A DNA stretch of 64,000 bases, taken from NCBI RefSeq assembly GCF_034259325.1, contig NZ_JAXIVS010000004.1, forward strand, positions 620,001 through 684,000, written 5' to 3'. The notes beneath the pieces are model-generated. The model had not been told where the DNA came from. It did not search any database and saw only the letters and a list, made by a program, of their open reading frames with translations. Below are positions 1 to 64,000 of the stretch, one piece after another (within the stretch, counting starts at the first letter, position 1; each line of letters begins with the position of its first letter). A program made the position numbers and the translations under genes. Source of the DNA: Hyalangium ruber. GTDB taxonomy: Bacteria; Myxococcota; Myxococcia; Myxococcales; Myxococcaceae.

Positions 1-1924
1 TGCTCGCCACCCACGCAGCAACCCGCCCCGTCGTACCGGAGGTGCTGAACGTGTAGAGCCGGTCATTCTCCGCAATGACAGGCGCACCTCGCAGGGTGCC
101 ATTGCTCGCTGCTCGGGCGCTGGGTGCTGTGCTCAGCGGTTGCACCGTGAGGGACAAGAGTTCCTGGGCTGAACTGGTCTCCGCGCCGAAATAGGCGGTG
201 TTGCCAGTGCCAATGGCCAGGTTGAAAACACGGGAGGTAGCCGTCGAGGGATAGGCCACGCTCACACCTCCACCTGAAGTGGCCACCGAGAAGAGCGCTC
301 CCTGCGCTGGATTCTCGCTGCTCGCACCACCGTAGAGGGTGTCGCCCAGGACCGCGAGCCCCCGAGCAAAGTAGGTGGTGCTCTGAGGCCAACCCGCGCG
401 AGGCGTATTGGCGAGCGTGGAGAGATCAAAGCTGGTGACCTTGAAGTCATTGGTCCCATAGAAGACGTTCGAATCCTTGATCACCACCGCGCTACCAGTC
501 GTGGAGGGCGGCACGGATCCGCCAGACGCCTCGACACACTGCTCCGCTAGCACAGCGGTAGGTCTCACTCCGATGATTCGTCCCTGGCTGCCGCTGGCGT
601 TGTAGATGCTGAAGCCCGTCTCGCGGGGCACTCCCAGGATCGATGTCGAGCCCACCGCGACAGCACTAACGAGCGAGCCACTTCCCGAGGGGGTACATTG
701 GGACGCTATCGCGCCACTGCTTCCTCGAATGCCATAGAGGAGCGGGCTCGAACCACTCTTGGCCGTGACGTACACGTACTCTTCGTCTGAAGCGAAAACG
801 CCTACCGCCGGGCTTCCGGTGACATCTCCCGTGGAGGTCTCCCACTTCCGCTTGCCCTCCGGATCAATGGCAACCGTCTTTCCCGTCCCTGTAGTCGTGT
901 TCGTGCCGAAGTAGACGACGCCCTGGGCTCCCACGGCGGGGGTACTGAGGATGTTCGCACTGGCTGCGAAACCCCACTTCCAACGCGTCACCTTCAGCGG
1001 CCGGGTGGCAGTGCCCTCATTGCCTGCGCCATCCTGCCCCTTCACCCGGAGTTCCATCGTGCCTCGGAACGCCCTCATCTCCGGCACCGAGAGGTTCACG
1101 GTCGCGCTGGCACAGAAGGCGGGAGCACCCTCGCAGCCCCCCGCTATCTGCAACGGCACCTCCATCTCCTGCCCGGGAGTGTTTCCAGGCCCGATGCCCA
1201 CCAGGGTCAACGCCACACTGTTCACGGTCTCGGTGGACGAGACCGTCACCACGACGGACTCATCCCTGCGGAATGCCGCCTCGAACCCCGCGGTGAGATC
1301 TCGCTGGTCCGCCTGGGTAGCGCTGGGCTCAGCCCGAGGCGGCGGATTGGAGAGATTGATGGTGAAGGTAGGCGCCACCGAGTCCACCGTCACGGTCACC
1401 GAGCCGCTCACCCCCGCGTCAGTGACGGGGTAAGCCGCGGTCACGGTGAATTGATCCTGAGCCGCAGGCGGCTGCCACGTAATGCTGTAGGTGCCTCCAT
1501 CGCGAGACTGATTCGAGAACGGGCCGATGTCACCACTGTTGACCCGTGTCGCGCCGAAAGAGAGGAATGGCGGCAGCTCCGTCGAAGTCGCGTAGGTGGG
1601 GTTCACCACGAGTTCAGCCACCACCTGTACCGCCCCACCATCCAGAACGGCATTGTTGGTGGGCGACAGGAAGTTCACCCCCGTGAACCGGGCTCGGCAA
1701 CCACTCCGAGTACACGCCTCATACGAGGCACAAGCGAACGAGCAGCCTCCGTCGGTCTCCTCCGGCTCCGTGCCCACCGCGTAGCAGAGCTTCGTGGCTT
1801 GGTCGCACGCCGAACCCTCGCCGCAATCGTTGTTGGTGGAACACTCGATGTCGCCCTCGGCGAGCTTCGTACAACCCGCCAACGTCACCAGCAGCAACCC
1901 GGCGCCCAGGAGTTTGCGTAACAT
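1..1924 (-). CDS. Surface lipoprotein with Cys-rich, Ig-like and PQQ-like repeat regions (partial, 3' end outside window)
   Basis: The frame is open from an ATG at 1924 to the window edge, giving at least 641 codons without a stop. The N-terminus is a lipoprotein signal ending LVTLAGC, with Cys18 as the lipidated residue. A Cys-rich stretch follows (residues about 25-65, of the ECSTNNDCGEGSAC type common in myxobacterial surface proteins), then Ser/Thr/Val-rich Ig-like segments. From about residue 325 there are PQQ-like beta-propeller pieces such as GVVYFGTN, KTVAIDPEGKRKW and NVFYGTNDFKVTSFDL. Such proteins usually sit on the outer membrane; no enzymatic residues are visible and no function is assigned. 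It diverges from the gene starting at 2056 across 131 bp. The C-terminus is not in the window. Confidence 0.8.
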   Translation of the reverse strand, partial: MLRKLLGAGLLLVTLAGCTKLAEGDIECSTNNDCGEGSACDQATKLCYAVGTEPEETDGGCSFACASYEACTRSGCRARFTGVNFLSPTNNAVLDGGAVQVVAELVVNPTYATSTELPPFLSFGATRVNSGDIGPFSNQSRDGGTYSITWQPPAAQDQFTVTAAYPVTDAGVSGSVTVTVDSVAPTFTINLSNPPPRAEPSATQADQRDLTAGFEAAFRRDESVVVTVSSTETVNSVALTLVGIGPGNTPGQEMEVPLQIAGGCEGAPAFCASATVNLSVPEMRAFRGTMELRVKGQDGAGNEGTATRPLKVTRWKWGFAASANILSTPAVGAQGVVYFGTNTTTGTGKTVAIDPEGKRKWETSTGDVTGSPAVGVFASDEEYVYVTAKSGSSPLLYGIRGSSGAIASQCTPSGSGSLVSAVAVGSTSILGVPRETGFSIYNASGSQGRIIGVRPTAVLAEQCVEASGGSVPPSTTGSAVVIKDSNVFYGTNDFKVTSFDLSTLANTPRAGWPQSTTYFARGLAVLGDTLYGGASSENPAQGALFSVATSGGGVSVAYPSTATSRVFNLAIGTGNTAYFGAETSSAQELLSLTVQPLSTAPSARAASNGTLRGAPVIAENDRLYTFSTSGTTGRVAAWVAS

Positions 1925-2055
1925 CAGAGACCTCCCCAAACCTTTTGACGGCCCAGCGCCGGTGGATAGCATGGCCCCCCTGGTCGCGGAAGGTTGCGGC
2001 CGAGCCTTTCCACCCGCTGCCCAACGCTCGACATCCCTCCGGACGAGGGTCTCCC

Positions 2056-3156
2056 ATGGCGAACCGGCTCTCCCATTACGGCCTCCTGCTGGTACTCCCC
2101 AGCCTCCTGCTGGCCTCCACGGCCTCCGCCCAGGCGCCACAGCGCGAACGCGTCGCGCTCCACCCCTGTGTCATCACCGGCGGCAAGAAGGCCGACAACA
2201 CCCAGGAACTCGAGGCCGTCTGCACCACCGCGGCCATCCGCGAGACCATGGACCTCGTTCCCTCCAACGAGGTCACCACCTTCTTCACCGAAGAGGCCTG
2301 CGCCACCGCCAAGGACAAGGCCGCCTGCCTCGCCAAGCTCGCCACGCCTCCCAAGGGCGCCCGCGCCCAGCAGGCCCCAGGCTCGTGCGCCAAGGCCAAG
2401 AACCGCGATGCCTGCCTCGGGCGCCTCGCCACCGCCACCAAGGCCACCCGCACCCTCTACATCACCCTCAACCCCTACACGACCAAGACCACGCGCATCA
2501 CCGGCATCGTGGTGGACACCAAGGGCAAGCGCGTCGAAGACCGCACCATGGAGCTGCCCCGCATCCCCAGCCAGTCTCCACGGGACGTCATCCGCTTCGC
2601 TGTCGCGCAGCTGCTCGAGAAGCTCGAGGTGGCCAAGGCCCCCGTCGCCGACTTCATCCCTCCCTCGCTCACCGGTCAGCCAGACCCCGAGCCCGAGCCC
2701 ATCGCCCAGCGGCCCGTGGCTCCCACGCCCCCGCCTGCCGCGACGCCGGCTCCCCCCGCCATCACCGCCCAGCCGGAGCCCCCCCGTGGGCGCACGTGGA
2801 AGACCCCCGCTGGCATCGCCGGCATGGTCGTGGGTGTCGCGGGCGTTGGCCTCGCGGGCTACCTCGTCAGCAGCTCCAACTCGAAGGCCGATGACTTCAA
2901 CAGTGCCTACGCTGACGGCAAGCGCCCGGCGCAGGCCGACCTGCCGCGCCTGGACCAGCTCCGGGACGACGTGAAATCCCAGCGGAGCACCGCCACCCTC
3001 AGCGCCGGAGTCGGAGGCGCGCTCGCCGTCGGCGGCCTCATCCTCTTCCTGGTGGACCGCCCCTCCTCCGAGGCGACTCCCGCCAAGCCCAAGGCCGGTT
3101 CGGCCCGGATCCTCGCCGGCCCCCGCCAGGTGGGGCTCCTCGTCGTGCTGCCGTAA
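2056..3156 (+). CDS. Secreted protein with signal peptide and two C-terminal membrane segments
   Basis: The product is a 366-aa protein of unknown function. I chose the ATG at 2056 because it gives a clean signal peptide (residues 1-22, cleavage after STASA); the frame stays open further upstream but without signal character. A moderately charged domain with paired cysteines follows (residues 25-195). It resembles the regulator-like N-terminal domains of myxobacterial PEGA/TPR exported proteins, but I cannot name the family. A Pro/Ala-rich linker (about 210-245) leads to two hydrophobic segments (about 255-275 and 318-336). The gene converges on livF with only 7 bp between stop codons. Confidence 0.75.
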   Translation: MANRLSHYGLLLVLPSLLLASTASAQAPQRERVALHPCVITGGKKADNTQELEAVCTTAAIRETMDLVPSNEVTTFFTEEACATAKDKAACLAKLATPPKGARAQQAPGSCAKAKNRDACLGRLATATKATRTLYITLNPYTTKTTRITGIVVDTKGKRVEDRTMELPRIPSQSPRDVIRFAVAQLLEKLEVAKAPVADFIPPSLTGQPDPEPEPIAQRPVAPTPPPAATPAPPAITAQPEPPRGRTWKTPAGIAGMVVGVAGVGLAGYLVSSSNSKADDFNSAYADGKRPAQADLPRLDQLRDDVKSQRSTATLSAGVGGALAVGGLILFLVDRPSSEATPAKPKAGSARILAGPRQVGLLVVLP

Positions 3157-3163
3157 CCGGCGG

Positions 3164-3912
<749 letters not shown>

Positions 3913-3916
<4 letters not shown>

Positions 3917-4785
3917 GCCGCCCCTCCGTGCGTCTCCAGGTAGTTGTCTCCCAGGTACGCCTCGATGACCTTCCGGTCGCTGCGCACCTGCTCCGGCGCA
4001 CCCTTGGCGATGGTCTCCCCGTGGTCCAGCACGGTGATCTTCTCGCAGATGCCCATCACCAGCTTCATGTCGTGCTCGATGACGAGGATGCCCAGCGAGA
4101 ACTCATCCCGCAGCTTGCGGATGAGCACCATCAGGTCCGCCTTCTCGCGGGTGTTCATGCCCGCGGCCGGCTCGTCCAGCAACAGCACCTTGGGCTGAGT
4201 ACCCAGCGCGCGGGCGATCTCCAGCCGCCGCTGCTCGCCGTAGGGCAGGTTGCGCGCCTCCTCGTCCCGGCGGTGCGACAGGCCCATCACCTCCAGCAGG
4301 TGCTCGGCCTGGCGCGTCAGCTCCCGCTCCTCGGCCATGAAGCCAGGAGTGAGCAGCAGCGCCCGCCACCAGTCGCGGTAGTTGAGCGCCGCGCCTCGCA
4401 GCTTCGCCCCGAAGTCCACGCCCTCCACGTGCAGCGCGCCCTGCGCCCGGCACGCCACCTTCACGTTGTCCAACGCGGTGAGCGCGCGGAACAGGCGGAT
4501 GTTCTGGAAGGTGCGCGCGAGCCCCAGGTGGTTGATCTGGTGCGGCAGCCACCCGTTTACCCGCTTGCCCGCGACCCGCACCTCGCCCTGCGTGGGCTTG
4601 TACACGCCCGTCAGCACGTTGAAGGCCGTCGTCTTGCCCGCGCCGTTGGGGCCGATCAGCCCCTGCAGGTCTCCCTGGCGGATGGCCAGGCGGAACTCCG
4701 TCAGGGCGCGCAAGCCGCCGAACTGGATGCTCACCCCATCCGCCTCGAGCAGCGGGGCTCCCGTGGTGTCTGGAGTGGGGCTCAT
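3913..4785 (-). CDS. livG: Branched-chain amino acid type ABC transporter ATP-binding protein LivG
   Basis: This 290-aa ATPase begins at the ATG at 4785, which overlaps the livM stop as ATGA. Walker A is GPNGAGKTT, the signature is LPYGEQRRLEIARALG, and Walker B is VLLLDEPAAGMN, the AAGMN form typical of LivG. The insertion between Q-loop and signature (residues about 105-160) also fits LivG. The same frame stays open upstream into livM in antisense-like codons, but that extension has no domain and is rejected. It works with LivF on the LivH/LivM channel. Confidence 0.93.
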
Positions 4786-5840
4786 TGGATCCCCTTCCGC
4801 CGCCGGGCGATCCAGCGCGGCAGCACGTCCCAGAACTCCCGCGTCCCGAACAGCCCCTGCGGCCGCAGCAGCATCAGCGCCACCAGCAGCAGGCCGTAGA
4901 CCGGCATGCGGATCTGGTCGACCTTCTGCGCCAGGCTGCCCTCCGCGCCCATGGCGGTGAAGGCCGAGCGCAGCGCCTCCGGCAGCAGCGTGAGGAACAC
5001 CGCCGCCACGATGGCACCCGTGGTGGAGCCCAGCCCACCCAGCACCACCATCACGACGATCTCCATCGACTTCACGAAGGTGAAGGAGCCCGGGTTGATG
5101 ATGGGAACGAAGTGCGCGAACAGCCCTCCCGCGATGCCCGCGAAGAACGCGGAGATGACGAAGGCGCGCACCTTGTAACCCGTGGTGTTCACCCCCATGG
5201 CCTCGGCGGCCACCTCGTCCTCGCGGATGGCCCACAGGCTGCGGCCATGGCTGGAGCCGGCGATGCGCCGCGCCACCAGCACCACCAGGAACACCCAGAA
5301 GCCGATCATGGCCAGATTGGACGTCTGGGGGATGCCGGACAGGCCCAGCGCGCGCCCGAACGCGTCCGTGTTCTGCACCACGACGCGGATGATCTCCCCG
5401 AAGCCCAGCGTCACGATGGCCAGGTAGTCGCCGCGCAGCCGCAAGCTGGGCAGGCCCACCAGAAAGCCGCACAGCGCCGCAGCCGAGCCACCCACCAGCA
5501 AGCAGAGCAGCAGGAAGATCTGATCGCTCACCACCACCGGCAGGAAGGAGATGGCCACCTCCTTGAGCGTCAGCGACAGGACGCCGGCCACATAGGCTCC
5601 CACCGCCATGAAGCCCGCGTGGCCGATGGAGAACTGCCCCGTCATGCCGTTCACGATGTTGAGGCTCACCGCGAGGATGACGTTCACCCCGATGATGGAC
5701 AGCAGGTACGTGGCGAAGGGCGAGCCCGACATGCCCCAGTTGAGGAGCAGCAGCACCGGCAACGCCACGAGTACGGGGAGGATGCCCCGGAGCGCCTGCG
5801 GAACGCCGCCCACCGGCGCTGGCACGGAGGAGGTCTCCAT
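4782..5840 (-). CDS. livM: Branched-chain amino acid type ABC transporter permease LivM
   Basis: This is a 352-aa integral membrane permease with about ten hydrophobic segments. It carries the family signatures NGMTGQFSIGHAGFMAVGAY (residues about 63-82) and the EAA-like loop around IREDEVAAEAMGVN, where the ATPases dock. The start ATG at 5840 lies 5 bp after the livH stop. It forms the transmembrane pore with LivH. Length and motifs are normal for LivM. Confidence 0.93.
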   Translation of the reverse strand: METSSVPAPVGGVPQALRGILPVLVALPVLLLLNWGMSGSPFATYLLSIIGVNVILAVSLNIVNGMTGQFSIGHAGFMAVGAYVAGVLSLTLKEVAISFLPVVVSDQIFLLLCLLVGGSAAALCGFLVGLPSLRLRGDYLAIVTLGFGEIIRVVVQNTDAFGRALGLSGIPQTSNLAMIGFWVFLVVLVARRIAGSSHGRSLWAIREDEVAAEAMGVNTTGYKVRAFVISAFFAGIAGGLFAHFVPIINPGSFTFVKSMEIVVMVVLGGLGSTTGAIVAAVFLTLLPEALRSAFTAMGAEGSLAQKVDQIRMPVYGLLLVALMLLRPQGLFGTREFWDVLPRWIARRRKGIQ

Positions 5841-5845
5841 GCGCG

Positions 5846-6766
5846 CTACACCTTCTCCGCCGCGACCCGGCCGAACAGGCCACCGGGCTTCACGAGCAGC
5901 ACGAGGATGAGGATTGCGAAGGCCACCGCGTCACGCCACGTGCTGGCGGCGTAGCCCACCACGAACTCCTCCACCAGCCCCAGCATCAGCGCGCCCACCA
6001 CCGCTCCGGGCACGTGGCCGATGCCGCCAATCACCGCCGCCACGAAGGCCTTGAGGCCCACGTACAGCCCCATCAGCGGCGTCACCGAGGTGTCCTTGAT
6101 GGCGTACAAGAGCCCCGCGCCCGCGGCCAGCGAGCTGCTGATCATGAACGTCACCGCAATCACACGGTCGGTGGGGATGCCCATCAGCGCCGCCACGCGG
6201 TGGTCATAGGAAACCGCCCGCATCGCCCGCCCGAAGCGCGTCTTGAACACCAGGTACTGCAGCCCCACCATCAGCGCCACGGCGATGAGCAGGCTCATCA
6301 CCTGCCAGTTCCACACCACCACGTCGCGGTCGCCGATGATGAGCCACTCGTTGGGCCGGATGACCTCCGGGAAGGCGCGGGGGGCCGCGCCCGGCAGGAA
6401 GCCGATGTCGAGCTGGAAGCCGTACGAGAGCGCGAACGAGATGCCGATGGCGGTGATGAGCGCCGTGAGCCGGGGCTTCTCGCGCAGGGGCCGGTAGGCG
6501 AAGCGCTCGATGATGAAGCCCATGAGCGCGCAGCCCGCCATGGCCACCAGGAAGATGAGCACCACGCCCAGGAACGTCTTCTGGTTCTGCCGCCCCAGCG
6601 TGAACGCCGTGGCGTAGCCCATGTAGACGCCCACCATCATCACATCGCCATGGGCGAAGTTGATGAGCTTGAGGACGCCGTACACCATCGTGTAGCCGAG
6701 CGCGACGAGCGCGTAGATGGTGCCGGCGGCCAGACCGTTGATGAGGTGCTGGAGAAGTTGCGACAT
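5846..6766 (-). CDS. livH: Branched-chain amino acid type ABC transporter permease LivH
   Basis: The product is a 306-aa permease with about eight membrane segments. The N-terminal motif LINGLAAGTIYALVALGYTM followed by GVLKLINFAHGDVMMVG is characteristic of LivH, and the C-terminal half contains the cytoplasmic docking loop (RAVSYDHRVAALMGI). The start ATG at 6766 shares one base with the livK stop (TAATG), which suggests tight coupling. It pairs with LivM. Confidence 0.93.
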   Translation of the reverse strand: MSQLLQHLINGLAAGTIYALVALGYTMVYGVLKLINFAHGDVMMVGVYMGYATAFTLGRQNQKTFLGVVLIFLVAMAGCALMGFIIERFAYRPLREKPRLTALITAIGISFALSYGFQLDIGFLPGAAPRAFPEVIRPNEWLIIGDRDVVVWNWQVMSLLIAVALMVGLQYLVFKTRFGRAMRAVSYDHRVAALMGIPTDRVIAVTFMISSSLAAGAGLLYAIKDTSVTPLMGLYVGLKAFVAAVIGGIGHVPGAVVGALMLGLVEEFVVGYAASTWRDAVAFAILILVLLVKPGGLFGRVAAEKV

Positions 6767-7983
6767 TACGGGTTGACGGTGGTGACGTAGTCCGACTTGC
6801 CGTCCCCGACCTTCAGGACCACGGCGGCCTTCACCGGATTGCGCTTCTCATCCAGCGTGATGGCACCGCCCACGCCCGGGAAGTCCTTCGTCTTGGCGAT
6901 GGTGTCGCGCAGGGCCGGGCCCGAGGTGTCCGGGGCCTTCTTCAGCGCGTCGATGGCCATGTTGGCCGCGTCGTACGCCAGCGCCGCCAGCGCGTCCGGC
7001 ACCGCGCCATAGGCGGCCTTGTAGTCGGCGACGAACTTCTGGATGCGCGGATCCGGGTTGTCCGGCGAGTAGTGGTTGGTGAAGTAGCTGCCCTGGATGG
7101 CGCTGCCGCCCAGCTCGTACAGCTTCTCCGAGTCCCACCCGTCACCGCCCAGCAGCGGCACGTTCAGGCCCAGTTCCTTGGCCTGGCGGGCAATCACACC
7201 CACCTCGCTGTAGTAGCCGGGCACGTAGATGGCCTCGGGCTGGCTCTTCTTGATGGCGGTCAGCTGCGCGCGGTAGTCCGTGTCGCCCTGGCTGAAGCTC
7301 TCGATGGTGGCGATCTTCCCGCCCATCTCGGTGAACTTGCGAGTGAACACGTCCTTGAGCCCGATGGAGTAGGCGCTCTTGTTGTCCTGGAGCACCGCCA
7401 CCTGGGACAGCTTCAGGTTCTCGCGGGCGAACTTCGCCATCACGAAGCCCTGGAACGGGTCGATGAAGCAGGCCCGGAAGATGTAGTCGCCCTTCTCGGT
7501 GACGGTCGGGTTGGTGGAGGAGGGCGTAATCATCGGCACCCCCGCCGCCTGGGCCTTCTCCGCCATGGCCAGCGAGTTGGAGGAGGCCACGTCCCCGAGG
7601 ACGACCAGCACCTTGTCCTGGGTGATGAGGCGGGTGACGGCCTGGGCGGCCTCCTCGGGCTTGCCCTGGGTGTCATAGACGCGCATCGCCAGCTTCTTGT
7701 CCTTCACCCCGCCCGCCTCGTTGGCCTGCTTCACGGCCAGCTCGATGCCGTTGCGGGTGGAGATGCCGAACGTCGCCTGGCCGCCGGTGAGGCTGGTAGC
7801 CACGCCCAGCAGCAGCGTGTTGGCATCCGAGGGGGCCGGAGGGGTGGCCGCGGTGTTGCCCGCGGGCGCCTGCGCGGACTGCTTGCTGGCATCGGTGTCA
7901 GGTGACGCGGGCTGCGTCTTCTTCTCGCAGCCGGCGCTCATGACTGCGAGCGCGGCCAGCAGCATCGGGACGAAACGGCGCAT
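6766..7983 (-). CDS. livK: Branched-chain amino acid type ABC transporter substrate-binding lipoprotein LivK
   Basis: This 405-aa binding protein belongs to the periplasmic-binding-protein type 1 (Peripla_BP_6) fold. The signal ends in a lipobox (VMSAGC, Cys19), followed by a flexible Ser/Ala/Pro-rich tether of about 35 residues. The domain proper starts at LLLGVATSLTGGQATFGIS, with later landmarks VLGDVASSNSLAMAEKAQAA and GDGWDSEKL. It would capture the ligand outside the inner membrane and deliver it to LivHM. It is the first gene of the operon; the 105 bp upstream should hold the promoter, but no convincing -35/-10 pair is visible. Leucine-type ligands are the family default, not proven. 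Confidence 0.9.
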   Translation of the reverse strand: MRRFVPMLLAALAVMSAGCEKKTQPASPDTDASKQSAQAPAGNTAATPPAPSDANTLLLGVATSLTGGQATFGISTRNGIELAVKQANEAGGVKDKKLAMRVYDTQGKPEEAAQAVTRLITQDKVLVVLGDVASSNSLAMAEKAQAAGVPMITPSSTNPTVTEKGDYIFRACFIDPFQGFVMAKFARENLKLSQVAVLQDNKSAYSIGLKDVFTRKFTEMGGKIATIESFSQGDTDYRAQLTAIKKSQPEAIYVPGYYSEVGVIARQAKELGLNVPLLGGDGWDSEKLYELGGSAIQGSYFTNHYSPDNPDPRIQKFVADYKAAYGAVPDALAALAYDAANMAIDALKKAPDTSGPALRDTIAKTKDFPGVGGAITLDEKRNPVKAAVVLKVGDGKSDYVTTVNP

Positions 7984-8088
7984 TGGAGCCTCCCCAGCGG
8001 CAAAAGCTCCGGTCTTCTAGGAGAGGCCGCCATGTGGGTCAAGCGCGCAGCCAGGGCTCCCGGGCGCTTTTCACTCCGGGGCGATGCG

Positions 8089-8781
8089 TCAGGAGTGCAG
8101 CCCGTCCACGGGCCCGTCGTGGAGCACCTCGCCCCGCTCCTCCACCTCGGCCGTCTCCCGGCGCACCGTGGTGCGCACCGAGCGCAGCTCCTCGCGGGTG
8201 GCCTTGGACACCTGCACCTCCTGCCAGATGTGGGTGCTCTTGGTGAACTCCACCCGCTCCTCGCGCAGGGGGATGACGAAGGTGGCCTCCTCGAAGGCCC
8301 CGACTCCGCCCGGCACCGGGGCCCCCTCCACCGCCCGGGCCCTCCCCTCGTCCTCCACCGGCACCCGCTCCACCACCAGCTCCTCGCGGCGCACCGGGAT
8401 GCTGAAGTGCCGCACCTCCGTGCGCACCACCTTGTGGATGCGCAGCTGTCCCACCTCGCGGATGACGGTGTGCGGGTGGGCCTCCTCGTGGGCCAGCTCG
8501 ACGACGATTTCCTGCGGCGCCCCGAACGTCCCCAGCGACACCACCGCCTCGCGCTCCCGCCCCCGGAGCAGCGGCCCGGGGATCATCTCGTCCTTCGTGC
8601 GCCGCAGCCGCACCGCGTCGCCCCTCACCTCGGCCACCTCGTCATACCGGGCGATGAAGTCCCTGGGCAGCAGCAGCCCCTTCTCGATGACGAAGGTGTC
8701 CTCGCCTCGGCGGACCACCGTCCCCAGCCGCTCCCCGTCGGCGGTGTGGACCACCATGCCCTCGCGCACGTCCCAGCTCAT
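8089..8781 (-). CDS. DUF2382/YsnF-like protein with N-terminal PRC-barrel-like domain
   Basis: This 230-aa protein has an N-terminal PRC-barrel/DUF2171-like module (residues 1-65: GMVVHTADGERLGTVV, FVIEKGLLLPRDFIARYDEV). A C-terminal DUF2382 region follows, with the repeated pattern of paired basic/acidic strands (IPVRREELVVERV, IPLREERVEFTKS). DUF2382 proteins (YsnF, AvaK type) are linked to stress responses in other bacteria, but their biochemical role is unclear. I chose the ATG at 8781 because GAGGGGGA lies just upstream; a GTG at 8796 overlapping the previous stop is the alternative. A paralogue lies on the other strand at 9410. Confidence 0.82.
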   Translation of the reverse strand: MSWDVREGMVVHTADGERLGTVVRRGEDTFVIEKGLLLPRDFIARYDEVAEVRGDAVRLRRTKDEMIPGPLLRGREREAVVSLGTFGAPQEIVVELAHEEAHPHTVIREVGQLRIHKVVRTEVRHFSIPVRREELVVERVPVEDEGRARAVEGAPVPGGVGAFEEATFVIPLREERVEFTKSTHIWQEVQVSKATREELRSVRTTVRRETAEVEERGEVLHDGPVDGLHS

Positions 8782-8792
8782 GTCTCCCCCTC

Positions 8793-9164
8793 TCACGCCA
8801 TGTGGGCCACGTCCTCCCGAAGGTGCCAGAGGCGCTCGCGCCCGTTGGGGCCCCGACGAGGCTCCCAGCGCTCATCCTCAGGCTCCTCCTCCGACTCCAC
8901 CGCCGGCACCGCCGCCGCCATGGGCTCCGGGACGGCCGTCTCCTCGCGCTGGGGGGAGTCCTGGCGGAAGTGCCTCCGGGCAATGCCGCCTCCCACCAGC
9001 GCTCCCAGCAGACCCGCCATGCCCCCGAGAGCCACCGGGCCACTCTTCACTCCCAGCAGCCGAGCCGCTCCCAGCACCAGCACCCGCGCGCCGAGCCCTG
9101 CCACGCCGCCCAGAAGCGCCTCCTCCCAGCGCTTCCCGGGTCCGCTCGCCTGCCTGCTCTTCAT
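8793..9164 (-). CDS. Small glycine-rich membrane protein between two DUF2382 genes
   Basis: This 123-aa protein of unknown function starts at the ATG at 9164, preceded by GGGAGGA at 8-nt spacing; an earlier in-frame start at 9197 lacks a ribosome site. Residues about 14-60 hold hydrophobic Gly/Ala/Leu-rich segments (LLGGVAGLGARVLVLGAARLL, GGMAGLLGALVGGGIA), probably one or two membrane passes. An acidic tail follows (VESEEEPEDERW). It is cotranscribed with the DUF2382 gene downstream, with 11 bp between the stop and the chosen start. It may anchor the neighbouring stress proteins, but that is only a guess from context. Confidence 0.68.
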   Translation of the reverse strand: MKSRQASGPGKRWEEALLGGVAGLGARVLVLGAARLLGVKSGPVALGGMAGLLGALVGGGIARRHFRQDSPQREETAVPEPMAAAVPAVESEEEPEDERWEPRRGPNGRERLWHLREDVAHMA

Positions 9165-9409
9165 CGCCGTGTCCTCCCGGACCACGCTTTCGCGCACCGA
9201 ACATTTGGGCTGGGAGCCCCTCGGCGGAAAGCCCAGGCACGCGAGTCCTGTCCTCCACCTCGCGGGGCAGGCGGCCAGGCTCGCGTCCGCTGACAGCGGA
9301 GCAGGCGCACTGCCAAGCCTTCTGGACGACCTCCCGGTGTGGGCTGTCTCAGCGGACGAGAAAACCCACCTTCGAGGGGAAAGGTCTTCTTCACCAAGGA
9401 GGATGGGTC

Positions 9410-10138
9410 ATGTTCGAGCGCGGCCACGTGAAAGAGGGAATGACGGTTCGGAGCATCGACGGGCAGAAGCTCGGCAAGGTCTTTGCCGTGCAGGAAGGAG
9501 AGTTCCTCATCGAAAAGGGGCTGTTCTTCCCCAAGGACTACATCTGTCGTTATTCGGAGATCAGCGACATCCGTGACGGGGAGATCATCCTCCTGCACGG
9601 CATGGAGGGGCTGCGGCGCTTCTCGTTCGACGAGGACAGAGGGGTGCTGGGGCAGAGCGTGGGGACGACGGGGCTGACGGCGAACGCGTCGGCCGCGGGC
9701 GTGGAGCGCCCCCTGGTGAACCAGGACTCGGTGACGGTGCCCATCTACAAGGAGGAGCTGGAAGTCACCAAGCGGGAGAGGCAGGCCGGCGAGGTGCGCA
9801 TCCACAAGGACGTGGTGCAAGAGGAGCGGGAGCTCAGCGTGCCGGTACGCCGCGAGAAGGTACGGGTGGAGCGGCGGGATGTGAAGGACCGGCCGGCGAT
9901 GCACGCCTCCTTCCAGGAGGAGACGGTGGTGGTGCCGCTGCGCGCCGAGGAGGTGGAGGTGCAGAAGCGCGCGGTGGTGGATGAGGAGGTCGTCATCCGC
10001 AAGGACGCCATCGAGGAGGAGCGCCGCGTGGCGGAGACGGTGCGCCGCGAGGAGGTAGACATCCGCAGCGACGGGGACGTGGAGGGCCCGCGCAAGCTGG
10101 ACCTGACGCCGGACGATCCCACCCTGCGCCGCTCCTGA
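9410..10138 (+). CDS. DUF2382/YsnF-like protein with N-terminal PRC-barrel-like domain (second copy)
   Basis: This 242-aa protein starts at the ATG at 9410, behind AAGGAGG (9396-9402, spacing 7). It repeats the architecture of the gene at 8089-8781. The N-terminal module (residues 1-70) contains GMTVRSIDGQKLGKVFAVQ and FLIEKGLFFPKDYICRYSEI. DUF2382 occupies about 105-230, with three charged repeats (IYKEELEVTKRERQAGEVRI, VPVRREKVRVERRDV, VPLRAEEVEVQKRAVVDEEV). The two copies are divergent around a shared 245-bp upstream region and are probably an ancient duplication. Role inferred only as general stress or envelope protection. Confidence 0.85.
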   Translation: MFERGHVKEGMTVRSIDGQKLGKVFAVQEGEFLIEKGLFFPKDYICRYSEISDIRDGEIILLHGMEGLRRFSFDEDRGVLGQSVGTTGLTANASAAGVERPLVNQDSVTVPIYKEELEVTKRERQAGEVRIHKDVVQEERELSVPVRREKVRVERRDVKDRPAMHASFQEETVVVPLRAEEVEVQKRAVVDEEVVIRKDAIEEERRVAETVRREEVDIRSDGDVEGPRKLDLTPDDPTLRRS

Positions 10139-10150
10139 GGCGCGGGGTAC

Positions 10151-10184
10151 GGCGGCCAAGGCTCACGTCGAGGGCTTGGCCGCC
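10151..10184. terminator. Bidirectional hairpin terminator candidate
   Basis: GGCGGCCAAG (10151-10160) pairs perfectly with CTTGGCCGCC (10175-10184) across a 14-nt loop. It lies between the convergent ends of the DUF2382 gene (10138) and the kinase gene (stop at 10163), and overlaps the last kinase codons. No clear U-tract is present on either side, so its efficiency as an intrinsic terminator is uncertain. Confidence 0.5.
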
Positions 10185-11656
10185 GGGCGTACGCGGGTCT
10201 GCTCCGACTTGGACTTCTCGGCGGCGGTGCGATCCAGCCGCGACAGCTCGCGCAGCTTGTCCGGGAAGTACGTGGTCATGAGCTTCGCCAGATCCGAGTC
10301 GCGGCCCGGGGGAATCACCTCCACCAGCCGGTCCGCCATCTCCTGAGCACTGCGGAAGCGGTCCCCTGGCTTCTTGGCCAGGGCCACCGACAGCACGTCC
10401 CAAAGGGGCAGCGAGATGACACGCGGCCGGCTCAGCTCCGCCTCGCAGATGGCGTACATGCTGGCCGTCTCCTCCCCCTTGTCGAAGGGGCGCACGCCCG
10501 TGAGCGCCTCGAAGAGGATGAGGCCCATGGCGAACAAGTCGCTGCGCGCATCCAGCCGCTCGCCGCGCGCCTGCTCCGGAGACATGTAGAGGGGCTTGCC
10601 CTTGACGATGCCGGGCAGCGTCACCGTGCGCTGCATGCGCGCCTTCGCCACGCCGAAGTCCAGCACCTTCACCCGCCCGTCGAAGCCCACCATCAGGTTG
10701 TGCGGCGACATGTCCCGGTGGACCAGGTGCAGCGGCGCTCCGTCATCCCCCTTGAGGGTGTGCGCCGCGTGCAGCCCGAGCAGGCCCTGCACCACCACCG
10801 CCACCGCCAGGGCCGGAGGCAGCGGCTTGCCCATGGCATGGAGCAGGCGATCCAGGTCCACGCCCCGCACCAGCTCCATGGCGATGTAGTAGGCCCCCTG
10901 CGCCTCGCCCGTGTCGTAGACGGTGACGAGGTTGGGGTGGGACAGGCGCAGGCCGATGCGCGCCTCGTCCAGGAACTGCTGCACGATGAGTGGATCCGTG
11001 GCCAGGTGCGGGAGGATGCGCTTGAGCGCTACCAGCCGCCCCAGCCCCTCCGGGCCCCGCAGGCGCACCACCAGCACCTGCGCCATGCCGCCGGTGCCCA
11101 GCGGCATCACCACCTCGTAGCGGCCGATGCGCCCGTGCGCCACGGGCGTGGCGTCATCATCCACGGCCAGCTCGTCCAGCCGCTCCAGCGCACTGCGCCC
11201 ATCCATGAGCGCCAGGAAGCCCAGCACCGACGTGTCCAGCTGCTCGCCGATGGCCTCCACCAGCTTCATCACCGTCCGACCGCCGTCCTCCTCGAAGCGG
11301 CCCTCCATCACCAGCCCCAGCCCTCCGAGGTTCAGGCGGCCCAGCGTGAGCTGGGTGCAGAAGAGCATCCGCCCATCCTCCAACCGGCGCGCCCCCGACC
11401 AGTGCGCCGCCTCGAAGACGTCTGCCCCCAGCTCGCCCAAGACCCGCGTGAGCACCGGCCCCCGCGTGCCCCGAATGGAGACGAAGCCAGCCACCGCGTG
11501 GACCATGCGCGCACACTGCGTGAGGAACACATCCAGACCGGTGTCGAGGTCGAGCCCTCGCTCGAAGCAGTCCTCGATGATGTCGTCCGCCATCCGGTGG
11601 ACGGTGGTCAGGCCTCGAAGGAACGCGACCTCGGCCTCAAGGGAAGGGAACTCCAC
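10163..11656 (-). CDS. Serine/threonine protein kinase with N-terminal GAF-like domain
   Basis: The 497-aa protein has a GAF-like sensory region (residues about 20-160) followed by a Hanks-type kinase domain (about 180-450). The Gly loop is GTGGMAQVLV, the ATP-binding lysine is K212 in LVALKR, and the catalytic loop is HRDMSPHN with D315 as base. The metal site is LDFGVAKA and the activation segment ends MSPEQARG. There is no membrane segment, so it is a soluble kinase, typical of the large myxobacterial kinase repertoire. It starts at GTG 11656 with a poor ribosome site; a later ATG at residue 22 is possible. The target and the ligand of the sensory domain are unknown. Confidence 0.87.
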   Translation of the reverse strand: MEFPSLEAEVAFLRGLTTVHRMADDIIEDCFERGLDLDTGLDVFLTQCARMVHAVAGFVSIRGTRGPVLTRVLGELGADVFEAAHWSGARRLEDGRMLFCTQLTLGRLNLGGLGLVMEGRFEEDGGRTVMKLVEAIGEQLDTSVLGFLALMDGRSALERLDELAVDDDATPVAHGRIGRYEVVMPLGTGGMAQVLVVRLRGPEGLGRLVALKRILPHLATDPLIVQQFLDEARIGLRLSHPNLVTVYDTGEAQGAYYIAMELVRGVDLDRLLHAMGKPLPPALAVAVVVQGLLGLHAAHTLKGDDGAPLHLVHRDMSPHNLMVGFDGRVKVLDFGVAKARMQRTVTLPGIVKGKPLYMSPEQARGERLDARSDLFAMGLILFEALTGVRPFDKGEETASMYAICEAELSRPRVISLPLWDVLSVALAKKPGDRFRSAQEMADRLVEVIPPGRDSDLAKLMTTYFPDKLRELSRLDRTAAEKSKSEQTRVRPAAKPST

Positions 11657-11840
11657 GGCCCGTATTGAACACCGATACCCCCCGTTCCGGGAAGAACCTC
11701 GGTCGTTGTCTGGAAGACGCGAGCCCGCTTCCAGATGTCGCGGGAGCGACAGGCACCTCCAACCTCCTGGCCGCTTCCCGCGGCTCCGCCAGGGCGATGC
11801 ATACCGTTCGGCCCCCTGATCAAGGGAAGGAGCCTACGTT

Positions 11841-13286
11841 ATGCAGCCGCTGTCTCGTCGTGGTCGTGGTGTCCTGGCCGCAGTGACCGTCCTGGTCGCC
11901 CTGGGCACCGCCTACGCGCAAGCCACCAAGGACCCCAAACCCGGCGGGCAGAAGACCCCCACGGCCAAGGACACCGGGGATCAGACGTACACGATTCCCA
12001 TCGTCGCCGAGGAGAGCTTCAAGGCCGTCATGGACCGGGATGTGAAAGAGAAGCCCGGGGTCATGCGCCGCCAGCAGACGTTGATGGAGTCCCGGTATGA
12101 CCTCTCCAACCGGGCCGCGCCGCTGAAGATGTCCGGCGGGCGCAAGGCGCTCCAGCAGGGCGTGCGCGTCAAGCTGCCGAGCGGCATGACGTGGGAGAAG
12201 CTCGCCGCCATGAGCCCGGAGGAGATCCGCGAGAAGGGGCTCTTCCCGCAGGGCTTCCTGCCCCTGCCCCACGTGAAGCACGCCGTGGGCGGGCAGGTGT
12301 TCCCGAAGCAGCAGATCGACGAGATCCGCAAGCAGGAGGGCCGCTCGCTGGAGCGCTTCGACGTCGACATGGACCTGCCGGAGCACCTGCTGCCGGAGTT
12401 CCCGCCGCCCATCTTCCTGTCGAACCGGCCCGAGCTGGGCGATGTCTCCCAGGGCAAGGTGCTCACCATCCGCAACTTCTTCGAGCTGATGAACGGCAAG
12501 CTCACGCCCGTTCAGATGGAGGGCATGCGCCAGCTGCTCACGCCCTTCCCGCAGGCGGAGTTCAACGCCACCGACGCCCGGAAGGTGGCCGAGGGGAGCC
12601 TGGGCGTCACCTGCCTGGACTGCCATGTGAACGGCCACACCAACGGGGCCTTCCACCTGACACCGGATGTCCGGCCGCAAGCGGCGCGCTTCCGGCTGGA
12701 CACGACGAGCCTCCGGGGCATGTTCAACCAGCAGATCCACGGCTCGAAGCGCTCGCTGCGCTCCATCGAGGACTTCACCGAGTTCGAGCAGCGCACCGCC
12801 TACTTCAACGGGGACATCGCGGACGCGGCCAAGAAGGGCGTGAACGAGCCGGACCGCCCCACGCAGGTGGCGATGATGGCGCAGATGCAGAACATGTTCG
12901 ACTTCCCGCCGGCGCCCAAGCTCATGACCAACGGCCGCCTGGACCCCGCGCAGGCCACGGACCTGGAGAAGCTGGGCGAGCAGGTCTTCTTCGGGAAGGG
13001 CCAGTGCGGCAGCTGCCACCCGGCGCCCTTCTTCCTCGACAACAACATGCACGACCTCAAGGTCGAGCGCTTCTTCAAGCCCCAGGAGATCAACGGCCAG
13101 CTCATCCGCCCGGATGGTCCCATCAAGGCGTTCACGCTGCGCGGCATCAAGGACTCGCCGCCGTACCTGCATGACGGGCGCCTGCTGACGCTCGAGGACA
13201 CGGTCGAGTTCTTCAACCTCGTCCTGGGCCTCAAGCTGGAGGCCCGGGAGAAGGAAGCGCTCGTCCATTACATGCGAGCGATTTGA
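11841..13286 (+). CDS. Exported diheme cytochrome c, cytochrome c peroxidase/MauG-like C-terminus
   Basis: The 481-aa protein is preceded by AAGGAG (11825-11830). Residues 1-26 form a signal peptide (cleavage near TAYAQ). Two c-type heme sites are present: CLDCH at 258-262 and CGSCH at 389-393. The C-terminal third contains the cytochrome c peroxidase-like stretch FTLRGIKDSPPYLHDGRLLT, usual around a distal ligand in di-heme peroxidases. The N-terminal half, with a Pro-rich PEHLLPEFPPP segment, is not one I recognise and is longer than in simple CcpA proteins. It probably handles electrons or peroxide in the periplasm. It stands alone, with no maturation genes nearby. Confidence 0.75.
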   Translation: MQPLSRRGRGVLAAVTVLVALGTAYAQATKDPKPGGQKTPTAKDTGDQTYTIPIVAEESFKAVMDRDVKEKPGVMRRQQTLMESRYDLSNRAAPLKMSGGRKALQQGVRVKLPSGMTWEKLAAMSPEEIREKGLFPQGFLPLPHVKHAVGGQVFPKQQIDEIRKQEGRSLERFDVDMDLPEHLLPEFPPPIFLSNRPELGDVSQGKVLTIRNFFELMNGKLTPVQMEGMRQLLTPFPQAEFNATDARKVAEGSLGVTCLDCHVNGHTNGAFHLTPDVRPQAARFRLDTTSLRGMFNQQIHGSKRSLRSIEDFTEFEQRTAYFNGDIADAAKKGVNEPDRPTQVAMMAQMQNMFDFPPAPKLMTNGRLDPAQATDLEKLGEQVFFGKGQCGSCHPAPFFLDNNMHDLKVERFFKPQEINGQLIRPDGPIKAFTLRGIKDSPPYLHDGRLLTLEDTVEFFNLVLGLKLEAREKEALVHYMRAI

Positions 13287-13328
13287 TGCCCTGGGGGTGC
13301 CCCGAACGTCCTCCACAAGTCACTGCAA

Positions 13329-13397
13329 TTGACATCGGGTTCACCCTCCCGGGCGATATCTGTCCCGGCGCGCCCTTCCTTAGGATGCGCGCCGGGA
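13329..13397 (+). promoter_or_regulatory. Promoter-like TTGACA and strong hairpin upstream of the MEDS gene
   Basis: A perfect TTGACA lies at 13329-13334, with weak -10 candidates around GATATC 20 nt downstream. After it, TCCCGGCGCGC (13363-13373) pairs perfectly with GCGCGCCGGGA (13387-13397), an 11-bp GC stem with a 13-nt loop. The hairpin could end transcription from the cytochrome gene or be a leader/operator element for the sensor operon. No U-tract follows it. Confidence 0.4.
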
Positions 13398-13433
13398 ACC
13401 CTGGAATCGTCCGCGCGCTCCCGGAGGACACCG

Positions 13434-14054
13434 ATGAACGACGTCACCCTCGCGGGAAGCAAGCTGCTCCACTACCACGTGGCGGCGTTCTTCCGGTCGC
13501 GCACCGAGGAGTACGAGGTGATGCGGTCGTACATCAAGGAAGGCATCGACTCGGGCGAGAAGGCGGTCCACATCTGCGACCCCATGCTGCGGCATGACCA
13601 CCTCCAGCACCTGGAGCAGATGGGAGTACACATCACCGACTGCACCCGGACCGGCCAGCTCGAGGTGCTGGGGTGGCATGACGCCTACCTGAAGGACGGG
13701 CGCTTCGACGCCGATACGATGATGGCGCTCGTCGAGGAGACCATCCAGACGAGCCACGCCGAGGGCTTCCCTCGGGTTCGGCTCCTCGGCCACATGGAGT
13801 GGGCGAGCGAAGGGTGGCCGGGAGCGGAGCGCCTCATCGAGTATGAGGCGCAGGCCAACTACTTCCTCAACCGGATGAAGCAGCCGGCGGTCTGCATCTA
13901 CGACCTGAACCGGTTCGATGGCACGACCATCATGAACGTGCTGCGGACCCACCCCTACACCATCATCGACGGCCTCCTCCGGGAGAACCCGTACTACGTG
14001 CCCCCCGAGCAGCTGCTCGGCGAGCTGGCCTCCCCCAAACCCGGCCGTTCCTGA
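13434..14054 (+). CDS. MEDS domain-containing sensory protein
   Basis: This is a 206-aa single-domain protein, started at the ATG at 13434 behind GGAGG (13423-13427). It matches the MEDS (DcmR sensory) domain: HYHVAAFFRSRTEEYEVMRS, GEKAVHICDP, LRHDHLQHLEQMGVHI, and the C-terminal ICIYDLNRF-like strand (VCIYDLNRFDG). MEDS domains occur with histidine kinases and regulators of one-carbon or hydrocarbon sensing and may bind a small ligand. It lies 21 bp upstream of the hybrid histidine kinase gene, so it is probably the input or partner protein for that kinase. Confidence 0.82.
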   Translation: MNDVTLAGSKLLHYHVAAFFRSRTEEYEVMRSYIKEGIDSGEKAVHICDPMLRHDHLQHLEQMGVHITDCTRTGQLEVLGWHDAYLKDGRFDADTMMALVEETIQTSHAEGFPRVRLLGHMEWASEGWPGAERLIEYEAQANYFLNRMKQPAVCIYDLNRFDGTTIMNVLRTHPYTIIDGLLRENPYYVPPEQLLGELASPKPGRS

Positions 14055-14075
14055 CCCACACAGGGGTGGCTCGCG

Positions 14076-16715
14076 GTGAACGAGGAGCTGAAAGCCTCGC
14101 GCCTGACGGAGCTCGCCGCGCAGGGCGCCCTGTCCCTGCGGCGACAGATCCATGATCTGTTCGCCCTGCTCGACCTCCCCTCCCTCTGGAGGGGAAAGGA
14201 GCCTCGGGAGATCGCCGAGAGCTTCCTCGACGTGCTCACCCGACTGCTGCGGCTCGACCTGGCGCTCATTCGCGTGCGCGACCTGGACGAGCAGATCGAA
14301 CACCGCTTCCCGGCGGAGCTGGACAGCGAGGCCCTGCTGTCCGCCGTCCAGGATGCGCATGGCAGGCTCCTTCCCGCCTTCAAGCTGCCGCAGCCGAACA
14401 CCGTGGGTTACACGACGGCGCGCGTGGTCTCGGTCTCGCCGCTCGGAGAGCAGGGCATCATCGCCGTCGGCTCGTGGCGCCAGAACTTCCCGACGAGCCA
14501 CGAGCTCCAGCTGCTCCAGGCCGCCGCGACCCAGGCGGCGCTCGCCATGCAGTCGAGCCGCGAGGCGCGTACCCAGCGAAGCCTCGTCGAGGAGCGGAGC
14601 CGCCTGGAGCGCGTGAACTCGGCGCTGGCCCGGCTCCACGCCGTCTCCGACGGACTGTCGCGCGCCCATACCTCCGCCCAGGTCGCCGACGTCATCCTGT
14701 CCGAGGGGCTGGCCGCCGTGGGCGCCCCCGTGGGCAGCGTGTTCCTGGTGGATGAGACCCTGTCCGAGCTCCGCCTGATTCGAGCCTCCAGGTCCTCTCC
14801 GGCGCTCTCACGCTGCCCCAAGAGCATTCCCGTGAACGCGGACCTGCCAATCGCCGAGGTCTTCCGCGACAAGAAGGGGCTCTACCGCTGCCTGGCCGAT
14901 GGCTTCCTCCCCGAGCGCTACGGGCTGCCCACGAGCCGCGCCAAGGCGGTGGCCGCGGTCCCGCTCGTGGTGGATGCGTACTGCCTGGGCGTGCTGGTCC
15001 TCGGGTTCACCGAGCCTGGGGGCTTCGGAGAGGATGAGCGCACCTTCATCCAGGCCATCGCCCAGCAGGCGGCCCAGGCGTGTGACCGCACGCGCCTGCT
15101 CGACGCCGAGCGCCGAGCCCGCGCCGAGGCCGAGGCGCGGCAGCAGCGCGCGGACTTCCTCTCGGAGGCGAGCGCCGTCTTTGGCTCCTCTCTCGACTTC
15201 ACGGAGGCCCTCACCCGGGTGGGCCACCTGCTGGTGCCGCGCTTCGGCGAGTGGGCCGTGCTCCAGGTCTCGGCCCGCATCTCCTCGAGCCTGGAGGAGA
15301 CCAAGACGGTGGCCATCCACCGCGATGTCTCCAAGGCCGAGCTGGCACGCGAGTATGGCCGGGGACTGCTCGCCGCTCGGGACGAGCCCCGGGCCTGCAT
15401 CACCAACAACTCGGTCCTCGCGCCGATCGCGGCGCATGGCAGGACCTTCGGGGTCATCATCCTGGGCGCGGAGGACGCGGGCGCGTACGACGCGCAGACC
15501 CTGATGATGGTCGAGGAGCTGGGGTTCCGCGCGGGCGTGGCGCTCGAGAGCGCCCAGCTCTACGAGGCGGCCCGCGAGGCGGACCGACGCAAGGACGAGT
15601 TCCTCGCGATGCTCGGCCACGAGCTGCGCAACCCGCTCTCCCCCATCCTGACCGCCCTGCAGCTCATGCGGCACAAGGCCCCTCAGGCTTGTGCGCGCGA
15701 GCGGACCATCATCGAGCGACAGGTCGAGCACATGGTCCGGCTCGTCGATGACCTGCTCGATGTGTCGCGCATCACGCGGGGGAAGATCCAGCTCAAGCGC
15801 GGGAATGTCGACATCGCGGGCCTCCTGACGAAGGCGGTCGAGATGACGACCCCGTTGCTCGAGCAGCGCTCACACCGCCTGGAGTTCGACCCGCCCGGAG
15901 CGCCGCTCACCGTCGAAGGCGACGGGGCGCGGCTGGCCCAGGTGGTGGCGAACCTGCTCAACAACGCGGCGAAGTACACGGACCCCGGAGGCCGGATCCA
16001 CCTCTCCGCGAAGTGCGAGGGCGAGCAGGTGGTGCTGCGCGTCCGCGACTCCGGGACGGGCATCGCCCCGGAGGTGCTGCCGAGGGTCTTCGATCTGTTC
16101 GTGCAGGACCGTCGCGCCATCGATCGCTCCGAGGGCGGGCTGGGGCTGGGCCTCGCCATCGTCCACAGCCTCGTCGGGCTGCACGGCGGCACGGTCTCGG
16201 CCCACAGCGAGGGGGTTGGGCGCGGCAGCGAGTTCGTGGTGCGCCTGCCGCTGGCGAAGACGCGCTCTCCGGACGAGCGCTCCGCTCAGCCCGGTTCGAT
16301 TCCACCCTCCACGGGCAGCCCCCTGTCACCGCCACGGGTGCTGGTCGTCGATGACAACCGCGACGCCGCGGAGATGCTCGCCGAGGCGCTCGAGCTGGCC
16401 GGCTTCACCACCCGGACCGCCCATGACGGGGTGGCGGGGCTGGAGCTCGCCACCACCTTCCGCCCCCACGTGGCCCTGTTGGACATCGGCCTGCCGGTGA
16501 TGGACGGCTACGAGCTGGCGGGGAGGCTCCGCTCGCTGGCGACGCTCCACGCCCTCAAGCTGATCGCGCTGACCGGCTACGGCCAGGAGTCCGACCGGCA
16601 CCGCGCCCTGAAGGCCGGCTTCGACCTTCACGTGGTGAAGCCGGTCGACCTGGCGAACCTGCTCAGGACCCTGAGGGGCCTGACTCAGGAGCCCGACTTC
16701 GCCTCGCCCGAGTAG
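14076..16715 (+). CDS. Hybrid sensor histidine kinase/response regulator with GAF domains
   Basis: The 879-aa soluble protein has GAF-type modules at about 20-165, 190-345 and 360-495. HisKA is at about 505-570 ([16 protein letters not shown], phospho-acceptor His515), followed by a HATPase domain (N-box [10 protein letters not shown]1 [11 protein letters not shown]2 GLGLGLAI). A C-terminal receiver domain (about 755-875) has [13 protein letters not shown], phospho-acceptor Asp803 in [11 protein letters not shown], and VVKPVDL. The start is GTG at 14076, 21 bp after the MEDS gene. No membrane segments are seen, so the signal is cytoplasmic. Its 3' end overlaps the dnaK 3' end on the other strand by 31 bp. 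Confidence 0.9.
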
Positions 16716-18514
16716 ATGGCGTCGGCGATGCGGTAGGCGCTGCCCTCGAGCCGCTGGAACGCCTCCTTCAGCGCCCCAGGGTCATTGGAGTTCAGCACTT
16801 CCTTGAGCCGCTCCATGTCGGCGCGGATCTCCTCGCGATCCTTCTCCGCGAGCAGGTTGCCGTACTCCTCCAGGCTCTTCTCCGTCGTGTAGATGAGCCC
16901 GTCGGCGTTGTTGCGCAGCTCGGCCAGCTCCTTCTTCTTCTTGTCGTCGGCCAGGTGTGACTGCGCCTCGTTGATCATCGCCTGGATCTCCGCCTCGGAC
17001 AGGCCGGAGTTGCTCACCACGCGCACCTGCTGCACCTTGCCGGTGCCCAGGTCCTTGGCGCTCACGTGGACGATGCCGTTGGCGTCGATGTCGAAGGACA
17101 CTTCGATCTGTGGCACGCCGCGCGGGGCCGGCGGAATGCCCACCAGCTCGAAGCGCGCCAGCGTCTTGTTGTCCGCCGCCATCTCGCGCTCGCCCTGCAG
17201 CACATGCACGCTCACCAGCGGCTGGTTGTCCACCGCCGTGGAGAACACCTGGCTCTTCTTGCAGGGGATGGTCGTGTTCTTGTCGATGATCTTCGTGAAC
17301 ACGCCGCCGGCCGTCTCCACGCCCAGCGACAGCGGGGTGACGTCCAGCAGGAGGACGTCCTTCACCTCGCCCTTGAGCACGCCACCCTGGATGGCGGCGC
17401 CGACGGCGACCACCTCGTCCGGGTTGATGCCCTTGTGCGGCTCCTTGCCGAAGAACTCCTTCACGCGCTGCTGCACCTTGGGCATGCGCGTCATGCCGCC
17501 CACCAGCAGCACCTGGTGGATCTGCGGCGCGGTAATCCCCGCGTCCTTCAGGGCGATCTTGCACGGCTCGATCGAGCGCTCGATGAGGTCCGCCACCAGC
17601 TCCTCGAAGGTGCCCCGCTCCACCGTCTCGGTGAGGTGCTTGGGCCCGGTGGCGTCGGCGGTGATGAACGGCAGGTTCACCTCCGTCTCGGAGGCGCTGG
17701 ACAGCTCGTGCTTGGCGCGCTCGGCGGCCTCCTTCAGGCGCTGCAGCGCCATGCGGTCCTTGCGCAGGTCGATGCCGTTGTTCTGCTCGGCGAAGCGCTT
17801 GGCCAGGAAGTCCACCAGCCGCTGGTCGAAGTCCTCGCCGCCCAGGAACGTGTCGCCGTTGGTGCTCTTCACCTCGAAGACGCCGGCGTTCAGCTCCAGG
17901 ATGGAGATATCGAACGTACCGCCGCCGAGGTCGTACACGGCCACGCGCTCGGTCTTGCTGTCCTTCTTGTCCAGACCGTAGGCGAGCGCCGCGGCCGTGG
18001 GCTCGTTGATGATGCGCAGCACGTTGAGGCCGGCGATGCGGCCAGCGTCCTTGGTGGCCTGGCGCTGGCCGTCGTTGAAGTAGGCCGGAACGGTGATGAC
18101 CGCCTCGGTGACGGGCTCGCCGAGGTAGTCCTCCGCCGTCTGCTTCATCTTCATCAGCACGATGGCGGAGATTTCCGGCGGGCTGTAGCCCTTGCCGCGG
18201 ATCTCCACCCAGGCGTCACCGTTGGGGCTGGTGACGACCTTGAACGAGCTCACGCCGATGGCCTTCTTGGCCTCGGGCGAGTCGAACTTGCGGCCGATGA
18301 GCCGCTTGACGGCGTAGACGGTGTTCTCCGGATTGGTGATGGCCTGGCGCTTGGCGATCTGCCCCACCAGCCGCTCACCTGAATCCGTGAAGCCCACCAT
18401 GGACGGCGTCGTCCGGCTGCCTTCGCTGTTGGGGATGACTACCGGCTCGCCGCCTTCCATCACGGCGACACAGGAGTTCGTCGTCCCCAGGTCGATTCCA
18501 ATCACCTTGCCCAT
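16685..18514 (-). CDS. dnaK: Molecular chaperone DnaK (Hsp70)
   Basis: This 609-aa Hsp70 is slightly shorter than E. coli DnaK (638 aa). The ATPase domain starts [18 protein letters not shown], with the phosphate loops [15 protein letters not shown] and [11 protein letters not shown]. The linker is [17 protein letters not shown] substrate-binding domain and helical lid follow, ending without the usual EEVK-like tail. It lies 6 bp after grpE, a classical chaperone pair; no dnaJ is in the window. In M. xanthus a GrpE-DnaK pair (GrpS-SglK) is needed for social motility and exopolysaccharide, and this gene may be its counterpart rather than the housekeeping dnaK. That is inferred from context. 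Confidence 0.93.
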
Positions 18515-18520
18515 GGCGTC

Positions 18521-19408
18521 TTACTGGCTCCCCCCGGCGGAGTGCGAGGTCTCAGAGGAAACGGCGGGCGAAGTGCCCGCCTCCGGTGCTTCGATGGCCC
18601 CGGTCTGCTGTTCAGAAGTCGTGCTCGCGACGGGCGCGGGCGGCTCGGGCGGCGGCGCCGGAGCGCGCGCGACGACCACGAGCGCCGGGCGTACCAGCCG
18701 CTCATTGAGGGTGTAGCCGCGCAACATCTCGAAGGCCACGTGCCCGGGTGGGACGTCCGCGGTCTCCACCTGCTGCATGGCCTCGTGCAGGCGCGGATCA
18801 AAGACCTGGCCCTTGGCGCTGAAGGACTTCACCCCGTGGCGGCCCAGCGCGTCCTCGAAGGACTTGCGCGTCATGGCCACGCCCTTCTGGAAGCTGACGA
18901 TGTCCGGAGACTTCGTCGCCGCCTCCAGCGCGCGGTCCAGGTTGTCCACCACCGGCAAGAGGTCCTTGAGCAGCTTCTCGGAGCCGAACTTCTGGACCTC
19001 TTCCTTCTCCTTCTGGGCGCGCTTCTTGAAGTTCTCGAGGTCGGCCGCGGCGCGCAGCGTGCGCTCGTGATCGCCCTTCAGGCGCTCCATCAACTTGCGG
19101 CTCTCGCTCTGGCTGAAGTCGAGCTGCGCGCGCAGGCTCTCGACTTCCTTGCGCGCCTCGGCGAGCTCGGCGCTCAGCTGCGCCACCTCGGGCGAGGGGC
19201 CCGACGCTTCGGCCTCGGGCACTTCGATGGAAACCTCGCCGGAGACCTCCCCGGCCTCGGAAGGAGTCTCGGAGGACTCCACTTCCAGGGTGATGGAGGT
19301 CTCGGCCTCGGACGGCGAGTCGCGACGCTCGACGCTCTTGAGCGCCGCGTCGATCACTTCCTGCGCGATCTCCGCGCTGAAGTTGCCCTTCTCATTGGTG
19401 CCAGCCAC
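18521..19408 (-). CDS. grpE: Nucleotide exchange factor GrpE
   Basis: The 295-aa protein is long for GrpE (E. coli 197 aa). Residues about 75-150 are the coiled-coil, with the family stretch [19 protein letters not shown]. The beta-domain follows ([49 protein letters not shown]). It has an acidic Glu/Ser-rich N-terminal extension (about 30-75) and an Ala/Pro/Ser-rich tail (about 250-295), both probably disordered. It releases ADP from DnaK, whose gene follows after 6 bp. I see no CIRCE element upstream. Confidence 0.92.
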
Positions 19409-19454
19409 GAGCGCACTATGTCACGGCTCCAAAACCGTTCCAACCTGCCGTACT

Positions 19455-19473
19455 GCCTGGAAGAACTCCAGGC
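19455..19473. terminator. Small hairpin between the H1-tailed protein gene and grpE
   Basis: GCCTGGA (19455-19461) pairs with TCCAGGC (19467-19473) around a 5-nt loop. It lies in the 120-bp gap downstream of the 19529-19996 gene and upstream of grpE. It may end or attenuate transcription between the two. There is no clear U-run. Confidence 0.3.
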
Positions 19474-19528
19474 GGCCGTTCGGACAGTGGACCTCCATTG
19501 AAGATCTGTGCTCCAGGTAGAACGCGGA

Positions 19529-19996
19529 TCAGGCGGACGGCTTCTTGCGGCCGATCGACTTGGCGGTCTTCTTGGTAGCAGCCGGCTTGGAGCCCGCGGC
19601 CTTCTTGGCCCCGGCCTTCTTGCCGATCGTCTTGCCCGCCTTGCGAGCAGGCTTGGCAGCGGGAGCCGCCTCGGAGGGGGCAGGGGCGGCGGCGGGGGTC
19701 TCCGACGGCGCCTTCCTGACAGCCTCTGCCGCCTTGTCGCGCTCGAAGGCGGTGTCCACCGCGCCTTCCACCTTGCGCACGGCGATCTCCAGCTTCTCGG
19801 CGGCGTCCTTGGACATGGCGGCCGCCTTCTCGCGCAGGTCCTTCAGGCTCTCCTTCACCTTGGCCTGGCGCGCCGGGTCGCGCACCTCCTCCATCAGGCG
19901 CTGGGCCTCGACCTTGAGTTCCTCGCCGGTGCGCTTCAGCTCTTCGCCCGTGCGCTTGATGAACTCCTTGAGCTGCTTCTCCCACTTCTCGGCCAT
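19529..19996 (-). CDS. Coiled-coil protein with histone H1-like lysine-rich tail
   Basis: This 155-aa protein starts at the ATG at 19996, with AAGGAGG at 7-nt spacing. Residues 1-90 are charged and predicted coiled-coil (EKQLKEFIKRTGEELKRTGE, ARQAKVKESLKDLREKAAAM). Residues about 90-115 are Ala/Pro-rich. The last 40 residues repeat Lys-Lys/Ala-Ala patterns (KAGKTIGKKAGAKKAAG) like histone H1 C-terminal tails and bacterial histone-like proteins. It is probably a DNA- or polyanion-binding protein. The pairing of an apolipoprotein/phasin-like coiled-coil with a basic tail is not one I can name. Confidence 0.7.
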   Translation of the reverse strand: MAEKWEKQLKEFIKRTGEELKRTGEELKVEAQRLMEEVRDPARQAKVKESLKDLREKAAAMSKDAAEKLEIAVRKVEGAVDTAFERDKAAEAVRKAPSETPAAAPAPSEAAPAAKPARKAGKTIGKKAGAKKAAGSKPAATKKTAKSIGRKKPSA

Positions 19997-20174
19997 CTGA
20001 GTGCCTCCTTCGAGGGGCAGGGTCTCCGCGTGGGTCATCTGACTTCACGCCCGACGCCAGCGCAAAGCTTTCCTACTTACGGGAGGAACGGATGAGAGCC
20101 GCACTGATTGCAGCTAGAGTTGGCCCCCTCTCGGGCCCCCGGAGCCACGGGCCCTGTTCCGGAGTCCATTGAAC

Positions 20175-21614
20175 ATGTCTTTCGTCCGAGTGACGAGGAT
20201 GCTCGTCGTCCTCGCGGCGCTGTGTGCTTGCAGCGGCCGTGGGAACTCCGACGGGCCGCTGCTGCCCATCATCGATCTGCCGACCACCACGGTGGGCCTG
20301 GCGTATGAGATCCAGCTCACCGCGACCGGCGGAGTGCCGCCCCTGCGCTACTCGGTGGACGCCGTGCCCGAGGGCTTCTCCTTCTACCTGGGCACGGGGT
20401 TGCTGACGGGCCCGGCGACGTCCAGTGGCGAGTTCACGCTCACCGTGGGCGTGACGGATGCCGAGGGAGCGAAGGACTCCCGGACGTACGCACTGCGGGT
20501 GTATGCGGCGCCCACCGTGACGACGGCGACCGTGCCCGTGGCCACCGTGGGCGCGTCTTATTCGCAGCGGCTGAGCGCGAGCGGAGGCCAGCCGCCGCTG
20601 CGGTGGTCGTTGGCGGATGGCTCGCTGCCTCCGGGCGTGACGCTGTCTTCGGAAGGAGCGCTGTCGGGCGTTCCGCGGGGACAGGGCGCCTATCCGTTCA
20701 CGGTGCGCGTGCAGGACGCCAACGGCGCGCTGGCGACGCGGATGCTGTCGCTCCAGCTGGGCACCGGCACGGAACCGGGTGAGGACGAGGTCTTCCCCGT
20801 CCAGGTGGGGAACTGGAACATCGAGTGGTTCGGTGACCCCAACAACGGGCCCGCCGGCGACGTGCTTCAGCGCGACAACGTTCGCTTGGTCATCAGCGGC
20901 GCGGGCGCCGACCTCTGGGCCCTGCAGGAGGTCGTGGACGCCACCCGCTTCAACGAGCTGAAGGAGGCCCTGCCTGGCTACACGGGCTTCATGGCGATCG
21001 ACGTGACCAACGGCACCAACTACTACTCCAGGGGAGAGCAGCAGCTGGCCGTGCTCTACAAGACGGAGGGGGTCCAGCTGCTCAGCGCGGAGATCATCCT
21101 CGGCTCGCGGAACTCCGACTTCGCTGGCCGACCGCCACTGCGGGTGGATCTGCGAATCACACGCGATGGGGCCAGCGTGGACTTGATTGCCATCGTGTTG
21201 CACATGAAGGCTTTCGGCAACTTCGCGGATTATGAGCAGCGCCAGCGGGCGGGAGCGGCGCTCAAGCAGTACCTCGATCAGAGCCTGCCCACCGCGCGCG
21301 TCATCGTCCTGGGGGACTGGAACGATGACCTCGACGACACCACCGTCGGCGGCTTTCAGCCCTCTCCCTACCAGAACTTCCTGGATGCCTCCTCGGAGTA
21401 CACCTTCCTCACCCGGGAGCTCTCGCAGAGCACTGGCAGCACGGAGCAGTTTCCCTCCTTCATCGACCACCAATTGGTGAGCAACGAGCTGGCCGCGAGC
21501 TACGTGGACCATTCAACCCAGGTGCTGCGACCCAATATCGCCAACTACTCGAGCACGACGTCCGACCACTACCCCATCCTGAGCCGGTTCGACTTCGGCT
21601 CGCCTTCTCCATGA
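20175..21614 (+). CDS. Lipoprotein with two Ig-like (He_PIG) domains and an endonuclease/exonuclease/phosphatase domain
   Basis: The 479-aa protein begins at the ATG at 20175 (an in-frame TTG two codons earlier is less likely). It has a lipoprotein-like signal ending LAALCAC (Cys19). Two putative Ig/cadherin-like repeats (about 35-115 and 118-200) show LRYSVDAVPEGFSFYLGTG and LRWSLADGSLPPGVTLS, the latter of the G-L-P-x-G-L-x-L type. The DNase I-like EEP fold (about 210-475) shows NWNIEWFG, WALQEV, VLHMKAF, LGDWNDDL and SDHYPI, which carry the metal- and catalytic Asn/Glu/His/Asp residues. It is probably a surface or secreted nuclease or phosphodiesterase, plausibly for eDNA or prey DNA. The substrate is not determined. 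Confidence 0.83.
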   Translation: MSFVRVTRMLVVLAALCACSGRGNSDGPLLPIIDLPTTTVGLAYEIQLTATGGVPPLRYSVDAVPEGFSFYLGTGLLTGPATSSGEFTLTVGVTDAEGAKDSRTYALRVYAAPTVTTATVPVATVGASYSQRLSASGGQPPLRWSLADGSLPPGVTLSSEGALSGVPRGQGAYPFTVRVQDANGALATRMLSLQLGTGTEPGEDEVFPVQVGNWNIEWFGDPNNGPAGDVLQRDNVRLVISGAGADLWALQEVVDATRFNELKEALPGYTGFMAIDVTNGTNYYSRGEQQLAVLYKTEGVQLLSAEIILGSRNSDFAGRPPLRVDLRITRDGASVDLIAIVLHMKAFGNFADYEQRQRAGAALKQYLDQSLPTARVIVLGDWNDDLDDTTVGGFQPSPYQNFLDASSEYTFLTRELSQSTGSTEQFPSFIDHQLVSNELAASYVDHSTQVLRPNIANYSSTTSDHYPILSRFDFGSPSP

Positions 21615-21651
21615 GGCCCTGGGGAAGCAGCCCTTCCGCTAGAACGGGTCT

Positions 21652-22857
21652 GTGAAACCCTCTCCGAATGGACTCTCCCGGTGGCTCGTCCCCGCGATGG
21701 TCGTCACGGTGACGCTGGCCGTCGCTCCCGGAGGTGAGACGCCGTTCTCGGGCGTGAAGACCGCTGTCTTCGGCGTGGCCTCCGTGGCGCTGCTCCTCCG
21801 GGCCGCGCTCCTCGGGTCTTCCTCGCATGCTCCCTTGGCGCCGCGCGTCCTCGCGGGGCTGTGGATTGGGACGCTGGCGCTCTCCCAGTTCCTGGGCCCG
21901 GCGGCGAGCCCCGGGGGCATGTGGTTGGAGGCAGCCGCGGGCGTGGTGATCCTCTCGCTGCTCCAAGCGCCTCCGGAGCCCGGGCCTGCCCTGCGCGCCA
22001 TCGCGGGTGCCGGTACCGCGCTCGCGCTGGTGGCGGGACTCCAGTTCCTGGGGGTGGACCCTTTCCGCTGGATGGGTTGGGCAAGTACCCATCCCGGCGA
22101 GCGGATGCGCATCTATGGCACGCTCGGAAACCCCAACTTCGTCGCTGCCTATTTGGGGGCGAGCCTTTGCATCACCCTGGGCGAGGCAGCGTCCGCTGCT
22201 CGCGCTTCCCACCGGAGGGCCTGGGCCGCCGCAGCGGTGCTTCAGCTCGGTGCCCTTGCCGCCACGCGCTCCTGGGGCTCCGTGCTCGCGGTGGGGGCTG
22301 CGGCCCTGAGCCTTGCGTGGACTCGCACGCCTACGCCTCGCTCGGAAATCTCGCGGGGCCGCGGGTGGGGGGCCCTGGTGCTCGCGGGCTTCGCCGCCGC
22401 GCTGCTCTTGCTCGCGGTGTCGGGACGTTCCTTGAGCACCGTACTCGCGGGACGGCTCTATCTCTGGGAGGTGGCTGCCCCGCATGTCTTCGATGCGCCC
22501 GTGTTCGGACATGGTCCAGGAAGCTTCGTGACGCTCTGGCCCGCCTGGGAGGCCGAATACTGGGCGCGCGGTGCTCCCGCCGAGCAGGAGCGCTTCGTCG
22601 CGCCCCAGGACCACGCGCACCTCGACTACCTCGAGTGGCTCTTGTCTCTGGGACTGGTGGGGACCGCGCCGAGGCTCCTGCTGTTGCTGGCGGCCCTTCG
22701 AGCGGGACGCCAGGCTCCGGATGCGCGCGGCCGAGCCGTCATCGCCGCGTTGGTGGCACTGGCGGCACGGGCGCTCACGGACTTTCCCTTCGCCCGCCCC
22801 GCCGAGCTCTGCCTTCTTGCCGTCCTCACCACACTTGCCCTCCATCGTAAGCCCTGA
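21652..22857 (+). CDS. O-antigen ligase (Wzy_C)-like polytopic membrane protein
   Basis: This 401-aa membrane protein has about ten hydrophobic segments, with a GTG start at 21652. Features of the O-antigen ligase/polymerase superfamily are YGTLGNPNFVAAYL (about 160), GRLYLWEVAAP (about 267), VFGHGPGSFV (about 284) and a periplasmic His-containing HAHLDYLEWLL (about 322). Members join or polymerise glycans at the periplasmic face. No glycosyltransferase or wzx/wzz gene is nearby, so the substrate is unknown. Confidence 0.72.
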   Translation: MKPSPNGLSRWLVPAMVVTVTLAVAPGGETPFSGVKTAVFGVASVALLLRAALLGSSSHAPLAPRVLAGLWIGTLALSQFLGPAASPGGMWLEAAAGVVILSLLQAPPEPGPALRAIAGAGTALALVAGLQFLGVDPFRWMGWASTHPGERMRIYGTLGNPNFVAAYLGASLCITLGEAASAARASHRRAWAAAAVLQLGALAATRSWGSVLAVGAAALSLAWTRTPTPRSEISRGRGWGALVLAGFAAALLLLAVSGRSLSTVLAGRLYLWEVAAPHVFDAPVFGHGPGSFVTLWPAWEAEYWARGAPAEQERFVAPQDHAHLDYLEWLLSLGLVGTAPRLLLLLAALRAGRQAPDARGRAVIAALVALAARALTDFPFARPAELCLLAVLTTLALHRKP

Positions 22858-22885
22858 CGCGCCGAGGCTCTGGCAGGCTCACTCC

Positions 22886-23911
22886 GTGCGCATCGGAGTC
22901 ATCGGGACGAACTGGGGATTGATGCATGTGGGCGCCTTCCGCGCGGCGGGCGCCGAAGTCGTTGCCCTGTGCGGGCAGAAACAGGAGCACACGCGCGAAG
23001 TGGCCGCCCGAGAGGGCATTCCCCTCGCCACCACGGACGTGCGCGAGCTGTGTTCCGCCGTGGATGCGGTGGTGGTGGCCAGCCCGGATGCGCTCCACCG
23101 GCAGCATGTCGAGGCGGCGATCGACGCGGGGCGGGCCGTGCTGTGCGAGAAGCCTCTGGCTCGCACGGAGGCGGATGCGCTCGCGCTCGTGGCCAGGGCC
23201 CGCGTCGCGAGTCGACCGTGCGCGGTGAACTTTCCCTATCGGATGCTCCCTCCCCTGAGAACCCTCAAGGCCTGGCTCCTGGAGAGGCCCCTGCACCAGC
23301 TCGTCGTCACGATGCGCAACAGCTTCGTTCCCCGGGAGGCAGCGGGACCGGATCCGTTCACGGGCGCTTCCGCGGACTGGGGTGGGCTCTCCCATCTGCT
23401 CGACGCGGCCCTGTGGCTCTCGGGCGCCTCGCCCACCTGGGTCCAGGCTTCACTGTCCGGCCGCCCCGTCCATACCGCCGCGCTCCACGTGGGCCTCTCC
23501 TCCGGCGCGGTCCTCGTCCTCACCCATGCCGCCAGCCCCGAGCCGGGCCTCCATGGAGGATGGACGCTCATCGGTCAGGACTGGGAGGCCGGCTTCTCCG
23601 GCGGGTATGTCCCCTCGCGCGACGGGTGGTGCGTCTCTCCCGTGCGGTGCTTCCGGGAGGGCGCCTGGACCGACCTCGCGTCGGGCCTCGAACCTCGGCC
23701 GGGCGAGCGTGAGCCCTGGGCCGAGGCCCATGTCGAGACCGCCCGGCGATTCCTGGCGGTCCTCCGAGGTGCGCCACTCACCGAGCTGGCCACGCTGGAG
23801 GAGGGCGCTACCGTTCAGCGCCTCCTTGCCGCCGCCGTCGTCTCCGAGCAGCAAGGGCGCCGCGTCACGCTCTCCCCAGCGCCGCCACCGCCGCCGCCAT
23901 CACCTGCTTGA
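22886..23911 (+). CDS. Gfo/Idh/MocA family NAD(P)-dependent oxidoreductase
   Basis: The 341-aa protein is taken from the GTG at 22886, which places the Rossmann motif (MRIGVIGTNWGLMHVGAF) at the very N-terminus. The family signature CEKPLA lies at about residue 93-98, after VVVASPDALH. The C-terminal alpha/beta substrate domain follows, ending in a polyproline tail (residues about 330-340). It would oxidise or reduce a sugar or polyol-like substrate with NAD(P). It lies 28 bp after the O-antigen-ligase-like gene and may share its transcript, suggesting a role in glycan precursor metabolism. Its 3' end overlaps larC antisense by 47 bp. Confidence 0.83.
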   Translation: MRIGVIGTNWGLMHVGAFRAAGAEVVALCGQKQEHTREVAAREGIPLATTDVRELCSAVDAVVVASPDALHRQHVEAAIDAGRAVLCEKPLARTEADALALVARARVASRPCAVNFPYRMLPPLRTLKAWLLERPLHQLVVTMRNSFVPREAAGPDPFTGASADWGGLSHLLDAALWLSGASPTWVQASLSGRPVHTAALHVGLSSGAVLVLTHAASPEPGLHGGWTLIGQDWEAGFSGGYVPSRDGWCVSPVRCFREGAWTDLASGLEPRPGEREPWAEAHVETARRFLAVLRGAPLTELATLEEGATVQRLLAAAVVSEQQGRRVTLSPAPPPPPPSPA

Positions 23912-25031
23912 GCGGCACGCCCGCGGCCTCCGCCACCCGGCGGCAGTCCTCGAACTCCGGGTGGGCGTTGAACACCTCGCCGCCCCGCAGCCCGCGCTTC
24001 ACTCGCACCTGGCCCCACGGCGTCTCTACCTCGACCCAGTCGCGCTCCAGCGCTTGCCGCTCCACCCGGTGGAAGCGCACCCCGAGCGTCGTGGACTCGC
24101 GCAGCATCCCGTCCATCACCGCCTCCCGCTTGCCACCCTCCACCATCACGCTCAGCAGGTGCCCCGGCCGCCCCTTCTTCATCACCGCCGGGGTCACCCA
24201 CGCGTCCAGTGCCCCCAGCGCCAGCAGCCGCTCCACCAGGTAGCCCAGGAGCTGCGGCGTGCTGTCGTCCAGGTTCGCCTCCACCACCCAGAGGCCCTCG
24301 GACTTGTCCTCCGCGCGCCCCAGCGACGCGCGCAGCACGTTGGGTCGATCCTTGAAGTCCTTCGTCCCCACCCCGTAGCCCACCCGCTCCACGATGAAGT
24401 CCGGCGGGTGGCCGATGTGCGCCAGCACCTTCAGCAGCGCCGCGCCCGTGGGCGTCGTCAGCTCACCGACGCCCTCGAAGCGCACCGGCACGTTCTTGAG
24501 CAGCTCCAGCGTCGCCGGCACGGGGATCGGCATGTTCCCGTGGGCCACCCGGATGGTGCCGCTGCCCAGCGGGGGTGGGGCCGCGTACACCTCCGGGTCT
24601 CCCAGCAGCTCCAGCACCACCGCCGCGCCGCAGATGTCCACGATGGAGTCCACCGCTCCCACCTCGTGGAAGTGGATCTCCTCGATGGGCACCCCGTGGA
24701 CCTTCGCCTCGGCCTCGCCAATGGCCCGAAACACCTCCAGCGCGCGGGCCTTCACCTTCGGCGACAGCGTCTCCGCCGCATCGATGAGCCGCTGGATATC
24801 CTTATATGCGCGGTGCGGATGGGCCTCGCGCTCGTCCAGCACCACGTCCAGATGCGTGCCGCTGATGGCGTGGCGCGCCGCCCGGCTCACTGCCAGCTTC
24901 CAGCCCGGCACCTGCAACCCGCTGAGCGCCTGGGCGATGGCCTCCGGAGACAGGCCCAGATCCACGCCCGCCGCGAGAAACATGTCCCCCGCGATTCCGC
25001 CCACGGGCTCCAGGTAGAGGATCTTTCGCAT
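23865..25031 (-). CDS. larC: Nickel-pincer cofactor biosynthesis protein LarC
   Basis: The 388-aa protein belongs to the LarC (DUF111) family, the CTP-dependent nickel insertase that completes the nickel-pincer nucleotide used by lactate racemase and other LarA-type enzymes. The N-terminus LYLEPVGGIAGDMFLAAGVD, the metal region HFHEVGAVDSIVDICGA (about 123) and the C-terminal VVEANLDDSTPQLLGYLVER are diagnostic. In Lactiplantibacillus plantarum larC is split by a programmed frameshift; here it is one uninterrupted frame. It starts 3 bp after larB. No larA or larE is in the window. Confidence 0.9.
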   Translation of the reverse strand: MRKILYLEPVGGIAGDMFLAAGVDLGLSPEAIAQALSGLQVPGWKLAVSRAARHAISGTHLDVVLDEREAHPHRAYKDIQRLIDAAETLSPKVKARALEVFRAIGEAEAKVHGVPIEEIHFHEVGAVDSIVDICGAAVVLELLGDPEVYAAPPPLGSGTIRVAHGNMPIPVPATLELLKNVPVRFEGVGELTTPTGAALLKVLAHIGHPPDFIVERVGYGVGTKDFKDRPNVLRASLGRAEDKSEGLWVVEANLDDSTPQLLGYLVERLLALGALDAWVTPAVMKKGRPGHLLSVMVEGGKREAVMDGMLRESTTLGVRFHRVERQALERDWVEVETPWGQVRVKRGLRGGEVFNAHPEFEDCRRVAEAAGVPLKQVMAAAVAALGRA

Positions 25032-25034
25032 GGC

Positions 25035-25787
25035 TCAGCGCCGGCCCTTGGTCCGAGAGATGAGCGCCGCGTAGAAGCCGCCCCCGAAGCCGTTGTCGAT
25101 GTTCATCGTCGCCACGTTCGAGGCGCACGAGTTCACCATCGCCAGCAGCGCCGAGACGCCTTGGAAGTTCGCCCCGTAGCCCACCGAGGTCGGCACCGCC
25201 ACCACCGGGATGCCCACCAGGCCTCCCAGCGCGCTCGCCAGCGCTCCTTCCATCCCCGCCACCACCACCGCCGCGTGGCAGCTCTGGATCTCCTCCCGCC
25301 GCCGCAGCAGCCGGTGGATGCCCGCCACGCCCACGTCGTACACGCGCTGGACCGTGGCGCCCATCGCCTGCGCCGTCAGCGCCGCCTCCTCCGCCACGGG
25401 GATGTCGCTCGTCCCCGCCGTCACCACCGCCACCTTCCCCGCGCGCATCTTTCCCTGCTTCAGGTGGAAGATGCGCGCGACCGGGTGGTACTCGCCCTTG
25501 GGGAAGCGGGACACCAGCGCCTCTGCCTTGTCCGGCTGCAGCCGCGTCACCAGCACCGTCTGCTTGCGTTCGATCAGGGCTCCAACGATGCCGAGGAGCT
25601 GTTCCACCGTCTTCGGCTCGCCCAGCACCACCTCGGGGAAGCCAAAACGCAGCGAGCGGTGGGTGTCCAACGTCGCGTAGCCCAACTCCGCGAATGGCAA
25701 GTCCTTGAGCTTGCCGACCGCATCGTTCACGGAGACTTTGCCGCCCTTCACCTGGGTGAGGAGCTGAGTGAGCGCCTTTTCGTCCAT
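25035..25787 (-). CDS. larB: Nickel-pincer cofactor biosynthesis protein LarB
   Basis: The 250-aa protein starts at the ATG at 25787, with AGAGGGG upstream. LarB carboxylates and hydrolyses nicotinic acid adenine dinucleotide, the first pincer step. Its C-terminal half is PurE-like: VAVVTAGTSDIPVAEEAALT, VYDVGVAGIHRLL, VVAGMEGALASALGGLVGIP and VAVPTSVGYGANF. The N-terminal helical region is typical (LTQVKGGKVSVNDAV). It forms a two-gene operon with larC. The cofactor consumer is not encoded nearby. Confidence 0.92.
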   Translation of the reverse strand: MDEKALTQLLTQVKGGKVSVNDAVGKLKDLPFAELGYATLDTHRSLRFGFPEVVLGEPKTVEQLLGIVGALIERKQTVLVTRLQPDKAEALVSRFPKGEYHPVARIFHLKQGKMRAGKVAVVTAGTSDIPVAEEAALTAQAMGATVQRVYDVGVAGIHRLLRRREEIQSCHAAVVVAGMEGALASALGGLVGIPVVAVPTSVGYGANFQGVSALLAMVNSCASNVATMNIDNGFGGGFYAALISRTKGRR

Positions 25788-25867
25788 GCGCGCCCCTCTA
25801 CCCCAAAGCACGCGGGAGGAGAACGAAGCCGAGCAGAACTCTTGAATTCAGGGGGCCAAGCTCGGGT

Positions 25868-26467
25868 TCAGACGCCGAGCCGCTGGAGGAGCGCCTTCGA
25901 GCTCTCCTTCTCCAGCACCAGCAGCATCCGCCCCGCTACCGGCGGCGCCGAGGCCGCCGAGAAGCGCGTCTCCAGCACCACCACCCGGCTCGTCTGCTCG
26001 CCTTCCGTCTCCCGCACCGCCCCCGCCACCACCTCCCGCGCCGTTCCCCGCCGCAGGTACGGCACCGTCGGCAGCAGCTTCCACCGCGTCAGCTTGCCAA
26101 TCGCCGAAAGGCAGGCGCTCGCCACGATGTTCGCCGTCTCCGCCAGGGCGCTCTCCAGCTCCGCGGTGGCCGGCGACGAGCCCAGCAGCACCGAGCCCAG
26201 CGCCGTCCCATCCCGCGCCGGCATCACGAAGAGCATCACCCCGCGCAGCTCGCCCACCATCCCCAGCTGCACCCCGACGACGGTCTCCTCGCCGCCGAGC
26301 TCATCCACCGCATCCACCGCGCTCGTCACCAGCGCCCGGGGCACGGAGAGGTCCACCCGCTTGCCACCCACCAGCCGCGCGAGCGCATTGGCCGCGTGTC
26401 CGCAGCCGATGTTGGCCACCTCTCGCAGCACGTCGAGCTGTATCTCGCTGGGCACCAAGGCGTTCAC
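25868..26467 (-). CDS. cheC: Chemotaxis phosphatase CheC-like protein
   Basis: The 199-aa protein has both E-x-x-N phosphatase motifs of the CheC/CheX/FliY family: EVAN at 16-19 and ETAN at 110-113. It would dephosphorylate the CheY-like regulator encoded upstream. The GTG start overlaps the cheA stop (GTGA), and it is the last gene of the cluster. Gene order MCP-CheW-CheY-CheA-CheC matches the M. xanthus dif set, where the CheC homologue DifG negatively tunes exopolysaccharide output. The dif assignment rests on order and motifs only. Confidence 0.87.
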   Translation of the reverse strand: MNALVPSEIQLDVLREVANIGCGHAANALARLVGGKRVDLSVPRALVTSAVDAVDELGGEETVVGVQLGMVGELRGVMLFVMPARDGTALGSVLLGSSPATAELESALAETANIVASACLSAIGKLTRWKLLPTVPYLRRGTAREVVAGAVRETEGEQTSRVVVLETRFSAASAPPVAGRMLLVLEKESSKALLQRLGV

Positions 26468-28593
26468 GCGGACAGTAACCTCGGCACGTCCAGGATGAAG
26501 ACCGGACGGCCACTTCCTAGAATCGTCACCCCAGAAAGGCCCGGCAGCAAGTCCAAGGGCCTCGAGAGTGGTTTCAACACCACTTCTTCCTGTCCCAACA
26601 GTCGATCCACTGCCAGTGCGACCTTCCCCGCATCCCCCTCCATCACCACGAACGGCCGCACCCCTTGCCGGAACGGCGCCGGAATGCCCAGAAGCGTATT
26701 GAGCGCATGCACCGGCAGCAGCGTATTACCGTGCGGCAGCAGCGCCGTCTCCCGGCTCTTGCTGAGCGCCTCCGCGTCCGCCTCCGTCGCCCCCAGCACC
26801 TTGGCGATCGGCAGCCCGAACACCTCCTCGCCCACCTCCACCAGCAGCAGGTGTACCACCGCCACCGTCAGCGGCAGCCGCAGCGTGAAGCGCGTGCCCT
26901 TGCCCTTCTCGCTGTCGATCTCCAGCGTGCCGCCCACGTTCTCCACCACCCGCTTCACGGCGTCCATTCCCACACCGCGGCCGGAGATCTCCGACACGTC
27001 CTTGGCGGTGGACACGCCAGGCAGGCAAGCGAGCATGAAGGCGTCGCGGTCGGACAGGCGCGCCGCCACCTCCGCCGTGATGGCGCCGCGCGCCAGCGCC
27101 GCCGCCTTGAGCTTCTCCGGGTCCATGCCCCGCCCGTCGTCCTCCACCTCGATGATCACCCGGTCCCGCGCGCGGCGCACCGAGACCTGCACCTTGCCCT
27201 TCGAGGGCTTGCCCGCCGCCTCGCGGTCCTGAGGCGCTTCAATGCCGTGGTCGATGCAGTTGCGCAGGATGTGCAGCATCGGATCCGTCAGCTCGTCCAG
27301 GATGGCCCGGTCCAGCTCGATCTCCGCGCCGGTGACGACCAGGTCCACCTCGCGCCCACGCTTGCGAGCGATGTCCCGCGCCGTCCGAGGCAGCCGGTCG
27401 GTGATGAGGGACAGCGGCGTCATGCGCGCCGACATGACCTTGTCGTGCAGGTCCTTCACCAGCGTGTGCAGCCGGTAGACGCCCTCCTCCAGCGGCGGGC
27501 GCACGTTCTCCGGCAGCTCCTTGCCCACCTCGCGCAGGCGCGCCGTGGCGAGCATCAGCTCGCCCACCGTGTCCAGGAAGTAGTCCAGCAGCTCCGTGCG
27601 CACGCGCACCGTGCGCGGCGCCGCCTCACCCGAGGCGCCACGCGGGGCCTCGGTGTTGGGCGCCGGTAATGGCGCCGGAGGGGGCGAAGAGATGACGGCC
27701 TTGATGGAGACCAGCTCCACCTCCGACACGTTCCTCAGCGCCGCCTGGATGCCCGACTCGCCCGACGCCGTCTCCACCTCGCACTGGATGAGCCCGTCCG
27801 GAATGCGCCCGGCCTTCAGCTCATCCAGCGGCGGCCGCAGCTCGGAGAGCGTCCCCAGCCCCGAGAGCCGCTTCTGCACCAGGAACGCGCGCACCCCGGG
27901 CACCTGGCACGTCGGGACGATGCGCACCTTCACCGTCCAGCGCGTCGGCGCCGGTCCCGCGACCGAGGCCTCGCCCGGAGTCGCCGCGGCTCCCGCCGCG
28001 CCCGGGGGCGGCGCTCCCACCGCCGTGTTCGGAGCGGGGGCGGCCGCCGGGTGCGCCACCACATTCGAGGCGGCGGGCGCGATGCCGATGGGAGGAGGCG
28101 TCACCTTGCCCGGCGGCGGAGCCACCCCACCCTCGGGCGTGCGCGGCACCGGCGGCGGCGTGCGCAGGGCCGTGGCCTTCATCACCCGGGTGGGCGCCGG
28201 CGCCTGGCCGGTGATGGCCGACACCCGCGCGGCCAGCTGGGACAGCAGCGCCCCAGCCTCCTCGGGCGGCTTGTTCTCCGCCACCGAGCGCACCTGCGCC
28301 AGGAGCGTGTCCGTGGCCGACAGGAGCAGGTCCACCAGCTCCCGGTTGAGCCGGCTCGAGTCCTGGCGCACGGCGTCCACCAGGTCCTCCACGCGGTGCG
28401 CCAGCGTGGCGATGGGCTCGAAGCCCATCGAGGAGGCCATGCCCTTGACGGAGTGGGCGTGGCGGAACATCGAGTCCACCGCGGCGGCCCCACCCTCCTT
28501 CTCCAGTTGGACAAGGTCTCTGCCGAGCGCCTCGAGGTGCTCGCTGGCCTCGGTGACGAAGAGCCCGAGGTACCGGGACATGTCCATCGTCAT
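26464..28593 (-). CDS. cheA: Chemotaxis histidine kinase CheA (Dif/DifE-like)
   Basis: The 709-aa protein has all CheA modules. The P1 Hpt domain carries FRHAHSVKGMA with phospho-His47. A Pro/Ala-rich linker (about 130-215) is followed by a P2-like domain (about 220-300). The P3 dimerisation helix is around 320-380, with ELLDYFLDTVGELMLATARL. The P4 ATPase (about 380-560) has NCIDHGIEAP, DDGRGMD and GRGVGMD. A CheW-like P5 domain forms the C-terminus. It should phosphorylate the adjacent CheY-like protein. No receiver domain is fused. Confidence 0.92.
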   Translation of the reverse strand: MTMDMSRYLGLFVTEASEHLEALGRDLVQLEKEGGAAAVDSMFRHAHSVKGMASSMGFEPIATLAHRVEDLVDAVRQDSSRLNRELVDLLLSATDTLLAQVRSVAENKPPEEAGALLSQLAARVSAITGQAPAPTRVMKATALRTPPPVPRTPEGGVAPPPGKVTPPPIGIAPAASNVVAHPAAAPAPNTAVGAPPPGAAGAAATPGEASVAGPAPTRWTVKVRIVPTCQVPGVRAFLVQKRLSGLGTLSELRPPLDELKAGRIPDGLIQCEVETASGESGIQAALRNVSEVELVSIKAVISSPPPAPLPAPNTEAPRGASGEAAPRTVRVRTELLDYFLDTVGELMLATARLREVGKELPENVRPPLEEGVYRLHTLVKDLHDKVMSARMTPLSLITDRLPRTARDIARKRGREVDLVVTGAEIELDRAILDELTDPMLHILRNCIDHGIEAPQDREAAGKPSKGKVQVSVRRARDRVIIEVEDDGRGMDPEKLKAAALARGAITAEVAARLSDRDAFMLACLPGVSTAKDVSEISGRGVGMDAVKRVVENVGGTLEIDSEKGKGTRFTLRLPLTVAVVHLLLVEVGEEVFGLPIAKVLGATEADAEALSKSRETALLPHGNTLLPVHALNTLLGIPAPFRQGVRPFVVMEGDAGKVALAVDRLLGQEEVVLKPLSRPLDLLPGLSGVTILGSGRPVFILDVPRLLSA

Positions 28594-28636
28594 GCCGGAC
28601 CTCGCTTACCGGAAACGGGCGGGCGCGCGCGCAGCG

Positions 28637-29005
28637 CTAGCCGTCGCCCAGCACCTTCTTCACCACGGCCAGCACGTCCTCGGCCCGGAACGGCTTGACG
28701 ATGAAGTCCGAGGCTCCCGCCTCGATGGCCTCCATCACCAGGCTCTCCTGCCCGAGCGCCGAGCACATGATGACCACCGCGCCACTGTCATGCTTGAGGA
28801 TTTCGCGCGTGGCCTCGATGCCGCTCTTGAACGGCATGACGATGTCCATCGTCGTGAGGTCCGGCTTGAGATCCTTGTACTTCTCCACGGCCTCGAGTCC
28901 GTTGGCCGCCTCGCCGACGACCTCGAACCCGCCGGACGCGAAGATGTCCTTGATCATGTTGCGCATGAAGATGGCGTCGTCGACGACCAGGACCCGCTTA
29001 GCCAT
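28637..29005 (-). CDS. CheY-like response regulator (single receiver domain)
   Basis: The 122-aa protein is a stand-alone receiver. The acidic pair is D9-D10 in VLVVDDA, the phosphorylation site is D54 in TTMDIVMP, and the conserved Thr/Ser and Lys are in VIMCSALGQ and FIVKPF. It has no output domain, so it signals by protein contacts or acts as a phosphate sink. It lies between cheW and cheA; the dif counterpart would be DifD. Confidence 0.9.
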   Translation of the reverse strand: MAKRVLVVDDAIFMRNMIKDIFASGGFEVVGEAANGLEAVEKYKDLKPDLTTMDIVMPFKSGIEATREILKHDSGAVVIMCSALGQESLVMEAIEAGASDFIVKPFRAEDVLAVVKKVLGDG

Positions 29006-29077
29006 GTGAAGCTTCGCCTCCGCCTAAGGCCTCGAGAGGAGCGCGGACACTAGCACCCGCGCATTTCAAGGGGCTAC

Positions 29078-29503
29078 TCACTTCTGAGGGGTGAACAAGG
29101 CAACCACCGCCGCATCCAGTCCTTCCGGGTCTAGCACGGTCACCCCCAACCCCTTCAGCCTCGCCACCCCGCGCACCGCCGGCACCTGCTTGCCCGGGGC
29201 CGCCGTGCTCACCCGCTCCAACGCCTCGATACCGTCTACGTCCGTGACCAAGAATCCCAGGTCTCGCCGCCCTCGGTCCAGCAGGAGCACGCGGGAAAAA
29301 GGAGTCTGGCCCTCCGGCAACCCCAGGAGCTGACGCATTTCCACCACTGTGACGACCCGACCCCGCAGGTTCATCACCCCGGAGATGGCCGTAGGGGCGC
29401 GCGGCACCCGGGTGAAGCGCGAAGGCGGCACCACCACCTCTCGGACCGCCGAGAGCGGCAGTCCGTAGCGCTCCTTCTCGACCCGGAAGATGACGTGCCG
29501 CAC
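29078..29503 (-). CDS. cheW: Chemotaxis coupling protein CheW
   Basis: The 141-aa CheW-fold protein has RVEKERYGLPLSAVREVVVP at the start, ISGVMNLRGRVVTVVEMRQL in the middle and RGVARLKGLGVTVLDPEGL near the end. It couples CheA to the MCP. It starts at GTG 29503, 9 bp after the MCP stop, and no strong Shine-Dalgarno is visible, so translation may depend on coupling. Confidence 0.87.
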   Translation of the reverse strand: MRHVIFRVEKERYGLPLSAVREVVVPPSRFTRVPRAPTAISGVMNLRGRVVTVVEMRQLLGLPEGQTPFSRVLLLDRGRRDLGFLVTDVDGIEALERVSTAAPGKQVPAVRGVARLKGLGVTVLDPEGLDAAVVALFTPQK

Positions 29504-29512
29504 GGGGGGGGC

Positions 29513-30865
29513 TCACTGGAGGCGGAAGCTGCGGACCACGCTCTGCAGCTCTTCGGAGGTGTTGGTCAGCTCGTTGGCCAGCATCGTCATCCGCGCCACG
29601 GCGCTGGTCTGCTCCTGGATGACCGTCTGGATGGCCTCGGTGGAGGTGGCGTTGTCCACCGCCACCTGCGAAATCTCCTGGATGGCCTTCACCATCTCCT
29701 CGCGGCCTTCCAGCTGCTCGCGGGCGCTCTCGGAGATGAGGTGCACCTTCTCGGCGCCCTTGCGCACGGTGTCGGTGATGGCGCCCATGGAGCGCACGAT
29801 GTTGGTCAGGTCCTCGCGGCCCTCGGACAGCTCCTCGATGCCCTCCTTCATGGCGGACACCACGGCGGTCGACTGACCGGAGATGTCGCGCGCCAGGCGG
29901 GAGATCTGCTCGGCGGAGCGGCCCGCGCTCTCGGCCAGCTTGCGCACCTCGTCGGCGACCACCGCGAAGCCGCGGCCGTACTCGCCCGCGCGCGCCGCCT
30001 CGATGGTGGCGTTGAGCGCCAGGAGGTTCGTCTGCTGCGCCACCTGGGTGATGGCGTCGACGATCTTCGAGATCTCCTGCGTCTTCTCACCGAAGGCGAA
30101 CACCTGCTGGCTCGCGGCCTCGATGCGGTTGAACACCTTCTTCACCTTCTCGCCGGCGAGCAGGGCCGCCTTCGAGCCGTCCTCGGCCGCGCTGCTCGTC
30201 TCCGCCACGGTGCGCGCCGCGTCCTCGGCGCTGGCCGCCGTGCGCTGGATGGAGCGGGCCATGGAGGTAATCACCGTGGAGGCCTTGCTCACCAGTTGGG
30301 ACTGGGCCTCGGCGCCGTCGGCGATCTTCTTCATCGACGAGCCCACTTCCTCCGTGGAGCCGTTGACGTTCTCCGCCGAGCGCTGCAGGTCGATGGCGGT
30401 GTCCGCCACGCTCTTGGCGGTGTCCTGAATCTTTCCCACCAGCTCGCGCAGGTTCTCCTGCATCCGGCCGATGGCGTTGGTCAGCTCATCGATTTCATCG
30501 CGCGGGGTGGAGGGCTCGGCGTCCACGGGCTTGGACAGGTCGCCCTGGGAGATCTCGAACGCGGAGCGCGACAGCACGCGCACGCGGTTCACCCGCGCCA
30601 GCAGCCTGGGCAGCGTGGCCGCCGCCGTCAGGGTGATGACGATGGCGACGGGCAGCTGCACCCGCAGGCGCACATCGAAGCGCTGCAGGATGATGAGCGC
30701 GCACGTCAGCGCCGCGCCGAGCAGCACGTAGCCGGTGAGGATCTTCCGCTGTAGCGAGAGGACCCGCTCGGTGCCGGTGGGCTCCACGGAGCGCAGAAGC
30801 CGCTGCACGGGCTCGCGGCGTGGGGTGAGGCCAGGAGTGAGTTCGTCGCGAAGGGGGCGGCGCAC
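29513..30865 (-). CDS. Methyl-accepting chemotaxis protein with minimal periplasmic loop (DifA-like)
   Basis: The 450-aa MCP has two closely spaced membrane segments (about 43-61 and 71-91) separated by only about ten residues, so there is no periplasmic sensor domain. A HAMP-like linker follows, then the long coiled-coil signalling domain. The hairpin tip [20 protein letters not shown] and the stretch after it ([20 protein letters not shown]) are textbook. It starts at GTG 30865 and heads the che operon. M. xanthus DifA is likewise nearly devoid of a periplasmic domain, which supports a Dif-like identity. The cluster has no CheR or CheB. Confidence 0.9.
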
Positions 30866-30928
30866 GGTGGGCTGTTCCGGGGTTACGGCAGAAGCGTCCT
30901 GCGGGTTTAGCCTTGCCGTCCGGCAGGG

Positions 30929-31879
30929 TCAATCTACCCGCCCATTAGAACGGAAATGATCGAAGCCCGCTGGAGGGGCGATCAACCGTCCGTCGGGGTC
31001 GCGCAGTACCCGGCGGCGCTCTCGGGTGAGCCGGCCAATCCGGGTAACGCGCTGTGCCGCCCGAGCGCAGGCCCGCTCGAAGGCCTTCACCCGAGCGGGA
31101 GGCAGCGCCAGCAGCAGCTCGTAGTCCTCGCCTCCCGCCAGCGCCCCCTCGGGCCCCAGGGCCGCACGCACCGCGGGTGTGATGGGCAGGTGGGCAAGCT
31201 CCACCTCCGCGCCTACACCCGAGGCCTCGCAGAGGTGTCCCAGGTCCTGCGCCAGCCCATCGGAGATGTCCAAGGCGGCGGAGGCGAAGCGGGAGGCCAG
31301 GCGCCCCAGCGCCACCCGGGGAACGGGGCGACGCTGCCGGAGGACGGCGGGACCTCGGCGCTTGCCGGCCTGGAGCTGGTTCAGCCCCAGCCGCGCCTCT
31401 CCCAAGGTCCCGGACATATAAAGGAGGTCTCCCGGCCGGCCGCCCGAGCGTGTCAGCGGCGACCGCTGGAGCTCTCCGGCGGCGGTGACGGTGATGGAGA
31501 GCTCACGCGCGGAGGTGAAGTTGCCGCCCACGAGCGCGATGCGGTGCTCCCGCGCCAGCGTGCTCATGCCCCGCGCCAGCCGCAACAGCGCCCGCTCGGG
31601 GAAGTCCTTCGGCAGGGCCAGCGCGCACAGGAACCAGCGCGGCGTGGCGCCCATGGCGGCCAGGTCGGACAGGTTCACCGCCAGCGCCTTGTGGCCGATG
31701 TCCTCGGGAGAGAAGTGCGCGCGGGTGAAGTGGACGTCCTCCACCACCGCGTCCGTGGTGACGCACAGCGCGCCGCGCGAGGGCGCCAGCACCGCGCAGT
31801 CGTCTCCCGGGCCCAGCGGCACGCGCGCCCGGGGAAACTCCGCCAGGAACCGCTCGATGAGGGAGAACTCACCGCGCAT
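30929..31879 (-). CDS. thiL: Thiamine-monophosphate kinase ThiL
   Basis: The 316-aa enzyme phosphorylates thiamine monophosphate to thiamine pyrophosphate. N-terminal metal-binding acids sit in PLGPGDDCAVL and VTTDAVVEDVHF, followed by HKALAVNLSDLAAMGATP, RIALVGGNFTSA, and the C-terminal ALDISDGLAQDLGHL and GEDYELLL. All are characteristic of the AIR-synthase-fold ThiL family. It is the last gene after the histidine kinase (21-bp gap), an unusual partner for a vitamin gene. Confidence 0.93.
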   Translation of the reverse strand: MRGEFSLIERFLAEFPRARVPLGPGDDCAVLAPSRGALCVTTDAVVEDVHFTRAHFSPEDIGHKALAVNLSDLAAMGATPRWFLCALALPKDFPERALLRLARGMSTLAREHRIALVGGNFTSARELSITVTAAGELQRSPLTRSGGRPGDLLYMSGTLGEARLGLNQLQAGKRRGPAVLRQRRPVPRVALGRLASRFASAALDISDGLAQDLGHLCEASGVGAEVELAHLPITPAVRAALGPEGALAGGEDYELLLALPPARVKAFERACARAAQRVTRIGRLTRERRRVLRDPDGRLIAPPAGFDHFRSNGRVD

Positions 31880-31900
31880 GAGCGCCTCCAGGGCCCGGAC

Positions 31901-33301
31901 TCAGAAGCGGTCCGGCTCGGGCATGGGCGGCAGCACGTGGACCGCTCCATCTCCCGTCTGCGGCGGGCGCGCTGGCAGCACCACCGTGAAGCACGAGCCC
32001 TCGCCCGGCACGCTCGTGACGAGCACCTTGCCGCCGTGCCCCTCCACGAAGCGCTTCACGATGGCCAGCCCCAGCCCCACGCCTCCGAACTCCCGGGTGG
32101 AGCTGGAGTCCACCTGGTAGAAGCTCTGGAAGATGCGCTCGAAGTGGTCTTCCCGGATGCCGACGCCAGTGTCCTCGACGTCGATGCGGTAGCCCGTCGC
32201 CTCCAGCTCCGGCTGCGGCCCCACCTCGGAGACCCGGACGCGCACGCCGCCCTGCACGGTGAACTTCACCGCGTTGGCCAGCAGGTTCACCAGCACCTGC
32301 TGCAGCCGCCCCTTGTCCGCCAGCACCCGGGGCTGCCGGTGCTCGGGCAGCCGCACGTCCACGTTGAGCCCCTTGCGCTTGGCCTGGGGCGTCACGCTCG
32401 ACACCGCCGTCACGACGATCTCCGCCGCGTCCACCGGCGCGAAGGCCAGCCGCAGCTTGCCCGCGTCCAGCTGGCTGATGTCCAGGATGGAGGTGATGAG
32501 GTCCAACAGCGTGCGCCCCATCTCCGTGATGGACTGCACGCACTGGCGCTGCTCGGTGTTGAGCGGCCCGGTGAGCCCCTCGGACAGCAGCTCCGAGTAC
32601 GCGATGATGGAGGCCAGGGGCGTGCGCAGCTCGTGGCTCACGGTGCCCAGGAAGCTGGACTGCATCCGGTCCACCTCCCGCAGCCGCTTGTCGAGCACCG
32701 CCATGCGCGCGTCTCGCACCTCCAGCTCGCGGTGGATCTCCCCCGCCGACTCGAGCTGGATGCGGCTGGCGAGCCACGAGCGGTGCCCCGCCACCATCAG
32801 CCCCTCCACCACCCGGGAGAAGTACGCCACCGCCCGCGCCAGCGGCGAGGGGGCGGTACCCGCTCGCATCAGGTCCAGGCGTTCCCAGGGCAAGGCCGCC
32901 TGCTCCTCGGGCGTGAGAGGACCGAAGAGCACGCGCCCCAGCTCGGCCCCCTCCCAGCGCACCGGCAGCACCAGGTAGCGCGGGCCCGAGGGACAGGAGA
33001 GCACCGCCAGCGTGGCGCCCGCGCCCAGCGGCGCCCGGGCCGCGCACTGCTCGGCCCCGGAAGCCCCCGAGGTGGCGTGGGCACAGAAGGCCCCGGAGGG
33101 CCCCTCGGCGCCCGTCACACGCGTGCCCCGCAGGTCCAGCACCTGCGCGCCCGCGCCATGCAGGGTGACGAAGCCCTTCACCACCTCTTCGAAGGAGTGC
33201 TGATCAAACAGCTCCGCCAGCGGCGGCTCGCGCAGCAGGAGGGAGTCCGGGCGAGGAGGCGGCGGGGCCCCCCAGGGGGAATGTCCCTGATCTCCATTCA
33301 T
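31901..33301 (-). CDS. Sensor histidine kinase with PocR-like N-terminal domain
   Basis: The 466-aa kinase begins at the ATG at 33301, overlapping the GTPase stop (ATGA). Residues about 25-165 resemble a PocR-type ligand domain with spaced cysteines (AFCAHATS, AEQCAAR, VLSCPSG), possibly a redox or metal site. HisKA has FLGTVSHELRTPLASI with His223. The HATPase domain shows NLLANAVKFT, DVEDTGVGIRE and GVGLGLAIVK. No membrane segment is present. Coupling to an MglA-like GTPase suggests control of polarity or motility, but no response regulator is in the operon. Confidence 0.86.
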   Translation of the reverse strand: MNGDQGHSPWGAPPPPRPDSLLLREPPLAELFDQHSFEEVVKGFVTLHGAGAQVLDLRGTRVTGAEGPSGAFCAHATSGASGAEQCAARAPLGAGATLAVLSCPSGPRYLVLPVRWEGAELGRVLFGPLTPEEQAALPWERLDLMRAGTAPSPLARAVAYFSRVVEGLMVAGHRSWLASRIQLESAGEIHRELEVRDARMAVLDKRLREVDRMQSSFLGTVSHELRTPLASIIAYSELLSEGLTGPLNTEQRQCVQSITEMGRTLLDLITSILDISQLDAGKLRLAFAPVDAAEIVVTAVSSVTPQAKRKGLNVDVRLPEHRQPRVLADKGRLQQVLVNLLANAVKFTVQGGVRVRVSEVGPQPELEATGYRIDVEDTGVGIREDHFERIFQSFYQVDSSSTREFGGVGLGLAIVKRFVEGHGGKVLVTSVPGEGSCFTVVLPARPPQTGDGAVHVLPPMPEPDRF

Positions 33302-34011
33302 CCCTCACCACCTTGGGAGGCACCTTCGGCCTCGTAACGCCCCGCCAGCTTCGTGCCCGCGAGGTTCATGTGACGGAAGATCCGGCCCAGGAACTCCTCT
33401 TCCCCCAGGCCAATGTTGCGCGCCAGCCGGGTGTCCGCGTCAAGCCGTACCCAAGCCGACTGCATCAGCTCGTGGAACGTCTCGCACACCCCTTCACCCC
33501 GCAGGGCCACCGCCCCCACCACCGGCTCCCGGCCCCGCTGGCGCACCCGCTCCAGCTCCTCATCCGTCCGGGTGTCGGGCAAGTCCCGCTTGTTGAACTG
33601 GATGACCACGGGCACCCGGTCCGGATCCAACCCGTTCTCCCGCATGTCCTCGCGCAGGCTGTGCCAGTACCGGTTGTTCTCCTCGGTGGCGCTGCGGCGG
33701 CTGTCGGCGACGAAGGCCACCGCGTCGGCCGAGCGCAGGACGATGCGGCGCGTCGCGACATGCACCACCTGCCCGGGCACCGTGAGCAGCTTCACCTTCA
33801 CGTTGTACCCGTTGGAGGAGGAGAAGAAGACGGGCAGCACGTCGAAGAAAAGCGTGCGGTCGTCCCGGGTCTCCACGGACAGCAGCCGACCACGCACCTC
33901 GGGCCGCGCGCGGGCATAGAGCTGGCGCAGGTTGGTTGTCTTCCCACTGAGCCCAGGCCCGTAGTAGACGATCTTCAGTGTGAGCTCGCGCTGGGCGTGG
34001 TTGAGTTGCAA
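33298..34011 (-). CDS. MglA-family Ras-like GTPase
   Basis: The 237-aa protein matches the bacterial MglA family. P-loop YYGPGLSGKTTNLRQLY, DRTLFFDVLP, the G3 region TVPGQVVHVATRR (Pro-Gly-Gln in place of the usual DxxG Asp, as in MglA), VAFVADS and the G4 motif FNKRDLP are all present. It is longer than MglA (about 195 aa), with a C-terminal extension after residue 195. The start is TTG at 34011 with a poor ribosome site, so the exact N-terminus is uncertain. It is first in the GTPase-histidine kinase-thiL operon. It is a paralogue, not MglA itself, because no mglB precedes it. Confidence 0.83.
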   Translation of the reverse strand: MQLNHAQRELTLKIVYYGPGLSGKTTNLRQLYARARPEVRGRLLSVETRDDRTLFFDVLPVFFSSSNGYNVKVKLLTVPGQVVHVATRRIVLRSADAVAFVADSRRSATEENNRYWHSLREDMRENGLDPDRVPVVIQFNKRDLPDTRTDEELERVRQRGREPVVGAVALRGEGVCETFHELMQSAWVRLDADTRLARNIGLGEEEFLGRIFRHMNLAGTKLAGRYEAEGASQGGEG

Positions 34012-34277
34012 GGGCGGGGATCGGGCGAGCAGAAGAGCAGGGATGTCACCTCCCCCGCCACGGCTCCCCGTTTCTTATATGAGGGTGTCCGCCAATGAAA
34101 AGCCGTCTGGGGCGCTCTTAGGGGGAGCAGGCGTGGTGCTTGGAATGCCAGGCGCCGGTGTGCAGTTTGCTTGAGTCCGGCTCCTCATGACAGCTGAGGG
34201 GAAATGTGCGCGGAAACACTCCGTGCATGGCTACCGGTCAAACGGTTAGGATCGCAGCGCGACGGAGGAGCAAGGCG

Positions 34278-34814
34278 ATGACGATGAAGCAGGTGGACCC
34301 CGGCGTCGAGGCCGGTACGGTGCCGGTGCTGGAGCCCAACAGCCTGCCCAATGACTTGGTCTCGGCGTTGAAGATGGCGCAGCCGAGTGACGAGGACATG
34401 GGTACGGTGGCGGCCCTGCGCGCCAGCTCCGATCCCTGGAAGAGCCGGGGCGAGACGCAGGAGGAGAGCCTGCAGGCGCTCACCCAGCTGCGCCCCTACA
34501 TCCAGGTGGCGAAGCTGCAGAGCCAGGTGGTGGGCTACGTGACGGTGGAGCGCGACGGCCCGGTTCCGGGCGCGGCGTACATGCGCAACATCGTCGTGCG
34601 GCCGGACCTGCGCAAGCGCGGCCTGGGCATGGTGTTGCTCAACCACGCCGTCAACACGGCGCGCGACATGTACCGCAAGACGATCGCGCTCCGCGTGGAT
34701 CCGGCCAACGGGCCGGCGGTGAGCTTCTACCGCAAGGCGGGCTTCACCACCGTGGCGACGGTGGTGTCCAAGAAGTCCGGCAAGCTGCGCCTGTTGATGT
34801 CCCGCGAGCTGTAG
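34278..34814 (+). CDS. GNAT family N-acetyltransferase
   Basis: The 178-aa protein starts at the ATG at 34278, with GGAGGAG (34264-34270) at 7-nt spacing. The acetyl-CoA-binding motif A is clear: MRNIVVRPDLRKRGLGMVLL. Motif B is VSFYRKAGF. About 65 N-terminal residues precede the core. The substrate is unknown. It stands alone, divergent from the GTPase operon across 266 bp, and is followed by a strong hairpin terminator. Confidence 0.85.
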   Translation: MTMKQVDPGVEAGTVPVLEPNSLPNDLVSALKMAQPSDEDMGTVAALRASSDPWKSRGETQEESLQALTQLRPYIQVAKLQSQVVGYVTVERDGPVPGAAYMRNIVVRPDLRKRGLGMVLLNHAVNTARDMYRKTIALRVDPANGPAVSFYRKAGFTTVATVVSKKSGKLRLLMSREL

Positions 34815-34831
34815 TCCCCGGCTTGCGCCCC

Positions 34832-34864
34832 GGCGGGAGGAGAGCGCTGTCCTCCCGCCCTTTG
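34832..34864 (+). terminator. Rho-independent terminator after the GNAT gene
   Basis: GGCGGGAGGA (34832-34841) and TCCTCCCGCC (34850-34859) form a perfect 10-bp stem with an 8-nt loop, followed by CTTTG. It lies 17 bp after the GNAT stop at 34814. The T-run is short. Confidence 0.65.
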
Positions 34865-34905
34865 CCCCGAGGTGGCCCCACCGGTCGCCAGGGAGAGTCT
34901 CCACC

Positions 34906-35823
34906 ATGAAAACCTCTGCCGAGCACCTGCTGGCCGGCCCCTGGGGGCTGCCCGGGAACCTCGATGCGGAGCTGGCCCGCGCGCTGGAGCAGGAGGACTA
35001 CGGCACCGCGCTGGCCCTGCTGCGAGACGCGCTGCCCGCCTCACCCGAGCCCCGGTTGCTGGTGCTGCTGGCCTTCGTGCGATTCCAGGATGCGCAGGAG
35101 GTGATGGTCACGGAGCTGCTGCCCGCGTGCCAGGAGGCGCTCGGGTTGCTGGAGCGCGCCGCCGAGGCGGGCCTGCCGTGGGACGTGGTGGCCCCGCTGC
35201 GCGAGGAGGTGGAGCGCGTGCTGGCGGAGGAGACGGCTCATGAGCTGAAAGCCGAGCGCATGACGCCCGAGCTGGCGCGGAGCGCGCCCCTGGAGCAGGT
35301 GCTCGAGGCCGCCAGCCGCCTGCGCGCCGCGAACCCCGCTCGCGCCGCCGAGCTCTTCCTCGTGGCCGCGAGCCGGGACACTCCCGAGCGCGCCCCCATC
35401 CACCGCACCGACGCGGGCATTGCCCTGCACCAGGCCGGCCGCTTCGAGGAGGCACGCCCGCTGCTGGAGGCCGCCCTGGGGCTCGACTGGGCCTCCTCGG
35501 CGCTCTGGCCGGAGCGCCTCCACGTGGACTGGGCCGCCACGCTTCTGTTGGAGCAGGCCCACGCCGCGGGCAACACCGCGGCCTTCGAGTCCCTCTGGGA
35601 CCGAGCGCTCATCCTGAGCCGCCAGCTCCAGCACCCCTTCCCCTCCAACTGGCTCAACCAGGAGCGCCTGCTCGCGCTGCTGATTGATCGCGGGGATGGC
35701 GCCCGCGCCGCCCATGTGGCCACCCGCATCGAAGCCAGCCGGGACTACCTGCCCCGGGCCCTGGCCGCCCAGGTCACACAGGCACGCACCCTGGCCCGAC
35801 AACAGTCACAGCCAGTGTCCTGA
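34906..35823 (+). CDS. Helical-repeat (TPR-like) protein of unknown function
   Basis: The 305-aa protein is almost entirely alpha-helical and Ala/Leu/Glu-rich. Helix pairs resemble tetratricopeptide or Sel1-like repeats, for example ALEQEDYGTALALLRDALP, AGIALHQAGRFEEARPLLEA and LALLIDRGDGARAAHVATR. It has no signal peptide or membrane segment. It is probably a cytoplasmic scaffold. It precedes the PilT-like pair by 78 bp, but a terminator-like element lies between, so cotranscription is doubtful. Confidence 0.68.
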   Translation: MKTSAEHLLAGPWGLPGNLDAELARALEQEDYGTALALLRDALPASPEPRLLVLLAFVRFQDAQEVMVTELLPACQEALGLLERAAEAGLPWDVVAPLREEVERVLAEETAHELKAERMTPELARSAPLEQVLEAASRLRAANPARAAELFLVAASRDTPERAPIHRTDAGIALHQAGRFEEARPLLEAALGLDWASSALWPERLHVDWAATLLLEQAHAAGNTAAFESLWDRALILSRQLQHPFPSNWLNQERLLALLIDRGDGARAAHVATRIEASRDYLPRALAAQVTQARTLARQQSQPVS

Positions 35824-35832
35824 CGGCGTTTT

Positions 35833-35874
35833 ACAGGGTATGGATTATCATTCTGTGCCTGTTTTCCCTTTTTT
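35833..35874 (+). terminator. Possible terminator before the PilT-like genes
   Basis: ACAGG (35833-35837) can pair with CCTGT (35858-35862) across a 20-nt AT-rich loop, followed by a run rich in T (TTTCCCTTTTTT). The stem is short, but the T-tract is the best in the window. The AT-rich stretch could instead contain the promoter of the PilT-like operon. Confidence 0.35.
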
Positions 35875-35901
35875 GAACCCCGAGCAGACGCGGGTCCCTT
35901 C

Positions 35902-37881
35902 ATGAAGCCCATCGCGGAACTGCTGCGCTACCTGTCGCACCCGGACATCACCGAGATCGCCCTGACGACGGGGCGATGCACGATGATCAAGAGCCTCAAC
36001 GGCTACGAGCCGGTGGATGGCGCCGTGCTGACCGATGAGGAGCTGAACCGAACGCTGCTCACCATGGTGGGGCCGGCGCGCACGGCCGCCGTGTCGGAGA
36101 AGCCCATCAAGTGGGCGGTGCGTGCCGAGGGTGTGGCCACGCTGGCCGTCATCGCCGTGCGCCGGGGAGAGGGCCTCAGCCTGCGCCTGCTGCGCTCGGG
36201 GGAGACGTCCACGCCCACGGTGTCCCCGCGCTCGGCGGAGGGAGAGTCGCGACTGGCGGAGACGACGCCCGCGCCCGGCTCCACGGTGGGGGCCGACACC
36301 TCGCTGCCCGCCGAGGCCGCCGAGGCTCGCCCCTTGGTGCCCGCTTCGATTGCCCCCGTGATTCCGCCCCTGCGCCCGTCCGAGACCAACCTGCGGGTGA
36401 TCAAGGCGACGGCGATGTTCGGGCAGTCGCAGGTACACACTTCGGCTCCCGTCCCTCCTCCGCCTCCCGCGGCGCGCATCGAGACCGCGCCAGCCCCGGC
36501 CGCCCGGCCACCGCCTCCGCCTCCGCCGCTCGCCGCTCGCATCGAGGCCGTGCCCGCACCTGCCCCGGCGGTCCGTCCACCGCCTCCGCCACCCGCCGCC
36601 CGCATCGAGGCCGTACCCGCTCCGGAGGCTCGCCCCGCTCCGCCGCCTCCGCCGCCCGCTGCCCGCACCGAGGCCGCGCCCGCCCCCGAGGCACGCCCCG
36701 TTCCGCCACGCGCGAGACCGGACTTCTGGAGGGATCTGCCCGCGCTGCTGGAAGAGGCCCGACGCCTGGGCGCGAGCGACCTGCACGTGGTGGCGGAGCG
36801 GCCCGCGCTGTTCCGCGTGGCGGGCGAGCTGAAGTCCGACGGTGAGGTGCTCTCCGCCGAGAAGGTGGAGTCGTGGCTGCTGGCGCAGGTACCCGCGAGG
36901 CTGCGGCCGGTGCTGGAGCGCGAGGGCAGCTGCGACTTCGCGCTGGAGACCGAGGCCCACGGCCGCTTCCGGGTAAACGTGAGCCGTCAGCGCACCGGGC
37001 TCAAGGGCTCGTTCCGAGTCCTCGCCCGGGAGCTTCCCGCGCTGGAGTCGCTCGGGCTGCCGCCGGAGCTTGCCCAGGCGACGCGCCACGCCCAGGGCCT
37101 CGTGCTCCTCACGAGCCCCGCCGGCCACGGCAAGACGAGCACGGTGGCGGCGCTGGTGGACCTGCTCAACCGCGAGACGAAGCGCCACGTGCTCACGCTG
37201 GAAGAGCCAGTGGAGTACGTCCACCCGCGCAAGAAGGCGCTGGTGAGCCAGCGCGAGGTGGGCACGCACACCCGCTCCCTGGCCACCGCGCTTCGCGGCG
37301 CGCTGCGCGAGGATCCGGATGTCCTCGTCGTGGGCGAGCTGCGCGACCTGGAGACGGCGCGCGTGGCGCTGGCGGCGGTCGAGCGAGGGCACCTGCTCCT
37401 CAGCACGATGAACGCGCCGAACGCGGCGGTGGCCCTCACCCGGCTCATCGAGCTGTTCCCGCCGGCGGAGCAGGCGCAGGTACGGCTCACGCTGGCCTCC
37501 CACCTGCGGCTCATCGTCAGCCAGCGGCTGCTGCCGCGCGCGGATGGGGCGGGGGTGGTGGCGGCCACCGAGGTGCTGCCGGGTTCGGCGGCGCTGGGTC
37601 AGCTCCTGCGCGACACCTCTCAGTCCCTTCCCGCCTCGCTCCAGCAGCGTGCCAAGGGCTTGGGCCTGAGCCGCCTGGACGATTCGCTGGCGAACCTGGT
37701 GCGCGCGGGGAAGGCGACGCTGGAGGTCGCCCAGAGCTTCTCCGAGTCCCCCGAGGCGTTGGAGGCCGCGGTGACGGGCAAGGGGCCTGGACCTGGAGCG
37801 CCACCGCTGAGTCCCGAGCCCGGGACGAACGGGCAGGGGGTGAGCAAGGTCGGCTCGTTGCTGGGCCGCCGGAGCGCGTGA
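35902..37881 (+). CDS. PilT-like type IV pilus retraction ATPase with extra N-terminal domain and proline-rich linker
   Basis: The 659-aa protein is nearly twice PilT length. Residues 1-95 look like a stand-alone copy of the PilT N-terminal PAS-like domain (HPDITEIALTTGRCTMIKSL). Residues about 110-275 are a Pro/Ala/Glu-rich linker with repeated PPPPPAARIEAVPAP units. The PilT module (about 275-620) has LGASDLHVV, P-loop SPAGHGKTST with Lys411, EEPVEYVH, and Walker B with intact VVGELRDLETAR. It lies 10 bp upstream of a second PilT-like gene. It may drive or regulate pilus retraction; the P-loop opens with Ser rather than Gly. Confidence 0.83.
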   Translation: MKPIAELLRYLSHPDITEIALTTGRCTMIKSLNGYEPVDGAVLTDEELNRTLLTMVGPARTAAVSEKPIKWAVRAEGVATLAVIAVRRGEGLSLRLLRSGETSTPTVSPRSAEGESRLAETTPAPGSTVGADTSLPAEAAEARPLVPASIAPVIPPLRPSETNLRVIKATAMFGQSQVHTSAPVPPPPPAARIETAPAPAARPPPPPPPLAARIEAVPAPAPAVRPPPPPPAARIEAVPAPEARPAPPPPPPAARTEAAPAPEARPVPPRARPDFWRDLPALLEEARRLGASDLHVVAERPALFRVAGELKSDGEVLSAEKVESWLLAQVPARLRPVLEREGSCDFALETEAHGRFRVNVSRQRTGLKGSFRVLARELPALESLGLPPELAQATRHAQGLVLLTSPAGHGKTSTVAALVDLLNRETKRHVLTLEEPVEYVHPRKKALVSQREVGTHTRSLATALRGALREDPDVLVVGELRDLETARVALAAVERGHLLLSTMNAPNAAVALTRLIELFPPAEQAQVRLTLASHLRLIVSQRLLPRADGAGVVAATEVLPGSAALGQLLRDTSQSLPASLQQRAKGLGLSRLDDSLANLVRAGKATLEVAQSFSESPEALEAAVTGKGPGPGAPPLSPEPGTNGQGVSKVGSLLGRRSA

Positions 37882-37891
37882 GAGGAGCGCC

Positions 37892-38983
37892 ATGACGACC
37901 CCGCGCCTGTCTCCGCTCTTCGACGCGCTCCTGGCCGAGAAGGGCAGCGATCTGCACCTGAGCATCGGCCATCCTCCGCTGGGCCGCATCCGTGGGGAGC
38001 TGACGCCCCTGCGCGAGGCGCCGCTCACGGCCTCCGAGGTGGAGGCACTGCTCTTCGAGCTCCTCAGCCCGGAGCAGAAGCACCAGCTCACCGAGGCGAT
38101 GGACCTGGACTTCTCCTACAGCTACGGGACGAAGGCCCGCTTCCGCGCCAACTGCTTCCACAAGGTGACGGGGCTGGCGGCGGTGTTCCGTCCCCTGCCG
38201 GGCAAGGTGCCTTCGCTTGCGGAGCTGAGCGTGCCAGAGGCGGTGCGCAAGCTGGCCGAGCGCCGGGGCGGACTGGTCCTCGTCACCGGCCCGAAGGGCA
38301 GTGGCAGGTCCACCACGCTGGCGGCGATGGTCCACCACATCAACCAGACGCGCCACGTCCACATCCTCACGCTCGAGGAGCCGGTGGAGTTCATCCACGA
38401 GCCGGCGAAGGCGCAGGTGACCCAGCGCGAGGTGGGGCCGCACGCCGCCAGCTTCGCCGCGGCCCTGCGCTCGGCGGAGCGCGAGGATGCGAACGTCGTA
38501 CACGTCGGAGAGCTGTGTACTCCGGAGACGATTCGGCAGGCGCTGGAGCTCGCGGACGCGGGCGTGCTGGTGCTGGCCTCAGCGCACACACTTGGCGCTT
38601 CGGCCACGATCGAGCGCCTCCTTAGTGCGTTCCCCGAGGAGGAGCAGCCGGGGATTCGTGGAAGGTTGGCGGACAACCTCGCGGGCATCCTCTCGCAGCA
38701 GCTCGTCCGCACGGCGGATGGCAAGGGGCGCGTGGTGGCGATGGAGGTGCTCCTTGGCGGCGGCGCCATCGCTGCGTTGATCCGCGAGGGCAACCTGTCC
38801 CCGCTCGCCGGCAAGTCGCAGCCGCTCGACCAGCACCTGGAGAAGCTGGTGGCGGCGGGAACGGTGGCGCCCGAGGCCGCGCTGGAGAAGGCACAGGACC
38901 GCGAGGCCTTCACCAAGACGCTCCAGCGCCTCAAGCCGGGCTTCGTTCCACCCGCGACAAGCACCCCTGTACCGCAGTCGTAG
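37892..38983 (+). CDS. PilT-like protein with degenerate ATPase motifs
   Basis: The 363-aa protein has the size and domain order of PilT: an N-terminal PAS-like domain with KGSDLHLSIGHPP, then a RecA-like core with LTLEEPVEFIHE and VTQREVG. Two key sites are altered. The P-loop reads GPKGSGRSTT, with Arg139 where the nucleotide-binding Lys should be. The Walker B/Arg-finger region reads VVHVGELCTPETI, so the Arg-Asp pair of the usual GE(L/M)RDLETI is Cys209-Thr210. Glu207 is kept. It is probably weak or inactive as an ATPase and may work as a regulatory partner of the protein encoded 10 bp upstream. Confidence 0.82.
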   Translation: MTTPRLSPLFDALLAEKGSDLHLSIGHPPLGRIRGELTPLREAPLTASEVEALLFELLSPEQKHQLTEAMDLDFSYSYGTKARFRANCFHKVTGLAAVFRPLPGKVPSLAELSVPEAVRKLAERRGGLVLVTGPKGSGRSTTLAAMVHHINQTRHVHILTLEEPVEFIHEPAKAQVTQREVGPHAASFAAALRSAEREDANVVHVGELCTPETIRQALELADAGVLVLASAHTLGASATIERLLSAFPEEEQPGIRGRLADNLAGILSQQLVRTADGKGRVVAMEVLLGGGAIAALIREGNLSPLAGKSQPLDQHLEKLVAAGTVAPEAALEKAQDREAFTKTLQRLKPGFVPPATSTPVPQS

Positions 38984-39066
38984 TGCGTGGGAGGAAACCC
39001 TCCTCGGGTGAACACTCCTTCGCGCCCACGTCCCCTTAGGCCGCCACGCTCCTTTAGACAGCGGCC

Positions 39067-40134
39067 ATGCGCCTCACCTGCCTCCGTGGACGTGCGCCCC
39101 TGGCACTCACGTGCCTGTTGCTCCTCGTTGCCTCCTGCCGTGGCTCCCTGAGCTGCGCCAGCGGAGGCGCGCAGGCGCCCACGGGGCCGCGCGTCTATGT
39201 CAGCAACGAGGAGTCCAACGACATCTCCGTCATTGACCCGTCGACGGATCAGGTCGTCGCCACCGTCTTCGTGGGCAAGCGCCCCCGGGGGCTCCGGCTC
39301 AGCCCCGACGGCAAGACGCTCTACGTGGCCGTGAGCGGCTCGCCCCGCGCCCCTCCAGGCGTGGACGAGAGCACCCTGCCCCCTCCGGACCGGAGCGCCG
39401 ATGGCATCGCGCTCGTGGACGTGGCCACGCTCGAGCTCGTCAAGACGCTGGAGAGCGGCAATGACCCGGAGACGTTCGACATCACCCCCGACGGCAAGCA
39501 CCTGTTCGTCTCCAATGAGGATGCGGCCCTCGCCTCCGTGGTGGAGCTCGCCTCGGGCCGGGTGACGCGCACCGTACCCGTCGGCCGCGAGCCCGAGGGC
39601 GTCACCACGCGGCCCGATGGCCGGGCCGTCTACGTCACCAGCGAGCAGGACAGCCAGGTCTTCGTCCTCGACACCTCGAGCCATGAGGTGGTGGCGCGCA
39701 TCCCCACCGGTGACAGGCCTCGCTCCGTCGCCTTCACCCCGGACAGCACGCGCGCCTACATCGCCGCGGAGTTCGGCCGCACCATCACCGTGGCCGATGC
39801 CCGAGAGCACCGCGTCCTCACCACCATCCCCATCGAGCCCGCGAGCGCCAGGCCCATGGGCACCGCGCTCTCTCCGGATGGCCGGACGCTGTACGTCACC
39901 CACGGTCGCGGAAAGTCCCTCTCCTTCATCGACATCGCGAGCAACCAGGTCGTCCGCACCGTGGAGGACGTAGGCACCCGCCCCTGGGGCATCGGCGTCA
40001 GCCCCGACGGCCGCAAGCTCTACACCGCCAACGGTCCCTCCAACGATGTCGCCGTCATCGACGCCCAGTCGGGCGCGGTGCTCAAGCGCATCCGCGTGGG
40101 CACCCTGCCCTGGGGCATCGCCGTCGCACGCTAG
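39067..40134 (+). CDS. YVTN beta-propeller lipoprotein associated with PQQ-dependent catabolism
   Basis: The 355-aa protein has a lipoprotein signal (LLLLVASC, Cys24) and about seven YVTN-type blades: RVYVSNEESNDISVIDPSTD, LRLSPDGKTLYVAVS, FDITPDGKHLFVSNED and GIGVSPDGRKLYTANGPSND. This matches the propeller proteins repeatedly found beside PQQ-dependent dehydrogenases. The dehydrogenase gene follows after 123 bp on the same strand. Its role is unproven; scaffolding or cofactor/electron-partner binding at the envelope is plausible. Confidence 0.83.
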   Translation: MRLTCLRGRAPLALTCLLLLVASCRGSLSCASGGAQAPTGPRVYVSNEESNDISVIDPSTDQVVATVFVGKRPRGLRLSPDGKTLYVAVSGSPRAPPGVDESTLPPPDRSADGIALVDVATLELVKTLESGNDPETFDITPDGKHLFVSNEDAALASVVELASGRVTRTVPVGREPEGVTTRPDGRAVYVTSEQDSQVFVLDTSSHEVVARIPTGDRPRSVAFTPDSTRAYIAAEFGRTITVADAREHRVLTTIPIEPASARPMGTALSPDGRTLYVTHGRGKSLSFIDIASNQVVRTVEDVGTRPWGIGVSPDGRKLYTANGPSNDVAVIDAQSGAVLKRIRVGTLPWGIAVAR

Positions 40135-40158
40135 GCGTTGGGTCTCCCGCCCGACACC

Positions 40159-40198
40159 CTACCCTTTGGGTAGTCAACACTGTGGCTCGTACCTAGGT
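40159..40198 (+). promoter_or_regulatory. Two palindromes upstream of the PQQ dehydrogenase operon
   Basis: CTACCC-TTT-GGGTAG (40159-40173) is a perfect 6-bp inverted repeat, and ACCTAGGT (40191-40198) is a perfect 8-bp palindrome, both in the 123-bp gap before the dehydrogenase. They are placed as operator sites for the oxidation operon would be. The first could instead be a small terminator for the propeller gene. Confidence 0.35.
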
Positions 40199-40257
40199 GC
40201 AGGAAGCGAAACCGCTCACCCGAACTTCTTACAAAGAGTCCATACGCTGGAGCGCGT

Positions 40258-42150
40258 ATGCCGCTCCCCGCGCAGGACACCTCCAGCTCACCGCCCGCCC
40301 TGAACTCCGTTCTCGGGACGCGTGCGCTCCTCGTCGCGCTCGTCCTCGCGCTCCTGCCCGCCTGCAAGGACAAGAGTCCGAAGCCGCCCGCCTCTACCGC
40401 CTCGGGCGCCAAGAGCCCTCAGCTCGACAAGGCCCAGTTCGACGTCTCCCAGCTCCAGGAGGATGACACCCAGTGGGTCATGGCGGCGAAGAACCACGCC
40501 AACACCCGCTTCAGCCGCCTCACGGACATCAACGCCACCAACGTGAAGGACTTGAAGGTGGCGTGGACGTACTCCACCGGCTTCGTGCGCGGACACGAGG
40601 CCGCGCCGCTCGTGGTGGGCGACACGATGTACGTCGTCACCCCGTTTCCCAACCATCTGGTCGCGCTGGACCTCTCCAAGGAGGGCGCGCCGATGAAGTG
40701 GGTGTACGAGCCCCAGCCCTCCCCGGCCGCCCAGGGCGTGGCCTGCTGTGACCACGTCAACCGCGGCGCGGCCTACGCCGACGGGCGCCTCTTCTACAAC
40801 ACGCTCGACAACCACACCGTGGCCGTGGACGCGCAGACGGGCAAGGAGCTGTGGAAGACGAAGCTCGGCGACATCAACAAGGGCGAGACGATGACCATGG
40901 CCCCGCTGGTCGTGCGCGACAAGGTCATCGTCGGCAACAGCGGCGGCGAGTTCGGCGTGCGCGGGTGGGCGGCGGCGCTCTCCACGAAGACGGGCGCCGT
41001 GCTGTGGCGCGCCTACAGCACCGGGCCGGACTCGGACGTGCTCATCGGCCCCAACTTCAAGCCCTTCTACGAGCAGGACCGTGGCAAGGACCTGGGCGTC
41101 AAGAGCTGGCCTCCCGAGCAGTGGAAGATCGGCGGCGGCACCGTGTGGGGGTGGCTCTCGTACGACCCCGAGCTGGACCTCCTCTATTACGGCACCGGCA
41201 ACCCCGGCCCGTGGAACCCCGAGCAGCGCCCCGGCGACAACAAGTGGACGTGCGGCATCTTCGCGCGCAAGCCGGACACCGGCGAGGCCGTGTGGTTCTA
41301 CCAGTGGAGCCCGCACGATCTGTTCGACCATGACGGCATCAACGAGGCCATCATCACGAACCTCACCGTCAACGGCCAGCCGCGCAAGGTGCTCATCCAC
41401 CCCGGGCGCACCGGCTACGTGTACGTGCTGGACCGCGCCACCGGCGAGGTGCTCTCGGCCGTTCCCTTCGCGCACATCACCACCAGCAAGGGCGTGGACC
41501 TGAAGACGGGCAAGCTCGTCCCCGTGCTGGAGAAGAGCCCGGGCCTGGGCAAGACGGTGCGCGACATCTGCCCCGCGGCGCCGGGCGCCAAGGACTGGTC
41601 CCCCGCCGCCTTCTCGCCGCAGACGGGGCTGCTCTACATCCCCGGCAACAACCTCTGCCAGGACGAGCAGGGCCTGGAGGCCAACTACATCGCCGGCACA
41701 CCGTACCTCGGCGCCAACGTGCGGATGTACCCGGGCCCTGGCGGCAATGGCGGCGAGTTCATCGCCTGGGATGTCCTCAACGGGAAGAAGGTGTGGAGCA
41801 TCCCCGAGCTGTTCCCCGTCTTCAGCGGCGCGCTGGTCACCGCCGGGGACGTGGTCTTCTACGGAACGATGGATGGCTGGTTCAAGGCGCTCCACGCGCG
41901 CACCGGCCAAGAGCTGTGGAAGTTCAAGGTGGGCTCCGGAATCATCGGCCAGCCCATCACCTTCCGAGGACCGGACGGCACGCAGTACGTCTCCGTGCTC
42001 TCCGGCGTGGGGGGCTGGGCCGGCGCCATCGTCGCGGGCCAGTTGGATCCACGCGACCAGAGCGCCGCGCTGGGCTTCGCCAACGCCATGAAGGAGCTGC
42101 CCAAGTACACCACCCGGGGCGGCATGCTCTACACCTTCCGCCTGCCATGA
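40258..42150 (+). CDS. PQQ-dependent methanol/ethanol-family dehydrogenase with lanthanide-type D-x-D motif
   Basis: The 630-aa quinoprotein is an eight-bladed propeller that would oxidise an alcohol in the periplasm and pass electrons to cytochrome c. The adjacent-Cys disulfide of the family is C163-C164 (GVACCDH). Metal/PQQ ligands by motif are Glu231 (GGEFG), Asn315 (GTGNPGPWN) and catalytic Asp357 in FDHDGIN. Asp359, two residues on, is the extra Asp that marks lanthanide enzymes (XoxF, ExaF); calcium enzymes of the MxaF type have Ala there. The N-terminus has an unusual lipoprotein-like signal (LALLPAC, Cys36). The start at 40258 has GGAG about 5 nt upstream. It heads a series of overlapping genes. 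Confidence 0.88.
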   Translation: MPLPAQDTSSSPPALNSVLGTRALLVALVLALLPACKDKSPKPPASTASGAKSPQLDKAQFDVSQLQEDDTQWVMAAKNHANTRFSRLTDINATNVKDLKVAWTYSTGFVRGHEAAPLVVGDTMYVVTPFPNHLVALDLSKEGAPMKWVYEPQPSPAAQGVACCDHVNRGAAYADGRLFYNTLDNHTVAVDAQTGKELWKTKLGDINKGETMTMAPLVVRDKVIVGNSGGEFGVRGWAAALSTKTGAVLWRAYSTGPDSDVLIGPNFKPFYEQDRGKDLGVKSWPPEQWKIGGGTVWGWLSYDPELDLLYYGTGNPGPWNPEQRPGDNKWTCGIFARKPDTGEAVWFYQWSPHDLFDHDGINEAIITNLTVNGQPRKVLIHPGRTGYVYVLDRATGEVLSAVPFAHITTSKGVDLKTGKLVPVLEKSPGLGKTVRDICPAAPGAKDWSPAAFSPQTGLLYIPGNNLCQDEQGLEANYIAGTPYLGANVRMYPGPGGNGGEFIAWDVLNGKKVWSIPELFPVFSGALVTAGDVVFYGTMDGWFKALHARTGQELWKFKVGSGIIGQPITFRGPDGTQYVSVLSGVGGWAGAIVAGQLDPRDQSAALGFANAMKELPKYTTRGGMLYTFRLP

Positions 42151-42965
42151 GGATGCCCGTGATCGCCCAGACGCTCGCGGTCCTGCTCCTGCTGGGAGCC
42201 GCGCCCTCCACCGAGCCGCCCGCCGCGCCGCCCGAGCGCGTGCTGCGCGTGTGCGCGGACCCCAACAACCTGCCCTTCTCCAACCAGCGCCAGGAGGGCC
42301 TGGAGAACCGGCTCGCCGAGCTGCTCGCGCGCGAGCTGAAGGCCACCGTGCAATACACGTGGTGGGCCCAGCGCCGTGGCTTCATCCGCAACACCCTCAA
42401 GGCGGGCCTGTGCGACGTGGTGCTCGGAGTGCCCGCGGACTTCGAGCTGGCGCTCACCACGCGGCCCTACTACCGCTCCACCTACGTCTTCGTGTACCGC
42501 AAGGACCGAGGGCTGAAGCTGGGCTCGCTGGAGGATGAGGCGCTGCGCACGCTGAAGGTCGGCGTCCACCTGATCGGCGACGACATGGCCAACACGCCGC
42601 CCGCGCACGCGCTCGCCCGGCGCGGCATCGTGAACAACGTCGTCGGCTACACCCTCTATGGCGACTACACGCAGGAGAACCCGCCCTCGGCGCTCATCGA
42701 AGCGGTGCGCCGGGGCGAGGTGGACGTGGCCATCGCCTGGGGGCCCCTGGCTGGCTACTTCGCCCTGCGGCCCGGGCCGGAACTGGAGGTCGTGCCCGTC
42801 CAGCCTCGCAAGGACACCGCCACCGGGCTGCCCTTCGTGTTCGACATCTCCGTGGGCGTGCGTCGCGGGGACAAGGCGCTGAAGGCGGAGCTGGAAGCCG
42901 CGCTCTCCCGCCGCCGCCCCGAGGTGGAGGCGCTGCTCACCGAGTACGGCGTGCCTCGTCCCTGA
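42147..42965 (+). CDS. Quinoprotein dehydrogenase-associated periplasmic binding-protein-like protein (XoxJ/MoxJ-like)
   Basis: The 272-aa exported protein has a signal peptide and an amino-acid-binding-protein (SBP_bac_3) fold: LRVCADPNNLPFSNQRQEGL, then GLCDVVLGVPADFELALTT. The start ATG overlaps the dehydrogenase stop (ATGA). Homologues beside PQQ dehydrogenases (MxaJ/XoxJ) are thought to help activate or assemble the dehydrogenase rather than import a substrate. No ABC permease is linked here, which supports that reading. Confidence 0.86.
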   Translation: MRMPVIAQTLAVLLLLGAAPSTEPPAAPPERVLRVCADPNNLPFSNQRQEGLENRLAELLARELKATVQYTWWAQRRGFIRNTLKAGLCDVVLGVPADFELALTTRPYYRSTYVFVYRKDRGLKLGSLEDEALRTLKVGVHLIGDDMANTPPAHALARRGIVNNVVGYTLYGDYTQENPPSALIEAVRRGEVDVAIAWGPLAGYFALRPGPELEVVPVQPRKDTATGLPFVFDISVGVRRGDKALKAELEAALSRRRPEVEALLTEYGVPRP

Positions 42966-42976
42966 AGGAAGCCCTC

Positions 42977-43531
42977 ATGCACGCGCTCCCCGCCCGACAC
43001 TTCCTCCCGTGCCTCTGCCTGCTGGGCCTGGTGCTTGGCTCGTGCGAGCGGGAGCACCGCCGCTTCCAAGAGCTGGCGCCCTCCTCGCGCCCGGCGGACG
43101 CCGTCCAGATGAGCGAGCTGCAACCCGGCGAGCCCACGCCACGCCCTCAAACCCAGGCCCAGTACGAGGAGAACGCCTACGCCCTCAACGAGGGCAAGCG
43201 GCTCTACCAGTGGTTCAACTGCTCGGGCTGCCATGCCCAGGGTGGAGGCGGCATGGGCCCTCCTCTCATGGACGCCAAGTGGCGCTATGGCAGCGAGCCG
43301 GAGAACATCTACGCCACCATCGTGGAGGGACGCCCCAACGGCATGCCCTCCTACCGGGGGAAGATTCCCGACCAGCAGGTCTGGCAGATCGTCGCCTATG
43401 TGCGCTCGATGAGCGGGCTGCTGCGCACGGATGTGGCGCCCAGCCGCGCCGACTCGCTCAGCGTCAAGCCCCCGGAGGCGATGAAGGCCGAGGAGAAGCC
43501 CACTCCCGCGCCGGTGGAGCAGGAGCGATGA
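42977..43531 (+). CDS. Class I cytochrome c lipoprotein, probable electron acceptor of the dehydrogenase
   Basis: The 184-aa protein has a lipoprotein signal (GLVLGSC, Cys23) and one heme c site (FNCSGCHAQGGGG), with Met ligand in GMPSYRGKI. Its position directly after the dehydrogenase and its partner matches cytochrome cL/XoxG genes, which take electrons from the quinoprotein. A Pro/Glu-rich tail follows the heme domain. Its stop overlaps the start of oxidase subunit II (ATGA), tying acceptor and oxidase together. Confidence 0.85.
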   Translation: MHALPARHFLPCLCLLGLVLGSCEREHRRFQELAPSSRPADAVQMSELQPGEPTPRPQTQAQYEENAYALNEGKRLYQWFNCSGCHAQGGGGMGPPLMDAKWRYGSEPENIYATIVEGRPNGMPSYRGKIPDQQVWQIVAYVRSMSGLLRTDVAPSRADSLSVKPPEAMKAEEKPTPAPVEQER

Positions 43532-44595
43532 AGGGGTGGGCCCTGCTCTGCGCGCTCCTGCTGGCGGGCTGCCGGGGAGCCGCCCAGTCCGTGCTGGAGC
43601 CCGCGGGCCCCAGCGCGGCGCGCATCCACGCGCTGTGGAACGTCTTCCTGGCGATCTGCACGGGCGTCTTCGTCCTCGTGGTGGTGACGATGCTGCTGGC
43701 CGTGCTCCGCCGCCGCGTGGATCCGGAGATCGGCTCCAGCCCTCCGGAGGTGGACGCGGAGGCCCTGCTCCCCAAGGAGAAGCGCGCCCACCTTCACGCG
43801 AAGGCCGTGGAGCCCGCCACCGAGCGCCGACTGGCCCAGTGGGTGGCCACCGCCGCGGCGTTGACGGTGGTGCTCCTGCTGGTGCTGCTGGTGACCAACA
43901 CGCTCACGGGCAAGGCCCTGGCGGCGCTGCGCTCCGAGCATGCGCTGGAGGTGGAGGTGGTGGGCCACCAGTGGTGGTGGGAGTTCAAGTACCGCGACCC
44001 CGAGCCCTCGCGGCTGCTCAATACCGCCAATGAGCTGCACATCCCCGTGGGCCGGCCCGTGGCCCTGAAGCTCACCTCGCGCGACGTCATCCACAGCTTC
44101 TGGGTGCCCAACCTCGCCGGCAAGCGGGACCTCATCCCCGGCCAGGAGAACACCCTGCTCCTGCAAGCGGACAAGCCCGGCGTCTACCGCGGGCTGTGCG
44201 CCGAGTTCTGCGGCCACCAGCACGCGAAGATGGCCTTCCTCGTGGTGGCCGAGCCGCCCGAGGCGTTCGAGAAGTGGCGCGAGCACCAGCTCCAGCCCGC
44301 CGCGCCGCCGATGGAGCTGCTCACCCAGCGCGGCCAGCAGGTGTTCCTCACCGGCCCGTGCGTGCTGTGCCACGCCATCCAGGGCACGAGCGCCTCGGCC
44401 ACGGTGGGCCCCAACCTCACGCACCTCGCCAGCCGTCAGACGCTCGCCGCCGCCACGCTGCCCAATGTGCGCGGCCACCTCGCGGGGTGGATCCTCAACT
44501 CGCAGAGCCTCAAGCCGGGGAACAAGATGCCGCCCATCACCCTGCCACCGGAGGACCTGCACGCGCTGCTGGCTTACCTGGAGAGCCTGAAATGA
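43528..44595 (+). CDS. coxB: Cytochrome c oxidase subunit II with C-terminal cytochrome c domain
   Basis: The 355-aa protein has a lipoprotein-type signal (LLLAGC) and two membrane helices (about 30-50 and 98-120). The cupredoxin domain has the aromatic patch HQWWWEFKY and a complete CuA site: Cys224, Glu226, Cys228, His232 and Met235 in CAEFCGHQHAKM. A fused class I cytochrome c domain (about 270-355) carries CVLCH. This is a caa3-type layout, receiving electrons directly from the preceding cytochrome. It is coupled to neighbours by 4-bp overlaps on both sides. Confidence 0.92.
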   Translation: MKGWALLCALLLAGCRGAAQSVLEPAGPSAARIHALWNVFLAICTGVFVLVVVTMLLAVLRRRVDPEIGSSPPEVDAEALLPKEKRAHLHAKAVEPATERRLAQWVATAAALTVVLLLVLLVTNTLTGKALAALRSEHALEVEVVGHQWWWEFKYRDPEPSRLLNTANELHIPVGRPVALKLTSRDVIHSFWVPNLAGKRDLIPGQENTLLLQADKPGVYRGLCAEFCGHQHAKMAFLVVAEPPEAFEKWREHQLQPAAPPMELLTQRGQQVFLTGPCVLCHAIQGTSASATVGPNLTHLASRQTLAAATLPNVRGHLAGWILNSQSLKPGNKMPPITLPPEDLHALLAYLESLK

Positions 44596-46538
44596 GCTCC
44601 GGGTCCGTCCTCCCCTCGCCGGCCCTGCCGGACGCGCCGCCCCTGGAGTCCGAGGCCGAAGCGCGCGAGCGGGCGCAGCTCGAGCGCACCTGGAGCCCGC
44701 TCGGGGGCCTCAAGGGCTGGCTGAGCGACGTACACCACACCACGATCGGCCGGCGCTTCATCGTCACCGCCTTCATCTTCTTCCTGCTCGGGGGCGTGGA
44801 GGCGCTGGTGATGCGGCTCCAGCTCGCGCGGCCGGAGAGCACGGTGCTCGGGCCGGACCTGTACAACCAGGTCTTCACCATGCACGGCAGCACGATGATG
44901 TTCCTGTTCGCCGTGCCCATGATGGAGGGCGTGGGACTGCTGCTGGTGCCGCTGATGATCGGCACGCGCAACGCGGCGTTCCCCCGGCTCAACGCGTTCG
45001 CCTATTACACGTACCTCATCGGCGGGCTGCTGATGAACGTGAGCTTCCTGCTCGACATGGGCCCGGACACCGGGTGGTTCGCCTACGTGCCGCTCTCGGG
45101 CCCCGAGTACTCGCCCGGCAAGCGCGTGGACGTGTGGGCGCAGATGATCACCTTCACGGAGCTGTCCGCCCTGGCCGGCTCCGTCAACATGATCGCCACC
45201 ATCTTCAAGCTGCGGGCGCCGGGCATGTCCCTCAACCGCATGCCCCTGTTCGTGTGGGCCCAGCTGGTGAAGGCCTTCATGATCCTCTTCTCGATGCCGG
45301 CGGTGATGCTCGCCAGCCTCTACCTGGCGATGGACCGGCTCATCGGCACGCACTTCTTCAACCCGGCCGAGGGAGGAGACGCGCTGCTGTGGCAGCACCT
45401 GTTCTGGTTCTTCGGCCACCCCGAGGTCTACATCATCTTCCTGCCCGCCCTGGGCATCCTCTCCTCGGTGCTGGCGGTGTTCGCGCGCCGGGAGATCTTC
45501 GGCTACCTGCCCATGGTGCTGGCGATGGTCGCCATTGGCTTCATCGGCTTCGGGCTGTGGGTCCACCACATGTTCGCCACCGGGCTGCCGCAGCTCGGCC
45601 AGAGCTTCTTCACCGCCGCCAGCCTCATGGTGGCCGTGCCCAGCGGGGTGCAGATCTTCTGCTGGCTGGCCACGCTGTGGGGCGGGAAGCTGCGGCTGCG
45701 CCTGCCGCTGTATTGGATCCTCGCCTTCTTTGCCCTCTTCGTGTTCGGCGGCCTGAGCGGGGTGATGCTCGGCGCCTATGCGCTGGACCTGCAGGTCCAC
45801 GACACCTTCTTCGTCGTCGCCCACTTCCACTACGTGCTCATCGGCGGCGCCGTCTTCCCGCTCTTCGGCGGCTTCTACTACTGGTTCCCCAAGTTCACTG
45901 GGCGGATGCTGAGCGAGCGGCTGGGCAAGTGGCACTTCTGGCTCTTCTTCGCAGGCTTCAACCTCACCTTCTTCCCCATGCACTACCTGGGGCTGATGGG
46001 CATGCCCCGCCGCGTCTACACCTACGCCCCGGACCGCGGGTGGACGGACCTCAACCTGCTGGCCACCGTGGGCACCTTCATCATGGCGGTGGGCCTCGTG
46101 CTGTTCGTGGTCAACGTCTTCTGGAGCCGCAAACGCGGCGCCGTGGCCGGTGACAACCCGTGGGATGCCGACACACTCGAGTGGGCCACCTCCTCTCCCC
46201 CGCCGCCGTACAACTTCCTGCACCTGCCCACGGTGCGCGGGCGCTACGCGCTGTGGACCCAGGCGGTGGACCAGCCCATCGTCACCGGCGTGCGGAGTGA
46301 TCGGCCCGAGGTGCTCGTCACCCGGCTGATGGACGCCGAGCCGGACCACCGCATGGAACAGCCGGGGCCCTCGCTGTGGCCGCTCGCGGTGGCGCTGAGC
46401 AGCGGGGTGGCGTTCACCGTCTCCATCTTCACGCCCTGGGGCATCGTCATCGGCGCCGGGTTGGCCCTCATCACGCTCACCGGCTGGTTCTGGCCGAAGA
46501 AGCCCTACCGGGAAGAACTCCTCGAGGAGCAGCCGTGA
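44592..46538 (+). CDS. ctaD: Cytochrome c oxidase subunit I with altered D and K channel residues
   Basis: The 648-aa subunit starts at the ATG at 44592 (ATGA overlap). Heme and copper ligands are intact: TMHGSTMMF, HPEVY at 276-280 (His-Tyr cross-link and Glu278), WVHHMF and VVAHFHYVL. The usual D-channel entry I-G-A-P-D-M-A-F-P-R reads IGTRNAAFPR, so the Asp is Asn127, and the channel Asn in GNYFMPL is also lost (GLLLVPL). The K-channel P-T-G-[IV]-K reads PSGVQIFCW, so the Lys is Gln354. A C-terminal extension has two further helices. It reduces oxygen in the inner membrane; its pumping ability is questionable. Confidence 0.92.
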   Translation: MSSGSVLPSPALPDAPPLESEAEARERAQLERTWSPLGGLKGWLSDVHHTTIGRRFIVTAFIFFLLGGVEALVMRLQLARPESTVLGPDLYNQVFTMHGSTMMFLFAVPMMEGVGLLLVPLMIGTRNAAFPRLNAFAYYTYLIGGLLMNVSFLLDMGPDTGWFAYVPLSGPEYSPGKRVDVWAQMITFTELSALAGSVNMIATIFKLRAPGMSLNRMPLFVWAQLVKAFMILFSMPAVMLASLYLAMDRLIGTHFFNPAEGGDALLWQHLFWFFGHPEVYIIFLPALGILSSVLAVFARREIFGYLPMVLAMVAIGFIGFGLWVHHMFATGLPQLGQSFFTAASLMVAVPSGVQIFCWLATLWGGKLRLRLPLYWILAFFALFVFGGLSGVMLGAYALDLQVHDTFFVVAHFHYVLIGGAVFPLFGGFYYWFPKFTGRMLSERLGKWHFWLFFAGFNLTFFPMHYLGLMGMPRRVYTYAPDRGWTDLNLLATVGTFIMAVGLVLFVVNVFWSRKRGAVAGDNPWDADTLEWATSSPPPPYNFLHLPTVRGRYALWTQAVDQPIVTGVRSDRPEVLVTRLMDAEPDHRMEQPGPSLWPLAVALSSGVAFTVSIFTPWGIVIGAGLALITLTGWFWPKKPYREELLEEQP

Positions 46539-47146
46539 ACCGCCGCCGGACCCTCGACGTCTCGCACCTGCCGACCTTCGCGTTCGGCCAGCGCGACCCG
46601 CTGTGGTGGGGCGTGATGGGGTTGATTGTCATCGAGAGCACCGTCTTCGTCCTGGGCCTCGCCTCCTACTTCTACATCCGAGGCAACCACTTCGAATGGC
46701 CGCCCTCGGGCAGTGACCCCATCATCCGGGTGCTGGCCACCGTCAACATGGGGCTCCTGCTCCTGAGCTGCCTGCCCATGCACTGGGCCAACACGTCCGC
46801 CTTGAAGCGAAAGCTCCGGGGGATGCGTTGGGGACTCGTCCTCGCCAGCCTCCTGGGACTGGCCTTCCTCGCCATCCGCATCATCAACATGCAGGCCGTG
46901 GGCTTCCGCTGGGACAGCCATGCCTACGGCTCCATCTTCTTCACCCTCGTGGGCCTACACACCGTCCACATCATCGCGTCCACGCTGGAGAACCTCGTCA
47001 TCGCCGCGGTCCTCTTCATCGGGCCCGTGGAGGAGAAGCACCTCGTCGACGTGCGGGTCAACGGCATGTACTGGTTCTTCGTCGTCGCCAGCTGGGTGCC
47101 CTTCTACGTCCTCCTCTTCATGGCCCCCAACCTGTTCCGCGCCTGA
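46535..47146 (+). CDS. ctaE: Cytochrome c oxidase subunit III
   Basis: The 203-aa protein with five or six membrane segments starts at GTG 46535, overlapping ctaD (GTGA). Family features are WWGVMGLIVIESTVFVLGLA near the N-terminus, the TLVGLHTVHIIASTLE segment with the conserved Glu/His, and the end motif YWFFVVASWVPFYVLL. The length is that of the short form lacking the first two helices of mitochondrial subunit III. Confidence 0.88.
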   Translation: MNRRRTLDVSHLPTFAFGQRDPLWWGVMGLIVIESTVFVLGLASYFYIRGNHFEWPPSGSDPIIRVLATVNMGLLLLSCLPMHWANTSALKRKLRGMRWGLVLASLLGLAFLAIRIINMQAVGFRWDSHAYGSIFFTLVGLHTVHIIASTLENLVIAAVLFIGPVEEKHLVDVRVNGMYWFFVVASWVPFYVLLFMAPNLFRA

Positions 47147-47172
47147 GGCGCGCCCACGGCAAGGAGTCCGGC

Positions 47173-47550
47173 ATGGCACGGTCCCAGCCCCCACCCGAGG
47201 CTTCGAGCACCCGCCGCGACGCGGCGCTCTGGGTGGGTGTGCTCGCTCCGCCGCTGGCCTGGTTGTTCCTGCTGCAAGTGAGCTACAGCGTCGTCACCAC
47301 CGACTGCCGGCAGGCCCAGCCGCTGTTGATGCATGGCCTGACGCTCGGAGCACTGCTGCTCGTGGGCGTGGGGGCACTGGCGGCCTGGCGCTCGTGGAAG
47401 GCCCTGCGCGCCGAGCCGGCCTCGCTGGAGTCCGAAGGCCCGGGGCGGGCTCGCTTCATGGCGCTCCTGGGGCTCGTCGAGAGCGCGCTGTTCGCGCTCG
47501 TCATCGTCTCCAACTCCATCTCCACCTTCCTCCTGAGTCCCTGTGACTGA
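47173..47550 (+). CDS. Small membrane protein within the oxidase operon
   Basis: The 125-aa protein starts at the ATG at 47173 behind AAGGAG (47161-47166). It has three predicted helices (about 18-38, 52-72 and 95-118) and a conserved-looking SVVTTDCRQAQPLLMHG loop. It lies 26 bp after subunit III and overlaps ctaG by 8 bp. The position suggests a subunit IV-like or assembly role. I do not recognise the family. Confidence 0.75.
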   Translation: MARSQPPPEASSTRRDAALWVGVLAPPLAWLFLLQVSYSVVTTDCRQAQPLLMHGLTLGALLLVGVGALAAWRSWKALRAEPASLESEGPGRARFMALLGLVESALFALVIVSNSISTFLLSPCD

Positions 47551-48493
47551 GCCATCCGCCTCCTCGCGAGCGCTCGCGCTGCTCGCCCTGCTCGCTCCGG
47601 CCGTCGCGCTCGCCCATGGCGGGGAGCACCCCGCCCTCACCGTCTCGGAGGTGATGGGCTGGTGGACGTGGGATCCGCTCGTGCTGGGGACGCTCGGGCT
47701 CTCGGCCTTCCTGTATGTCCGGGGCGTGCGCACGCTGTGGCGCCGCGCGGGCACCGCGCGTGGCGTGCGACGCTGGGAGGTGGGAGCCTTCGCCCTGGGC
47801 TGGCTCACCGTCGCGGTGGCCTTGCTGTCCCCGCTCGACAGGCTCAGCGATCTGCTCTTCTCCGCGCACATGACGCAGCACGAGCTGTTGATGCTCGTCG
47901 CCGCGCCGCTGCTCGTTCTCGGCCGGCCGCACCTGCCCGCGCTGTGGGCGCTGGCCCCCAGGGCCCGTGCGCGGGTGACTGGGTGGATGCAGCACTCCGG
48001 GGTGCGTGCGGTCTGGCGGGCTGTCACCGGGCCCTTCCTCGTGCTCCTGCTCCATGCCCTGGCCCGATGGGTCTGGCACATCCCCTCGCTCTTCCAGGCC
48101 GCCCTGCGGAGCGAGGCGGTTCATGCCGTGCAGCACCTCATGTTCTTCGGCACCGCCGCGCTGTTCTGGTGGGCCCTCATCCGCGGGCGCTACGGCCGGG
48201 TGGGCTATGGCGTCGCCGTGCTGTTCGTCTTCGCCACCGCCGCCCACACCAGCCTCCTGGGGGCGTTGCTCACCTTCGCGCGCTCCGTCTGGTACCCCAT
48301 TTATGAGGGCCGAACCCAGGCTGGAGGGCTCGATGCGCTGGAGGACCAACAACTGGCGGGCCTCATCATGTGGGTTCCCGCGGGCGCCCTCTTCATCGTC
48401 GTGGGGCTGGCGCTCTTCGCCGCGTGGCTCGGCGAGGCGGAGCGGCGCGTGGCCTACACGCGAGCGGAGCTCCCCGAGGAGGGCGCTCCATGA
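47543..48493 (+). CDS. ctaG: Cytochrome c oxidase assembly factor CtaG (caa3 type)
   Basis: The 316-aa polytopic protein begins at GTG 47543, overlapping the preceding gene by 8 bp. It matches the caa3_CtaG family of Bacillus type: LSPLDRLSDLLFSAHMTQHE, then LLVLGRPHLP, with His residues in AHMTQHELLML and AVQHLMFFG placed in helices where copper may bind. It would help deliver copper to the oxidase encoded just upstream. Confidence 0.87.
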   Translation: MTEPSASSRALALLALLAPAVALAHGGEHPALTVSEVMGWWTWDPLVLGTLGLSAFLYVRGVRTLWRRAGTARGVRRWEVGAFALGWLTVAVALLSPLDRLSDLLFSAHMTQHELLMLVAAPLLVLGRPHLPALWALAPRARARVTGWMQHSGVRAVWRAVTGPFLVLLLHALARWVWHIPSLFQAALRSEAVHAVQHLMFFGTAALFWWALIRGRYGRVGYGVAVLFVFATAAHTSLLGALLTFARSVWYPIYEGRTQAGGLDALEDQQLAGLIMWVPAGALFIVVGLALFAAWLGEAERRVAYTRAELPEEGAP

Positions 48494-48855
48494 GCGGGCG
48501 ATGGTGGGGCGTGGCCGTGCTCCTGCTGGCCGGGTGCAAGCGCGACGCGGAACAGTCCGCCGCCATCGTCACGGGGGGAGACCCCGCACTCGGGAAGGCG
48601 GCCATCTCCCGGTATGGCTGCGGCTCCTGCCACACCATTCCGGGCGTTCCGGGTGCCACCGCCACCGTAGGTCCCCCTCTCCAAGCGTTGGGACAGCGCA
48701 CCTTTTTGGCGGGCCGGCTGCCCAACTCGCCCGAGAACCTCATGCAGTGGGTCCGCCATCCCCAGGAGCTGGAGCAGGGCACCGCCATGCCGAACCTCGA
48801 CGTCACGGAGGAGGATGCGCGACACATCGCTGCCTACCTCTACACCCTGCGGTGA
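48490..48855 (+). CDS. Small class I cytochrome c lipoprotein
   Basis: The 121-aa protein has a short lipoprotein signal (VLLLAGC, Cys16), one heme c motif (YGCGSCHTIPGV) and a Met ligand in GTAMPNLDVT. It overlaps the ctaG stop by 4 bp and ends the series. It resembles the short cytochromes that supply caa3-type oxidases, so this oxidase has two separate cytochromes plus the fused heme domain of subunit II. Confidence 0.87.
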   Translation: MSGRWWGVAVLLLAGCKRDAEQSAAIVTGGDPALGKAAISRYGCGSCHTIPGVPGATATVGPPLQALGQRTFLAGRLPNSPENLMQWVRHPQELEQGTAMPNLDVTEEDARHIAAYLYTLR

Positions 48856-48896
48856 GCTGGAGCCTGGGCACTGGCCAGGCAGAGGGACTCCTGCGG

Positions 48897-48952
48897 CTGT
48901 TCGGAAATGTCGGGACTTCTGAAGGCCCAAAACTCCCGACATTTCCGAACAG
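48897..48952. repeat. 19-bp perfect inverted repeat after the oxidase operon
   Basis: CTGTTCGGAAATGTCGGGA (48897-48915) is exactly complementary to TCCCGACATTTCCGAACAG (48934-48952), with an 18-nt spacer. It begins 42 bp after the last oxidase gene and precedes the TonB receptor. It can form a strong stem in RNA but lacks a U-tract, so it may be a terminator, a dispersed repeat or a transposon-derived end. A related motif follows at 53229-53277. Confidence 0.8.
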
Positions 48953-49054
48953 GGAGGTGGATACCTGCACCGAAGGCCCGAGCAGCTGTCCACCATCCAG
49001 CATCATCGATCTTGCGCGGTGGCAGGACCCCTGCGTGCCTGGGAGTTTGAGCCC

Positions 49055-51190
49055 GTGAGGATGATCGATTGGCTTCTGACGACCGCGCTTGGTGCGCTGC
49101 TCCTGGCGGGGCTCGCGGGTGCGGAGCCTCCCACTCCCGAAACCAACCCACGTGAAGCCACCACTGGAGAAGCACCCCAGTCCGAGGACTCCCGGACCGA
49201 TGCGCCTCCCGTCGCGCAAGGCACCGTCGTCACCGCGACTCGCCTGCCGCGACCGGTGCGGGATGTGCCCTCCACCGTCATCGTCCTGCCGCGCGCGGAG
49301 ATCGACCGAAGCCCCTCGCTCACGCAGGATGGCCTGCTGCGCACCGTGCCCTCGGCCGCCACGTTCCGGCGCACCTCGAGCCTCGTGTCGGACCCGACCG
49401 CCCAGGGCCTCAACCTGCGTGGGCTGGCGCCCTCCGGCGTGTCCCGCAGCCTCGTGCTGGTGGATGGCATTCCCGCCAATGATCCGTTCGGAGGCTGGGT
49501 CTACTGGCGCTCCCTGCCACGCCTGGGCATGGACCGCGTGGAGGTCGTCCCCAGCGGTGGCTCGGCGCTCTATGGCAGCGCGGCCCTCGGCGGCGTGGTG
49601 CAGATCTTCTCACGCCCCATCACCGGTCCCAGCGTCGAGGGAGACGTGGCCTATGGGCTGCTCGGCACCGGTCAGCTCGCCGTGCGTGCCGCCGACCGCT
49701 GGGGTCCCGTGGGCGCCGCCGTGGAGACCGAGCTGCTCACCACCCACGGGCACCCCGTGGTGGCTCCCGAGCAACGCGGAGCCATCGACCAAGAGGCTCC
49801 CAGCAACCACGCCACCCTCAACGGCCGCGTGGAGGTAGAGGCCAGCCCGGCGCTGCGGCTGGGTGGGCGCGTGGGCCTCTTCCGTACGAACCAGAACGGG
49901 GGCACGACCTTCACCACCGCCCGCGCGGAGTCCGCGCTCCTTGGCTTCGATGCGCGGCTCACCACGGAGTCCTCCGGCCAGTTCGACCTCCAGCTCTTCG
50001 GACGCAGGCAGCGCTTCGAGCAGCGCCGCGCGCGCGTGGCTCAGGACCGCTCCACCGAGGTGCTCTCCGCCATCCAGGACGTCCCCGCGGACGAGGAAGG
50101 CGGCTCCCTCATGTGGACCGCTCCCGCGTGGGAGCTGGGCGGCACGCACGTGCTCGCGGCGGGCGCGGACGTACGGCGCGTGGCGGGCACCTCTGACGAG
50201 CGCCTCTTCCCCGCGACCGCGAATCCCGCCGCCACGGCCCTGCGCCGTACCGGGGGAGAACAGCGCTTCGGCGGCTTGTTCCTGCAGGACCTCTACACCG
50301 TGACACCCGAGGTCGAGCTGATGGCCGCGCTGCGCTGGGATGTGTGGCGCAACGTGGAGGGCACTCGCCGCGTGGAGCGCCTGGGAGGCGAGGTGGACAG
50401 CGTCACCTTCGCCGACCGGAGCGAGCAGCAGCTCAGCCCGCGCCTCGGGGTGCGCTGGCGCCCCTGGGAGCCGCTCACCCTGCGCGCCTCTGGCTACCGC
50501 TCCTTCCGTGCGCCCACCCTCAATGAGCTGTACCGCCCCTTCCAGGTCGGCACCGTGCTCACCGCCGCCAATGAGACCTTGCGCGCCGAGCGCCTCATCG
50601 GCGGCGAGGCGGGAGTCGAAGCCTCCGTCATGAAGGGGCTCACCAGCCGCGTGACAGGCTTCTGGAACGAGCTGGAGGAGCCCATCATCAACGCCACGCT
50701 CGAAACCCCGCTGCCGGATGGCACGGCGCGACAGCGGCAGAACCTGGGCCGGGCCCGCGTGCGCGGCGTGGAAGCGAGCACCGACTGGCGCGTGTCCCGC
50801 CAGTGGACGGCGCTGCTCGCGTACACCTTCGTGGACTCGGAGGTTCGCGCGGCGCCCGGCAATCCGGACCTCGTGGGCAAGCAGCTCGCTCAGGACCCCG
50901 CGCACCGGGCCACCGCCATCGTCACCTTCGATGACCCGGCGCTGCTCACCGCCACGCTCCAGCTTCGCGTCACCGGCCCTCAGTTCGAGGACGACCTGAA
51001 CGAGCGCGGCATGGGCGGCTATGCCGTGGTGGATGCCTTCGTGAGCCGGCGGCTCGTGGGAGGACTGGAGGTCTTCGCCGCGGTGGAGAACCTGCTCGAC
51101 CGCCGCTACCTCGTGGGCCGAGCCGGCATCGACACCCTCGGACAGCCCCTGATGCTGCGCGGGGGCCTGCGGTTGCGCATGGCCCCCTGA
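49055..51190 (+). CDS. TonB-dependent outer-membrane receptor
   Basis: The protein is 711 aa from the GTG at 49055 (GGGAG at 9-nt spacing; an ATG two codons later is the alternative). A signal peptide ends near LAGAEPP. A plug domain (about 65-175) has VVTATRLPRPVRDVPSTVIV, LNLRGLAPSGVSRSLVLVDG and VEVVPSGGSALYGSAALGGV. A 22-strand barrel ends with an aromatic-poor but typical terminal strand. It looks closest to BtuB/FepA-like importers of metal chelates. It is downstream of and codirectional with the PQQ/oxidase operon, though separated by about 200 bp and the inverted repeat. The ligand is unknown. Confidence 0.88.
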   Translation: MRMIDWLLTTALGALLLAGLAGAEPPTPETNPREATTGEAPQSEDSRTDAPPVAQGTVVTATRLPRPVRDVPSTVIVLPRAEIDRSPSLTQDGLLRTVPSAATFRRTSSLVSDPTAQGLNLRGLAPSGVSRSLVLVDGIPANDPFGGWVYWRSLPRLGMDRVEVVPSGGSALYGSAALGGVVQIFSRPITGPSVEGDVAYGLLGTGQLAVRAADRWGPVGAAVETELLTTHGHPVVAPEQRGAIDQEAPSNHATLNGRVEVEASPALRLGGRVGLFRTNQNGGTTFTTARAESALLGFDARLTTESSGQFDLQLFGRRQRFEQRRARVAQDRSTEVLSAIQDVPADEEGGSLMWTAPAWELGGTHVLAAGADVRRVAGTSDERLFPATANPAATALRRTGGEQRFGGLFLQDLYTVTPEVELMAALRWDVWRNVEGTRRVERLGGEVDSVTFADRSEQQLSPRLGVRWRPWEPLTLRASGYRSFRAPTLNELYRPFQVGTVLTAANETLRAERLIGGEAGVEASVMKGLTSRVTGFWNELEEPIINATLETPLPDGTARQRQNLGRARVRGVEASTDWRVSRQWTALLAYTFVDSEVRAAPGNPDLVGKQLAQDPAHRATAIVTFDDPALLTATLQLRVTGPQFEDDLNERGMGGYAVVDAFVSRRLVGGLEVFAAVENLLDRRYLVGRAGIDTLGQPLMLRGGLRLRMAP

Positions 51191-51191
51191 C

Positions 51192-53162
51192 TCAGAGGGT
51201 GCCCTCGTGGAACCAGCCGCGCAGCGCGCTCAGGTCGTCCACGCGCTGGGCGGGCGGCAGGCTCTCCAGGAAGGCCCGCCCGTACGGCTTCGTCACGATG
51301 CGCCGGTCCAACAGCGCCACCGCGCCCCGGTCGCTCTGCGTGCGGATGAGCCGCCCGAAGCCCTGGCGCAGCGCCAGCGTCGCCTGTGGCAACTGGTACT
51401 GCCCGAAGGCCTCCACTCCGCGCGCCTCGAGCTGCCGGATGCGCGCCGCCACCAGCGGGTCTCCCGGCGAGGCGAACGGCAGCCGATCGATGATGAGCAG
51501 GCTCAGCGCATCGCCCGGCACGTCCACGCCTTCCCAGAAGCTGTGGGCCGCGAACAGCACGCTGGGCTCTTCCCGGAACGCCTCCAGGAGCTGCTGCTTG
51601 GGCCGATCGCCCTGCTTGAGCACCTGGTACGGCAGCCGGTCCTTCGTCAGCTCGTACGCGCGCTCCATGTTGCGCAGCGAGGTGAAGAGCACGAAGGCCC
51701 GCCCACCCGACACCTCGCACAGTTGGACGATCTCCTCGGAGGCCGCCTCGATGAAGCCCGTCACCGCCGGATCCGGCAGGTGCGTGGGCAGGTAGAGCGC
51801 CGCCTGCTGCGCGAAGTTGAAGGGGCTCGCCACCGACAGCGTCCGCACCTCGGCCACCGGCACGCCCTCGTCGTCGTACAGCCCCATGCGCTGCGCGAAG
51901 AAGTCGAAGCGCCCCTCGGCCGCCAGCGTCGCCGAGGTGAACACCACCGTGTCCACCCCGCCGTAGAGCCGCCCACGCAGTTCCTTGGCCACGTCGATGG
52001 GGCTGGCGCGCAGGAACACGCCTCGACCGCGAGCCTCCGCCCAGTACACGTGGTCCGTGGAGTCCGCCTTCTCCAGGAAGCTCAGCTCCTCGGCCATCTC
52101 ATTGCCGCGACGGGCGAGCGCCAGCAGCTCCGGCTCACGCTCGCTCGCGGTGAAGGCCGACAGCGCCGCCAAGCTCTCCCGCACCTGGTCCAACGAGCCC
52201 GACAGCTGCGCCATCCGGTCCGGCTTGAGCGCCACCCCGCCCTCGCTCCCCGTCAGCCCCAGCACCCGAGGCGCCTGGGTGAAGAGCACCTCCGCGTACG
52301 TGCGCACCCGCGCCGCCAGCGCCCGCATCGTGGTGAAGCGCCCGTCCGTCTCCGGCAGCGCCGCCACCGCGTCGCGCGACAGCTCGTCCAGCCGGTGGTT
52401 GGACACGCTGCAGCCGAAGTGACCGCTCGCCGCGTCCTCCAGCGCGTGCGCCTCGTCGAAGATGACCGCCTCGTAGAGCGGCAACACACCCTCGTTGCGC
52501 CGGCCCGCGCCCCGCAGCGCCAGGTCCGCGAAGAACAGGTGGTGGTTCACCACCAGCAGGTCCGCGCTCTCCGCCTCGCGCCGCATCCGCGTCACGAAGC
52601 ACTGTTCGTACAGCGGGCACTTCGAGCCCAGGCACGTCTCCGCCGTGGCCGATAGCCGCGACCAGGCGCTGAAGTTCTCTGGCAGCTCCAGCTCCGCCCG
52701 GTCTCCCGTCTCCGTCCGTGTCGCCCACTCCTGGATGTGCGGCCAGTGGCGCACCTCCTCTCGCGAGCCGAACGTCGGGTCCTTCGTGAAGGCGTTGTAG
52801 CGCTGCAGGCACAGGTAGTTGCCCCGGCCCTTGAGGTAGGCGGCCTCGAAGTTCAGGCCGATGCGCTCCTTCAGGAGCGGCAAGTCCTTGAAGAAGATCT
52901 GGTCCTGCAGGGTCTTCGTCGCCGTGGACACCACCACGCGGCGACCGGACAGCAGCGCGGGCACCAGGTAGGCGAGCGTCTTGCCCGTGCCCGTGCCCGC
53001 CTCGGCGAGCAGGTAGCTGCGCTCGTTGAAGGCTCGCTCCACGGCTCGCGCCATCTGGAGCTGCTCCGGACGGTGCTCGTACGCGGGCAGCGCGGCTTGG
53101 AGCGCGCCTCCCGGACCGAGCAGGGTATCGACATTGAATGAGCGGACGAGCGTGAGCGCCAT
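51192..53162 (-). CDS. DinG/XPD-like ATP-dependent DNA helicase with iron-sulfur cysteines
   Basis: The 656-aa helicase is taken from the ATG at 53162. Walker A is EAGTGTGKTLAYL with Lys61, motif Ia is STATKTLQDQIF, and the DEAH box is AVIFDEAHALED. The C-terminal RecA domain shows FVLFTSLRNM, FWEGVDVPGD and GRLIRTQSDRGAVALLDRR. Four cysteines of the XPD-type FeS domain are Cys118, Cys177, Cys182 and Cys188. It unwinds DNA (R-loops, G-quadruplexes) during repair or replication. Its stop is one base from that of the convergent TonB receptor gene. Confidence 0.9.
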   Translation of the reverse strand: MALTLVRSFNVDTLLGPGGALQAALPAYEHRPEQLQMARAVERAFNERSYLLAEAGTGTGKTLAYLVPALLSGRRVVVSTATKTLQDQIFFKDLPLLKERIGLNFEAAYLKGRGNYLCLQRYNAFTKDPTFGSREEVRHWPHIQEWATRTETGDRAELELPENFSAWSRLSATAETCLGSKCPLYEQCFVTRMRREAESADLLVVNHHLFFADLALRGAGRRNEGVLPLYEAVIFDEAHALEDAASGHFGCSVSNHRLDELSRDAVAALPETDGRFTTMRALAARVRTYAEVLFTQAPRVLGLTGSEGGVALKPDRMAQLSGSLDQVRESLAALSAFTASEREPELLALARRGNEMAEELSFLEKADSTDHVYWAEARGRGVFLRASPIDVAKELRGRLYGGVDTVVFTSATLAAEGRFDFFAQRMGLYDDEGVPVAEVRTLSVASPFNFAQQAALYLPTHLPDPAVTGFIEAASEEIVQLCEVSGGRAFVLFTSLRNMERAYELTKDRLPYQVLKQGDRPKQQLLEAFREEPSVLFAAHSFWEGVDVPGDALSLLIIDRLPFASPGDPLVAARIRQLEARGVEAFGQYQLPQATLALRQGFGRLIRTQSDRGAVALLDRRIVTKPYGRAFLESLPPAQRVDDLSALRGWFHEGTL

Positions 53163-53208
53163 CGGAGAGGGAGCCTCGGGCCTGCGAGGCGGTGGAACAA
53201 GATAACAG

Positions 53209-53277
53209 CCCGATACGCTTGGGAGATCGGGACATTTGCGCTCCCTTGCCGGCTTGCCCGGCAGGGAGGTGGACACC
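53209..53277. repeat. Hairpins and repeat related to the 48.9-kb inverted repeat
   Basis: This gap between the dinG-like start and the parE end holds a small stem CCCGAT/ATCGGG (53209-53214 with 53226-53231) and a second stem TGCCGG/CCGGCA. It then has CAGGGAGGTGGACACC (53262-53277), which matches 15 of 16 bases of CAGGGAGGTGGATACC at 48950-48965. GACATTT also precedes it in both places. A shared dispersed element is likely, but its borders are not defined. Confidence 0.4.
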
Positions 53278-53337
53278 GGGATGGCGCTCGGATGGCTCCA
53301 GGGTGGGGAACGGAGCGGCATTCCCGCACTCGGGCCT

Positions 53338-53649
53338 TCAATCCTCAGGCAGCGGCTCGCGCGGGAACAGGCGGTGCCCCTCGAATACGGTGAGCACCAC
53401 GATGCCGCGCGGCTCGACACGGTAGACGATGCGGTAGTGCCGCAGCAGCACTTCACGAATGTCGTCTCGCCCGACTTCCGGCACGCGTCTTCCCGTCAGC
53501 GGAGTACTCGCCGCACGCCGGGCTTGCCCACGCAGCTTCTCGACCCACGCACGCGCGGCGGCCGGGTCATCCGAGGCGATGAAGCGAGCGATGGCCACCA
53601 GATCGTTCCTGGCCCGGAGCGACCAGCGGAGCTGCGTCCCTCGGCTCAC
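53338..53649 (-). CDS. Type II toxin, RelE/ParE family
   Basis: The 103-aa basic protein has the RelE/ParE fold signature: WSLRARNDLVAIARFIASDD (helix pair with paired Ala/Arg), then GRRVPEVGRDDIREVLLRHY and RIVYRVEPRGIVVLTVFEGH. It is nearer ParE (gyrase poison type) than RelE by the early helical pattern, but the target cannot be decided. The GTG start overlaps the antitoxin stop (GTGA), the usual antitoxin-first order. Confidence 0.88.
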   Translation of the reverse strand: MSRGTQLRWSLRARNDLVAIARFIASDDPAAARAWVEKLRGQARRAASTPLTGRRVPEVGRDDIREVLLRHYRIVYRVEPRGIVVLTVFEGHRLFPREPLPED

Positions 53650-53936
53650 GCCTTGTGCTTCCCAAGAGCCTCCTTCAGCGATGCGCCGAGTTCCTCGTCG
53701 GACAGGACGCGCCCCGCCTCGACATCCGCCATCCCCTCATCGATGGCGGTCAGGAACCGCGCCCGTGCGGCCAGCTGGTCGAACTCTTCGGGAGCCAGGA
53801 GCACGGCCGCTGGCTTGCCTCCTTGGGTGATGACAACCGGGCGCCGATGCTCGCGCAACCGACGCACCACCTCCGACGCACGCGCCTTGAAGTCGGCGAT
53901 GGGCAGGATGTCTTCCGATACCTGAAGGGGCTTCAT
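53646..53936 (-). CDS. Type II antitoxin, Phd/YefM family
   Basis: The 96-aa protein has the Phd/YefM N-terminal DNA-binding module: ILPIADFKARASEVVRRLRE, PVVITQGGKPAAVLLAPEEF. An acidic C-terminal segment (IDEGMADVEAGRVLSDEELG) should wrap the toxin. It starts at the ATG at 53936 and would repress its own promoter in the 85 bp upstream. The pair is probably chromosomal and autonomous. Confidence 0.88.
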   Translation of the reverse strand: MKPLQVSEDILPIADFKARASEVVRRLREHRRPVVITQGGKPAAVLLAPEEFDQLAARARFLTAIDEGMADVEAGRVLSDEELGASLKEALGKHKA

Positions 53937-54021
53937 GGAGTCCTCATCCTGGTCTGAATTCGAGTCTGAAGATAGACCCTCCTGTGGGTCATCCAGGACG
54001 AGGACTCAGGGAAGCGCTCTC

Positions 54022-55800
54022 TCAATCCACCGTCACTTCCACCGGCATGATGGCGTAGACGCCTGCGGGGTCGTTGAACGCGCGCAGCATCTCCACCTGC
54101 CGCTGCAGGTCGGACCACACGCGCTCCACCGCCGCGTGCGCCCGAGGCTTCTGCTTCTTGTCCATCGACTCCATGAGCTGCTGGAAGAAGGGCTTGGGCC
54201 GCTCCGGGAGATCCATCCGGTAGTCGCTGCCAACTCCCGCCTTCTCCGCCGCGAACTTCGCCGCCTCCTGCAGCCCGCCGACCTCGTCCACGAGCCCCAG
54301 CTTGCGCGCCTCCTCCCCGGACCACACCCGGCCCTGGCCGATCTCATGCACCTTGTCGCGAGGAAGCTGGCGGCCCTCGGCCACCTTGGTCAGGAACTCT
54401 TCGTACACGCGATCCACCATGTGCTGAATGCGCGCCAGCTCCGCCTCCGTCTTGGGCCGGGTGAGCGTCGCCGGGTTCGCCATCTTCGCCGTCTGCACGC
54501 TGTCGAAGGTGACGCCGTGCGTGTTGGCCAGCTTCTGCACGTTGGGCAGCAGGCCGAAGACACCGATGGACCCTGTAATCGTCGTGGGCTGGGCGAAGAT
54601 TCGATCTCCGTAGGCGCTGATCCAGTAGCCCCCCGAGGCCGCGTAGCTGCCCATGGAGATGATCACCGGCTTCACCTTCCGGGTGATGATGACCTCCCGC
54701 TGGATGAGGTCCGAGGCGCCCGCGCTGCCTCCGGGGCTGTTGACCCGCAGGACCACGGCCTTCACGTCCTCGTCCTGGCGCAGCTTGCGCAGCTCGCGGC
54801 TGATGCGATCGCCGCCCGCCTGGTCGTGGCGCCCCTCGCCGTTGACGATGACGCCCTCCGCGTACACCACCGCGACCCGGTGCTTGCCCTCCTTGGGCCG
54901 GACCTCGAGCTCGGCGTAGGTATCCAGCGGAATCTGATGGAAGGTCTTCTCCTTCTCGTCCGTGCCCGACAGCTTCTTCAGCTCCTCCAGAACCTCGTCA
55001 TAGGCCGCGACGCGGTCCACGAGCCCGGCCTCTTGCGCCTCTTCCGGCTCCAGCAGGCCCTTCTCATCCGCCACGGCCTGGATGGCCTCGGGCGTCTGCT
55101 TCCGGTCCGCGCTGAGCGCGGCCTTCCACTCGGTCCACATGTCGTTCAGCAGCTTCTGGAGCTGCTCCCGGCTGGGGTCGCTCATGCGGTTGAGGATGAA
55201 GGGCTCGACCGCGGACTTGTACTTGCCGACCCGAGTCACCTGCACCTCGATGCCGTACTTCTGGAAGGCATCCCCGAAGAACGTCGGCTCCGACGCCAGG
55301 CCGTTCAGCTCCACGTGGCCCGCGGGGTTCACCACCAGCGTCGTGGCCACCGCGCCAAGGAAGTAGTCGTGCTTGCCCCACTCGAGGTTGTAGGCCCACA
55401 CCGGCTTCTTGGCCTTGAAGCGCTGAAGCGCGCCGCGTAGCTCCCGCAGAGCCGCGTGGCCCGAGCCGTAGCCCACGGGGTTGAGGTTGCCCGTCATGAA
55501 GAGGCCGACGATGCGCTCGTCCTCCGTGGCCCTGTCGAGCGCCGCCACGACGGTGGCCAGCGCCACCACCCGCGTCTCCTCGCCCTGGAGCGCGCTCTGG
55601 AGCATCTCGCTCGGCCCGGCCTCGTTCGTGCGGTCGAGCAGGTTCATGTCCAGATCCAGGACCAGCACGGCCTTGGAAGGCACCGTGGGCTTGGCGGCGC
55701 CCGCTACGGCCACGAAGCCCACGAGCAGGAAGAAGGCGCCTCCGGCGAAGATGCCCAGCGCGATCAAGCAAGCCACGAGTGTCTTGAGGAAATCCTTCAT
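54022..55800 (-). CDS. sppA: Signal peptide peptidase SppA (67K type)
   Basis: The 592-aa membrane-anchored serine protease degrades cleaved signal peptides. An N-terminal membrane anchor (about 8-35) is followed by two tandem S49 domains. The catalytic dyad is split between them: Lys195 in VGKYKSAVEPF of the first and Ser389 in SYAASGGYWIS of the second, as in E. coli SppA. Further landmarks are VLRVNSPGGSAGASD and TTITGSIGVFG. It stands alone, 85 bp from the toxin-antitoxin pair. Confidence 0.9.
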   Translation of the reverse strand: MKDFLKTLVACLIALGIFAGGAFFLLVGFVAVAGAAKPTVPSKAVLVLDLDMNLLDRTNEAGPSEMLQSALQGEETRVVALATVVAALDRATEDERIVGLFMTGNLNPVGYGSGHAALRELRGALQRFKAKKPVWAYNLEWGKHDYFLGAVATTLVVNPAGHVELNGLASEPTFFGDAFQKYGIEVQVTRVGKYKSAVEPFILNRMSDPSREQLQKLLNDMWTEWKAALSADRKQTPEAIQAVADEKGLLEPEEAQEAGLVDRVAAYDEVLEELKKLSGTDEKEKTFHQIPLDTYAELEVRPKEGKHRVAVVYAEGVIVNGEGRHDQAGGDRISRELRKLRQDEDVKAVVLRVNSPGGSAGASDLIQREVIITRKVKPVIISMGSYAASGGYWISAYGDRIFAQPTTITGSIGVFGLLPNVQKLANTHGVTFDSVQTAKMANPATLTRPKTEAELARIQHMVDRVYEEFLTKVAEGRQLPRDKVHEIGQGRVWSGEEARKLGLVDEVGGLQEAAKFAAEKAGVGSDYRMDLPERPKPFFQQLMESMDKKQKPRAHAAVERVWSDLQRQVEMLRAFNDPAGVYAIMPVEVTVD

Positions 55801-55952
55801 GCACGCTCCCCCAGGTTCATGCCCTGGAGCATGCCATCCTGGACCTCAGAGGGAGGAGCGTCGAGTTCCTTCGTGCCATGCACTCAACGCTGCCGCCGCT
55901 CACCGGGGCAGGTTTCCGCCAGCGAGGACGCGCCCTATTCGTTGTTGACGTC

Positions 55953-56522
55953 ATGTCCAGCTCCGACACTTCCTCGCGCGCCGGGCTCATCAGCGGGGGC
56001 GCCCTGCTGGTCTCCTTCTGGCTCCTCGTCTGGCTCCTCGATGGGGGGGCGTGTCACGCGTTCGAGAAGCTGGAGGGTACGGAGAAGGCGCCGTACTCGG
56101 CCGAATACCTCAACGCCGTGGTGAACCTCTCCGCGCTCCGCGAGCTCATGGTCCTCAAGGCAGCCATTCTGGCCATTGCCCTGGGCTGTGCCGTCGTGGG
56201 TCTGCTCGGGCTGGTGCTGCGCCGTGAGCCCGCCAGTGCCGCGCCGCCCGCGGGTGGCCCCGTCCTGCGCGGGGACACGGCATACGTGCTCCTCGTGGCC
56301 CTCGGCGCGGGACTCCTGCTGCTGTCCACTCAGAGCAAGCCCGAGTTCAAGGCCCTGCCGCCTGTCGCCGCGGCGGGGCCTGGCACTTCACCGGACGCCG
56401 GCATGGCTTCGCAGGGAGGCGCCGACGGCGGGGTGAGCGATGGCGGCGTGAGCGATGCCGGCGTACCGGACGCAGGCGCTCCGTCCGTTGACGGGGGCAC
56501 GCCTTCGGGAACTCCGCGATAG
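55953..56522 (+). CDS. Three-helix membrane protein with Asp/Gly/Ala-rich tail
   Basis: The 189-aa protein is of unknown function. Hydrophobic segments lie at about 11-28, 68-88 and 108-125. The C-terminal 55 residues are a low-complexity Asp-Gly-Gly-Val/Asp-Ala-Gly repeat (DGGVSDGGVSDAGVPDAG), common at the ends of myxobacterial membrane proteins. The start is uncertain: the ATG at 55953 gives the cleanest membrane protein, while an in-frame ATG at 55878 has no better ribosome site. The next gene follows after 15 bp. Confidence 0.6.
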   Translation: MSSSDTSSRAGLISGGALLVSFWLLVWLLDGGACHAFEKLEGTEKAPYSAEYLNAVVNLSALRELMVLKAAILAIALGCAVVGLLGLVLRREPASAAPPAGGPVLRGDTAYVLLVALGAGLLLLSTQSKPEFKALPPVAAAGPGTSPDAGMASQGGADGGVSDGGVSDAGVPDAGAPSVDGGTPSGTPR

Positions 56523-56537
56523 CCAGCCCGGGACGCC

Positions 56538-57233
56538 ATGGACCTTCTCACGAAGATCTTCGCGGTGCTCAAGACGTGGTTCTACGAGATCCTCGGCGTG
56601 CTGGTGCCAGGCTCGCTCATCGCGGCCTTCTGGCCCTGGAACCTCTTCGCCCTCGAGTACCTCCAGCCCTCGGAGCCGCTGGTCTTCATCGTCTTCGCCT
56701 ACGTCGCGGGGCTCTTCAGCCAGGGGCTCGTCGATTACTTCACCCGGCAGTTCGTGCCCCCTCGCGACAGCAACCCCGCCTACGAGACCTGCAACCTCCT
56801 CCAGGTGCAGGTGGAGCAGCTCATGAAGAAGAAGCTGCCCGACGTCCAGCTGCCACGCCAGGCGCTGCTGGGCATCTGCCTGAGCCATGTCGAGAGCAAG
56901 CGGGAGGTCTATGACAAGTTCCTGGCGCTCCGGGACATGTCGCGCGGGCTCATGGGCGCTTCGCTCCTCGCCGGAGCGCTCCTGCTCTGGCAGAAGCGCG
57001 ACACGCTCACCCCCTGGCAGAGCGCCGGAATCGCCGTCTTCAGCGTCTGCGCGGCGGTCGCGTTCTACAACCGCTTCCGCAGCTATCAGCCCGCCGCGGA
57101 GCAGGCGCTCTACGAGATGTTCCTCGCGCTGGAGCTGAAGCCCTCCGCCTCCGTCGAGGTCAAGCCCCCGGCTGCTGGACCGGCCGCCGCTGCTGGCGTC
57201 TCCGAGCGGCCAGCCCCGCCCGCAGCGCGGTGA
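56538..57233 (+). CDS. Membrane protein of unknown function
   Basis: The 231-aa protein has an N-terminal membrane pair (about 12-34 and 48-66), a cytoplasmic helical region with ETCNLLQVQVEQLMKKKLPD (about 80-130), another membrane pair (about 140-175) and an Ala/Pro-rich tail. The YFTRQFVPPRDSN loop is distinctive but not one I recognise. It converges on the metallo-beta-lactamase-fold gene and the two overlap antisense by 74 bp. It may form an operon with the membrane protein 15 bp upstream. Confidence 0.7.
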   Translation: MDLLTKIFAVLKTWFYEILGVLVPGSLIAAFWPWNLFALEYLQPSEPLVFIVFAYVAGLFSQGLVDYFTRQFVPPRDSNPAYETCNLLQVQVEQLMKKKLPDVQLPRQALLGICLSHVESKREVYDKFLALRDMSRGLMGASLLAGALLLWQKRDTLTPWQSAGIAVFSVCAAVAFYNRFRSYQPAAEQALYEMFLALELKPSASVEVKPPAAGPAAAAGVSERPAPPAAR

Positions 57234-58422
57234 TGGCCGTCTTCAAGAGGCCTCCGCCGGGAGCGGGGGCCGGAGGCGACGCCGGGCCCTTCCGTGGCCG
57301 CTTCGGAGGTCCCGACTGGCACAAGGGGCCCCTCAGGGACTCGACGAACTCGGTGTGCCAATCACCGAACGCCGGCTCGATGTCGAACTGGTCTCCGAGG
57401 AGGTTGACCATGATCGAGCCCGCGCAGGGCACCTCGGGCTTCCGGGGCACACGATCCCGGGGCGGCGCCTGCTCCTTCAGCGGCTTGATTCGATGGCGAT
57501 AGGGGTACTCCACCCCCGACGCGGCGGCGATTCGCGTCATGCGCACCCGCTCGGGTTGGGGATGGCAGGCGTGGGTGAGCTGGGTGCAGAGGAGCCGGCA
57601 ACTTCCTCCCCGCACCGTGGCCTTCACGTGTTCCGGGTGGGGATGACCATAGGTGTTCCGGGTCCCCACCGAGCACACCGCGGTGCTCGCGCGGATGTGC
57701 TCGTAGAGCTTCTGCCCGCTCAGGCTTCCGCTCTCCTTTTCATTGAACCTCCCGCCGTGGTGGGGAATGCGCACCACCCCGGCGCGCAAGCGCTGCAGCC
57801 CCTCCTGACTCGAGCGATTGCCCGACGCGCTGCCTCTCAGGATCTCCTCCCACGCCAGCAGGGGCGCATCCGAGCCAATGAGCACGCCCTCTCCGAGTGC
57901 GTTCTCCACGCGCAGGACCACCGAGACCTTGTTCGCCGCGTGCTCTCCGAGGACCTGGGTGCGGGAGACGTCCCGGAAGGCGGGGAACACAATGCTGACC
58001 TTCCACCCCGCCCCCGCGCGAACCACCTTGGGAGCGCCCTCCCAGTTGGCGGCCTTCAGCTCGAAGTGCCTCTCCCCCGCCCACGCATCCAACTGGTCCA
58101 GCAGCCTGCGCTTCGGACCCTCCGGGTTTCGCAGCTCGTCGGGAGAGCGATCCTGGTTGATGAAGACCTGTTCGATCTGGCCACCGTCCCGGAGGAAGTT
58201 CTTCAAGAAGTTCAGCAGGCCCCCGATGTGGTCCTGGTCCAGGTGAGACACCACCACCGCAGAGAGCTTGCGGATGTTGTGGTCCGCCACGAAGTGCCGA
58301 GCGACCAGGGAGTCCTTGCAATCGAAGAGGATGGGCCCTTCTTCGCCCGGGGGAACGATGAAGGAGCAGTCACCCTGGCCGACATCCAAGAAGTAGATCG
58401 CTAGCGAGTCCTCCATCCTCAT
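57160..58422 (-). CDS. Orphan ComEC/Rec2-like metallo-beta-lactamase-fold protein
   Basis: The 420-aa soluble protein starts at the ATG at 58422 behind AAGGGGA. It matches the ComEC C-terminal hydrolase: IYFLDVGQGDCSFIVPPG, metal motif VVSHLDQDHIGGLLNF (H-x-D-x-D-H), GVLIGSDAP, IPHHGGRF and a final GTRNTYGHPHPEH. It has no competence membrane domain, so it is a stand-alone nuclease- or phosphodiesterase-like member. The C-terminal 130 residues form an extra basic Pro/Arg-rich region. It lies 54 bp after an unknown gene, suggesting a two-gene module. Such stand-alone members sometimes occur in conflict systems. Confidence 0.8.
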   Translation of the reverse strand: MRMEDSLAIYFLDVGQGDCSFIVPPGEEGPILFDCKDSLVARHFVADHNIRKLSAVVVSHLDQDHIGGLLNFLKNFLRDGGQIEQVFINQDRSPDELRNPEGPKRRLLDQLDAWAGERHFELKAANWEGAPKVVRAGAGWKVSIVFPAFRDVSRTQVLGEHAANKVSVVLRVENALGEGVLIGSDAPLLAWEEILRGSASGNRSSQEGLQRLRAGVVRIPHHGGRFNEKESGSLSGQKLYEHIRASTAVCSVGTRNTYGHPHPEHVKATVRGGSCRLLCTQLTHACHPQPERVRMTRIAAASGVEYPYRHRIKPLKEQAPPRDRVPRKPEVPCAGSIMVNLLGDQFDIEPAFGDWHTEFVESLRGPLCQSGPPKRPRKGPASPPAPAPGGGLLKTAITALRAGLAARRRQQRRPVQQPGA

Positions 58423-58476
58423 TCCCCTTTTCCACCACTCGCCAACACGGGGGCACGCGCCTCCAGTGACGGCTTC

Positions 58477-59475
58477 TCATTCTTGTTCGAGTGGCATCGC
58501 GGGAACGGTGACGGACTCCTTCTCCTCGCTTGGGCGCTCTGGCGAGGAGGCAACCTCCTCGAGCGACACGACAGGCCCGATGGGCTCACCCGCCGGACCA
58601 GCCCGCACCTCGGCGAAGTGGAAGGACTCGGTACACGGGCGTGGGATCAGCCTCCTGGGCAGCCGGAAGGTGCCGCCCCCCTCCTCGAGGGCTCGAAAGC
58701 TCGCCCTGCCCTTCTCTCGGGTTTCGATCCGACCGAAGACCCACGTCGTCCGTGGGACTTCCTCGAGCACGCCCGAGCGGACGATGTCCACGGCGCCCAG
58801 CAGGAGGCGCTTGCGCTTGCGCTCCTCACCAGAGAGCCGGTGGGTCATCTCCTGGTTCAACCGCTGGGTCTCCCGCTGAATCCGGAGCGCCGCATCGTCC
58901 ATGGCCTCTCGCGGCGCACCGCCATGGCCCGAGCAGCCGAGCCCCCAGAGCTTGCAGACGAAGCCCTCGTCCACTGGCTCTACCCGGATGTTCTGCTCCT
59001 GGTGGAAATGAACGCGATGCACCTGGCCCTCGAGCAGGCGGCTCTCCCAGCCGCTCTTCATGGCGCTCAGCACCCGCTGCTCCGTCTGAGGGCGGATTCG
59101 AGGCGCGTGCCCCCACCAGAAGTTCATCGCCTTCTCGACCTGCTGCTGCCGCAGGAAGCGCTCGGCGACGCTGTCATACGCAGTCCGGGCGAAGCGCCGG
59201 GCGAGCCGATCCTTCCCCTGTTGCAGGAGGTCCGAGGCCCGACGTTGCACGTGTCTGACCTTCTCCAGCAGGAGTTCCGCGCGCTCGAATCGGGAACGCG
59301 GCTCATGGCCGGAGTCCCAGAACTCCTCCCGGGCACTCCGCGCCAAAGGCAACGCCACCGACTCCTGCCCTAGCTTCTGCGCACCCATCACACGCCTCTT
59401 GCCGCTGGAGGACCCTGCTCCTTGCTCCGCGCCTCGGATTGCCGCGGGCCGCTGACGTTTCTTCTCTCTGCTCAT
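58477..59475 (-). CDS. Unknown protein paired with the ComEC-like hydrolase
   Basis: The protein is 332 aa, taken from the ATG at 59475. The N-terminus is strongly basic (MSREKKRQRPAAIRG). The middle (about 65-130) is helical and Arg-rich, with RRASDLLQQGKDRLARRFAR. A short Cys motif, KLWGLGCSGHGGAPREAM, lies near residue 183, and a beta-rich acidic C-terminus follows. It has no signal peptide or membrane segment. I recognise no family. It is probably the first gene of an operon with the hydrolase downstream, and may bind nucleic acid given its basic N-terminus. Confidence 0.65.
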   Translation of the reverse strand: MSREKKRQRPAAIRGAEQGAGSSSGKRRVMGAQKLGQESVALPLARSAREEFWDSGHEPRSRFERAELLLEKVRHVQRRASDLLQQGKDRLARRFARTAYDSVAERFLRQQQVEKAMNFWWGHAPRIRPQTEQRVLSAMKSGWESRLLEGQVHRVHFHQEQNIRVEPVDEGFVCKLWGLGCSGHGGAPREAMDDAALRIQRETQRLNQEMTHRLSGEERKRKRLLLGAVDIVRSGVLEEVPRTTWVFGRIETREKGRASFRALEEGGGTFRLPRRLIPRPCTESFHFAEVRAGPAGEPIGPVVSLEEVASSPERPSEEKESVTVPAMPLEQE

Positions 59476-59655
59476 AGAATCTGGAGGGGGCCGTTTGTGA
59501 CGCCAAATGTAACGACCCCATGCCCGGCAGGCCGTGGGCTCGGAGGCAGGATGTCCACCGCCAACCTGCACGCCCGCTGATCAGGCCTCACGAAGGGTGT
59601 CCGCCATGTAGCATGGCGACGCTGAAGAACCCGATGCCGTGACAAGAGGACCCTT

Positions 59656-60192
59656 ATGACTTCCCTCCGAGCCGTTGTCCTCAGCAGCCTGCTGTGCCTG
59701 TCGTACGCCCCCTCGGCGCTCGCCAAGGAGAAGAAGCCCTCGGGCGGCGCCAAGCCCTCCGAGACGAAGCGCCTCGAGCTGGTGGAGCGCTCCAGCACCA
59801 GGGGCTTCGCCATCAAGGTGCCCAGCGAGGCCACGGGAACCCAGGATGACTGGAGCATGACCTACAAGACGCTCGTGGCTCCGGACTCCACGCCGATCAA
59901 TGTCGTCGTCTCCGTGGAGTCCCTGGATGAGTTCACCCCTGTCACCAACCTGGACAAGGCCGTCGAATCCATCACCTCCAAGCGCCGCCCTGGCGCCCTG
60001 AAGCCCCCCGTTTCCGAGCAGAGAGAGCTCCCCAATGGCTACCTGGTGGTCCTCGGTCCGCAATACGACACGCACGCGGTTCACGTGATTCGCAACGGCA
60101 AGGAGGTGCAGGTCAAGGCAGACTGCACCGGGCCCTCCTCCCGCCTGGAGGCGCTCAAGGAAATGTGTCTGTCCGTAAAGCCCACGAAGTAG
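59656..60192 (+). CDS. Exported protein of unknown function
   Basis: The 178-aa protein has a signal peptide (residues 1-23, cleavage near SALAKE), a short Lys-rich spacer and a single compact domain with two cysteines (VKADCTGPSS, EMCLSVKP) that could form a disulfide. AGAGGA (59645-59650) precedes the ATG at 59656. It stands alone and diverges from the 59475 gene across 180 bp. No family is recognised. Confidence 0.72.
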   Translation: MTSLRAVVLSSLLCLSYAPSALAKEKKPSGGAKPSETKRLELVERSSTRGFAIKVPSEATGTQDDWSMTYKTLVAPDSTPINVVVSVESLDEFTPVTNLDKAVESITSKRRPGALKPPVSEQRELPNGYLVVLGPQYDTHAVHVIRNGKEVQVKADCTGPSSRLEALKEMCLSVKPTK

Positions 60193-60229
60193 CGGGAGCA
60201 CGCGCCCCGCTCATCAGAGGAGCCCCATC

Positions 60230-60583
60230 ATGGCCGAGACGTACAAAGGTGGTTGTCACTGCGGGAAGGTTCGCTACGAGGTGAAGCTGGACCTGAACGA
60301 GCTCATCTCCTGCAACTGTTCGATTTGCGCGAAGACGGCCTCGATCCTGGCCTTCGTGCCCGCGCAGGAGTTCAAGCTCCTGTCGGGCGAAGACGCCCTC
60401 ACGGACTACCAGTTCGGCAAGAAGCATGTTCACCACCTGTTCTGCTCCACCTGCGGCATCCGCTCGTTCGGCAGCGGTGAGATGCCGGACGGGCGAGCGA
60501 TGCGCGCCATCAACGTCCGCTGCCTCGAGGGCGTCAACGTCGACACGCTCAAGATCACGCCGTTCGACGGCAAGAGCCTGTGA
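60230..60583 (+). CDS. GFA family (glutathione-dependent formaldehyde-activating-like) zinc protein
   Basis: The 117-aa protein is a single GFA domain with the zinc cysteines GGCHCGKVRYE, CNCSICAKT and CSTCGIRSF. AGAGGAG (60216-60222) supports the ATG at 60230. The family prototype (Gfa) was proposed to combine formaldehyde and glutathione, but many members have other or unknown roles, so the function is left open. Confidence 0.87.
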   Translation: MAETYKGGCHCGKVRYEVKLDLNELISCNCSICAKTASILAFVPAQEFKLLSGEDALTDYQFGKKHVHHLFCSTCGIRSFGSGEMPDGRAMRAINVRCLEGVNVDTLKITPFDGKSL

Positions 60584-60602
60584 CGGCGGGGTGAGGCCGC
60601 CG

Positions 60603-61016
60603 TCAGAGCGCTCCTGACAGGCGCACCATCATCCACCCCAGAATCACCAACTGCGGGACGAAGAACGAGAAGCGCGCGAGGACCTGCCAGTGCGAGGTGC
60701 CCGTCAAATGCACCACGCTCTGGCCAATTCGCAGCGCCAGGTACCACCCGGCCAGCGGATCCGTGACGCTCAGCTTCCCCATCAGCCCCGCCACGAGGAT
60801 GACCGCCGCGAACAGGGGCAGGTTCTCCAGGCAGTTGGCGTGCGCGTGCATCAGCCGCTGCAGAAGCGGCGGATCCTCCGTGGGCTTGCCGCGCGTCCAG
60901 TCGTTGGCCCGGCGCCGCCCCGACAGCACGGACAGCGAGCGGTACACCACCACGCCGGCGACCAGCAGCAGGGTCCACGCCGCGAACCCCAACACGCTCA
61001 ACAAGGACACGCTCAT
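60603..61016 (-). CDS. MAPEG family membrane protein
   Basis: The 137-aa protein has four membrane helices and starts at the ATG at 61016 (GGAGGAG upstream). The MAPEG signature is HAHANCLENLPLFAAVIL, with the conserved Glu-Asn-x-Pro. Further on come LALRIGQSVVHLTGTS and the last helix. MAPEG proteins conjugate or isomerise hydrophobic substrates with glutathione, but bacterial members are mostly uncharacterised. It converges on the GFA gene with 19 bp between stops. Confidence 0.85.
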   Translation of the reverse strand: MSVSLLSVLGFAAWTLLLVAGVVVYRSLSVLSGRRRANDWTRGKPTEDPPLLQRLMHAHANCLENLPLFAAVILVAGLMGKLSVTDPLAGWYLALRIGQSVVHLTGTSHWQVLARFSFFVPQLVILGWMMVRLSGAL

Positions 61017-61188
61017 CAGACTCCTCCAAAGGGAGCTCGCCTCCACGGCGAGCGGCCCAGTCTAGGCACACGCTCGCCCAGCATCCGAGCAGGCTGTGGG
61101 CGACCGGTTGCGAAGGGGGCCTCAGGAATGTGGAATCGCCTCCAGCGTTCGCTCGCTCCCCGTGCCGCTCCGCCCCTCCACATCGCTC

Positions 61189-62199
61189 GTGCGTCCCCTC
61201 GTCGCGTGCCTGCTCGCGCTGGCGCTCGGCGCGTGTCAGCCGTCTCCTGAATTCCGCAGGCGGCCGTCGCCCCTGGATTCGCGCTCTCTCGAGGCCTCCT
61301 ACACCTGGCGCTCGGCGCCACGGGTGGCTCCGGACCTCGATGAGGCACAGGCGCTGGCCCTGGCGGCGCGCACCGTGCTCCAGACGCTCCCCGAGGAAGA
61401 GCAGCGGCGCATCCTGGAGTCGTGGCTTCCGTTCAGTCCCGCGCCGACCTTCGTGGCCGTCCTCACGCCCGAGGGAGGCGTGGCGCCCGCTCCCGAGCTG
61501 GCCTCCTCCCGCCGGGAGGTGGATCTCCTCGCCTTGGTGCGGGCACTGCATGCGAAGCATGGCACCCGGGTGCTGACGCTCTCGGCCTTCTTCCTCGGCC
61601 CGGAGCCGATGGAGCGCGCACGGAAGCGGCTGCGGCAGGCTCCCGAGCGCATCAGCACGGCCGCGCTCTCGCGTGTCCTGCGTCGCCGGGAGCGGCCCCT
61701 GCTGCGACAGGTTCGCGAGGCGGAGCGATGGGCGACCCTCTACGGACTCGGGTGGCCCGTGGACCGGAGCTGGCGGGTGACGTCCCGCTTCGGCCCGCGC
61801 ATCCACCCCATCCTCGGCGGCCTCTCGGAGCATCGCGGCATCGACATCGCCACGCCCGTGGGCACCGAGGTACGCGCTCCCGCGAGCGGCGTCGTCACCC
61901 GCGTCCTCCAGGGTCCCGTCAACGGGCACTGGATCGAGTTGGACCACGGCTCCGGCGTGCGCACGCACTACTGCCACCTGTCGCTCGTGGAGGTGAAGCG
62001 TGGGCAGCAGGTGCAGGCTGGGGAGCTCGTAGCGCGCTCGGGCGACACGGGCCGCGTCACCGGGCCGCACCTCCACTATCAGGTGAAGCTGCCCGGCGGG
62101 TACGTGGACCCCTTGGGGAGCCGCGCGTCCGTGGAGCTCGTCGCCGCGCCCCTGGTGCTCGCTCCCGCGCCGCTGGCCACCCTGCCCAGCGCCCAGTAG
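61189..62199 (+). CDS. M23 family metallopeptidase lipoprotein
   Basis: The protein is 336 aa from the GTG at 61189, chosen because it starts directly at a lipoprotein signal (ACLLALALGAC, Cys16). In-frame GTGs at 61096 and 61162 are alternatives, none with a clear ribosome site. The C-terminal LytM/M23 domain (about 200-310) has the zinc ligands in HRGIDIATPVG and GPHLHYQVKLPG, with RFGPRIHPILGGLSEHRG ahead. It probably cleaves peptide cross-links in peptidoglycan or prey proteins. The N-terminal 180 residues are helical and Arg-rich, without a known domain. Confidence 0.85.
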   Translation: MRPLVACLLALALGACQPSPEFRRRPSPLDSRSLEASYTWRSAPRVAPDLDEAQALALAARTVLQTLPEEEQRRILESWLPFSPAPTFVAVLTPEGGVAPAPELASSRREVDLLALVRALHAKHGTRVLTLSAFFLGPEPMERARKRLRQAPERISTAALSRVLRRRERPLLRQVREAERWATLYGLGWPVDRSWRVTSRFGPRIHPILGGLSEHRGIDIATPVGTEVRAPASGVVTRVLQGPVNGHWIELDHGSGVRTHYCHLSLVEVKRGQQVQAGELVARSGDTGRVTGPHLHYQVKLPGGYVDPLGSRASVELVAAPLVLAPAPLATLPSAQ

Positions 62200-62200
62200 A

Positions 62201-62773
62201 TCAGACTTCCTCGAACCTCGTGCCCGTGGCGCCCATGCGCTCCAAGGCGTCCTTGATCCTGCCGGAGACGATCAGCGGACCCATCCACCCCTCGCAACGG
62301 AACACCTGGGCGCTCCCAACCTTCGCCTTGTCGATGCGCATGTCACGCACGGAGAAGTACTGACCCACCTTGTGCGGCACACCGTCTTCATGCGTCCAGA
62401 GTTCGATCCGGGATGCCTGTTCATCGATACAACGGATGAGGCGGGTCGCCACGAGAATGAGGTGCTGTTCTGGTTGGCCCTCCACGTCCACTGGAATCAG
62501 TTGCACATCATCCCGTGCCAGCTCCGAGAACATGGATGCGACCCGGACATGAACCACAGGGAGCCGAATACCCGCCTCCGTGAAGTCCAGCGGCTTTCCC
62601 GCGCTCTCGATGGGAATTCTCAAGCGATCCTTGATGTGGACGGGGACCCCGAGCCTGAATTGCCAGTCGTCCACCTTCTGGCCGTGACTGTCCCTGGGGA
62701 GCGCCAAGTGCCAGCGGTGAGGGAGTTCTACGTCGTCGGATAGCTGGAAAAACCGCTCCGCCATGGACTCCAT
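62201..62773 (-). CDS. Imm11 family (DUF1629-like) immunity protein
   Basis: The 190-aa protein has the Imm11-type layout common in myxobacteria: RFFQLSDDV near the N-terminus, a middle LPVVHVRVASMFSELARDDV, and a C-terminal VFRCEGWMGPLIVSGRIKDAL. These proteins neutralise the nuclease toxin encoded just upstream. The start ATG at 62773 abuts the stop of the toxin fragment (no gap), so the two were one toxin-immunity unit. An ATG at 62764 is an alternative start. Confidence 0.82.
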   Translation of the reverse strand: MESMAERFFQLSDDVELPHRWHLALPRDSHGQKVDDWQFRLGVPVHIKDRLRIPIESAGKPLDFTEAGIRLPVVHVRVASMFSELARDDVQLIPVDVEGQPEQHLILVATRLIRCIDEQASRIELWTHEDGVPHKVGQYFSVRDMRIDKAKVGSAQVFRCEGWMGPLIVSGRIKDALERMGATGTRFEEV

Positions 62774-63040
62774 TTAACGCGCTTGCTGCCGGGTGACGAG
62801 TTGGTTCAGTTCTGTTCCCGGAGTGGAGATCTGCCTGGCCAGCCTCTGAAGTGCGCCAGTCAAAGCTCCCCGGCACTCCACGACGCTGCGACAGTTCGCC
62901 GTTGCATCGTCCAGGGTGCTGAGAACGATCTCATGATACCGCCTGGGGTGGGGCCCATAGTGACCCGATAGCGGCATCTTGTTCGCCGGATCATCCAGCG
63001 TCATCCCCGCCCTGGCGAAGATCTCCTTCTTATGACGCGT
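62774..63040 (-). pseudogene. Truncated AHH-family polymorphic toxin (C-terminal remnant)
   Basis: The frame reads from just after the BMP-gene stop to 62774, giving about 88 residues. It contains KKEIFARAGMTLDDPANK, SGHYGPHPRRYHEIV, ECRGALTGALQRLARQI and STPGTELNQLV. That is the conserved C-terminal half of AHH HNH-like nuclease toxins. The AHH catalytic segment and the whole delivery region that should precede it are missing. An ATG at 63004 exists but would give only 76 aa without the active site. The frame closes at a TGA shared with the end of the BMP gene, so the break point lies at or next to 63041. Confidence 0.72.
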
Positions 63041-64000
63041 TCAGGGGGTGGGGACCTCGAGCTCCCCCGCGATGATCTTCGCCTTCAGCGCCTCTACCTT
63101 GCTCAAGGCCTCCTCCTTGCCTGGGAAGTCGAGGCGCACCGGCGCCAGCGCGATGCCGCCCTCCTTCAGGCCCATGGACACCAGGCCTCCGTGGAAGCGG
63201 CCCTGGACCTGGTCGCGGATGCCTTCGTAGATCGTCAGGTCCACCCGCTTGAGCACCGTGGTCAACATCGCCTTCGGCGCCAGGTGGAACTGATCCGAGT
63301 CCACGCCGATGACGAAGACCGCGCGGCCCGCCTCGCTCGCCTCCTTCACCGCCTGGATGGCGCCCAGCCCATCCACTCCCGCCGCCGAGAAGATGACGTC
63401 CATGCCCTTGGTCACCAAGTCCTGCCCCACCTGCTTGCCCGCGGCGAAGTTGGTGAAGCTCCCCGTGTAGTTGGCCACCACCGTGGCCTTGGGATTCGTG
63501 GAAGCCACCCCCGCGCGGAAGCCCGCCTCGTATTGCTTCACCAGGGGAATCTCCATGCCTCCCACGAAGCCGATCTTGCCTTCCTTCGTCGCCAGCCCCG
63601 CCAGCGCCCCCGCCAGGAAGCAGCCTTCCTCGGCGCGGTAGGTCACCGCCCGCACGTTCGGCAGGGAGTAGGGCTCGTTGGCGGGCGTGAGCAGCGGGCT
63701 GTCCACGAAGAGGAACCGCTGCTTCGGATGGCGCTGCGCCACCACCTCCACCGCGTTCTCCAGCATGAAGCCCACGGCGACGGTGAGCGCCACGCCCTGC
63801 TCCACCGTGAGCTGGAGGTTCGGCTCGTAGTCCTCCGCCACCTGGCTCTGCAGGATGCTGGGGGTGATGCCCAGCGGCGTAATGGCCGGGTCTCGCCGGG
63901 CCAGCTCCGGCCCCAGGGAGGCCTGGAGCTCCTCCGGCGTGGCGGGCTTGTATCCCGTCCCCTCGTACTTCAGGCCCGCGGCCCACAGCTCCAGACCGCG
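63041..64000 (-). CDS. BMP family ABC transporter substrate-binding protein (partial, 5' end outside window)
   Basis: The frame is open from the window edge to a stop at 63041, giving 319 residues without the N-terminus. BMP/PnrA-like features are FLFVDSPLLTPANEPYSLPN, VTYRAEEGCFLAGALAGLAT, GKIGFVGGMEIPLVKQYEAG, VIFSAAGVDGLGAIQAVKEA and VIGVDSDQFH. These proteins bind nucleosides or related ligands for an RfuABCD/PnrABCDE-type importer. The lipoprotein signal and any permease genes lie outside. The intact C-terminus directly abuts the truncated toxin. Confidence 0.9.
   Translation of the reverse strand, partial: RGLELWAAGLKYEGTGYKPATPEELQASLGPELARRDPAITPLGITPSILQSQVAEDYEPNLQLTVEQGVALTVAVGFMLENAVEVVAQRHPKQRFLFVDSPLLTPANEPYSLPNVRAVTYRAEEGCFLAGALAGLATKEGKIGFVGGMEIPLVKQYEAGFRAGVASTNPKATVVANYTGSFTNFAAGKQVGQDLVTKGMDVIFSAAGVDGLGAIQAVKEASEAGRAVFVIGVDSDQFHLAPKAMLTTVLKRVDLTIYEGIRDQVQGRFHGGLVSMGLKEGGIALAPVRLDFPGKEEALSKVEALKAKIIAGELEVPTP

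Follow-up and report, generated by a model that had tools for sequence, protein, structure and literature searches.

In four Hyalangium-like genomes, erosion of a tandem pair of PilT-family genes falls disproportionately on the ATPase motifs of the downstream member, P1, but not on those of its upstream partner, P2. We lean, if narrowly, towards the view that P1 in this clade is a young pseudo-ATPase retained as a structural partner of P2. The pair lies in a stretch of Hyalangium ruber DNA of 64,000 nucleotides, which we call the window. The eroded clade consists of H. ruber and the genomes designated G040, G041 and G042, and its sister group is Stigmatella-like.

P1 and P2 in Hyalangium ruber

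P1 (37892–38983, plus strand) is a PilT-family protein of 363 aa, predicted to be defective in ATP hydrolysis, whose gene starts 10 bases past the stop of P2. The original prediction that it has a PilT fold is borne out. The protein scores 340.9 bits on TIGR01420 (PilT/PilU family; cut-off 319.1), its AlphaFold2 model, built from 27 sequences, has a mean pLDDT of 87.5, and the top Foldseek match of that model is 6ojx, the Geobacter PilT4 (TMq 0.85), with the PilT fold extending over the whole length. The Walker A motif, GPKGSGRSTT (aa 133–142; 38288–38317, plus strand), carries Arg139 in place of the Lys, exactly as first read (codon AGG, 38306–38308), and Lys135 at P-loop position 3 (38294–38296), where relatives have Thr. 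At the end of Walker B, GELCT (aa 206–210; 38507–38521, plus strand), the catalytic Glu207 is retained but the adjacent Arg is replaced by Cys209, which is followed by Thr210 (TGT ACT, 38516–38521). Asp-box Glu162 and His-box His232 (38585–38587, plus strand) are both present, the second pore-loop acidic residue, Glu212, is also kept, and eight residues near aa 312 that relatives conserve are missing. Judged by the residues of a competent PilT, P1 has probably lost its ATPase activity. When it is set beside PilT retraction ATPases such as Geobacter metallireducens PilT4 and P. aeruginosa PilT, P1 resembles them in fold, family score, Asp-box Glu, catalytic Glu and His-box His, and differs in the absence of the Walker A Lys and the Walker-B-adjacent Arg, in having Thr for the pore-loop Asp, in its location outside the pil cluster and in an identity of only ∼40%.

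P2 (35902–37881, plus strand; 659 aa) consists of an N-terminal domain, a Pro-rich linker and a PilT core, and belongs to the same family with 327.4 bits on TIGR01420, above the cut-off of 319.1. It was correctly described at the outset as keeping both the Walker A Lys (Lys411 in SPAGHGKTST, 37114–37143, plus strand) and the Arg-Asp pair. Its His-box His, however, is replaced by Asn504 (37411–37413, plus strand), and this position is Asn in all 58 other Myxococcaceae partners, in 4/4 clade members and in both aligned outgroup partners. The same 58 partners all have Lys, Glu and Arg-Asp (the number is 58, not 60, since two genomes have no partner on the fetched piece). Among deeper Myxococcota P2 proteins the His-box His is found in 14/20, with N, M or Q in the other 6/20. 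P. aeruginosa PilT variants E204A and H229A abolish twitching, according to an excerpt of PMC6858323, and since P2 is without the His that is essential in PilT (H229A), it may be a poor motor for rescuing P1.

Two further properties of P2 were noticed. A His at P-loop position 5 (His409 in GHGKT, 37126–37128) occurs in 57/58 other Myxococcaceae partners, in the clade and at loci L155 and L160, and was seen solely where the His-box His is gone (it is absent from all 14 of the deeper P2 proteins whose His box is intact); compensation or common ancestry are possible explanations. The N-terminal domain (35902–36201, ∼100 aa), which precedes the Pro-rich linker, is conserved in relatives and has no Pfam match, and by eye it looks like a second PilT N-terminal domain.

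Loss of catalytic residues among relatives

At a threshold of E up to 1e–100 within the family Myxococcaceae, a P1 orthologue is present in 64/96 genomes, H. ruber included, and in all 64 genomes examined of the 8 genera that have P1. These orthologues are full-length, which rules out chance or a frame artefact. All 64 were read together with three outgroup proteins (two same-order matches and one from a deltaproteobacterial contig). Outside the clade, Lys139, Glu207, Arg209, Thr210 and His232 are present in 60/60 orthologues, and position 135 is Thr in the same 60. The replacement of the Walker A Lys, whose conservation in orthologues had been proposed as a check, turned out to be private to H. 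ruber: Lys is found in 63/63 other family orthologues, and Arg139 depends on a single base (AGG versus AAG) in a single genome. The clade as a whole is marked by another change, the loss of Arg209 in 4/4 copies (as C, N, D and S). His232 is Tyr in three of the four (G040, G041 and G042), and G041 has in addition Glu207 changed to Gly, the only such change in the clade, and Asp163 changed to Arg. The reading frames are intact in all four copies and the gene pair is retained in all four genomes. The G041 protein (L030/L014), which is without Glu207, Arg209, His232 and Asp163 together, is perhaps the most decayed copy.

The absence of the Arg-Asp pair after Walker B had been presented as a single loss. 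Both residues are indeed missing, but not through one event: Arg was lost in the clade only, from a position that is Arg in 60/60 other orthologues, and Cys209 is private to H. ruber, while Thr210 is family-wide. The three outgroup P1 proteins have Asp at position 210, and since Thr is found there in 60/60 orthologues outside the clade, the loss of that Asp is old and ancestral for the family. By counting from the catalytic Glu, position 210 corresponds to D398 of PilB in the numbering of PMC5424180, an excerpt of which places D398 in pore loop 1 and describes ‘D398 or E400’ as conserved. The change of Asp210 to Thr is probably not a catalytic loss.

To the columns of the two proteins we applied a pooled test, in which four ATPase motifs were delimited by the analyst and a column was counted as changed if at least one clade member had changed. 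For P1 columns invariant in the 60 orthologues and the 3 outgroups, 12/26 motif columns are changed versus 14/76 others (Fisher exact test, P-value = 0.0085); for P2 the corresponding numbers are 7/23 and 13/61 (P-value = 0.40). If each genome is tested separately and invariance is required only across the 60 orthologues, the enrichment in P1 motifs is weak (P-values of 0.18, 0.18, 0.22 and 0.047).

Age and surroundings of the pair

The P2–P1 tandem was found in 20/20 further Myxococcota loci, which were picked from the best P2 matches and one of which (L149) is on the same contig as outgroup L017, and all 20 P1 proteins there have retained Lys, Glu, Arg and His. A 68-protein tree resolves P1 (31) and P2 (31) as two monophyletic groups whose branching is mirrored. 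The tandem arrangement in deeper loci and the two mirrored clades indicate that the pair is old, and by sequence it is an ancient Myxococcota-wide tandem distinct from the pilus-retraction pilT. The catalytically complete member, as predicted from these residues, is usually P1 and not P2, the reverse of the roles first assigned to them. P2 is the odd member in the lineage leading to Myxococcaceae, where its His-box His was replaced. Full-text searches of the open-access literature, including by candidate MXAN numbers of the M. xanthus pair, returned no published study of the P2–P1 pair, and no natural PilT pseudo-ATPase common to a clade was found in open-access full text.

Several genes upstream of the pair are its conserved neighbours: a GNAT acetyltransferase (34206–34814, plus strand), a Ras/Arf-type GTPase with a weak Arf match (33298–34011, minus strand), for which we assume the name MglA-like, and a histidine kinase with a PocR sensory domain (31901–33301, minus strand). 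The GTPase and kinase genes lie upstream of the pair here and downstream in relatives; this changed side points to a local rearrangement. Directly upstream of P2 is a gene for a TPR-like protein (34906–35823, plus strand), present in the clade and in the Stigmatella-like sister group and absent from the other loci examined. Its insertion was considered as a trigger of the erosion and rejected, as the sister group has the TPR gene too, with an intact site. The pair is followed by beta-propeller, PQQ-dehydrogenase-like, solute-binding and cytochrome c genes (39067–43531), and beta-propeller, PQQ-dehydrogenase and cytochrome c homologues are likewise downstream of P1 in some other loci (L058, L067 and L074).

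A separate pilT-type gene of H. ruber (G000:C6:144869) lies directly downstream of a PilB-like ORF at 144026 and shares 91–97% identity with its counterparts in the 19 other genomes that were searched. We take it to be the canonical pilT of S-motility. P1 is not beside pilB and falls in another clade of the tree, and the importance for S-motility that the original prediction gave to it is unsupported because canonical pilT lies elsewhere. The additional PilT paralogues of M. xanthus presumably include P2–P1 orthologues, although, unlike the proteins of the eroded clade, relatives from genus g19 (taken as Myxococcus) have a complete P1 site. Four such paralogues besides the validated PilT are mentioned for this species in an extract of PMC6762196.

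Selection on P1 and competing explanations

Values of omega were estimated with our own GY94, F3x4 codon-model code, checked for sensible values only, on a 12-taxon tree, and the branches for these tests were picked once the losses had been seen. P1 omega is 0.101 in the clade versus 0.049 elsewhere (2dlnL 17.9), and for the clade a P1 value of 1 can be rejected (2dlnL 385). P2 omega is 0.130 in the clade versus 0.055 elsewhere (2dlnL 29.7), and canonical pilT shows no clade rise (0.017 versus 0.027, 2dlnL 2.9). With the sister group as the reference, the relative distance of the clade to outgroups comes to 2.61 (P1) and 1.87 (P2); three neighbours give 0.82, 1.02 and 0.95, and canonical pilT gives 0.76. 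Lineage-wide fast evolution is ruled out by these controls, which are not accelerated; the acceleration in the clade is specific to the P2–P1 pair and is about twofold. On the H. ruber P1 branch omega is 0.105 and neutrality is rejected (2dlnL 42.5). Simple random decay, to which a Lys kept by orthologues was to have pointed, does not describe this branch: the orthologues do keep the Lys, yet the H. ruber protein does not evolve neutrally. Omega is as low as background on the P1 tips of G040 and G042 (0.055 and 0.038), from which Arg and His are gone, and is 0.37 on that of G041, where neutrality is not rejected (2dlnL 3.5), so the G041 copy may be decaying.

With the G041 copy as a possible exception, P1 shows what is expected of a pseudoenzyme: catalytic residues have gone from a protein that is otherwise under constraint. 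It resembles known pseudoenzymes in its conserved fold, eroded catalytic residues and purifying selection, and differs from them in that the change is very recent, with four states in four genomes, and the loss of activity is predicted. The main and serious rival is ongoing decay, in which the pair is dispensable in the clade and P1 is becoming a pseudogene, its ATPase site being hit first because it was the most constrained before. The acceleration of both genes relative to neighbours and canonical pilT agrees with this, as do the different set of losses in each clade genome, the G041 branch, on which neutrality is not rejected, and the 8-residue deletion in H. ruber P1. That P2 too is relaxed in the clade, which is what a waning importance of both genes would predict, counts against a pseudo-ATPase. 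We nevertheless consider decay a possible but doubtful explanation, given that frames are intact and the pair is kept in all four genomes, that omega stays near 0.1 in the clade and at 0.04–0.055 on the G040 and G042 tips following the losses, and that P1 losses cluster in ATPase motifs.

It is also conceivable that P1 is still active in a re-wired form, with the phosphate contacted by Arg139 or by Lys135, a new residue four positions before it. Lys135 and Arg139 arose in one loop of one genome, position 135 being Thr in all 60 orthologues outside the clade; Glu207, Glu162 and His232 are intact in H. ruber, and selection on P1 persists. We find this improbable: it concerns a single genome, Arg209 is gone as well, and the equivalent loss cripples PilT of V. 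cholerae. An excerpt of PMC6762196 describes strain MO10, in which a natural R206S change, affecting the same Arg, leaves PilT defective and retraction PilU-dependent. Moreover, the three clade relatives keep Lys139 but lose His or Glu, which indicates a clade trend toward loss of catalysis. Slimmer still are the chances of the model proposed originally, in which active P2 and inactive P1 form a mixed hexamer or P1 acts as a brake on S-motility retraction: an active/inactive pair is possible within the clade, the two genes are adjacent and P2 has its Lys, Glu and Arg-Asp in all 58 other Myxococcaceae partners, but Arg139 is not conserved, the ‘active’ P2 is without the His-box His, P1 is complete in relatives, canonical pilT is another, highly conserved gene by a PilB-like gene, and PilT and PilU of V. 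cholerae are reported as independent homohexamers in an extract of PMC6821130.

A young pseudo-ATPase could have arisen stepwise. The Walker-B-adjacent Arg would have gone first in the clade, followed by Lys139 in H. ruber and by the His-box His (plus Glu in one genome) in the others, with purifying selection preserving the reading frame and the remaining protein. Most likely, P1 would still build the PilT ring and dock on a platform or partner without driving it, and P2 might act through P1 as through a non-hydrolysing adapter or scaffold. The model for this is V. cholerae, where ATPase-dead PilT still supports PilU-driven retraction (excerpted in PMC6821130); the role of P1 as an adapter, in a filament or a secretion system, is proposed by analogy. 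As in the gammaproteobacterial PilT/PilU tandem, two PilT-family genes are adjacent, a damaged member lies by another ATPase, and the Arg lost is the one lost in MO10. Unlike that tandem, P2–P1 is a paralogue lineage of its own in Myxococcota, P2 is extended at its N terminus and has no His-box His, and the damage to P1 is clade-wide and not that of a laboratory mutant or single strain. The missing His of P2 weakens the adapter proposal. More tentatively, and with rather more doubt than belief, an ancient pair of two motors may now be a motor and a passive ring, reached in each species by its own route, with Lys135 maybe a relocated catalytic lysine.

The pair brings into view a PilT tandem that spans Myxococcota and has no published study in the open-access literature searched. 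P1 of the clade may be on its way to a partner role without motor function. If this is true, the four genomes would hold natural intermediates on the way from a functional pilus-type motor to such a partner, and the Stigmatella-like sister group, whose site is complete, could serve as a control. They would also let the roles of PilT-type rings beyond ATP hydrolysis be tested, a point raised by PilT-dependent retraction by PilU.

Follow-up and report, generated by a model that had tools for sequence, protein, structure and literature searches.

An A-family oxidase with altered D- and K-channel residues in a PQQ dehydrogenase operon of Hyalangium ruber

The oxidase operon and its catalytic subunit

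Within the window, the 64,000-nucleotide stretch of Hyalangium ruber DNA analysed here, an operon on the forward strand (40258–48855) consists of genes that mostly overlap or nearly touch, with a gene for a conserved β-propeller protein (39067..40134; profile search and synteny) just upstream at its head. It begins with a PQQ-dependent dehydrogenase of the methanol/ethanol family (40258..42150; TIGR03075, 639 bits, over the cut-off), whose D-x-D lanthanide-type motif reads DHD, and continues with a MoxJ/XoxJ-like periplasmic binding protein (42138..42965; TIGR03871, 313 bits, over the cut-off) and a c-type cytochrome (42977..43531) that is MoxG/XoxG-like by position, with the CcoP and MoxG models under cut-off, and is likely the electron carrier from the dehydrogenase. 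The oxidase genes follow: COX2 carrying a fused cytochrome c domain, with a CuA site and one CXXCH (43531..44595; profiles and alignment); COX1, of the CtaD type (44592..46538); and a short COX3-like subunit of about 200 residues (46535..47146; PF00510, 49 bits), whose GTG start overlaps the COX1 stop and whose alignment begins at profile position 76. Downstream lie a small conserved protein in CoxP-like position (47173..47550; AGGAG before the ATG, synteny), for which no Pfam match was found, nor an NCBIfam match for the longer reading 47110–47550, a CtaG_Caa3 oxidase assembly factor (47543..48493; PF09678, 200 bits) and a small c-type cytochrome (48487..48855; PF00034). Three genomes from another genus, where COX1 identity is 78%, show all ten genes in identical order.

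The COX1 reading frame encodes 648 residues from an ATG at 44592, which overlaps the stop of the upstream CoxM gene, to a TGA at 46536–46538, and matches PF00115 with 524 bits and TIGR02891 with 727 bits (over the cut-off). A C-terminal extension adds two membrane helices that match PF12270 (COX4-like) weakly (20.7 bits, cut-off 26.9) and superpose on bo3 and caa3 in structure comparison. The AlphaFold model (mean pLDDT 91) scores Z values of about 45–49 against bo3, caa3 and aa3 chains; compared with R. sphaeroides COX1, as a sequence-only reading of this DNA had proposed, it superposes at 1.2–1.4 Å over about 500 residues, the D132A and K362M mutants included.

Residues were assigned by alignment to the M. 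smegmatis and B. subtilis enzymes, which have solved structures, and to P. denitrificans COX1 (locus L043), in whose numbering Asp124, Asn113 and Lys354 correspond to Rhodobacter D132, N121 and K362. All heme and CuB ligands and the cross-linking tyrosine of helix VI are present (H94, H276, H325, H326, H411, H413 and Y280), and by ligands, tyrosine and predicted fold the product is assigned to the A family of heme-copper O2 reductases. Against P. denitrificans, N134, N199, E278 and Y280 match N131, N199, E278 and Y280, and L116, N127 and Q354 fall on N113, D124 and K354; ungapped alignment with the M. smegmatis and B. subtilis enzymes likewise pairs N127 with the Asp and Q354 with the Lys. Several alignments thereby bear out what had been read from the sequence alone, namely that the D-channel Asp, its Asn121 neighbour and the K-channel Lys are replaced by Asn127, a Leu and Gln354 while heme and copper ligands and Glu278 are intact, and they add the active-site tyrosine. 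Further D-channel positions are altered (Y35 to F, S134 to A, S193 to A) or retained (N131, N199), two new carboxylates, E112 and E190, are present, and the COX2 of the window has a hydrophobic residue at the site of the K-pathway Glu.

Channel residues across the family

An alignment and a tree were built with eighty relatives, drawn from named genomes, plasmid loci and genomes of the organism's own order; a search of viral contigs gave one partial, uninformative match. Comparison centred on 57 rows in two clades, that of the window (30 rows, SH-aLRT 99) and its sister (27 rows, SH-aLRT 100), set against 31 canonical outgroups. The COX1 reading frames of the sister clade are mostly about 840 codons long, like COX1–3 fusions, and the two clades appear to match the published COX operon types a (sister) and a-II (window).

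Gln354 and a Glu190 that takes the place of a conserved helix-IV Gly each occur in 57/57 rows of the two clades and in 0/31 outgroups, and Asn121 (P. denitrificans N113) is lost from both clades. Of the 30 rows of the window's clade, 22 have N at position 124, six have S, one (the basal L053) has D and one has E; in the sister clade, 25 rows have D there and two have E. Glu at position 199 is found throughout the sister clade (27/27) and in 13/30 rows of the window's clade, or 40/57 overall, the window COX1 itself having Asn there. E112, paired with P. denitrificans 109 by the large alignment and off by one residue in a smaller one, is replaced by Gln in 10 of the 30. Acids at positions 109, 124, 190, 196 and 199 number one in all 31 outgroups, four in all 27 sister-clade members and L053, and mostly two to three in the window's clade, several members of which retain E190 alone; E190 is the sole new acid never lost. 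Within residues 38–560 of the aligned COX1 no substitute acids were found at the cytoplasmic mouth.

Both clades are invariant in the metal ligands, Tyr280, Glu278 (57/57), D404, R473, R474 and W164, and nearly so in D399. In subunit II, 24/24 outgroups have the K-pathway Glu, which is absent from the window's clade (0/29) and the sister clade (0/27), and CuA with one c-type heme motif is found in 29/29 COX2 proteins of the window's clade. As judged from these alignments, the channel changes are fixed family traits and not odd mutations, and neither end of the K pathway survives, with Lys354 replaced by Gln in subunit I and the Glu gone from subunit II. Chance or misalignment as their source was ruled out by the ungapped alignments and by conservation in the family. 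The invariance of the active site and Glu278 in all 57 rows, together with the retained ten-gene synteny, likewise ruled out a decaying gene.

On a 115-row tree the loss of N113 and the gain of E190 each map as one change, and loss of the D-channel Asp is essentially a single event in the window's clade. This pattern shows a coordinated, family-wide change of single origin, in which loss of the K pathway and N113 and the acid gains came first, followed by loss of the entrance Asp and then, in some lines including that of the window, of E199.

The third COX1 of the window's genome, present there in one copy (L003, L169:7333-9087; G000:C14:181380-182786), and its relatives L170–L175 and L178 have G, R or Q at D124, H or T at N113, M at K354 and mostly G or A at D404, with the active site intact. 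This second, myxobacterial double loss of D and K residues is independent of that in the window-type family (AU test, p 4e-05 against one origin). Sisters of the myxobacterial group (L176, L177, L179–L181) keep D124, with K354 replaced by V, I or L. In a related group (L009, L061, L182), Trp takes the place of Glu278, and K354 is replaced by Ala or Gln.

Dehydrogenase linkage, proton paths and pumping

Among the 27 window-clade loci with flanks, 21 have a dehydrogenase-like neighbour: a PQQ alcohol dehydrogenase in 11, an FdhF/YdeP-type molybdopterin enzyme in eight, another PQQ propeller enzyme in one and an MRJP-type protein in one. The remaining six have none of these, and include both loci that keep an acid at position 124; beside the sister-clade COX loci no strong dehydrogenase match was found. 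All 11 linked PQQ enzymes contain the D-x-D motif, a known feature of lanthanide-dependent enzymes. At L039, L042, L048, L052, L056, L060, L062 and L067 the molybdopterin oxidoreductase replaces the PQQ enzyme beside the same module, suggesting that the oxidase is a portable cassette. The window's genome gave no pqqC and no full-scoring pqqE, the same pqqC search being positive in five of six relatives' genomes; its PQQ may therefore be scavenged from outside.

The reading we prefer, which we hold to be about evenly balanced between right and wrong, is that the enzyme is functional in O2 reduction and reserved for a periplasmic dehydrogenase, that its protons travel by a remodelled D-like route, and that pumping is probably weakened or lost. 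It would serve as a dedicated terminal oxidase (COX operon type a-II) for a periplasmic, lanthanide-type PQQ alcohol dehydrogenase. Following the observed gene order, electrons would pass from alcohol through the PQQ enzyme and the operon's cytochrome c into COX2, by way of its cytochrome c domain and CuA, and onward through heme a and heme a3/CuB to O2. On this reading an ancestor abandoned the K pathway and gained carboxylates in helices II and IV (E112, E190, E199), and only afterwards did the window's clade drop the entrance Asp. The cytoplasm would most likely remain the source of the protons for water formation, and Glu278 a station on their way, along a D-like route that does not start at the Asp; with coupling to pumping probably weakened or absent, the enzyme would be a fast sink that the proton gradient barely restrains. 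E190 lies about 125 degrees off the D-channel stripe of helix IV on an ideal-helix wheel, so its side chain may point away from the channel and not line it.

The sequence-only reading had offered a non-pumping oxidase or one with different proton paths. Different paths are well supported by the residue patterns, with the K pathway dismantled at both ends, the D channel bereft of its Asp and Asn121, and new acids in helices II and IV; a non-pumping enzyme is possible. In R. sphaeroides, N207D (the equivalent of position 199) and N139D uncouple pumping, N139D with slightly increased activity (PMC6934443), and the Rhodobacter enzyme can also be decoupled by neutral substitutions in the vicinity of Asp132, Asn121 and Asn139 (PMC4321873). 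Glu199, found in most of the family at a site where Asp uncouples the R. sphaeroides enzyme, thus favours a non-pumping oxidase; the Asn199 of the window protein stands against this, as do the intact exit and loading-side residues D399, D404, R473, R474 and W164, which argue against a pure non-pump. Disposal of electrons from a high-potential substrate, put forward earlier as the rationale, is a weak argument, as pumping aa3 oxidases ordinarily take their electrons from a c-type cytochrome.

A normal proton pump with its input relocated, in which buried carboxylates stand in for the entrance Asp and stoichiometry is kept or slightly reduced, is a rather unlikely account, although conservation of the exit and loading side is complete, the acid gains came before the Asp loss, and moving the acid in the R. 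sphaeroides D channel (D132N/N139D) has reportedly restored pumping. It sits poorly with Glu199 in 40 of 57 rows, at a position where an Asp abolishes coupling in R. sphaeroides (PMC6934443), with the missing K pathway, which leaves a single route for all protons, and with the several clade members reduced to E190. An oxidase that takes periplasmic protons and is non-electrogenic, like cytochrome c NO reductase, is improbable: the alteration of both cytoplasmic entrances would fit, as would the residual turnover of D132N, explained by proton leak through the exit channel (PMC4321873), but D132N turns over slowly, which hardly suits a dedicated oxidase, and Glu278 and the new membrane-helix acids are maintained by selection. 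Loss of channel residues is also a trait of NO reductases; even so, with the cross-linking Tyr in place, every His ligand of heme and CuB retained, and CuA and an assembly factor encoded alongside, it is most improbable that the protein belongs to the NO reductases or is an assembly paralogue in an oxidase fold and not mainly an O2 reductase.

Returning to the remodelled, dehydrogenase-linked oxidase, its boldest form, a widespread natural A-type family with neither classical D nor classical K pathway, a new carboxylate route that predates loss of the old entrance, and an uncoupled sink dedicated to a dehydrogenase, is put forward tentatively. The way in which D and K pathways link O2 chemistry to pumping has so far been studied almost wholly through point mutants of a few enzymes. 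A natural family with both pathways replaced, and with sister lineages at intermediate steps (K loss and acid gain first, Asp loss later), offers a series in which the residues critical for pumping can be tested. The enzyme may be a natural respiratory oxidase that consumes O2 without full proton pumping, and the family suggests that bacteria may set aside weakly coupled oxidases for the sole use of periplasmic dehydrogenases.

Relation to known oxidases

The operon type itself is already known as a-II (PMC4013037), and K-channel loss as such has been described in family A (PMC8239418). Like type a-II (Degli Esposti 2014, PMC4013037), or A1 subtype a (2019, PMC6431628), the window enzyme has a PQQ-dependent dehydrogenase in its operon and a C-terminal extension on COX1, which may correspond to the fused COX4-like extension of that type; its COX3 may likewise be the short, five-helix form, and the type occurs in the same rhizobial hosts. 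The main texts of both papers make no mention of D or K residue loss in type a-II, and the openly searchable literature, Degli Esposti 2020 excluded, yielded no published statement on the channels of types a and a-II.

The comparison of the window COX1 with CoxN is probably misplaced. CoxMNOP of rhizobia is an alternative aa3-type oxidase of the same bacteria, a paper on R. etli (PMC4274787) lists a window-type operon (RHE_PB00063-66, an unstudied putative oxidase) apart from coxMNOP, and other Bradyrhizobium COX1 proteins of roughly CoxN size keep the D and K residues, leaving CoxN unsupported as the family of the window protein.

COX operon type a, the sister clade, shares K354Q, E190, E199 and the losses of N113 and of the subunit II Glu, but keeps the entrance acid in all 27 rows, fuses COX3 to COX1 and lacks a strong dehydrogenase linkage. 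In the A1 type (Pereira), D-channel residues include Asp124 and Asn113 (PMC3084760); the window COX1 shares its Glu278, which ends the D channel, and is without Asp124, Asn113 and Lys354. With the canonical A1 enzymes, the aa3 oxidases of P. denitrificans and R. sphaeroides, it has in common the fold (1.2–1.4 Å), active site, Glu278 and exit residues; it differs from them in that they have D124, N113 and K354 as well as the K-pathway Glu of subunit II.
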